Shown here: piece after piece, positions 1 through 34,346 of the stretch | Numbering within the stretch: position 1 is the stretch's first letter | Layout of the letters: every line of letters begins with the position of its first letter | Assembly: GCA_014730185.1 (NCBI GenBank) | Contig: WJIP01000288.1 | Span: forward strand, 1 to 34,346 | DNA: 34,346 nt | Direction: 5' to 3' | From: Caldithrix sp. | GTDB lineage: Bacteria > Calditrichota > Calditrichia > Calditrichales > Calditrichaceae | The notes under the pieces: generated by a model | The model's input: only the letters and a program-made list of their open reading frames with translations | Told to the model about the DNA's origin: nothing | Databases searched by the model: none | Translations under genes and position numbers: made by a program

Positions 1-1206
1 CCATTGCGCGTGGATTTGTTACAGGAAAGCCTTAAGCGGCAAAGATCAGTCATAAAACAATTGGTGCAAAATAAACGACAGGGATATACCAAAATTGAAT
101 CGATGACGATGAACAAAACTTTGCCCAATCAATTTACTCTATTATTTGTCGCCGATACCCCTCCCATCGGAAAATATATCGTCGGAATGGTTATCAATCA
201 ACAATCGTTCATTCAAACTGTTTTGGGACCAAAGATTGAAGAGTTCGCCGGACAACAATTTGATTTGGGTATATTCGATGACCGCTCCGGCCGGGAAATT
301 TTTGCATCCGGAAGCTTTTCCATAAATAAGGTCCAGATCAAACGAAAATTGTGGGTGTTTCCCAATCTTTATTTGGGTATCAATTTAAGGGGCCAAACCA
401 TCAGCGAACTCGTCCAAAAACGATTTTACCAAAGTCTGGTTTTTATGGTATTCTTGAATATCATCCTGATCGCCGGTGCAATTTTTCTGTACCGCAGCAT
501 CACCAAAGAAGTGCAACTTGCCCAACTAAAAACCGATTTTGTGGCCAATGTATCGCATGAATTACGTACACCTTTGGCATTAATCCGCATGTATGCCGAA
601 ACCCTATCGCTCGACCGCATCTCTTCAAAAGAAAAACAGATGCATTATTATGATATCATTGAGAAAGAAAGTGAACGGCTTACTCTTTTGGTAAACAATA
701 TTCTTGATTTTTCCCGTATGGAATCCGGTAAGAAAAAATACCAAAATAATCCCGTCGATTTAAACCAAATAACCGCTGATGTGCTTGATATTTATGATTA
801 TAAATTCAAAACCGAACACTTTTCAGTTAAAACATCCCTGGCACAGGAAAAATTGATATTACATGGCGACCGCGATGCCATTACGGAGGCGATTATCAAT
901 ATTCTGGATAACGCCCTTAAATACAGTTCTTCCTCAAAACAAATTAATATTGCGACAGGCAGAGAAAACGGATTTGTGTTTGTTGAGGTGCAGGATTTTG
1001 GCACAGGTATTTCTGCAACTCATCAAAAGAAAATATTTGAAAAATTTTTTAGGGTGGATTCCGGTGATGTACACAAAACCAGAGGCAGCGGATTAGGCTT
1101 AACATTGGTCCAATATATTGTTGAAGCCCATAATGGTGATATTCATCTTAATAGTTCGCCGGGAGAAGGAAGCACATTTAAACTGCGTTTTCCCACAGGC
1201 GTTTAA
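1..1206 (+). CDS. Sensor histidine kinase, 5' end cut by window
   Basis: The frame is open to base 1, so the true start and part of the N-terminal sensor region lie outside the window. The visible protein has about 145 residues of extracytoplasmic sensor sequence, one hydrophobic segment near residues 145-165, and then a HisKA domain with no clear HAMP between them. Numbering from the TTG at base 4, the phospho-acceptor is H185 in SHELRTP. The ATPase domain shows the N box (NILDNALKY), the G1 motif (DFGTGI) and the G2 motif (GSGLGL). These are the hallmarks of an active membrane kinase that phosphorylates a response regulator. The regulator gene starts 19 bases after the stop, so the two are almost certainly cotranscribed. 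The stimulus cannot be read from this sequence. Confidence 0.93.
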   Translation, partial: PLRVDLLQESLKRQRSVIKQLVQNKRQGYTKIESMTMNKTLPNQFTLLFVADTPPIGKYIVGMVINQQSFIQTVLGPKIEEFAGQQFDLGIFDDRSGREIFASGSFSINKVQIKRKLWVFPNLYLGINLRGQTISELVQKRFYQSLVFMVFLNIILIAGAIFLYRSITKEVQLAQLKTDFVANVSHELRTPLALIRMYAETLSLDRISSKEKQMHYYDIIEKESERLTLLVNNILDFSRMESGKKKYQNNPVDLNQITADVLDIYDYKFKTEHFSVKTSLAQEKLILHGDRDAITEAIINILDNALKYSSSSKQINIATGRENGFVFVEVQDFGTGISATHQKKIFEKFFRVDSGDVHKTRGSGLGLTLVQYIVEAHNGDIHLNSSPGEGSTFKLRFPTGV

Positions 1207-1225
1207 ATTATCCGAAAGGAAGGTT

Positions 1226-1909
1226 ATGAAGCGAATATTAATTGTGGAAGATGAAATCCAAATGCAATCCGGTTTACAGGATAATCTGGAATTTGACGGA
1301 TATGAGGTAGAGGCGGTTGCCGATGGTCAGACTGCGATCGATAAAATTTCTACAGAATCTTATGATCTGATCATTCTGGATGTTATGCTTCCGGAAAAAA
1401 GCGGTTTTGATGTATGTAAAGAAACCCGTCAGAAAGGTATTAACACGCCCATTCTGATGCTATCGGCAAAGACGGATGAAATTGATAAAGTGCGTGGATT
1501 AGAATTTGGCGCTGATGATTATGTGGCCAAACCCTTTAGTTTAAGAGAATTACTGGCACGGGTAAAGGCCCTGCTGAGAAGGTCACCCACACTGGATGAG
1601 GAAAATATTCAGTCCGTAAAAATGGGTCTGCTGGAAGTGGACCTAAAGCGATATCAGGCACAAAGAGATGGTAAAGTGGTATCCATGACCCATAAAGAAT
1701 TTGAAATTTTAAAATATTTCCTGGCCCATAAAAATGTTTCCATCAGCCGGGAACAATTATTGAATGATGTGTGGGGCTATCCGGAAGACATTTCTTCTCG
1801 CACTATCGATAATTTTATTGTTAAACTGCGACAAAAGATGGAAAACGACCCTGCCTATCCTCAGCACTTAATCACAGTACACGGCGTTGGATATAAATAC
1901 GTACCATAA
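1226..1909 (+). CDS. OmpR/PhoB-family response regulator
   Basis: A 227-residue DNA-binding response regulator, the partner of the kinase just upstream. The receiver domain (about residues 1-120) has the acidic pair E8/D9, phospho-acceptor D52, S80 and K102 in the usual places. The C-terminal half is a winged helix of the OmpR type, with a recognition-helix region near SSRTIDNFIVKLRQKM and a final VHGVGYKY hairpin. The frame is open further upstream, but the ATG at 1226 is chosen because AAAGGAAGG lies just before it and the receiver fold starts directly with KRILIVEDE. Targets are unknown. The phased repeats directly after the gene are a candidate binding site. Confidence 0.95.
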   Translation: MKRILIVEDEIQMQSGLQDNLEFDGYEVEAVADGQTAIDKISTESYDLIILDVMLPEKSGFDVCKETRQKGINTPILMLSAKTDEIDKVRGLEFGADDYVAKPFSLRELLARVKALLRRSPTLDEENIQSVKMGLLEVDLKRYQAQRDGKVVSMTHKEFEILKYFLAHKNVSISREQLLNDVWGYPEDISSRTIDNFIVKLRQKMENDPAYPQHLITVHGVGYKYVP

Positions 1910-1925
1910 CAAAACCCATGTTTAG

Positions 1926-1955
1926 CTTTTTACATCTTTTTACAAATTATTACAG
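1926..1955 (+). promoter_or_regulatory. Three 10-bp-phased TTTTTACA-like direct repeats
   Basis: TACA occurs at 1931, 1941 and 1951, each preceded by four A/T bases (tttt, tttt, ttat), giving exactly one helical turn between copies. OmpR/PhoB-family regulators commonly bind as tandem dimers to direct repeats spaced 10-11 bp. The repeats lie between such a regulator gene and the secreted-protein gene at 2030. An AT-rich TATATT at 1986-1991 could be a -10 element downstream. The role as an operator is inferred. Confidence 0.4.
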
Positions 1956-2029
1956 TTAAATGACCTTCCATCATTAAAAGCGTTTTATATTATTATGTGA
2001 ATAATTGAACGGTAAGGGAAACAGACCCA

Positions 2030-3100
2030 ATGCATTATAGACAAATGATACAAACAATACTGTTAATATGCTTGTTCGTATCGATAATTCACAGCAAGGA
2101 ATGGAGCCGAATTGTCAATTTACAGGGATTGTGGCGTTTTACGATTGGCGATAACGAAAGATGGGCAGAACCGGCCTTTAATGATAACGGCTGGGATCAA
2201 ATTGAAGTCCCTTCCAACTGGGAAAACCAGGGCTATCCGGGTTATGATGGTTTTGCCTGGTATCGTACAGGTTTTTTATTATCTTCAAATGATGTTGCAA
2301 GCAACAACAATTACATTAGGCTTGGCTTTATTGACGATGCTGACGAGGTATATGTAAACGGCCATTTTATCGGTTTTAAGGGCGCCTTTCCCCCGCATAC
2401 CCAAACCGCTTATCACGAACAACGACTCTATTTTTGCCCTGCTGATTTTTTGCGATCCGATACCGTCAATATTATTGCTGTCAGAGTTTACGACAATTAT
2501 AAGGAAGGCGGCATCATAAGGGGCCAAACGGGAATTTATAAACGTAAGCATCTGCCCCCTTTGGATGTTTCACTTGCGGGATATTGGAAATTTCAGACCG
2601 GGGATTCAATACAATGGAAAAACCCAACATACCAGGATACTCATTGGCAAAAAATTTATGTGCCTCTATGGTGGGAAACGCAGGGTTTTTACCATTATGA
2701 CGGCATCGCCTGGTATCGAAAACGAATCACCATACCTGATAATCTAACCGGACAGGAGTTGATCTTATTGTTGGGACGCATCGATGATTTGGATGAGATT
2801 TTTTTAAACGGGCAGCGCATAGGAGGTACCGCCCATATTCAAAAACGGTTTGACGATAATTATCTGGGGGAATACTACCAGCAGCTTCGGGCTTATTATC
2901 TGCCATCCCATCTATTGAACCGTTATGGTGAAAATACGATTGCCGTGCGGGTTTTTGATGGATTTATCAATGGTGGTATCTATGATATTCCTGTGGGTAT
3001 TACTCAAAAAAACAAATACGAACAATGGCAAAAAGACCATCCGCAATCGCCTCCCGATGATAACTTCCTTAACGAATTGTTACGTTCAATTTTTAATTAG
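2030..3100 (+). CDS. Secreted protein with two tandem GH2-type sugar-binding jelly-roll domains
   Basis: This 356-residue protein starts with a hydrophobic signal peptide (about residues 1-22, ending IIHS), so it is probably exported. The mature part is two homologous units, near residues 30-170 and 182-325. Each carries the pattern LxGxWxF, then W...VPxxWExQG, YDGxAWYR and a later DDxDExxxNGxxIGG segment. This pattern resembles the N-terminal sugar-binding domain of family 2 glycoside hydrolases and related galactose-binding-like folds. No catalytic TIM barrel follows, so it more likely binds carbohydrate or cell-wall material than cleaves it. AAGGGAA precedes the ATG; the in-frame ATG at 2045 is an alternative start. 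It has its own intergenic region after the two-component pair. The precise ligand is unknown. Confidence 0.8.
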   Translation: MHYRQMIQTILLICLFVSIIHSKEWSRIVNLQGLWRFTIGDNERWAEPAFNDNGWDQIEVPSNWENQGYPGYDGFAWYRTGFLLSSNDVASNNNYIRLGFIDDADEVYVNGHFIGFKGAFPPHTQTAYHEQRLYFCPADFLRSDTVNIIAVRVYDNYKEGGIIRGQTGIYKRKHLPPLDVSLAGYWKFQTGDSIQWKNPTYQDTHWQKIYVPLWWETQGFYHYDGIAWYRKRITIPDNLTGQELILLLGRIDDLDEIFLNGQRIGGTAHIQKRFDDNYLGEYYQQLRAYYLPSHLLNRYGENTIAVRVFDGFINGGIYDIPVGITQKNKYEQWQKDHPQSPPDDNFLNELLRSIFN

Positions 3101-3148
3101 AATAAATTCATTAACCGTTCTGGGTAATGATCGAGAAACGGATTGCCG

Positions 3149-3913
3149 TTAGTTGGTTTGCAGTTCCGTATCCATCGTACTGAATATATCTCTAATCAGG
3201 GAGATTGCCTCCGGTTGATCCATAAAGTATGGACTGGTAGCAATGGTAACGGCATCTGCCCTTTTTATCCATTCTCTTATTTTGACTATTTTATAATTGG
3301 TGTTGATATAGTTCATTTCCGCAGCGAAAATGTCCATATCCACATCCAACACGCATGGCCCGGACGGTTGGAGCTCAAAACGAACACTGCTGTCAATCAT
3401 TAATACATCGGTAAATATACCCGTTTGCAGGGCCGGTTGGATAAAATTACCCACATTAAGCATATAATTAGTGTTTTCAAACGCCTTTTTTAAATCAACA
3501 TTTTCAGAGTTCGGATTAAAATAATGAGGCGGTTCACGCATGTCACTGTGCTGATCTATATGCACCAGTTTTGTCCGTGGCTCTATGATATGAGCTTTCC
3601 ATAGCAACCACCAGAAAAAAAAAGCATGATTGTGATTATCAAAAACAAAAATGGGTATCCTAAAATCCTGTAATAGCACAAATTGGTACAGACCGATGCA
3701 CTGTTGTTCAACTTTCTCATCTATTTCAGAAAAGACCACTTTGTCGCCCGATGCAAGATTGCTAAGCTTGCCCCTCTGGAGCGGAGGAACCCAAATGGAT
3801 TTTTGCCTCCTCTTTTCCCAGGAGAAAGCATTATTTCCTACCGGGGATTCAATATAAAATCCTTTATACAAAGTAATGGCATCCGCCATAAGTACTGATA
3901 AGCGATCCGGCAT
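3149..3913 (-). CDS. UPF0489 family protein
   Basis: A 254-residue protein recognised as UPF0489 (the family of human C5orf22) by FDNHNHAF near the middle, HIDQHSDM, the DVDMDIF motif, and ATSPYF followed by DQPEAI near the C-terminus. The Asp/His-rich motifs resemble a metal-binding arginase-like fold, but no reaction is established for the family. No signal peptide or membrane segment is seen, so it is probably cytoplasmic. The gene stands alone on the minus strand and converges on the sugar-binding protein gene. The annotated ATG may not be the real beginning: the same frame stays open and protein-like for about 40 codons further upstream, with no ATG, GTG or TTG in that stretch. Confidence 0.8.
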   Translation of the reverse strand: MPDRLSVLMADAITLYKGFYIESPVGNNAFSWEKRRQKSIWVPPLQRGKLSNLASGDKVVFSEIDEKVEQQCIGLYQFVLLQDFRIPIFVFDNHNHAFFFWWLLWKAHIIEPRTKLVHIDQHSDMREPPHYFNPNSENVDLKKAFENTNYMLNVGNFIQPALQTGIFTDVLMIDSSVRFELQPSGPCVLDVDMDIFAAEMNYINTNYKIVKIREWIKRADAVTIATSPYFMDQPEAISLIRDIFSTMDTELQTN

Positions 3914-4057
3914 TGTCAGAATATATTGTTCCGTTCGATAAATTTCAATGCGTTCGTATACAACACCATAGTAGTAAAGTGAAGGATAATTTGATGCGGG
4001 TCTGGCATTATATCCAGTCCCTGGAAAAATGATTCAATAAACTACAAACGGAGGCAT
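3914..4057 (-). other. Upstream in-frame extension of the UPF0489 gene, interrupted by TGA
   Basis: Reading the minus strand in the frame of the UPF0489 gene, codons from 4033 down to 3914 are all open and give a plausible peptide rich in Tyr, Pro and Ile (for example PGTGYNARP and YYYGVVYERIEIY). An in-frame ATG lies at 4057, but a TGA at 4036-4034 separates it from this stretch after seven codons. Possible explanations are a recent nonsense mutation, a sequencing error, a rare start codon (CTG at 3919, or ATT/ATC near 4033), or chance. No selenocysteine element was identified. The rest of the 209-base gap up to 4122 shows nothing clear. Confidence 0.35.
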
Positions 4058-4122
4058 TTATTTTACAGGATGTGCACTATTCCCTCATATTTATTTTAGA
4101 AAAATAATAGCGGTACATTAGA

Positions 4123-4512
4123 TTACATGGGTACGCACTTATATCCATAGTTAATGACACCACTGCTGCCATCATCAAAAATGCGTCGAAACTCTACCTG
4201 CATCTTCATTCCGCTCTTTAACTCATTTATATTACAATCGGTAATCTGGCTCAATATTCGTACGCCCTCTTTTAATTCAACAATACCTACGGCAAATGGC
4301 GCCTGATTTACAAAACGGCTGGAGGCAACCCGTATTACTGAATAGGTAATCAATGTCCCCTCGCGACTCAGATTTATGGAATCAAAATCCTGGTTTTGAC
4401 ATTTTGGGCATATAAGTCTCATTGGAAATACAATATAACCGCATGATTTACATTTCCCGGCCTCCAACTTGTATCGATGTTTTATTTCACGCCAATATTC
4501 TGGTATAGCCAT
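4123..4512 (-). CDS. DUF35 Zn-ribbon/OB-fold protein (thiolase/HMG-CoA synthase partner)
   Basis: About 129 residues from the ATG at 4512. Two CxxC pairs (CKSCG and CPKCQ) form a rubredoxin-like Zn ribbon after an N-terminal helix (PEYWREIKHRYKLEAGKC). An OB-fold follows (GTLITYSVIRVA, APFAVGIVEL, GMKMQVEFRRI). This is the DUF35 family, called Zn-ribbon OB-fold or acyl-CoA-associated protein. In archaea a member bridges acetoacetyl-CoA thiolase and HMG-CoA synthase and shares a CoA-binding site with them. Its ATG overlaps the thiolase stop by one base (TGATG), so translation is probably coupled and the stoichiometry shared. An ATG 30 bases upstream would place the start inside the thiolase gene and lacks family support. 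Confidence 0.9.
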   Translation of the reverse strand: MAIPEYWREIKHRYKLEAGKCKSCGYIVFPMRLICPKCQNQDFDSINLSREGTLITYSVIRVASSRFVNQAPFAVGIVELKEGVRILSQITDCNINELKSGMKMQVEFRRIFDDGSSGVINYGYKCVPM

Positions 4513-5672
4513 CAGACCGCCTCCAATATATGAACCAAGCAACTTCCCCCGCTGCCACCCATGTTCTGGGTCAGACCAACACGGGCATTTTTTACCTGTC
4601 TTTCGCCTGCTTGCTCCCTGAGCTGGGTGACAATTTCCACAATCTGGGCAATTCCCGTGGCTCCAACGGGATGCCCTTTCGCTTTTAATCCACCACTCGT
4701 ATTAACCGGCATGGGTCCGTCAAATCGGGTCTTGCCGGAGGCAGCAGCATTGCCCCCTTTACCTTTGGGAAATAGACCCAAAGCTTCGAGAATACAGATT
4801 TCAGCGATTGTAAAACAATCGTGTACTTCGAACAGATCGATATCATCAATTTTTTTCCCGCTCATCTTCAATGCGGTAATACCCGCTTTTTCCACTGCTG
4901 ATAACGCAGTGATATCCTCTCTACTATGTAAGGCCATGGTATCTGTGGCATGGCCTAATCCGCTAATCCGGATTTGGGGATGAAGTTTTAACTGCCGGGC
5001 TTTTTCGGCTGAACATAAAATAACAGCTGCTGCTCCGTCGGTAATGGGTGAACAGTCTAAAATATGTAGCGGATCAGCAATTACAACCGAATTTAAAACC
5101 GCATCCACATTTATTTTTTGTGGAAACTGCGCCATCGAATTCATAGAACCGTGTAGATGGTTTTTAACTGCAACTTCCGCCAATTGTTGTTCGGTTGTAC
5201 CATATTTATCCATGTGCATACGGGCGATCATAGCGTATAAACCGGGAAAAGTCACGCCCTGGTACACTTCATAGGCATAATCTGCAGCACTGGCCAGGGC
5301 TAATGTAGCGCCATCCGTATCCACATCTGTCATTTTTTCTACCCCGCCGGCAAGCACTATCTCACTCGTCCCTGACATAATATCAAGACAGGCCATCTTC
5401 ATCGCCAAACCTCCAGAGGCACAAGCCGACTCCACCCGGGTTGAAGGTATGGATCCCACACCCAAATAATCAGCCAGCAGAGCTGCCAGGTGTTCCTGGT
5501 TATTGAATAAACCAGGCGACATACTGCCCACATACATAGAATCGATATGATCCACACCGGAATCTTTGATAGCATGCAGAGCAGATTCCACAAATATATC
5601 TCTCAAAGATTGCTCCCAGAGCTCTCCCCAACGGCTCAGCCCAATTCCGATTACAGCAATATCTTGTTGCAA
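4512..5672 (-). CDS. SCP2-type thiolase, probable acetoacetyl-CoA thiolase
   Basis: About 386 residues of the lipid-transfer/SCP2-like thiolase group. The nucleophile is the Cys in [13 protein letters not shown]. The catalytic His residues lie in [10 protein letters not shown] and in [14 protein letters not shown]. The C-terminal loop is [12 protein letters not shown] rather than the CxG motif of classical thiolases, as in archaeal enzymes. The expected reaction is condensation of two acetyl-CoA to acetoacetyl-CoA, which is passed to the neighbouring HMG-CoA synthase. The chosen TTG start at 5672 has GAGGAGG five bases upstream. A TTG at 5690 is also in frame but would put that ribosome site inside the gene. 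It lies 23 bases after the synthase stop and overlaps the DUF35 gene. Another 3-ketoacyl-CoA substrate is possible. Confidence 0.9.
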
Positions 5673-5695
5673 TTCATCCTCCTCTGCCAAAACGA

Positions 5696-6745
5696 TTAAC
5701 TGGCATTGCTGCGAATTTTCCCTCTGAATTTTGCATACTGACCATAATCAAGATAAAATTTTTCTCCATGTATTTGATCCCAGGTGTACAAAATTTTTTT
5801 TCGCATTTTTTCGATATCCTTGGTCACCCGCCAAACAAATCCATCACTGCCGGCCCCGGATCCATACGACACCATAAGTATCAGATCTCCCGGTTTGGCA
5901 ACATCCAACACAGCGGCTAAACCTAAAGGGGAAGAACCGGAATAGGTATTGCCAATGTAAGGACATAGAAGGCCTTGTTTAAGCTGATCCTCGGTAAAAC
6001 CCAATTTTTTCCCGGCTCGCAAGGGAAATTTACCGTTGGGTTGATGGAAAACGGCATACCCAAAATCAGACGCCTGTAGGCCCGTCTTTTTCATTATAAA
6101 ATTAGCACAGTTTAAAACATGCTTAAAATAGGCAGGCTCACCCGTAAAACGTCCGGCGTGCTGGGGATAAAATTCGTGCTCACGTCGCCAGAAATCTGGA
6201 GTGTCAGACATATGTGAATAAGTTTCCAAACATTCGGCCACGGGTTGCTCTTTCCCCATAATAAATGCCGCGGCACCAGCCGATGCCGTGTATTCCAGAG
6301 CATCGCCCGGTGCGCCCTGAGATGTATCGGCCCCGATAGCCAATGCATAGGACATTTGCTGGGCCTCAACCATATTCAGAGTGACAAACATGGCCTCCGA
6401 ACCCGCTTTGCAGGCAAATTCAAAATCAGCGCAATGCGCATCCGGCGTAGCTCCGATAGCTTCGGCAACGGTTGTCCCCGTTGGCTTTACGGCATATGGA
6501 TGAGATTCGGAACCGACATAGACAGCTTGAATCGTCTCCGGATCAATACCGCCGCCAAAAACTGCACGTCGTGCGGCCTCAACGGACATCGTAATGGTAT
6601 CCTGATCCGGCGCCGGGACTGACTTTTCCTGAACGAATAAACCCTTTTTTATTACTGTTGCATCAAAACCCCATTGTGCCGCAATATCTTCCACTTTAAT
6701 GCGATATCGGGGTACGTATGATGCGTAACTGACAATACCGGTCAT
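5696..6745 (-). CDS. Hydroxymethylglutaryl-CoA synthase, archaeal type
   Basis: A 349-residue protein of the size and sequence style of archaeal HMG-CoA synthases, from the start ([20 protein letters not shown]) through to the C-terminal [11 protein letters not shown]. The catalytic triad is in place: E80 ([11 protein letters not shown]), C112 (FACKAGSEA) and H234 (FHQPNGKFP). The enzyme condenses acetyl-CoA with acetoacetyl-CoA to HMG-CoA, the entry to the mevalonate pathway, although HMG-CoA metabolism can also serve acyl degradation. No HMG-CoA reductase or lyase is in the window, so the fate of HMG-CoA is open. It is followed by thiolase and DUF35 in the order known from archaea. The start follows dodecin by 76 bases and its ribosome site is weak. 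Confidence 0.92.
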
Positions 6746-6821
6746 AATAAGGCCCCATAAGTTTTTATTTGTATGCCTTAATTGGAAAACGATTTAGGTA
6801 AATAGTAATCCTTTAATACTG

Positions 6822-7034
6822 TTATGATTTTTTGAATTTAAAGGACAAACTAAGCTTTACCCTGTATGCCGTAATTTTACCGTTTTCGATTTTTACATCC
6901 TGAGTGATCACTTCGGCAATGCGTATATCCTCTAAGCTCTCGCTGGCTAATTCAACGGCTCGGTTGGCGGCATCTTCCCATGAAACATCACTGGTACCGA
7001 TAACCTCAATGACTTTATAAACGCTACCTGGCAT
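6822..7034 (-). CDS. Dodecin family flavin-binding protein
   Basis: A 70-residue protein matching dodecin: MPGSVYKVIEVIGTS, then SWEDAANRAVELAS on the single helix, and VKIENGKITAYRVKLSLSF as the closing strands. Dodecins form hollow dodecamers that store and protect riboflavin, FMN or FAD, and some also bind CoA. The ATG is firm: a perfect AGGAGG lies four bases upstream. It is the first gene of a minus-strand series followed by HMG-CoA synthase (76-base gap), so it may be cotranscribed with the acyl-CoA module, although a separate promoter in the gap cannot be excluded. A role linked to the CoA-using neighbours is speculative. Confidence 0.92.
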   Translation of the reverse strand: MPGSVYKVIEVIGTSDVSWEDAANRAVELASESLEDIRIAEVITQDVKIENGKITAYRVKLSLSFKFKKS

Positions 7035-7561
7035 AAATCCTCCTATCGTTACTTATAAAATATGTTTATTACTTTTCCCCTTTATGATTTATTTGGTTTG
7101 ACCTTTACAGTAATCCCATAACTTAAATGCAAAATGGTACCCATTTTTTATTAGCTACGTTGTATTTGATCATGCTCAATATAATTACTCTGTAATGGGC
7201 AAACTTTAGTAATCGAAACTTCAAAATAATTCTATCAGAAAAACGTCTTGCCGTCTTGCCTTTAGTAGGAGATTGAGCATTAAAATCAGGAGTTGCCAGT
7301 TGTTTTACAGAGTTGAAAGGGATATCAGATGTTTTCGTCCTGCTTTATTCATTCAGGGCTCAAAGACCGTATCCATGATATGAGGAGTATTAGGTCATCG
7401 CTTCAATACCTACCTTGAAAAGAATTCGAGACATATGATCTTTTGAATTTGGTCAATTCGACGCATAAAATATATGACGCCGGTAGGAATATGTCAATAA
7501 TTATTTTAAATAGTTGATATTTATACGGGGATCACAATGAGGAAAGTAAAGGACTTAATTT
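7035..7561. other. Intergenic region, no supported gene
   Basis: All frames on both strands are broken by frequent stops, and no known protein family was recognised in the translations. The part nearest 7035 must hold the promoter of dodecin on the minus strand; a weak candidate there (TTGCAT, 17 bases, TGTAAA) is not convincing. No tRNA-like fold, terminal repeat or target-site duplication was seen. It may be decayed sequence. Confidence 0.5.
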
Positions 7562-7637
7562 TTCATCTGGATCAACCCGGAAAGCGTAAAATGAATTCAA
7601 CGCTTTTCATTCGCCGGTTGAATTTCGTGCAGATGAA
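7562..7637. repeat. Three-segment imperfect palindrome
   Basis: Three nested arm pairs lie in register. TTCATCTG (7562-7569) pairs with CAGATGAA (7630-7637). CAACCcGG (7573-7580) pairs with CCGGTTG (7614-7620) with one bulged base. AAAGCGT (7581-7587) pairs with ACGCTTT (7600-7606) around a 12-base loop. The element sits eight bases past the 3' end of the lipoprotein gene, so it could be a 3'-UTR hairpin that stabilises or ends the receptor/lipoprotein transcript. It has no U-run typical of an intrinsic terminator. A small mobile or REP-like palindrome is an alternative. Confidence 0.5.
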
Positions 7638-7645
7638 TTAATACT

Positions 7646-8497
7646 CTAATTTTCCAATACGTTGACCGATAAGAGGGCAGATTCCTGTTTGAAGGGTATT
7701 TTAAGATACTCGGAGGTAAAATTGTAAACATCGTCCCCTAAGGTGGATATGAGCTCCTGTGGTATTGTATTTTTATGTTCCACAATGATATATGGCAAAA
7801 TTTCGTACTCGCCCTTTTCAAAAAAGCCCGATGTAAACTGATAGGCCATGCGCCATTCGGTTTCTTCGGTTATTAATTCATCTCTTATTAAGGTGTTAGT
7901 TCCTCTCAACAATATAGCCTGTGATAATGGTTCACCTCTCTTTTTGATAACAATACAACTTGTACCGCCCGTATCCGGCCGCTTATAGGTTGAGACTTTG
8001 ACACTATCCACAACGTTTTGCAACGTCACGGTGAAATAAATAGGATCTTTATAGGTATTTTCAATTGTATTTGGCGTTACAGTAGTTTTAATGGTAATCA
8101 TTTTCTGTAAATATTGGGGCGTAATCAGTTCACCACTTTGATTCACCTCTCCGAAACCTCTCTGCAATTCACCATCGCGAATCAAAACGGATACACTCGA
8201 GAGTTCAAAATTAGCCAGAAAAAAATATAGATTATAAATTCCGTTTAATCCATTTCCCGGCTGGTTAGTTGGATCCGGGATTTTCAATGCAAAATTACCT
8301 TTATCGTTGGTCCAGGTTAGTTTATTAAAACCTTCCAGCCACACTGCTACACTGTCTCGGCTGGACTCGTCACTTAATATGATGCGCCCGCTCAGATCAT
8401 TATTGACACCTGACTCAACCTCATCATCATTGAACAGGAAATTTTCCGTGCAGGCAGATATCAATAAAGCAAACATTATAAACCAAATTTTTTGCAT
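7646..8497 (-). CDS. Outer-membrane lipoprotein, partner of the TonB receptor
   Basis: A 283-residue lipoprotein with signal sequence MQKIWFIMFALLISAC; the lipobox ends at C16, which would be lipidated. The segment after the Cys is acidic and flexible (NDDEVESGVNND). A carboxypeptidase-regulatory or Ig-like beta domain follows (LSGRIILSDESSRDSVAVWLEG, then TNDKGNFAL). The remainder is beta-rich with no recognised family. Its ATG overlaps the stop of the upstream receptor gene (TAATG), which points to coupled translation and a joint function at the outer membrane, for instance as a surface-exposed substrate-binding partner. It does not look like SusD: it is too short and lacks the TPR-like helices. 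The substrate is unknown. Confidence 0.82.
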   Translation of the reverse strand: MQKIWFIMFALLISACTENFLFNDDEVESGVNNDLSGRIILSDESSRDSVAVWLEGFNKLTWTNDKGNFALKIPDPTNQPGNGLNGIYNLYFFLANFELSSVSVLIRDGELQRGFGEVNQSGELITPQYLQKMITIKTTVTPNTIENTYKDPIYFTVTLQNVVDSVKVSTYKRPDTGGTSCIVIKKRGEPLSQAILLRGTNTLIRDELITEETEWRMAYQFTSGFFEKGEYEILPYIIVEHKNTIPQELISTLGDDVYNFTSEYLKIPFKQESALLSVNVLEN

Positions 8498-10761
8498 TAG
8501 TACTCAACTCCAAATGAGACATAAAATCTGCGATCCCTGATAGCAAGTCCCTCCAATCGGGTATCATCATCAAATACATTCATCACGCTAGCATTAAAAA
8601 ACAAGCCCATGCGCCATAGATCAAACGTTTTACTTAAATGAATATCCATATTATTATAACCGGGCAGATAAATCTCATAAAATCCACCATTAAATTCCCG
8701 TATCCAGCCCTGTTGTTCATTTTCTCTAAACGTGTTCATTTGAAGAGCATAGCCTGCATGGTTGATTATTACATTAAAAATATATTTTTTACTGCTTTTA
8801 AAAGGAAAAGCCGCTCTTTCCGATACGCCATAAAGACTGGCCCCAAATTCCAGTGTTAATTTTTTACGAAAAAGGTATAATGCATTTCTGGATTCTATCC
8901 CATCGATATTAGCATTCTGCACATTATCGTAAAATGGTATGGGAATACCCGGGACATAAAACAGTCGAAATTTGTTTTCATAATAATTTTTAAACAGATT
9001 GAAATCGAGTTTCCAGCCATTTACATTGGATTCATCTTCTACCGAACGTTTCATGGTTAAACCGATTTCCAGGCTTCGGTTTTGTTCGGGGCCCAGTGTT
9101 GGCTGCTGACCCGGCAAAGTAAATTTATTTTCCAATGGCATACTCAGTTGTTGGAAAAGGGTTGGAAATTTAACATTGGTCCCGAAATTGAGAAATGCAT
9201 TAAAACGATAATGGCTGTGATGACCGGAAATTAATGAAGAAAACTTAAAGGTAGGCTTGTACCACTCCTTTTCCAAGTTGGATATATCGTAAATTGACGA
9301 ACTCTGAAATGTATTTACATTATCGGCATCTGTATCTACAAAATCCTGACGTACAGCAAAATTTAAATCGGCAGTATTGATAAAGTGCGAATGTGTGGGC
9401 ACATGAAACTTTAAAATAGAAACCAGACCATGTCCCTGCCTTGTTAATCGGGCATCTTTTAAACCACGGCTTGTTAGAACCGTTTCCTGCCCATCCGTCA
9501 ATAAATTCAGACGCCCCTTTTTAAAATTATAACCCAGCAGGGCTTCAAACATGTAAAACGTCATTTGATGTTCTGCTCTGAATGTGATTTGGCGGTCATC
9601 GAATTGTTGCTGGTAATAGCCCTCCTCAAATTGCAGAGTTTGATCCCTGGTATTTTGGTTCAGAGCACCGGTTAGTCGTATCTGGTCAAAAAAACCGAAA
9701 CGACCAATCAGTTGACCGGATATAAAATTATTGTTTCTTTTTAAAGAAGTACCATTATATCCGTTACTATATTCATCGTTGCTGCCCATATAAACCAGAT
9801 TAATGTTGTAATTATCCACAGACGTATTTTCATCGCTCAAATCATAAATCAGATTAACCATGGTATTATTTCGACTATTTTTAAGCTCTGCTTCGTTATT
9901 TGCACTCTGTTGATTAACAATTTCGCGGTTATTTTTCCCTTCGCTGTAACTGCCGGATATATTCAGTTTTGAATCAAAATTATGGTTCAGTTGCAATTGC
10001 CAGTCACCGGCATTATAGGTTCCTACTTTTTGGGTAAACCGAGCTGTATAGTCTTTATAAAACCGGGGAACCATATTGATCACACCGGAAAAAGCGGTCG
10101 GGCCGTAAATACTGGAATTGCTACCGTGAATAATTTGAATCTGTTTTAAATCGTTGGGATTAATTAAAGATATATCAAACTGATTATCCAGGGTGTTATT
10201 GACCTGCACCCCATTTATCATAAACATAATGTCATCATTGTTGCCCCCCCGCAGTGCAAGAGTTTTCTGTCCGCTCAGTTCCTCATCAACCTGAATACTT
10301 TGCATGGTGCGTAACATATCTCCAACATCAACAAAGCCTTTTCGATTAAGTTTTTCGGCTTCCACCAGGATCACCGACTGGGGTATATCATTAGCAATAT
10401 GCAGTCTGTTTCTGTAAGCTTGAATGGTGATAGCCGGAACCTCCACCACCCGTGGATTGAGGTAAAAATTTTCTCTTTTACTCGCTTTTATTACCGACAT
10501 GTATAAAGTATCGAAAGCCACGTGTTCAAAGACTAGTGTGGATAAACTATCGGCGTCTGACACAGTTATTTTAAACGATCCGTCGTAAGCCGTATGAGTA
10601 CCGGCAGATTTCTGCTGGGCCAAATATATATTGACATCCCGGAGAACATTGTAAGAATTGGCATGGCGTACTTTGCCTTCAATTTTAATCTGGGCTTGTC
10701 CGCTGGTCAAACCGATTAAAACCACCAAAGTTAGTATGCAGATGATGCTACGGTTTCCCAT
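8497..10761 (-). CDS. TonB-dependent outer-membrane receptor
   Basis: A 754-residue receptor. It has a signal peptide (residues 1-23, ending SGQAQ), a carboxypeptidase-D-regulatory-like domain (about 25-105, KIEGKVRHANSYNVLRDVNIYL and AYDGSFKITV), and a plug domain (about 120-235, with VGDMLRTMQSIQV, LALRGGNNDDIMFMINGV and GSNSSIYGPTAFSGVINM). The rest is a barrel of amphipathic strands ending in FYVSFGVEY, the usual aromatic C-terminus of outer-membrane barrels. Such receptors import siderophores, vitamins or glycans using TonB energy; the ligand cannot be told here. The lipoprotein gene overlaps its 3' end. The gene diverges from the propeller sensor kinase across 160 bases containing a perfect palindrome, suggesting joint regulation. 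Confidence 0.93.
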   Translation of the reverse strand: MGNRSIICILTLVVLIGLTSGQAQIKIEGKVRHANSYNVLRDVNIYLAQQKSAGTHTAYDGSFKITVSDADSLSTLVFEHVAFDTLYMSVIKASKRENFYLNPRVVEVPAITIQAYRNRLHIANDIPQSVILVEAEKLNRKGFVDVGDMLRTMQSIQVDEELSGQKTLALRGGNNDDIMFMINGVQVNNTLDNQFDISLINPNDLKQIQIIHGSNSSIYGPTAFSGVINMVPRFYKDYTARFTQKVGTYNAGDWQLQLNHNFDSKLNISGSYSEGKNNREIVNQQSANNEAELKNSRNNTMVNLIYDLSDENTSVDNYNINLVYMGSNDEYSNGYNGTSLKRNNNFISGQLIGRFGFFDQIRLTGALNQNTRDQTLQFEEGYYQQQFDDRQITFRAEHQMTFYMFEALLGYNFKKGRLNLLTDGQETVLTSRGLKDARLTRQGHGLVSILKFHVPTHSHFINTADLNFAVRQDFVDTDADNVNTFQSSSIYDISNLEKEWYKPTFKFSSLISGHHSHYRFNAFLNFGTNVKFPTLFQQLSMPLENKFTLPGQQPTLGPEQNRSLEIGLTMKRSVEDESNVNGWKLDFNLFKNYYENKFRLFYVPGIPIPFYDNVQNANIDGIESRNALYLFRKKLTLEFGASLYGVSERAAFPFKSSKKYIFNVIINHAGYALQMNTFRENEQQGWIREFNGGFYEIYLPGYNNMDIHLSKTFDLWRMGLFFNASVMNVFDDDTRLEGLAIRDRRFYVSFGVEY

Positions 10762-10886
10762 ACCTTCTCCAAAGGAATTTTACTTTTACATTAATAGTAA
10801 ACGCCTGCAATTGCAAAAATATTCATAAAATTTTTGATTTTATGGTTTCGTGATAGAATACTTCTATTTGCCTCCATTTTTATAAA

Positions 10887-10907
10887 ACTGTAAATTAAAT
10901 TTACAGT
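10887..10907. promoter_or_regulatory. 21-bp perfect palindrome in the divergent promoter region
   Basis: Arms ACTGTAAATT and AATTTACAGT surround one central A, with no mismatch. The site lies 14 bases before the ATG of the sensor kinase gene and about 125 bases from the start of the divergent TonB receptor gene. Such symmetry suits a dimeric repressor or activator, and the position so close to the start would fit repression or autoregulation of the kinase operon. A cruciform or mRNA hairpin masking the ribosome site (TTGGAG just after the palindrome) is another possibility. Confidence 0.5.
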
Positions 10908-10921
10908 ATTGGAGCTCCATC

Positions 10922-13900
10922 ATGAAAAAACTGTGTTTGATTACGCTTCTAACCTTTCAAATGGCATTGAGCCAAAGTATTCCCTCTGATTCTTCCTTTT
11001 CTATGCTCTCAGCCAATTTAATTGCAGGCCTCATCCCGGATATCGAAGACGGTTACGGAGTTGCCTTTAAAGATTTTAATAATGATGGATATGCAGATAT
11101 TTATTTGGTCTGTTTCCGACATCTGAACCGACTACTGGTTAATAACGGAGGCATCATACCCTTTGTTGACCGTACCATACAATCCGGGCTGGGCGGTTAC
11201 TTAATGCCAAGGGGCCAAAGTAACCTTGAACTGGGTGCTTCTGCGGCAGATTATGATAATGATGGTCTTTGTGATATTTTTCTGGCGGGATGGGGAAAAA
11301 CCCACAAACTTTTTCATAATAACGGCCAGCTCTTTTTCGAAGACCGTACCGACAGGTTATCTTTATATGGCGGCGTTAACGCCAATACAGGTCTTTGGTT
11401 CGATGCCAATAATGATGGGTTTCTCGATTTATACGTCACCGATGAACACCGATCGAATCGACTACTGATCAATAACCGCAAAGGAGGGTTTGACGAACAA
11501 CCGTGGTTTATAAGCATGCGGGATACGGTAAACAGCCAGGGCGGTTGTGTATCCGACTTTGATCAGGACGGTGATAACGATTTGTATATCGCCAACTGGC
11601 TGGCGCCTGATTATTTACTTATTAATAACGGAAGAGGCCAGTTTGAAACCGCAAAGTTATCTGTACCAACTTTGCTTGAAAAAACCTCATCCAACAGTGC
11701 CACCAGCGGAGATATTGATAATGACGGTGATACAGATTTACTGATTGCCTCCCGTGATGGAAAAATTTATCTGTACTATAATCAATTAAAGCAGGGCGGC
11801 TTTGGTTTTACAGCGGACTCCACCCATGCATTCTATGAAACCGGTCAGAATAGCTATGGTATCCTGCTTCAGGATTTCAACCACGATGGATGGCTGGATT
11901 GTTTCATTACTGCCAGGGGGATCAATCGGCTCTACCTAAATGACGGTAAAGGCAGCTTTAATTCGGATTATGATACCAACAACCAAAGGGCTTATAGTAC
12001 AGGAGCCGCTACAGCTGATTTTGATGTTGATGGTGATTTGGATCTTTTTGTTGCCAATAAAAATGCGGTCAGCCAGATTTATCTGAATCCTACGAACCGC
12101 GACGATTATATCAAATTAAAACTATTGGGTATTTCTTCCAATCGTGAGGCGTTCGGCAGTAAAGTCTTTTTCTATCATGTACATGATTCATCACGCAGAC
12201 TACTGGGTATACGTGAACTTCAGGCTCAATCCGGCTATTTATCCTCATCTCAGCCCATTGTTCATTTCGGAACATCAACCTATGAACAACTTGAAGCTCG
12301 CATTATTTTCCCGTCGGGAAAGACCGTCTATCAGAAAGAATTGACACCCGGTCAAACATATCTTATACAGGAATACGCAACTTTATCCGGTTTTTTCCTG
12401 AAGCTTTACCATCGCATCATCTTTCATATGCAAAGGCCGAATGTTTGGCTGACGATTGGTCTGCTAATACTGTATCTGACATTTATTGTTTTATATTTCA
12501 ATTGGGGAAGTATCCGTTACCGATGGTCGAATTCCGTAATCCTTTTACAGGTATCCATTTTGATACTGATGACACTTTCCATATTGATCGTTTTGCGCGA
12601 TGCATCATTATTATCCAATCTGAAAATTCTGAATGCAGGTTTAATCGCAGTCATATTGCTTGGTATCGTTTATTCCGAATTTGTAAATTCAGTTCGTAAA
12701 AAACGAATATATTTCCGGAAAAGCCTGCAAGCGGTTAGCGATAGTATGATCAATATCCATGACAACGATAAAATTATTAACTCTCTGATAAATAATTTAT
12801 TATTGCACGAGCACATTCAATACGGTGCCTTTTATACATACCAAACAAACTCTCTGAGCATTGCCGAACGACAGCCAGCGGATAAGTTCTCTGTAGATTC
12901 ACCGCCCATCAACCAGGCAACACTCGATCACCTGTTGGGACAGATACTTTTTATAAAAAACCGCGATAACCAATTAAATCCTGTATTTGAGCAGATTAAT
13001 GCCAACGTTATGTTAAGCGTCAAACACGAAAAACAATTATATGGTATCATTGTATTACAAATGAAAGACCCTCAATCATCCATCAATAATGAAGATTTAC
13101 AGTATGTTCAGACTGTTGCAAATCAAATGGCTATTGCCATTGAAAACAATAATTATATCGAACACAGCGCTGTGATGGCCAAAAAACTGGCAGAAGCCGA
13201 AACCCGAGAAAAATATCTCCGGGAACTTGAACAAAAAAATAAAGCTTTGGACGAGAAAAATATCGCCCTCACCAGGCTTTACAAAGAATTGCAGGATAAA
13301 GAATCACAACTCATCCACTCCGAAAAAATGGCTTCTCTGGGTCAATTAGTTGCCGGCATTTCCCACGAGCTGAATAACCCCATTAGTTTTATTTATGCCA
13401 ATTCCAAAACATTGAAGGATTATATTAATCAGCTCAGAGGGTGGATTGAAAGGAATCCAAAAACACTCGACAGACAGGCCGGCAAGGAATGGGATAATAT
13501 TCTATCTGATATTCATTCAATTATTGAGGATAATATTTCCGGTAGTATGGCCATCAAGGAAATTATTTTGAATTTGAAAAGTTTTTCGCGTATAGATCAA
13601 GCTCATTGGAAAAAGACTTATATTAGCGATGCCGTGGACACATGCTTAAAAATCCTTGCACCGCAAATTACCGATTCGGTTAGTATTAAAAAAATTTTAA
13701 ATGATGATCCACCAATTTATTGTAACCCGGGACAATTGAATCAGGTTTTGGTTAATATTATTTCCAATGCTGTCGAAGCTTTGCAGGGCCAGGGGCAAAT
13801 TATTATTCGTACGACCGAAAAGAATAACTATTTGTGTGTGGATATTGAGGACGATGGAATCGGCATCGATGACACCCATATTAACAATATTTTTGATCCC

Positions 13901-14068
13901 TTTTTCACCACTAAAGATGTTAATAAAGGCACAGGGCTGGGTCTGAGTATATCTTATTCCATAATCAAAAAACACCACGGCCATATCCGCGTAAAAAGCA
14001 ACAAAAACAAAGGCACCGTATTTACTATTGAACTGCCTTTAAACCAACAGCAGGATACCAATGGATAA
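10922..14068 (+). CDS. FG-GAP propeller / ASPIC-UnbV / GAF sensor histidine kinase
   Basis: A 1048-residue one-piece sensor. After a signal peptide (about residues 1-18) come seven FG-GAP/VCBS-type repeats with calcium-loop motifs such as DFNNDGYAD and DIDNDGDTD. They begin near residues 51, 110, 161, 212, 264, 318 and 366, consistent with a seven-bladed beta-propeller outside the membrane. An ASPIC/UnbV-like domain follows (about 400-485). Three or so membrane segments lie between 505 and 600. A GAF-like domain (about 620-745), a coiled coil (about 755-805), and a HisKA region with H815 in GISHELNNP come next. The ATPase domain has NIISNAVEAL, DDGIGI and GTGLGL. It should phosphorylate the NtrC-type regulator whose gene overlaps its last eight bases. 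Whether it senses glycans, Ca2+ or protein partners is unknown. Confidence 0.92.
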   Translation: MKKLCLITLLTFQMALSQSIPSDSSFSMLSANLIAGLIPDIEDGYGVAFKDFNNDGYADIYLVCFRHLNRLLVNNGGIIPFVDRTIQSGLGGYLMPRGQSNLELGASAADYDNDGLCDIFLAGWGKTHKLFHNNGQLFFEDRTDRLSLYGGVNANTGLWFDANNDGFLDLYVTDEHRSNRLLINNRKGGFDEQPWFISMRDTVNSQGGCVSDFDQDGDNDLYIANWLAPDYLLINNGRGQFETAKLSVPTLLEKTSSNSATSGDIDNDGDTDLLIASRDGKIYLYYNQLKQGGFGFTADSTHAFYETGQNSYGILLQDFNHDGWLDCFITARGINRLYLNDGKGSFNSDYDTNNQRAYSTGAATADFDVDGDLDLFVANKNAVSQIYLNPTNRDDYIKLKLLGISSNREAFGSKVFFYHVHDSSRRLLGIRELQAQSGYLSSSQPIVHFGTSTYEQLEARIIFPSGKTVYQKELTPGQTYLIQEYATLSGFFLKLYHRIIFHMQRPNVWLTIGLLILYLTFIVLYFNWGSIRYRWSNSVILLQVSILILMTLSILIVLRDASLLSNLKILNAGLIAVILLGIVYSEFVNSVRKKRIYFRKSLQAVSDSMINIHDNDKIINSLINNLLLHEHIQYGAFYTYQTNSLSIAERQPADKFSVDSPPINQATLDHLLGQILFIKNRDNQLNPVFEQINANVMLSVKHEKQLYGIIVLQMKDPQSSINNEDLQYVQTVANQMAIAIENNNYIEHSAVMAKKLAEAETREKYLRELEQKNKALDEKNIALTRLYKELQDKESQLIHSEKMASLGQLVAGISHELNNPISFIYANSKTLKDYINQLRGWIERNPKTLDRQAGKEWDNILSDIHSIIEDNISGSMAIKEIILNLKSFSRIDQAHWKKTYISDAVDTCLKILAPQITDSVSIKKILNDDPPIYCNPGQLNQVLVNIISNAVEALQGQGQIIIRTTEKNNYLCVDIEDDGIGIDDTHINNIFDPFFTTKDVNKGTGLGLSISYSIIKKHHGHIRVKSNKNKGTVFTIELPLNQQQDTNG

Positions 14069-15509
14069 GCAAGAAAGTCTATTAGCCGTTGATGATCAGA
14101 CGCAAATTCTGAACACATTAAGCCGGATGTTCAAAACCCGGTATCAAGTATTTACGGCATCATCCGGTGAGAAAGGTCTGCAGATATTAAAAGAGCATAA
14201 TATTGCTGTTATAATCAGCGACCAACGCATGCCTGAAATGGATGGTGTAACATTTTTAAGTAAAGCCATGGAAATACAACCGAAAGCCATCCGTTTATTA
14301 ATTACAGGTTACAGCGATATCGACGCAACCATTGAGGCGGTAAACCAGGCTAAAATATTTCAATATATTGCCAAACCCTTTGAACCCGATGAGTTGATAC
14401 AAATTATTGATACCGCAATACACCACTATCGCTTGCAAAGAGAGAACGAAACTTTACAAGCACGGCTACAGGAAGCTAACCGTAAATTGAACCGGGAAAA
14501 AAATGAACTGCAAAAGCAAGTCGAACAAGAATTGAAGTTGGATAATTTGATTGGCCACAGTGCTGAAATGCTGCGTATTTTTAAAATGATCAAAAAGGTG
14601 GTCAAAACACCCACTACTGTTCTCTTACTCGGAGAAACCGGTACGGGCAAAGAGCTGTTAGCCAGAGCCATCCATTATAACAGCAATCGAAAAAACAATA
14701 TATTTGTTGTACAAAATTGTGCGGCCGTTCCAGACACCTTGCTGCAAAGTGAATTATTCGGGCACGTTAAAGGGGCCTTTACCGGGGCTGTTACCGATAA
14801 GAAAGGTGTTTTTGAGCATGCCCATAAGGGAACTATTTTTTTGGATGAAATCGGTGATACTTCATCCTCATTTCAACTTGGCCTGCTGCGTGTATTGCAG
14901 GAAGGTAGCATTAAACCTCTGGGATCTCTATCCGAAAAAGTAGTGGATGTACGGGTAATAGCGGCGACCAACCAAAACCTGGAAAAAGCGGTCACGGAGG
15001 GACGCTTTCGGGAAGATCTGTATTATCGCCTGAGTGTCTTTCCCATCCATATCCCTCCATTGCGAGAACGCCGTGAAGATATACCGGATTTAGTGGAATT
15101 TTTCCTTAAGAAATATGCTACCCGAATCGGCAAATCGGTTAAAGGTGTTGATGACCAAACCATACAAGTATTGATGGAATATCCATTTCCCGGTAATATT
15201 CGTGAACTTGAAAATGAGATGGAAAGGGCCGTAACATTAGCAGAAGAAAATCAATTGATCACTTCAGATTTATTGTCATCCCGCTTTAAAAATCGCATAA
15301 CAGAAGTTCCCTTTGAACCGGTACGTCCATCATCATTCAATCTTAAAGAAGCGGTATCCGAATTGGAAGAAAAATTAATTAAAGATGCCCTGGATAAAAC
15401 CGGAGGTAATATTTTACGGGCGGCAGCGAGACTGGGAATCAGCCGGGTGGGTTTGCATAAAATGATAAAACGTCATAATATTAACGTCACTGTTTTTAAA
15501 CATAGATGA
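14061..15509 (+). CDS. NtrC-family sigma-54 activating response regulator
   Basis: A 482-residue regulator with three domains. The receiver (about 1-125) has D11/D12 and phospho-acceptor D54 in SDQRMPEMDG. A coiled linker (about 130-160) follows. The AAA+ domain has Walker A GETGTGKE (191-198), the sigma-54 contact loop GAFTGA (238-243), and Walker B TIFLDEIGD. The C-terminal Fis-type helix-turn-helix is GGNILRAAARLGISRVGLHK. GAFTGA shows it can open sigma-54 promoters when phosphorylated. The gene overlaps the sensor kinase gene by eight bases, so they form one signalling pair. A fair sigma-54 promoter lies about 600 bases downstream, ahead of the Tyr-rich lipoprotein gene, and is a natural target candidate. 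Confidence 0.96.
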   Translation: MDKQESLLAVDDQTQILNTLSRMFKTRYQVFTASSGEKGLQILKEHNIAVIISDQRMPEMDGVTFLSKAMEIQPKAIRLLITGYSDIDATIEAVNQAKIFQYIAKPFEPDELIQIIDTAIHHYRLQRENETLQARLQEANRKLNREKNELQKQVEQELKLDNLIGHSAEMLRIFKMIKKVVKTPTTVLLLGETGTGKELLARAIHYNSNRKNNIFVVQNCAAVPDTLLQSELFGHVKGAFTGAVTDKKGVFEHAHKGTIFLDEIGDTSSSFQLGLLRVLQEGSIKPLGSLSEKVVDVRVIAATNQNLEKAVTEGRFREDLYYRLSVFPIHIPPLRERREDIPDLVEFFLKKYATRIGKSVKGVDDQTIQVLMEYPFPGNIRELENEMERAVTLAEENQLITSDLLSSRFKNRITEVPFEPVRPSSFNLKEAVSELEEKLIKDALDKTGGNILRAAARLGISRVGLHKMIKRHNINVTVFKHR

Positions 15510-15522
15510 AGCTTTAAAAAAT

Positions 15523-15993
15523 ATGATTAAGATTGTTATTCCCGGTTATCGAAAAATGGAATTGTCCTCTTTGGTTCTGGATTATAACGGTACCCTGGCT
15601 GTGGACGGCAAACTTGTATCTGCGGTTAAAGAAAAATTACCGGATTTGGCCAGGCACCTTAAGATTCATGTCATTACCGCAGATACCTTTGGCGCGGTGA
15701 AATACGAAATGGGTGAACTTCCCTGTGAAATTGTCGTTATTAAAGGAGACAAACAAGCAGAGCAAAAGTTAAATTATATTAAAAACCTGAACGCGGAGAA
15801 AGTAGTAGCCATTGGTAATGGCAGGAACGATCATCTGATGTTGCAATATGCCGGTTTAGGGATTGCAACCATTCAAACCGAAGGAAGTGCTGCTTTGACT
15901 CTGCAATCTGCCGATATTGTGGTGACAGATATTGGACATGCGCTGGATTTATTGAATCAGCCAAATCGAATAAAAGCCACCTTACGACAATGA
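15523..15993 (+). CDS. HAD-superfamily soluble P-type ATPase-like phosphatase
   Basis: A 156-residue HAD protein. Motif I is DYNGTLAVDG with nucleophile D20. The second Asp of the usual DxD is replaced by Asn, as in the small proteins related to P-type ATPase phosphorylation domains (COG4087-like). Motif II is a Thr in VITAD, motif III is the Lys near IVVIKGDKQAEQK, and motif IV is AIGNGRNDHLML. It is probably a small-molecule phosphatase or nucleotide-binding regulator in the cytoplasm; the substrate is not evident. It begins 13 bases after the sigma-54 activator gene, so it is likely in the same operon. An alternative start is the ATG at residue 12. Confidence 0.85.
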   Translation: MIKIVIPGYRKMELSSLVLDYNGTLAVDGKLVSAVKEKLPDLARHLKIHVITADTFGAVKYEMGELPCEIVVIKGDKQAEQKLNYIKNLNAEKVVAIGNGRNDHLMLQYAGLGIATIQTEGSAALTLQSADIVVTDIGHALDLLNQPNRIKATLRQ

Positions 15994-16120
15994 TGATATG
16001 TTCACAAAATAAACATTACTGTTAACATGTTTTACATTTGTCGAGCAGACGGAAAAAGGATCAAAATTGAAAACACCTTTATTGGGCGTATTTACCGGGC
16101 TTTTTTATATAGCTATGCTT

Positions 16121-16136
16121 TGGCACAATTATTGAA
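16121..16136 (+). promoter_or_regulatory. Candidate sigma-54 (-24/-12) promoter
   Basis: TGGCACA, four bases, then TTGA matches the sigma-54 consensus TGGCACG-N4-TTGC with correct spacing and two mismatches (A for G at the end of the -24 block, A for C in the -12 block). Transcription would start near 16146, leaving about 30 bases of leader before the ATG at 16176. About 100 bases upstream, a TGTTAACA palindrome (16020-16027) lies where an enhancer-bound activator normally sits. The only sigma-54 activator in the window is the regulator encoded at 14061. Confidence 0.5.
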
Positions 16137-16175
16137 GAATTATATATAGATAATTTAGTTAGGAGTGGTTTTATT

Positions 16176-17198
16176 ATGCGTTATTTAAAAAGTTTAACTT
16201 TAAGCATATTAACGGCATTCATTTTTACTGCATGTTATACACAGTTTGCCGTTGTTGAGCGTCATCATACCGACACCAGCGATGATTATTATTATCAAGA
16301 AGGAAATGATACGCTTTATTATTATGAAGAGGATCCTTATCCATATTCCACTCATCATCATTATTATTATGACCGGCCTTTTGACTTCGGTTTTAATTTT
16401 GGTTATTACGACCCGGCGTTTGCCTGGAACTATTTCGGAGCATCTTATTACTGGCACACACCTTATCCCTACTGGGGGAATCCTTATTGGTATCGGCCCG
16501 GCTACATCGGCTGGCATCCCTATTATCCCGACTGGTATTGGTATGACTATTGGTACGGCAATCCCGTTTATTATTCGCAAAAAACGTTTAAAAAACGTCC
16601 TTTTGGCAAAGATGGCACGGCGTTGCGTAGCAATGGGAGCAGACGCGTTACGTTGAGTGGATCTTCTCCGGGAGCGGTTCGAACCAACCGCCCGACACAG
16701 GGTAGTTCAAGAATAAGTGAATATCCTTCGACGTCTTCACGGCGCAGCACGTTCAGAAGTGGCTCGGATAACAGTTTTAGCAGTGACCGCAAGGCAGTGC
16801 GTGTTAGTGGTTCATCTACAACGGTACGTAATAAAACCGGTGAGAGTAGAAATGATCAGGCTGTCAAAAGTACTGATCGTCGATCTAAACGCACGTATTA
16901 TCCTATTACGCGGTCTGCAAAGACATCCAAACCGAAACCGGTCAAAATTATTCGTAAAAATCGCTCATCCGGTTCATCCACAAGTTCCGGCTCAACGAAT
17001 AAATCCTATCGTACCAAAAGCCGTTCCAGTTCCAGCAGCTCTTCTTATACACCGCGCAGAAGCTCGAGCTCCAGTCGATCCAGTTACTCTGCCCCCAGTC
17101 GCAGTAGTAGTTCATCATCGCGTAGCCAGAGCAGTAGCCGCTCCTCAAGCTCCAGCAGCCGGTCTTCCAGTTCGAATCGGAGTTCCAGCCGGAAATAA
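16176..17198 (+). CDS. Tyr/Trp-rich and Ser/Arg-rich low-complexity lipoprotein
   Basis: A 340-residue exported protein of unusual composition; no family recognised. The N-terminus is a lipoprotein-like signal ending FIFTAC (C20), although Phe at -3 is less common in a lipobox. Residues about 36-135 are extremely rich in Tyr, Trp, Pro and His (runs such as YYYQEGND, HHHYYYD and DWYWYDYWYG). The rest is basic and Ser-rich, ending in long Ser/Arg stretches resembling an SR tail. This suggests a disordered, possibly cross-linkable or surface-coating protein anchored to the outer membrane; that is inference. GTTAGGAG serves as ribosome site. It is followed 25 bases later by a FadL-type porin gene and preceded by a sigma-54-like promoter. 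Confidence 0.8.
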   Translation: MRYLKSLTLSILTAFIFTACYTQFAVVERHHTDTSDDYYYQEGNDTLYYYEEDPYPYSTHHHYYYDRPFDFGFNFGYYDPAFAWNYFGASYYWHTPYPYWGNPYWYRPGYIGWHPYYPDWYWYDYWYGNPVYYSQKTFKKRPFGKDGTALRSNGSRRVTLSGSSPGAVRTNRPTQGSSRISEYPSTSSRRSTFRSGSDNSFSSDRKAVRVSGSSTTVRNKTGESRNDQAVKSTDRRSKRTYYPITRSAKTSKPKPVKIIRKNRSSGSSTSSGSTNKSYRTKSRSSSSSSSYTPRRSSSSSRSSYSAPSRSSSSSSRSQSSSRSSSSSSRSSSSNRSSSRK

Positions 17199-17223
17199 CA
17201 TTAGATAAAAGGATATTGCAGAT

Positions 17224-18648
17224 ATGAAACGATTACTGTTAACATTGTTTACGATTTTTACTACGCTCACAGGTCTGTCTGCACAGAGTGCGGAAGAAGC
17301 CATTGACTTAATTTACGATACCCAGGGATTCGGAATCCGGGCACAAAGCATGGGTAATGCGTTTACCGCAGTAGCCGATGATTATTCAGCCATATACTGG
17401 AATCCTGCAGGTCTTGCCCAAATCCGGCATGGTGAAATATACGGCAGTCTATATAATTACAACTTTCAAACCGAGGCTACCTATCAGGGCAATACCATAA
17501 CCGAAAATCAGGCATTTACCAAACTCGGTAGCTTTGGACTGGTTGTACCCTTTCCGGTAGCCCGTGGCAGTTTTGTTATTTCTCTTGGATATCAACGCAT
17601 AAAAGATTTGGGTTCATATCTTGAATTTCAGGGGGTGAATCCCGGCAGCAACAATCTGGCTTTTGATATTTCCAATGATTTTGGGAGTTACGGAGTCCTG
17701 CCTTTTGACAGCCTGTTACAGGAAAGACAAACGAAATCCAATGATGGGGCATTAAGTCAGTTTTCATTCGGGGGAGCCATTGATCTTTCACCCCGATTTT
17801 CTGCAGGATTAACCTTAAATATTTATGGCGGCGATAATACATATACCAGCGATTATGCTCAGGATGATATCAACAACACTAACAATTACATTTTTAATGA
17901 TATCAATGATGAATTCTATTATAACTATTACGATGTGCATCAAAAATTGACGACGAATTACTCCGGGTGGGAAGCAAAAGTAGGTGGTCTTTTCCGGTTA
18001 ACCAACCAATTACGCCTTGGCGGAACCATTACCCTGCCTATGACACTGACCGTGGAAGAAGAATGGTCGGTTGATGATGAACTTTCTTATGATATTGTTC
18101 GAGAGGACGGAGTTTATAATTTTGTGGAGACCGCAGATTTAGGCTCTGGAACGTTCGACTACGAGATTAAAGTGCCTTTCAAGTTCAGTGCCGGCATCGC
18201 TTATCAAACACCGCGGTTTTTAATCAGCGCTGCCGCAGACTACCGGGACTGGACTCAGATGAAATATGATATGCCGGATAACCGTGATCAGAGAGATTAT
18301 GCCGACCTTTTAAATGAAAACAATAGTTTCAGAGAATATTTTCAACCCTCCCTGGCTTATGGCGTGGGAGGTGAGATATCACTGATGCAATCGCAATTAA
18401 AGTTGCGCGGTGGTTATCGTGTTCAGCCAACGCCTTTAAAAAATGTGGACAGTAAATATGATCGGCAGTATCTCTCTGCCGGTATCGGCTTCCTCGTGGA
18501 TAAACAAAGTATGGTGGAAGTTAGTTATGTCACCGGCCTTTGGGAGAATGACCGGTTTCATTATTACGACTGGAATGGACCTCTTATGGAGACATCTGAA
18601 AAATATACAACCAGCAAAATTACCTTCGGGATGCGCATCAAATTTTGA
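17224..18648 (+). CDS. OmpP1/FadL/TodX-family outer-membrane protein
   Basis: A 474-residue barrel protein with signal peptide MKRLLLTLFTIFTTLTGLSA. The diagnostic N-terminal region is GIRAQSMGNAFTAVADDYSA followed by IYWNPAGLAQ, typical of FadL/OmpP1 and the related PorV/UPF0164 proteins. Alternating hydrophobic strands continue to a terminal KITFGMRIKF, the C-terminal Phe signature for barrel assembly. FadL-type proteins move hydrophobic compounds across the outer membrane, while PorV-like members act in type IX secretion; the sequence alone does not settle which. It shares an operon with the low-complexity lipoprotein and ends just before a strong hairpin terminator. Confidence 0.88.
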   Translation: MKRLLLTLFTIFTTLTGLSAQSAEEAIDLIYDTQGFGIRAQSMGNAFTAVADDYSAIYWNPAGLAQIRHGEIYGSLYNYNFQTEATYQGNTITENQAFTKLGSFGLVVPFPVARGSFVISLGYQRIKDLGSYLEFQGVNPGSNNLAFDISNDFGSYGVLPFDSLLQERQTKSNDGALSQFSFGGAIDLSPRFSAGLTLNIYGGDNTYTSDYAQDDINNTNNYIFNDINDEFYYNYYDVHQKLTTNYSGWEAKVGGLFRLTNQLRLGGTITLPMTLTVEEEWSVDDELSYDIVREDGVYNFVETADLGSGTFDYEIKVPFKFSAGIAYQTPRFLISAAADYRDWTQMKYDMPDNRDQRDYADLLNENNSFREYFQPSLAYGVGGEISLMQSQLKLRGGYRVQPTPLKNVDSKYDRQYLSAGIGFLVDKQSMVEVSYVTGLWENDRFHYYDWNGPLMETSEKYTTSKITFGMRIKF

Positions 18649-18684
18649 TCATTGCCAACTATTTAATATTCAAATCATAACTAA

Positions 18685-18721
18685 AAAAGGCCTGCTGGAC
18701 AAACGTTCCGGCAGGCCTTTT
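18685..18721. terminator. Bidirectional intrinsic terminator
   Basis: AAAAGGCCTGC (18685-18695) and GCAGGCCTTTT (18711-18721) form an 11-bp perfect stem with a 15-base loop, inside which TGG/CCG can add three pairs. A-runs on one side and T-runs on the other allow it to stop transcription in both directions. It lies between the converging porin gene (plus) and sdhB (minus). Confidence 0.9.
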
Positions 18722-18738
18722 GCTTGATACACTCAATT

Positions 18739-19497
18739 CTAAGATTTAACCGTTGACTTCCAGTATTCTCTGCGCATCCTTGCAATCGCTGTAATGGGTA
18801 TTTCCTGCGGGCAAACCGCTTCGCACTCACCATGATTTGAACAAGCCCCGAACTTTTCCTCATCCATCTGGGCAACCATGCGCTCAACCCTGCGGGCAGC
18901 TTCCGGCCTACCCTGGGGCAATAAGGCTAAATGCGATACTTTTGCTCCCACAAACAGTGCCGCCGAAGCGTTGGGGCAAGCCGCAACACAAGCGCCGCAG
19001 CCAATGCAGGCTGCCATTTCGAAAGCTTCATCCGCATTTTCCTTTGGCACCAATATGCTGTTGGCCTCCGGAGCACTCCCTGTGCGCACCGTGGTATATC
19101 CACCTTTATTCTGTACTCGATCAAAGGCGCTCCGATCAATAACAAGATCTTTAATAACCGGAAAAGCACGGGCTCTGAACGGTTCAATTACAATGTTTTC
19201 GCCATTCTTGAACTCCCGCATACGCACAGTGCATGTGGTGGCTCCACTGCGTGGTCCATGAGCTGTTCCGTTAATAACCACCCCACAGGTTCCGCAAATA
19301 CCTTCTCTGCAATCATTATCGAATTCAATAGGAACATCATCATTTTTTATCAAACGTTCGTTGAGGACATCAAGCATTTCCAGAAATGACATGTCCGGAT
19401 TAACATCCTCAACAGTATGTTTAACAAACGTCCCTTTGGAATTCTTACTTTCCTGACGCCATACGGTCAAATATACAGTCATATTTTTATTTTCCAT
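18739..19497 (-). CDS. sdhB: Succinate dehydrogenase/fumarate reductase iron-sulfur subunit
   Basis: A 252-residue electron-transfer subunit. The N-terminal ferredoxin fold carries the [2Fe-2S] ligands in DCREGICGTCG plus the Cys of GATTC. The C-terminal half has CIGCGACVAACP for [4Fe-4S] and CSNHGECEAVCP for [3Fe-4S], sharing the later Cys ligands in the standard way. It passes electrons between the flavin subunit and the quinone site in complex II. It is the last gene of the sdhC-sdhA-sdhB set, 12 bases after sdhA, and is followed by a bidirectional terminator. The sequence resembles the Bacteroidetes/epsilon-type enzyme with a single-chain cytochrome b. The physiological direction (succinate oxidation or fumarate reduction) cannot be told from sequence. 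Confidence 0.95.
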   Translation of the reverse strand: MENKNMTVYLTVWRQESKNSKGTFVKHTVEDVNPDMSFLEMLDVLNERLIKNDDVPIEFDNDCREGICGTCGVVINGTAHGPRSGATTCTVRMREFKNGENIVIEPFRARAFPVIKDLVIDRSAFDRVQNKGGYTTVRTGSAPEANSILVPKENADEAFEMAACIGCGACVAACPNASAALFVGAKVSHLALLPQGRPEAARRVERMVAQMDEEKFGACSNHGECEAVCPQEIPITAIARMRREYWKSTVKS

Positions 19498-19509
19498 TTT
19501 CGGGCCTCC

Positions 19510-21423
19510 TTACTTATAACTGCGCTGGGTTGGCGTGACATTTTCAAAATCAAGGGTCTCTTTGTGCAAATCCCATTTTTTACCCAGACCTTTAAACTCC
19601 CAGGCCGCAACATAAGAATAATTTTCATCGTCCCGTAAGGCTTCTCCTTCGGGTGTTTGGCTTTCTTCTCTGAAGTGCCCTCCGCAAGATTCTTTTCGGT
19701 GTAAGGCATCTTCAGCCATCAATTCAGCCAGCTCCAGATAGTCGGCCACCCGGCCGGCGAATTCCAGATTTTTATTCATAGTATCTGCCTTGCCGGCCAC
19801 CTTCACATTCTGCCAGAATTCATCACGCAGTTTTGGTATAGTTTCCAAAGCTTCCTTTAAAATGCTTTCACTCCGTGACATGCCAACCTTATTCCAAAGT
19901 ATATCCCCGATTTCACGATGAAATTCTTTAACGGTTTTAGTACCATTGGTATTCAACAGCTTATCAAATTTTTGACGGACATGATTTTCCGCTTCCTGAA
20001 ATGCCTCATGGTCTTCTTTTACCTCAGGAAGCTCTGTGCCCGCCAGGTAATCGCCTATGGTATAAGGAATGATAAAATATCCATCTGACAATCCCTGCAT
20101 CAATGCGCTTGCTCCAAGGCGATTAGCCCCGTGATCAGAAAAGTTGGCCTCTCCAAGCACATGAAGCCCTGGAATGGTGCTCATTAGATTATAATCAACC
20201 CAGAGGCCGCCCATGGTGTAATGCACGGCTGGGAAGATACGCATGGGAACCTCATAAGCATTTTCTGCCGTAATTTCTTCATACATTTCAAATAAATTCC
20301 CATAGCGCTCTTCGATAGTTTTTCGGCCGAAATCCCGGATAGCATCGCGGAAATCAAGATAAACAGCCAGCCCGGTCTCGCCCACGCCGCGTCCTTCATC
20401 ACAAACCTGTTTTGCATTTCGTGAAGCCACATCCCGCGGCACCATATTGCCGAAAGTGGGATATTTTCTTTCCAAGTAATAATCACGATCTTCCTCCGGA
20501 ATATCATTAGGAGGCCGATTATCATCTTTATTTTTGGGCACCCATACGCGGCCATCATTCCGGAGGCTCTCGCTCATCAGGGTTAACTTGGATTGATAGT
20601 CTCCCGATCTCGGAATACATGTGGGATGAATTTGCACATAACAAGGGTTGCCGAATAATGCGCCTTTTTTGTGCGCTCTCCATATAGCTGTAGCGTTTGA
20701 GTTAATGGCCATGGTTGATAGATAATAAGCCGTGCCATAACCGCCGGTGGCTAAAACCACAGCATCAGCCACATGCCTTTCATAATCACCGGTGACCAGA
20801 TTACGGGTAATGATTCCCCGGGCCTTGCCATCCACAATCACCAAATCGATCATTTCCTGACGGGGATACATTTCCACTGTTCCGGCATCTACCTGCTGCA
20901 TTAAGGCGCTGTAAGCTCCGAGCAACAGTTGCTGGCCGGTCTGACCTCGGGCATAAAAAGTGCGTGATACAAGGGCCCCGCCAAAAGAACGCTGAGCAAA
21001 CAAACCGCCATATTCCCGGGCAAAGGGGACCCCCTGGGCCACGGCCTGATCGATGATCAAATTACTGTTTTGCGCCAGACGATACACATTAGCTTCCCGT
21101 GCACGGTAATCGCCTCCTTTAATGGTATCATAAAACAAACGCCATACGCTATCGCCGTCATTTTGATAATTTTTGGCGGCATTAATGCCTCCCTGAGCCG
21201 CAATACTATGGGCTCTTCGAGAGCTGTCCTGAATGCAATAATTCTTAACGTGATACCCCAATTCACCGAGTGAAGCCGCCGCTGAAGCACCGGCCAGCCC
21301 GGTACCAACCACAATAATGGAAAATTTACGTTTATTCTTGGGGTTAACCACTTTCATATCAAATCTATGTTTATCCCATTTTTCGGCCAAGGGACCATTG
21401 GGTATCTTCGAATCTAATTTCAT
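19510..21423 (-). CDS. sdhA: Succinate dehydrogenase/fumarate reductase flavoprotein subunit
   Basis: A 637-residue flavoprotein. The dinucleotide-binding motif is [13 protein letters not shown] at about residue 38. H72 in [12 protein letters not shown] is the covalent FAD attachment site. The substrate region includes [15 protein letters not shown], and the end contains the typical GGHFREES segment. It interconverts succinate and fumarate at the inner membrane as the catalytic subunit of complex II. It overlaps sdhC by four bases (ATGA) and leads into sdhB after 12 bases, so all three are translated from one message. Several long open frames on the opposite strand of this gene are shadows. 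Confidence 0.97.
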
Positions 21424-22115
21424 ACTGTCCCTCCTGTTGTCATAAATATAAATAAAGGAAGAAATAGAAAGCCCACAGCCATTACAATCGCAAATACAAC
21501 GCCAAGGCCGTATACAAAAGGCGTAAACCGTTTCCCGTCAAGGCCCAGGGACTGGAAGGCACTCCAAAATCCATGGCTCAGATGAAATCCAAGTAAGGCC
21601 ATCACAATAATATAGAGAATCACATTAATAATATTTCCAAAAAACTGGTAAACAATAACATACAAATCTCTGATTTCATGATCATAACCGGCGGGTGTAT
21701 AATAAACCACTTCACCAAACTTAAAATGTAACAGATGCCATACCAGAAAAACCATAATAACGACTCCGGTATATATCATTGTCACTGATCCGATGCTGCG
21801 CCGGCTCGTATTTTTTGCCCATTTAACTTTACGGTAGCCCTCGGGCCGGGCCTGCCAGTTATTCCAGGTTACAATGATAGCATACACAAAATGAATCAGA
21901 AAAACAGCAGCCAATAAAAATTCGGCAATATAGATAATACTGCCGGTTTCCTGAGTAAGAATATGGGCATAAATGTTGAAAGGGTCCTTATCGGGCAGCA
22001 AGAGCTGTAAATTTCCGATTAAATGGATTACAATAAATCCGCTCAATAATAACCCTGTTACGCCCATAAAGATTTTCTTGCCCAGCGTTGAAAATACAGA
22101 CATGGAAATCTTCAT
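21420..22115 (-). CDS. sdhC: Succinate dehydrogenase cytochrome b subunit, B-type
   Basis: A 231-residue membrane anchor with five hydrophobic helices. Conserved His in or near the helices ([43 protein letters not shown]) are suitable ligands for two b hemes. This single-chain, di-heme arrangement marks type B complex II, as in Bacteroidetes and Wolinella, where menaquinone is the usual partner. It is the first gene of the operon. CGGAG lies about ten bases before the ATG. The 468-base region upstream holds its promoter on the minus strand, shared as a divergent region with the receiver gene at 22585. Confidence 0.94.
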
Positions 22116-22519
22116 AGTATGCGCTCCGATTATTAAGTTAATTCTTCAGCATTAAGTTTGTTTTGTATTGGTGTATTTTAAATATCCTTTTGGAAAATGG
22201 GAAAAGTCTTTTAGCAAAGTTTCTATTTTATTGAATATACAACTTATTTTAAAATACATCAACCGATTTTTCAGAATATTCACCCACCCGTTCAATTCTT
22301 TTAACCAGGCCTGCTTTCTGTATTTTATTAGATGCTATCGGAATAAATAATCTGTATAATAATGGTAATGTTACCTGGACCGTTTCTTGCAGCTTTTTTT
22401 ACCTTAGTCCCTATATTATTTAAACCGAAAATATATATATAGCGATATTATTGTTTTTACTAAAATAAGGCATTGGAAATTCTGATCAACTGTATAAAAA
22501 AAATTCAATTTCCCCTGTA
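22116..22519. other. Divergent intergenic region between sdhC and receiver gene
   Basis: No gene is supported here: every frame is short and very AT-rich. The region must contain the sdhC promoter on the minus strand, but no single good -35/-10 pair stands out. A small interrupted palindrome, GGTAA-tg-TTACC (22364-22375), is the only symmetric site noticed. An alternating AT run lies near 22430-22440. Confidence 0.5.
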
Positions 22520-22548
22520 TTGAGTCGACAATGTGCATACAATACAAT
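22520..22548 (+). promoter_or_regulatory. Sigma-70-type promoter for the receiver gene
   Basis: TTGAGT (22520-22525), a spacer of exactly 17 bases, and TACAAT (22543-22548) match the -35/-10 consensus at four and five of six positions. Transcription would begin near 22555, about 30 bases before the ATG at 22585. Confidence 0.5.
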
Positions 22549-22584
22549 AAAATCTTTTGATGTGGAAAAGAAAGCTAGTTGCAA

Positions 22585-22941
22585 ATGCCAAAAATACTTG
22601 TCGTAGATGATTGTACCGAAGTGCTCGAAGTATTAAATGATTTTCTGTCTTTGCGGGGCTATGAAGTTATCTTAGCCCGGAACGGTAAAATCGGTTTGGA
22701 AAAATACCGTAATGAAAGGCCCGAATTAGCTATTATTGATGTGGAAATGCCGGTTATGGATGGCTATCAATTATCCAAAGAAATTAAAAACGACAACCCA
22801 CAATTTCCCATTCTCATTATCACTGCTATGATAAAAAAATATCCAAAGAGTTATTTTTCGGATGTGGGTGTAAACAATGTACTTTTTAAACCCATAAGTT
22901 TCGATACGCTTAACGCCGAATTAGACAAAATCTTTACTTGA
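22585..22941 (+). CDS. Single-domain response regulator (receiver only)
   Basis: A 118-residue CheY-like receiver with acidic pair D8/D9, phospho-acceptor D52 (IIDVEMPVMDG), a Thr in LIITAM, and the Lys in LFKPIS. No output domain follows, so it would act by protein contact or as a phosphate relay. The ATG at 22585 is used; a TTG two codons upstream is in frame. No kinase gene adjoins it. The acyl-CoA synthetase gene starts 81 bases later on the same strand, but nothing in the sequence shows a functional link. Confidence 0.9.
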   Translation: MPKILVVDDCTEVLEVLNDFLSLRGYEVILARNGKIGLEKYRNERPELAIIDVEMPVMDGYQLSKEIKNDNPQFPILIITAMIKKYPKSYFSDVGVNNVLFKPISFDTLNAELDKIFT

Positions 22942-23022
22942 TTCGCATCTTTAATCATCCTACTTTTCTCTTTTTTCTTAGAACATAATTTGCTGATATT
23001 ATCTCAAACAGGAGAAACGGCT

Positions 23023-25128
23023 ATGCATCGTTTACAATCTTTTTTATATCCCCAATCCATTGCAGTCATTGGCGCTTCACGAAAAGATGGTTCCTTAGGT
23101 AAAATGTTCTTAACGGCCATTCAACGTATGAATTATAAAGGGGATATATTACCGGTAAATCCTAAAGCGGAATCCATTGATGGTCTTAACGTTTATCCAT
23201 CTATAGATAAGCTGCCGCAAAAGCCCGATTTAGCTGTTATTCTTCTGCCTCAAAAATTTGTTCTAAATACGGTTGAGGAATTGGGACAAAGCGATATCCG
23301 AAATATCATTGTCATCAGTGCCGGCTTTAAAGAATTAGGGCAAGAAGGTATTGAGCGGGAAAAACAATTAATCGCCCTTAAAGAACGATTTAATCTCAAT
23401 ATTTTAGGGCCCAACTGTATGGGTATTTTTAACACCCACAAGGATGTTTTACTGAATGGAACGTTTTCACCAACCCTGCCTCAGCCCGGTCATATTGCTT
23501 ACATTTCACAAAGCGGCGCTCTGGGTGTAGCTATACTTGAACTTGCCCAACAAACAGATCTTGGTTTTTCGGCTTTTGTCAGCACAGGAAATAAGGCGGA
23601 TATAAGTGACACCGAGGTGATTGAGTTTTTAAAAGACGATAACAATACACATGTAATTACCCTTTATCTCGAAAGTGTGGATTATCCACCGCATTTTATG
23701 AATATCTGTCGGGAAACCGCAAAAATCAAACCCGTATTGGCTCTGAAAGCAGGCCGAACTAAAAGTGGCTTAAAAGCGGCCAGCTCACACACTGGGGCGT
23801 TGGCTAATCCCGAATATATTATGGATGGTTTTTTTAAACAGAGTGGGGTTATACGAAAAAACAACCTGCAGGAAATGTTTGAGGCCGCCAGAGCATTGGC
23901 TAAACAACCACTGCCCAAAGATAACCGTACGGTCGTAATAACCAATGCCGGAGGCCCCGGTATACTGGCCAGTGATATGATTGAGGATGAAGGGCTGCAA
24001 TTAGCCGAACTAACCCCGCAAATTCAAAAAAAATTGACAGAGATATTACCGGAAGAGGCTTCCGTTAAAAATCCGATCGATATGATTGCCGGTGCTGATC
24101 ATAAAACTTATGAACAGGTTGCAGAATTGGTTTTAAATGAAGAATATGTGGACAGTGTTATTTTGATTATTGTAAAACCGCCTGTGCAGACCACCCCAAA
24201 AGAGATCGTTGATGCCATCAGTCCATTAGCGCAAAATTGCGGCAAAACCATTATAGCCACATTAATGGCTGCCAAGGATAACAATAGCGGTTTGAAGCAA
24301 TTTATAGATGCCGGAATCCCGGTTTTCGATTACCCGGAATCAGCCGTCAAAGCATTATCCACAATGTGGCAATACCAGAACATCCAGCAACGTATGCGTA
24401 AATCTGACGCCATAGTCGTGACTCCTCATTCCGATTACCCCCAGACCAATGAACTTAAACAAAATAATACACAGGCACCGGTCCGGGAACTTCTTGAAAT
24501 GCTTAGAGCTTACAGTCTGGAAATCCCGGCCTACCGTATCGATAACTCTCTGGACGGATTATTGGACTTCATGCAAAAACATAAAAGGCCTTTCGCTCTC
24601 AAGATTGCCAATCAAGAAATCGTGCATAAAAGTGATTTAGGCTTGTTACAGTTGAATATCAATACACCTGAACAGATGACCAGCGCTTTTAATGCCATCA
24701 AAGATATTGCCAAACGAGACATACTGGGAAATAATGAGCCTCAATTTCTGGTTCAGGAACAATTGTCTCCATCTGTTGAATTGGTTATCGGTGGAAAACG
24801 TGATCCGCAATTTGGTCCCATCGTCATGGCTGGCATAGGAGGTGTATTTGTGGAAATATTAAAAGATGTTACTTTTCGCTTAGCTCCAGTCAACGTCAGT
24901 GAAGCGGGAATGATGCTGCAGGAGCTTAAGGCACAAGCTATGTTAAATGGGGCCCGCGGCAATCCTGTTGTTGATCGCCGTAAACTATCCTTCGCCATTT
25001 CACAATTCAGCCTTCTTATGGCGGAGCATCCGGAGATCATCGAAATGGATTTAAATCCTTTGATCTGGTCTGCCGAAAATCAGGTTCCGGTTGCTGTTGA
25101 CGTCCGGGCGACCGTAACCACCAAATAA
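23023..25128 (+). CDS. ADP-forming acyl-CoA (acetyl-CoA) synthetase, alpha-beta fusion
   Basis: A 701-residue fusion of both subunits of NDP-forming acyl-CoA synthetase. The CoA-binding Rossmann domain is at the start (SIAVIGASRKDGSLGK). Two succinyl-CoA-synthetase-like domains follow, with the phosphorylated His H256 in SSHTGALAN. The C-terminal ATP-grasp domain (about 480-700) contains FALKIANQEIVHKSDLG. Its loop reads KSDLGLL where relatives usually have KSDVGGV, a small departure that may affect nucleotide binding. The enzyme converts acyl-CoA, ADP and phosphate to acid, CoA and ATP, typical of archaea and fermenting bacteria. AGGAG nine bases before the ATG at 23023 sets the start. Substrate range is unknown. 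Confidence 0.9.
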   Translation: MHRLQSFLYPQSIAVIGASRKDGSLGKMFLTAIQRMNYKGDILPVNPKAESIDGLNVYPSIDKLPQKPDLAVILLPQKFVLNTVEELGQSDIRNIIVISAGFKELGQEGIEREKQLIALKERFNLNILGPNCMGIFNTHKDVLLNGTFSPTLPQPGHIAYISQSGALGVAILELAQQTDLGFSAFVSTGNKADISDTEVIEFLKDDNNTHVITLYLESVDYPPHFMNICRETAKIKPVLALKAGRTKSGLKAASSHTGALANPEYIMDGFFKQSGVIRKNNLQEMFEAARALAKQPLPKDNRTVVITNAGGPGILASDMIEDEGLQLAELTPQIQKKLTEILPEEASVKNPIDMIAGADHKTYEQVAELVLNEEYVDSVILIIVKPPVQTTPKEIVDAISPLAQNCGKTIIATLMAAKDNNSGLKQFIDAGIPVFDYPESAVKALSTMWQYQNIQQRMRKSDAIVVTPHSDYPQTNELKQNNTQAPVRELLEMLRAYSLEIPAYRIDNSLDGLLDFMQKHKRPFALKIANQEIVHKSDLGLLQLNINTPEQMTSAFNAIKDIAKRDILGNNEPQFLVQEQLSPSVELVIGGKRDPQFGPIVMAGIGGVFVEILKDVTFRLAPVNVSEAGMMLQELKAQAMLNGARGNPVVDRRKLSFAISQFSLLMAEHPEIIEMDLNPLIWSAENQVPVAVDVRATVTTK

Positions 25129-25222
25129 GGTTCAACAGAAATGTTACCAGGAACGATAGGGACTGTGTTTGGTTAAATATTTCAATTTGAACAGTAAACC
25201 CGACAACTGCTGGGAAAATGCA

Positions 25223-27445
25223 ATGCGAGCCATCGTAAAATATGTCATATTTCTTTTCTGGATACTGTACCTATCCGGCTTGGTCCGGGCCCAAAATTAT
25301 CTTTGGCCCACCAATGCCAGCCAACACTTAACATCCAGTTTCTGTGAGTACCGCCCCGGACATTACCACTCTGCTATTGACATAAAAACCTGGGGGCAGG
25401 TAGGTTATCCCATTTATGCTATAGATGACGGTATCATAAGCAGAATACGTGTATCACCTTTTGGCTACGGCAAGGTAATCTATATTCGTTTAAATGATGG
25501 TCGTTATGCCGTTTATGCCCATCTTAAGAAATTTCCGCAAGTTATTGAAAAAGCACTTCGCCAGGAACAAATTCGTCGCGAACGCTACACCATAACCTGG
25601 AAACCCGAACATTGGCCGGTTAAAAAAGGGCAGATAATCGGCTATACGGGAGAAACCGGTATCGGGGTACCTCATTTGCATTTCGAAATTCGTGATGCAA
25701 ACCATCGTCCCTTGAATCCCCTAAAGTTTTATGATGTTGTTGAAGATAACATTAGCCCCGTTATACGCTCGTTGATGGTCATCCCCCTGCATGCTGACAG
25801 TCGTGTTAACGGAACCTTCAAACCACAGCGTTTTGCTCTTTTCAAAAGTAAAAACGGTGTTTTCCGGGTAAAAGGAAAAATAAAAGTGAACGGGCCTGTG
25901 GGCCTGGCCATCCGCGGATATGACCAGGCAGATGGCGTGTATAATAAATTCGCATTTTATGAAACACTTTTGCATGTGAATCAAAAACCCAAATATCATA
26001 TCCGCTATGACCGCCTGAATTTCGACGATACGCGACTGATCGATATTGAAATCCATTATCCCACCCGAATACATACCCGGCAGGTTTATCACAAACTATA
26101 TATTGAAAAACATAACATACTCGATTTTTTCGACCGATCGCTCGGTGATGGGATTATTCAAGCTTCCGGTAAAAACATACCCATAGAGATAACGGTTCGT
26201 GATTTTGACGGCAATACATCCGAGCTCAAAACGACTCTAATTGCCAACGGCGTTAAACCGGCTCGTACAAAATTAATCACTGCTTACAAAAATCATATTT
26301 ACGCCAAACTGGAATTACCCGATAGTCTCAAATCATTGCAATTTTTTAGCAGCACGTCAGGTAAAAAGTGGTCCCCCATTGATCATTTCGAACTGATCGA
26401 CCGGCAATTTTTTGGTAACCGTCAAAATATGATTGCGAAAATTCCGGCGGTCAGCAAAACCCATGACTATTTAAGAACCACCCTTGAGACCGATAAAGGT
26501 GAATCCATATCCACCGTAACCGCATTAACCGGTAATCCTCATCCCCATATTATGTTTAACCTTACAAATATGGGTAAATATTTGCTTTTACAATTTGATG
26601 GTATCAGTGATCGGCCCGACCTCAATTTACAATTACAAACCGAACAGAAAACATGGCAAATTAAACCGTATATTTATAACCAGGGTTTTGAATACGTCCT
26701 CCGTCCCCATAATATCTCAACCGGTCCATTTCGCATTAAATTGCATACGACGTCAAATAATTTGGTCGACACAAGCTTTGCCGTTTACCGCTTTACTCCC
26801 GGCCAGGCTGATACGCTGCAGCTTTTTGATGAACATTTATTATGTCTGAGCAACCGCAAAAGTCTTTACGATACATTATTTATTCAGGCACAGAAACAGT
26901 TGCCTCAAACCAAAGAAGAAACAGAACTATTAAGTGCTGCTTACCAATTGACTCCAAGGGATCGGATACTGCGGAATGGTATCTCTGTTGGGCTGAAATA
27001 CGATGCCGGCTCATACCGGCACTCTCAGATTGGTTTGTATAAAATGGATGAAAATAACAAATTGCATATGGCAAGCCGGTCGATTGACTCCACCCGAAGT
27101 CTGGCCTGGGGGAAAACCCGAAATCTGGGAACATTTGTGGTTGCCACCGATACGGTTAAACCGGTTTTGGAAATCAAGCGCCCGTATGCAGGGCAGGTTT
27201 TAACACAATTGAAGTCAATACGGTTTTACGCGGTTGATGAACTATCCGGCATTGGCAGCGATCAAAACATCGATATTCGCATTAATGGGAAATTCATCAT
27301 TCCGGAATGGGATCCTGAGAAAGATATAATTACCGGCAGGCCTCATTTCGATTTGCAATCGGGCGATCATCAAATTGTAATCCGTGTAAAGGATAGAGCA
27401 GGCAATCAAAACAAAAAATCATTCACCATTCGAATAGCTGAATAA
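25223..27445 (+). CDS. Secreted M23-family metallopeptidase with long C-terminal extension
   Basis: The 740-residue protein begins with signal peptide MRAIVKYVIFLFWILYLSGLVRA; GGGAAA before the ATG at 25223 supports this start over the longer open frame. The M23 (lysostaphin/LytM-type) domain spans about residues 30-175. Zn ligands H49 and D53 (HSAIDIK) and the H151-L-H153 motif (PHLHFEI) are intact, so it is probably an active peptidoglycan endopeptidase in the periplasm. The last 550 residues are beta-rich repeats of no known family, with one Ig-like segment near the end (VKPVLEIKRPYAGQVL to FTIRIAE) that could position the enzyme. The rhomboid gene begins five bases after its stop. Confidence 0.9.
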   Translation: MRAIVKYVIFLFWILYLSGLVRAQNYLWPTNASQHLTSSFCEYRPGHYHSAIDIKTWGQVGYPIYAIDDGIISRIRVSPFGYGKVIYIRLNDGRYAVYAHLKKFPQVIEKALRQEQIRRERYTITWKPEHWPVKKGQIIGYTGETGIGVPHLHFEIRDANHRPLNPLKFYDVVEDNISPVIRSLMVIPLHADSRVNGTFKPQRFALFKSKNGVFRVKGKIKVNGPVGLAIRGYDQADGVYNKFAFYETLLHVNQKPKYHIRYDRLNFDDTRLIDIEIHYPTRIHTRQVYHKLYIEKHNILDFFDRSLGDGIIQASGKNIPIEITVRDFDGNTSELKTTLIANGVKPARTKLITAYKNHIYAKLELPDSLKSLQFFSSTSGKKWSPIDHFELIDRQFFGNRQNMIAKIPAVSKTHDYLRTTLETDKGESISTVTALTGNPHPHIMFNLTNMGKYLLLQFDGISDRPDLNLQLQTEQKTWQIKPYIYNQGFEYVLRPHNISTGPFRIKLHTTSNNLVDTSFAVYRFTPGQADTLQLFDEHLLCLSNRKSLYDTLFIQAQKQLPQTKEETELLSAAYQLTPRDRILRNGISVGLKYDAGSYRHSQIGLYKMDENNKLHMASRSIDSTRSLAWGKTRNLGTFVVATDTVKPVLEIKRPYAGQVLTQLKSIRFYAVDELSGIGSDQNIDIRINGKFIIPEWDPEKDIITGRPHFDLQSGDHQIVIRVKDRAGNQNKKSFTIRIAE

Positions 27446-27450
27446 ATATT

Positions 27451-28164
27451 ATGATACCTATTGCCGATGAAAGTCCCAAAGGATTTATTCCGTTTGTAAA
27501 TTATGTCTTTATCGCATTAAATATCCTGGTTTTCTTCTTTCTACAGCCTTCCGGAATGGAAGCCGCATCTCAGTTTTATAAAACTTACGGCCTTATTCCC
27601 CGACAGCTCATTACCGAGCCATCGAATTTAGATGGTTATATGCGTATTTTCACTTCCATGTTTTTGCATGGAGGGCTGGGCCATTTATTCGGTAATATGC
27701 TTTATTTGTGGATTTTCGGCGATAATATCGAATATGTACTGGGACATAAGTTTTATATTTTATTTTACTTTATGGTTGGTATTGGAGCCGCCCTACTTCA
27801 AATCAGTACTAATCCTCAATCAACGATTCCCATGGTGGGAGCAAGCGGGGCCATTTCCGGCATTTTGGGTGCTTATCTACTCAAGTTCCCCAAAAACCGG
27901 GTCACGATATTATTCTTTATATTTTTTATCATTCGCATTATCCGTGTACCGGCTTTAATCGTTTTATCGCTGTGGTTTCTGATGCAAATTTTCAGGGGCT
28001 ATTTTACCGTTGCCGATGGTGGTGCTGGTGGAGGGGTGGCCTGGTTCGCCCATATTGGTGGTTTCTTGAGCGGATTCTTACTGATTAAAATATTTGAATA
28101 TTTTGCTCCACCTAAAAGGAAAAAAGCCATCCGCCGCAACACGGACAGCTTTTTCAACTTGTAA
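27451..28164 (+). CDS. Rhomboid-family intramembrane serine protease
   Basis: A 237-residue membrane protein with about six hydrophobic helices. The catalytic Ser is S132 in GASGAISG and the His is H201 in AHIGGFLSG. The HGGLGHLFGNMLYL segment supplies the oxyanion-side His and Asn residues, as in active rhomboids. It would cleave single-pass membrane proteins inside the bilayer. It starts five bases after the M23 peptidase gene, so the two are cotranscribed and probably both serve envelope maintenance. It converges on fumC with only 15 bases between the stops and no visible terminator hairpin. Confidence 0.93.
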   Translation: MIPIADESPKGFIPFVNYVFIALNILVFFFLQPSGMEAASQFYKTYGLIPRQLITEPSNLDGYMRIFTSMFLHGGLGHLFGNMLYLWIFGDNIEYVLGHKFYILFYFMVGIGAALLQISTNPQSTIPMVGASGAISGILGAYLLKFPKNRVTILFFIFFIIRIIRVPALIVLSLWFLMQIFRGYFTVADGGAGGGVAWFAHIGGFLSGFLLIKIFEYFAPPKRKKAIRRNTDSFFNL

Positions 28165-28179
28165 TTATTTGCTCACTCT

Positions 28180-29565
28180 TTATTTAGTCGGGCCAATCAT
28201 ATCTTCCGGTCTTACCCATTGCTCAAATTGTTCTTCTGTTAGATAACCCAATTCCAGAGCGGCTTCTTTCAGGGTTTTATCTTCCCGCCATCCTTTCAAA
28301 GCTATTTCAGCCGCTTTATCATAACCGATATGCTTATTCAATGCAGTCACCAGCATCAGAGAATTTTTTAAGTGTTCATTAATATTCTTCATGCTGGCTT
28401 CGATACCAACCACAGCCTTCTCCCGGAAAGAGTTGCAAGCGTCGGCTAAAAGGATTACAGACTGTAAGATATTACGGCCCATCAAGGGTTTAAACACATT
28501 CAGCTCAAAATTACCCTGAGAACCGGCCATGCCAATAGACACATCATTTCCAAAAACCTGGCAGGCCACCATGGTTACCATTTCACTTTGCGTCGGATTC
28601 ACTTTACCGGGCATAATGGAGCTGCCCGGCTCATTGGCTGGTAAATTCAACTCACCTAAACCACTGCGTGGGCCACTACCCAACCAACGAATATCATTGG
28701 CAATTTTCATTAATGCCGCCGCCAACATTTTCAGGGCACCGGATGTTTCGACAATAGCATCATGCGCAGCCAATCCGGCAAATTTGTTTCGCCCTACTTT
28801 AAAAGGATGGCCCGTTATATTGTTAATTTCTTCCACCATCATGGCATCAAAGCCTTCTTTTGTGTTTAACCCCGTACCCACAGCAGTCCCGCCAATTGCC
28901 AACTCATACAGATGAGGAAGGGTTTGTTCAATAGCTTCTTTAGCCTGCTCTACCTGGGCGGCATAACCTGAAAATTCCTGACCAAGGGTCAAAGGCGTCG
29001 CATCCTGTAAATGGGTGCGTCCAATCTTAACAATTGTCTTGAACGCTTCGGCTTTTTCTTCAAGTGCTTTTTGCAGAGCAGTTAGCTCCGGGATCAGTTT
29101 TTCATTTATTGCAATAACAGCAGAAATATGCATTGAAGTCGGGATAGTGTCATTGGTCGATTGAGACATATTAACGTGATCATTAGGATGAACCGGAGCT
29201 TTGCTCCCGATTTTTCCATTGAGCATTTCAATGGATCGATTGGCGATCACTTCATTCACATTCATATTAAATTGGGTACCGCTGCCACTCTGCCATATAA
29301 CTAATGGAAAATGATCGGATAATTTTCCCTCGATGACTTCATCCGCCGCTTTTTCGATGGTTTGTGCAATTTTCTCATCCAGTCCGCTTAATTTCTTATT
29401 AACACGTGCGGCAGCTTTTTTAACAATAGCATGAGCCTTGATAAATTCCATTGGAAACCGTTCATCGCCAATACGAAAATTTTGTGACGCCCTCTGGGTT
29501 TGGGCGCCGAAATATTTATCCTCGGGAACCATTACTTCGCCAAGAGCGTCTTTTTCTTTACGCAT
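28180..29565 (-). CDS. fumC: Class II fumarate hydratase
   Basis: A 461-residue enzyme that hydrates fumarate to L-malate in the TCA cycle, as a cytoplasmic homotetramer. The superfamily signature [15 protein letters not shown] is present with its catalytic loop Ser. The substrate-contacting segments [25 protein letters not shown] and [12 protein letters not shown] are also intact. The last of these and the length distinguish it from argininosuccinate lyase, and aspartase is less likely. The ATG at 29565 has AGGAG upstream; an in-frame ATG at 29580 would absorb that site. The complex II genes in the window encode the preceding step of the cycle. Confidence 0.95.
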
Positions 29566-29780
29566 TTCTTTCTCCTTCATTTTTTAAGGCGGTCATTTAT
29601 TCTGTTTAATTTTGCCATTCTTTGGATACCAAAAAAACTTGTGGCAATTCTTTCGACAAATTTTTTGTCAATACGGTTAATTCATCTTATTATTCCTGTT
29701 CTGGAAGTTTGCATTGCAATCGTTAATATAAAAAAATTTCGCTTCAAAATAAAAGTCTGATTTTTTTTTAAGAGGAAACC

Positions 29781-31100
29781 ATGTCTAACTTTTTTCAACT
29801 AAAAGAGAATAAAACAACCGTTAAAACCGAAATACTTGCCGGTATTACGACCTTTCTGGCGACAATGTATATCATTGTTGTTAATCCTGGCATTATCAGC
29901 CACTCCGGTATGCCATTCAGCGGTATTTTAACCGCAACCGTCCTGGTGAGTGCATTCAGCAGTATCATGATGGGCATCTACGCCAAAAATCCCATTGTAA
30001 TTGCACCAGGTATGGGGCTCAATGCTTTTTTTACCTACTCGGTAGTTAAGGGCATGGAGGTGGAATGGACTATTGCTTTGGGTGCTGTTTTCTGGTCCGG
30101 TATTATTTTTATCATACTTTCCGTATTCAATATAAGAACTGAAATTGTAAAAGCTATCCCCAAACAGATACGATTTGCCGTAGCTGCCGGGATAGGCATA
30201 TTCATTACACTGATAGGCTTTACCGATGCCGGTTTCATTATTCATGATCCCTCTACTTTGCTGAGCATGGGGCCCCTGAACAGCATTACTCTAACTTTTT
30301 TGGCGGGTTTGGCTGTAACGGCTATCCTTGTTGCATTGCGCGTCAAGGGAGCTATCATTATTGGTATTGTAACCACAACACTTATTTCCATACCTATCGG
30401 GCGCTGGTACGGTGATGCATCTACGATCGTTGATTCAATTACTTTGGTTAACTGGAATGGTTTCTTTGCAATGCCCGATTTCAGCGTATTTTTTAAACTG
30501 AAACTTATTGAATCCATCCAACTGGCCATTTGGCCGGTAATTTTTGCTTTTTTATTTACAGATTTATTCGATAGTATTTCAACTTTTATAGGTGTCGCCG
30601 AAGCCGCCCAACTCTATGACACAGAAGGCGAACCACGTAACATAAAACAATCCCTCATTGTGGATGCCGTTTCGACCACCATATCCGGTCTGTTTGGCTC
30701 TAGTTCAGGGACCAGCTATATCGAGTCCGCCACAGGAATTGAGGAAGGCGGTAGAAGCGGACTTACGGCAGTAGTGGCCGGTTTATTGTTTTTACCGTTT
30801 ATGTTTTTATCCCCGATTTTATCCATCGTACCTACCATTGCTACAGCACCCGCATTAGTTATCGTGGGAGCATTCATGATGCGACCGGTTACCCGGATCA
30901 ACTGGACACGTATGGACGATGCCATACCGGCTTTTCTGGCACTTACACTCATTCCCCTTACCTATAATATCACAATTGGTATTATTTGGGGACTTTTAAG
31001 CTGGACAATTATCAAATTAGTAATGGGCCACAAAGCAGCTGTTACCCCCATGTTAATTATTATCGATATTTTTGCTATTCTGGCATTAATTATAGGGTAA
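29781..31100 (+). CDS. AzgA-type NCS2 purine permease
   Basis: A 439-residue protein with about 12-14 hydrophobic segments. The family motifs are NPGIISHSGMPFSG, VIAPGMGLNAFFTYSVV and FTDLFDSISTFIGVAEAA, followed by GSSSGTSYIESATGIEEGGRSGLTA. These mark the AzgA/PbuG group of proton-linked adenine, guanine and hypoxanthine importers. AGAGGAAACC directly precedes the ATG. The 215-base divergent region to fumC shows no purine-riboswitch-like fold. It stands alone and is followed by a tRNA on the other strand. Confidence 0.93.
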   Translation: MSNFFQLKENKTTVKTEILAGITTFLATMYIIVVNPGIISHSGMPFSGILTATVLVSAFSSIMMGIYAKNPIVIAPGMGLNAFFTYSVVKGMEVEWTIALGAVFWSGIIFIILSVFNIRTEIVKAIPKQIRFAVAAGIGIFITLIGFTDAGFIIHDPSTLLSMGPLNSITLTFLAGLAVTAILVALRVKGAIIIGIVTTTLISIPIGRWYGDASTIVDSITLVNWNGFFAMPDFSVFFKLKLIESIQLAIWPVIFAFLFTDLFDSISTFIGVAEAAQLYDTEGEPRNIKQSLIVDAVSTTISGLFGSSSGTSYIESATGIEEGGRSGLTAVVAGLLFLPFMFLSPILSIVPTIATAPALVIVGAFMMRPVTRINWTRMDDAIPAFLALTLIPLTYNITIGIIWGLLSWTIIKLVMGHKAAVTPMLIIIDIFAILALIIG

Positions 31101-31138
31101 AGCCTGACGGGTGTTAATTAGAATTATGAAGAGAATTG

Positions 31139-31222
31139 TGCGAAAGGGGGGATTCGAACCCCCACGCCCGCATGGGCACTAGACCCTGAACCTAGCGCGT
31201 CTGCCAATTCCGCCACTTTCGC
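31139..31222 (-). tRNA. tRNA-Leu (anticodon CAG)
   Basis: The acceptor arms GCGAAAG and CTTTCGC pair in full. The D-loop GGAATTGGCAGACGC, the anticodon stem around loop TTCAGGG (anticodon CAG, reading CUG), a long class II variable arm (TGCCCATGCGGGCG) and the T-arm GGGGGTTCGAATCCCCC are all present. The discriminator base is A. CCA is not encoded, since CAA follows, so it must be added after transcription. Length 84 bases. Confidence 0.97.
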
Positions 31223-31420
31223 TTATGAAAACAATAAAGTTAATATGGTATAGCATCAAAAGCAACATTTGAAAACGCCCCCTTAAGAAATAAATTAATA
31301 CCATCCCCAATTCATAAAAACAATATGCATTAGGTTAAGGTAGACTAAAATGTATGTATTGCATTTTATACTATCACACCTTAATTTGATATTTTCCATA
31401 AATTATGAGTTTAACCTTAC

Positions 31421-32095
31421 ATGATAACTTCACCATTCCTCCTAATTTACATTGGTTTGAGCGGAATTCTTCTGGTTATTTTTTATCTAATCTACATGGT
31501 ATTTTTAAGAAAACATAAGCCATCAAAAAGAAATCGGGCTATTGTATTAAAAACAATTACCGGACGTTTGATAACTTTATTATTTATAGTGCTTTTGTGT
31601 ATTGCCCTGATTTTTATTGGCGCCTTTTTACATGGATATAATGTATTTACAACTCTGCAACCGGTTGCAGAAATCTCGGTACAGCCTTATAACGATAATG
31701 ATCAGTTAGCCTGGATAACGGTTGAATATATCGATCATCCGGGAAATAAAATAAAGGACAATTATCTGATTCGCGGCGATCAATGGATGGTGGAAGGTGA
31801 TATCCTCAAATGGGATAATTGGTTACATCTGGTCGGCCTTAAAACCCAATACAGGTTAACACGTATTCGTGGCCGATACCTGCGATCCGAAGACGAAATC
31901 GAGAAGAAACCTTCGATTTATAAACTGGATGAACGCGAGGACCACCCTTTCTGGAGTTTTTTATATCACTATGGAACGCAGATACCGTTTGTCCATGCCG
32001 TTTACGGCAATGCGGCCTATCAGACCACCGATAGGCATCGTGTTTTTTTACTGAAAGTCAGCATCCATGGATTTATCATTGAAGAAATTACTTAA
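31421..32095 (+). CDS. Small two-helix membrane protein of unknown function
   Basis: A 224-residue protein; family not firmly recognised. Hydrophobic segments lie near residues 5-28 and 49-72, separated by a basic loop (LRKHKPSKRNRAI). The remaining 150 residues form a soluble, probably periplasmic, beta-rich domain rich in aromatic and charged residues (DQWMVEGDILKWDNWLHLVG, RIRGRYLRSEDEIEKK). It resembles small hypothetical proteins sometimes annotated as multidrug-transport-related, without proof. Its last 29 bases overlap the start of the regulator-propeller gene, suggesting coupled expression. The preceding 198 bases back to the tRNA show only AT-rich sequence. Confidence 0.75.
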   Translation: MITSPFLLIYIGLSGILLVIFYLIYMVFLRKHKPSKRNRAIVLKTITGRLITLLFIVLLCIALIFIGAFLHGYNVFTTLQPVAEISVQPYNDNDQLAWITVEYIDHPGNKIKDNYLIRGDQWMVEGDILKWDNWLHLVGLKTQYRLTRIRGRYLRSEDEIEKKPSIYKLDEREDHPFWSFLYHYGTQIPFVHAVYGNAAYQTTDRHRVFLLKVSIHGFIIEEIT

Positions 32096-34346
32096 AACCT
32101 GGCCTTTGTTCCTGTTTATAACTTTGATTTGGACAGGTCAACTTCAGGGGCAATCTTTCCTTATTCATCATTATACAGAAGGTGATGGCTTAGGCAGTTC
32201 CGAGGTTTATGACATTGAGCAGGATAATCAGGGACAAATGTGGTTTGCCACACGTTCAGCAGTTTCAGTATATGATGGCTTCACCTGGACTAATTTTAAT
32301 TATTCCACTGAACTGGATTTTAGTATCATTGCCTTTCTAGAGCGCGACGATGAAGATAGGATATGGGTTTGCCCCCAATATATTGACCAGTCGTTGGCTT
32401 ATTTTCAGCAACAAGAATGGCATTATGTTGATATTGCGAACAGTCATATTAAAAACAGCAGCGAGATTATCCAATTCAAAACCTTTCGTTACAATGATTC
32501 CGTTAGCCTGGCATTCTTAACTCAGGAGTTCAAGCTATATATCTGGACGGACGGTAAATGGATCTTTCCAGCTGCTGACCCGAACCTGAAGGATGCTCAT
32601 ATTTTAGATATCGCATCGAAGGATGGATCGCTGTATTTAGCCAGTAATCGCGGTATCTTCAAATTTGGATCGAATTGGCTTGTACCTCAATTTAAGCAAT
32701 ATAACTTTAAATCAGATGTTCAAGCTATCGCTTTTGACAATCAAACCGTTTGGTTTGGCGGAAAAGACTGGCTTGGTTACTTGAAGGATGGAAAACTAAA
32801 TAGCTATACCTTTCAAGCTAAGAATAAAAAATCACGGTTGATTTGTCTTGAACCGGACGGATTCGGAAATGCTTATTATGCCAATCGGCATCTTATTTTT
32901 AGATTTGATCGTTTTCAAGAAGCAGTAAATCCGCTCACCAAGCGTAACGGCCTTTTGTCTGAGGGCGCAAATTCAATTTTCAGGGACATTGAAGGAAATA
33001 TCTGGATTGGGAATTATCGGGGAATATCTAAGCTCCCGGCCACACCCATTCATTCCTTTAATAAAAATAATGGATTGTTCGCGGATGAAGTGACTTCGAT
33101 TATACAAAGAGCCAACGATGAATTTGTATTCGGCCACGAGGGTGGAATTAGTATTTATAATGGCTCCTCAATAAAACAAATACCGTTTGAAATACGAAGT
33201 CGGGTTTTAGGATCGGCCAATCGTGTGCTGGATATGGCCCTCGATAAAAAAGGAGATATTTGGGTAGCGGTTCCTGAACTGGGCTTGGGTTTGCTGAAAC
33301 CCGACAATTCCATCCGTTTCAACCGGCAATTCAAAAATATCATTGCACTGCTTATGCTGTCCGAAGAACAATTGTTGTGTGTTATGCAGAAAAAAGCTGT
33401 GATATACGAGCTTAAAAATGACAAGATCATACATTTAAATTTAACAGATGATGTAAGTTATCGTAAAGCTTTTTGGGGACAGGATTCTTCCGTTTATTTA
33501 ACCACAGTAAATTCGGGTATTATTAAATTTAGTAATGCCCAGGTTGACCGGTTCGGTGCTGATCAACATCCACTTATAAAAAGCACTTATGCATTTTATG
33601 ACGGTGGAAGGAGTAAATATGTAGGTACCAGTTCGGGCCTGTTTATCCTTGATGGTGATTCGCTAAAAAAATGCACCAAACCGTTTTGCCTGGAACGACC
33701 GGTTTATGCGCTTTTTGAGGATTCCAGATCTAATCTTTATTTTGGAACGAATGCCGGAGTGTACATCTGGAATGGTAAAATTTTACGTGAAATAGATATA
33801 CGTCACGGGCTCGCCGGATTAGAAATCAACCGCGATGCTATTATTGAGGATGCGGAAGGTCATCTTTGGATTGGCACCAACCTTGGAGTATCCAAGCTGC
33901 ATATGAAATCATTAAGGGAACGATACTATGCTCCGCCTCGACTTGAGTTCAAGCCTTTCACCTTCAAAAAGCAACAATTTTCAATGCATAAACCTATCCA
34001 GTTACCCTATAACCTCAATGATTTAACCTTTCGTTTTCAATGCATATCCTTTTTTAACGAAAAACAAATCCGATTGAGATACAAGTTAATCGGATTCCAT
34101 GATCAATGGCGAGAAGTACCCAAAATTCTAAAAAATTCTTTGCACTTCTCCCATTTACCACCTGGAGATTATCAACTTCTGTTGCAGGCTAAAAATGTAA
34201 ACAGCCATTGGAGCAAAACCGTTTCCACTCCTCTTATTCACATTAAATCGCCGATGTGGTCGAAATGGTGGTTTATGTCGGGTTTGCTTGTTATACTTGC
34301 GATTTTAATTTACCTCATCTTTTCACTCACTGCCCGACGTAAATAC
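32067..34346 (+). CDS. Two-component regulator propeller sensor, 3' end cut by window
   Basis: The frame is open from the ATG at 32067 to the last base, giving 760 residues with no stop, so the C-terminal signalling domain lies outside. An N-terminal hydrophobic signal (about residues 9-30) is followed by regulator-propeller repeats with the pattern D..G.(I/L)W(I/F/V)(G/A)T...G(V/I)(S/Y), for example QGQMWFATRSAVSVYDG, EGNIWIGNYRGISKL and EGHLWIGTNLGVSKL. A Y_Y_Y domain follows (about 645-725, LRYKLIGFHDQW and LPPGDYQLLLQAKN), and then one membrane helix (about 731-752, FMSGLLVILAILIYLI). Proteins of this layout normally continue into a histidine kinase or a guanylate cyclase domain and sense periplasmic signals, often glycans. 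Which output it has cannot be seen. Confidence 0.9.
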   Translation, partial: MDLSLKKLLKTWPLFLFITLIWTGQLQGQSFLIHHYTEGDGLGSSEVYDIEQDNQGQMWFATRSAVSVYDGFTWTNFNYSTELDFSIIAFLERDDEDRIWVCPQYIDQSLAYFQQQEWHYVDIANSHIKNSSEIIQFKTFRYNDSVSLAFLTQEFKLYIWTDGKWIFPAADPNLKDAHILDIASKDGSLYLASNRGIFKFGSNWLVPQFKQYNFKSDVQAIAFDNQTVWFGGKDWLGYLKDGKLNSYTFQAKNKKSRLICLEPDGFGNAYYANRHLIFRFDRFQEAVNPLTKRNGLLSEGANSIFRDIEGNIWIGNYRGISKLPATPIHSFNKNNGLFADEVTSIIQRANDEFVFGHEGGISIYNGSSIKQIPFEIRSRVLGSANRVLDMALDKKGDIWVAVPELGLGLLKPDNSIRFNRQFKNIIALLMLSEEQLLCVMQKKAVIYELKNDKIIHLNLTDDVSYRKAFWGQDSSVYLTTVNSGIIKFSNAQVDRFGADQHPLIKSTYAFYDGGRSKYVGTSSGLFILDGDSLKKCTKPFCLERPVYALFEDSRSNLYFGTNAGVYIWNGKILREIDIRHGLAGLEINRDAIIEDAEGHLWIGTNLGVSKLHMKSLRERYYAPPRLEFKPFTFKKQQFSMHKPIQLPYNLNDLTFRFQCISFFNEKQIRLRYKLIGFHDQWREVPKILKNSLHFSHLPPGDYQLLLQAKNVNSHWSKTVSTPLIHIKSPMWSKWWFMSGLLVILAILIYLIFSLTARRKY

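Follow-up and report, generated by a model that had tools for sequence, protein, structure and literature searches.

The window, i.e. the whole stretch of DNA analyzed, comprises 34,346 nucleotides of contig WJIP01000288.1 from Caldithrix sp. (assembly GCA_014730185.1). It contains genes for a sensor histidine kinase, a response regulator and a small HAD-like protein, followed by genes for a lipoprotein and an outer-membrane barrel, with these features:

10889-10905, no strand assigned: inverted repeat TGTAAATTAAATTTACA before the kinase gene, 12 of 14 positions matched, its end 16 nt upstream of the kinase ATG
10922-14068, plus strand: sensor histidine kinase (Pfam, hydropathy)
14061-15509, plus strand: NtrC-type response regulator with receiver, sigma-54 AAA+ domain containing GAFTGA, and Fis-type helix-turn-helix (HTH, SRVGLHKMIKR)
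15523-15993, plus strand: small HAD-like protein (Pfam PF08282), a variable cluster member that is present or absent in relatives
15999-16015, no strand assigned: weaker upstream repeat copy TGTTCACAAAATAAACA, 11 of 14, 21 bp from the next copy
16020-16036, no strand assigned: candidate enhancer site (UAS), inverted repeat TGTTAACATGTTTTACA, 13 of 14, centre approximately 105 bp upstream of the -12 element
16121-16134, plus strand: putative sigma-54 promoter TGGCAC-N5-TTG (-24/-12), from sequence, conservation and a dyad search
16176-17198, plus strand: lipoprotein with signal peptide and invariant CYT, putative target gene 1
17224-18648, plus strand: outer-membrane barrel of the FadL superfamily (PF03349), putative target gene 2, 25 nt after gene 1
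17237-17253, no strand assigned: repeat match TGTTAACATTGTTTACG in the first codons of the barrel gene, 13 of 14

The kinase carries a signal peptide, FG-GAP repeats, UnbV/ASPIC, GAF, HisKA and HATPase domains, with hydrophobic stretches at approximately residues 506-592, and its FG-GAP/ASPIC part is probably periplasmic. By its domain set and the phased paired sites upstream of the promoter (see below), the regulator belongs to the NtrC-type bacterial enhancer-binding proteins, and its HTH is strongly conserved among orthologs. The best NCBIfam scores were obtained with AtoC (401 versus a cut-off of 714 bits), a PEP-CTERM regulator and NtrC, all far under the curated cut-offs; an assignment as NtrC proper (NR(I)) was rejected at 370 bits versus the ntrC equivalog cut-off of 558.6 bits. 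The lipoprotein is Tyr/Trp-rich and then Arg/Ser-rich, gave no match in Pfam or NCBIfam, and yielded a structure model that was not confidently folded (pLDDT 44) and was unusable. Its assignment as a lipoprotein follows from the lipobox Cys, which is invariant in all 12 aligned sequences; its own lipobox FTAC is slightly off the usual lipobox pattern. The barrel scored 32.7 bits with Pfam PF03349 (Toluene_X, cut-off 29.7 bits), placing it in the FadL/OmpP1/TodX family, and its model (pLDDT 85) matched the folds of BamG, FadL, TodX and TbuX.

In the putative promoter, TGGCAC (16121-16126) is separated by the spacer AATTA from TTG (16132-16134), with the GG-N10-G spacing preserved, and transcription is predicted from this spacing to start near 16146. 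An earlier note on this DNA had placed the -24/-12 blocks 40-55 bases before the lipoprotein gene and a GAFTGA-containing regulator about 600 bases upstream; both placements were borne out, with the blocks 55 to 42 nt 5' of the lipoprotein ATG (16176) and the end of the regulator gene 667 nt before it. The same note had named absence of rpoN as grounds for abandoning the promoter. Because rpoN was found in the genome (Sigma54_DBD, E 1.4e-59), that objection falls away. The base 3' of TTG is an A, giving a -12 element of TTGA rather than TTGC, the consensus stated in the part of PMC12316311 consulted.

Motif counts in the window were no higher than expected by chance. Allowing up to one mismatch, TGGCAC-N5-TTG was found seven times (7.66 expected), and TGTTAACA, the element upstream of the promoter that had been proposed as an enhancer site, was found twice (0.89 expected). 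Evidence from the single sequence is thus worthless here, and the window counts were dropped as support for promoter or enhancer. The only other exact promoter-motif match in the window (33872-33885) is coding sequence (IGTNLG) of an ORF. This ORF (32067-34346), which we take for a propeller sensor, runs off the window end, and its IGTNLG-type repeats generate TGGCAC-N5-TTG by coding, a warning against raw sigma-54 motif scans at this place. Genome-wide, TGGCAC-N5-TTG occurred 40 times versus 23 times for the reversed pattern, and across 15 genomes TGGCAY-N5-TTGCA occurred 92 times versus 21 times for the reversed-pattern control; this excess supports sigma-54 use in general and does not bear on 16121-16134.

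The comparison with relatives was therefore decisive: a promoter with no statistical weight in a single sequence gains near-certainty once relatives are compared. Relatives of the lipoprotein were found in 18 of 60 genomes, including 13 of 14 same-family genomes, and regulator orthologs in 34 of 40 genomes of the class. From the lipoprotein relatives, a barrel search of named genomes and the regulator orthologs, 32 regulator-associated lipoprotein loci (own locus included) spanning several families of the class were assembled. Left out were L019 (G037), which has no usable lipoprotein start, as well as L018, L171, L172, L173 and genome-contig duplicates of counted loci; G022, G031 and G038 were not counted, having no lipoprotein gene beside the regulator (contig end in G022 and G038), and the copies without an adjoining regulator (G028x, G035x) were kept separate as negatives. 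In 29 of the 32 loci, the strict motif TGGYAY-N5-TTG was present 35-61 nt upstream of the start codon of the lipoprotein ortholog, counts that are not independent because the loci are related. The second objection foreseen in the earlier note, missing conservation of the -24/-12 blocks in relatives, is thereby strongly countered. For comparison, 1.34 million strand-bases from these and adjacent loci, promoters included, contained 68 occurrences of the strict pattern, i.e. approximately 0.0025 per 50-nt window. The three loci without the strict motif in place were G025 (TGGTGC at -74), L066 (motif at -453, before another reading frame) and G027 (single mismatch), the last of which counts against the best explanation given below. 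An unsupervised count of all 3-mer pairs ranked TGG-N8-TTG at the top (30/32 loci, 1.17 expected, z 27; shuffled sets reached z of at most 8.9). Most other columns of the 31 aligned promoters carried little information, so the region is otherwise scrambled. The base after TTG was A in 12, T in 12 and C in seven of these promoters; the A found here thus occupies a tolerated position in the set.

The suspected enhancer site was correctly placed and is conserved, but only half of it had been recognized. TGTTAACA (16020-16027, 101 nt 5' of TGGCAC) forms the left half of a longer inverted repeat of 17 bp, TGTWAAC-N3-GTTWACA (16020-16036), that normally occurs in two phased copies. Within -300 to -30, a repeat matching at least 12 of 14 positions was present in 28 of the 32 loci (0.26 expected from shuffles) and a phased pair in 24 (0.005 expected from shuffles). 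In agreement, the core of the repeat, AAC-N3-GTT, was also recovered upstream by the unsupervised search (25/32, 2.07 expected). Pair spacing was measured over the 31 loci with a promoter match, of which 24 have two copies; all 24 spacings were either 21-24 bp (10 pairs) or 29-33 bp (14 pairs), with none between. These values correspond to two or three helix turns and would place the sites in helical phase. The tandem repeats lay about 60-212 bp upstream of the -12 element. No repeat with at least 11 of 14 matches was found within 500 nt in G006, G011, L066 and the G035 copy beside the regulator. Of these, G006 and G011 show the promoter without a recognisable lipoprotein-side repeat, with the kinase-side repeat retained in G006; L066 has a weak repeat pair beside its more distant promoter, and the lipoprotein-side repeat of G010 is weak and distant. 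Repeat matches at the barrel start were also present in G003, G005 and G010. The match at 17237-17253 may have arisen by chance from signal-peptide codons.

The repeat was further associated with the adjacent regulator. In families f1 and f2, all 13 testable loci carried a kinase-side repeat (at least 12 of 14) 25-65 nt upstream of the kinase start, the kinase starts of G005 and G017 being uncertain and G003 being left out with only 28 nt of upstream sequence. Outside f1 and f2, none of 13 loci had such a repeat within 75 nt, and one (G021) had it at -192. The copy at 10889-10905 is probably an autoregulatory site. In G004, G012 and G013, the lipoprotein-barrel operon is located apart from the kinase-regulator-HAD genes (in G004 at a computed distance of approximately 256 kb if the contig is circular), and the repeat was found at both places. 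G007 showed neither a lipoprotein match nor a regulator ortholog at 1e-100. G035 has two operon copies, one beside the regulator with the promoter (no repeat), the other, without an adjoining regulator, with neither motif; the lipoprotein copy of G028, also without an adjoining regulator, likewise had neither motif. In G028 a regulator ortholog (53% identity) is present, yet the lipoprotein gene lacks both motifs. The operon of G010 (L060, G010:C283) adjoins a different kinase-regulator pair (34% identity), with the usual regulator's ortholog located on a separate contig. Nearly every one of 34 regulator sequences retained the recognition-helix stretch SR-x-GL-x-K, which differed in the unrelated operon-side regulator of G010. 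The sigma-54 promoter, the enhancer site and the link to the NtrC-type regulator each find support in conservation across other genomes, including the three in which regulator and operon are unlinked but share the operator. The conserved promoter, the repeat and the link to the regulator all speak for the lipoprotein and the FadL-type barrel as probable targets of the sensor pathway, as the earlier note had suggested.

Outside the phylum, eight genomes without an ortholog were available, their best regulators being about 40-44% identical. The repeat was found in none of the eight, and a sigma-54-like site was present at five of eight lipoprotein genes (L070, L072, L074, L081, L084), six of the 14 loci examined being excluded from this count as they had no CYT lipoprotein ORF. 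In the class around L081, the lipoprotein occurred in 27 of 149 genomes. From 28 loci, six of them without a CYT lipoprotein ORF, 22 with a clear start were evaluated; a sigma-54-like site was found at 7/22 and the repeat at 0/22, counts that cover lipoprotein loci, not regulators, and in which L235 and L247 repeat L081 and L072. Because the repeat was absent from both sets (0/8, 0/22) but sigma-54-like sites were not (5/8, 7/22), sigma-54 control of the lipoprotein gene appears wider than the regulator, and the repeat regulator-specific. The non-Calditrichota lipoprotein genes that lack the repeat and have a sigma-54-like site, at 51-102 nt upstream of the start codon, are L070, L072, L074, L081, L084, L248, L249, L254, L259 and L261.

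In the own genome, the repeat with up to one mismatch occurred at three places: before the lipoprotein gene, at the barrel-gene start, and on an apparently unrelated contig. The last is a perfect repeat (C149) among genes that are phage-like by reading alone and are not envelope genes. In 15 family genomes, 81 repeat matches compared with 74 for the reversed control; the signal of the repeat is its position, not its number. By our own tally, at least 11 of the 81 lay before the lipoprotein gene, at least eight before the kinase gene and at least four at the barrel start. Forty of the matches outside the module were examined by place; of these, only one (G002:C226) had a sigma-54-like site 40-300 nt downstream. 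The regulator is thus probably nearly single-purpose. A wider regulon was considered and rejected on the 1/40 count and the inconsistent pairing in homologs: at eight loci homologous to G002:C226 in seven other genomes, repeat and sigma-54-like site were not consistently paired, although in two overlapping loci of G007 a weak pair of repeats lay close to a sigma-54-like site. At L225 (G002:C226) itself, the sigma-54-like site is at 333 on the minus strand and the repeat at 427; repeat and TGGCACAGGGTTTG precede an exported-protein gene, which in this one relative may be a second target of the regulator.

Three other explanations were weighed. The promoter region could be read as a sigma-70 promoter, with TTGGCA (16120-16125) and TATATA (16143-16148) matching the hexamers at 5/6 and 4/6 positions across an ideal 17-nt spacer. 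Among the 31 aligned promoters, however, the TATATA columns carried at most approximately 0.3 bit whereas the TTG at -12 recurred (the search pattern itself having set the motif columns), the unsupervised 3-mer count returned no -35/-10 pair in gaps of up to 15, and a sigma-70 scan did not list the TTGGCA/TATATA pair. We regard a sigma-70 promoter as very improbable.

The two remaining alternatives concern the protein that binds the repeats. With approximately 24 sigma-54 activator domains in the genome, the promoter could be real and the repeats bound by an activator other than the adjacent regulator; the G010 operon beside its unrelated regulator fits this. Other activators can evidently serve the lipoprotein gene, because sigma-54-like sites occur without the regulator in other lineages (the 5/8 lipoprotein genes outside the phylum; the 7/22 in the class around L081 come from a search of lipoprotein loci alone). 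Against this, the repeat goes with the kinase-regulator pair, before the kinase gene in all testable f1 and f2 loci, at both places when the operon is unlinked, and missing where the ortholog is missing, so we give another activator little credence. The repeats could also be operators of an unrelated repressor, the promoter being driven by an activator from elsewhere. The kinase-side distance of 25-65 nt from the start codon is a place typical of repression, and in four genomes the repeat is matched close to where the barrel gene begins. A phased pair at 60-212 bp upstream of a -12 element, however, is enhancer geometry, and the loci inspected, in a survey that covered only the five window genes, showed no further regulator gene accompanying the cluster. 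A repressor of this kind seems most unlikely.

We consider it highly probable that the locus encodes a dedicated two-component sigma-54 switch of the lipoprotein-barrel operon. From the promoter motif, the repeats with their phasing and conservation, and their co-occurrence with the regulator, we infer signal perception, phosphorylation, binding, activation, start site and autoregulation as follows. The FG-GAP/ASPIC membrane kinase would phosphorylate the NtrC-type regulator encoded next to it, which would bind the tandem TGTWAAC-N3-GTTWACA repeats as two dimers on the same DNA face and contact sigma-54 RNA polymerase via GAFTGA, so that transcription of the lipoprotein-barrel operon would start near 16146. 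In f1 and f2, the regulator would probably also limit its own operon through the repeat before the kinase gene. Points that count against this explanation are the TTGA form of the -12 element, the four loci without a repeat, the mismatch in G027, the G028 lipoprotein gene that lacks both motifs despite an ortholog, the unrelated regulator at the G010 operon, and a number of repeat matches in the family genomes hardly above the control.

This kind of switch is already known. Like ZraSR, AtoSC and NtrBC, the system combines a membrane kinase, a regulator of receiver, GAFTGA-containing AAA+ and Fis HTH domains, paired upstream sites and a -24/-12 promoter; unlike them, it has an FG-GAP/ASPIC sensor, a lipoprotein-barrel target and the operator TGTWAAC-N3-GTTWACA. 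The barrel, like BamG, belongs to the FadL superfamily, and BamG ranked first both among the sequence models and, by E-value, among the fold matches; BamG is described in the consulted part of PMC12611786 as part of the Bacteroidota BAM complex. An assignment as BamG was rejected, as the score was 55 versus the NCBIfam equivalog cut-off of 250 bits; in further contrast to BamG, FadL structures match the barrel about equally well, and its partner lipoprotein has neither a family match nor a confidently modelled fold. The barrel resembles the FadL/TodX channels for hydrophobic compounds in its Toluene_X score over the cut-off and its fold matches to FadL, TodX and TbuX, but differs from them in its 11-14% identity to those structures and in the co-operonic low-complexity lipoprotein.

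The circuit across Calditrichota appears to be undescribed. Our literature searches found no paper joining Caldithrix abyssi and sigma-54, Caldithrix and RpoN, or FG-GAP, histidine kinase and UnbV, and those for Calditrichaeota with sigma54 and Calditrichota with two-component returned only work unrelated by title. In the portion consulted of Francke et al. 2011 (PMC3162934), sigma-54 is presented as controlling the bacterial exterior, with lipoproteins among the associated functions, a theme shared by the envelope target described here; the same portion names no lipoprotein-barrel operon, and the word FadL is absent from the paper's text. The main text of the C. abyssi genome paper (PMC5317091) contains none of the terms sigma, response regulator, histidine kinase, FadL or lipoprotein, and the consulted part of the 2025 sigma-54 regulon paper (PMC12316311) does not mention Calditrich-.

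A further-reaching interpretation, speculative and in our view rather unlikely, is that of a dedicated surveillance pathway for the outer membrane, in which the FG-GAP/ASPIC sensor would monitor the envelope and induce a BamG-like barrel with a disordered lipoprotein partner that helps to build or protect the outer membrane; sigma-54 control of the pair would then be an old trait of Calditrichota and parts of the Ignavibacteria-type lineage, each with its own activator. For a phylum known almost entirely from metagenomes, the dedicated switch proposed above would supply a concrete and testable circuit of sensor, regulator, operator, promoter and target; as its operator is apparently devoted nearly exclusively to this module, the circuit could be tested in a cultured relative. 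It would also tie an FG-GAP/ASPIC sensor kinase to outer-membrane function.
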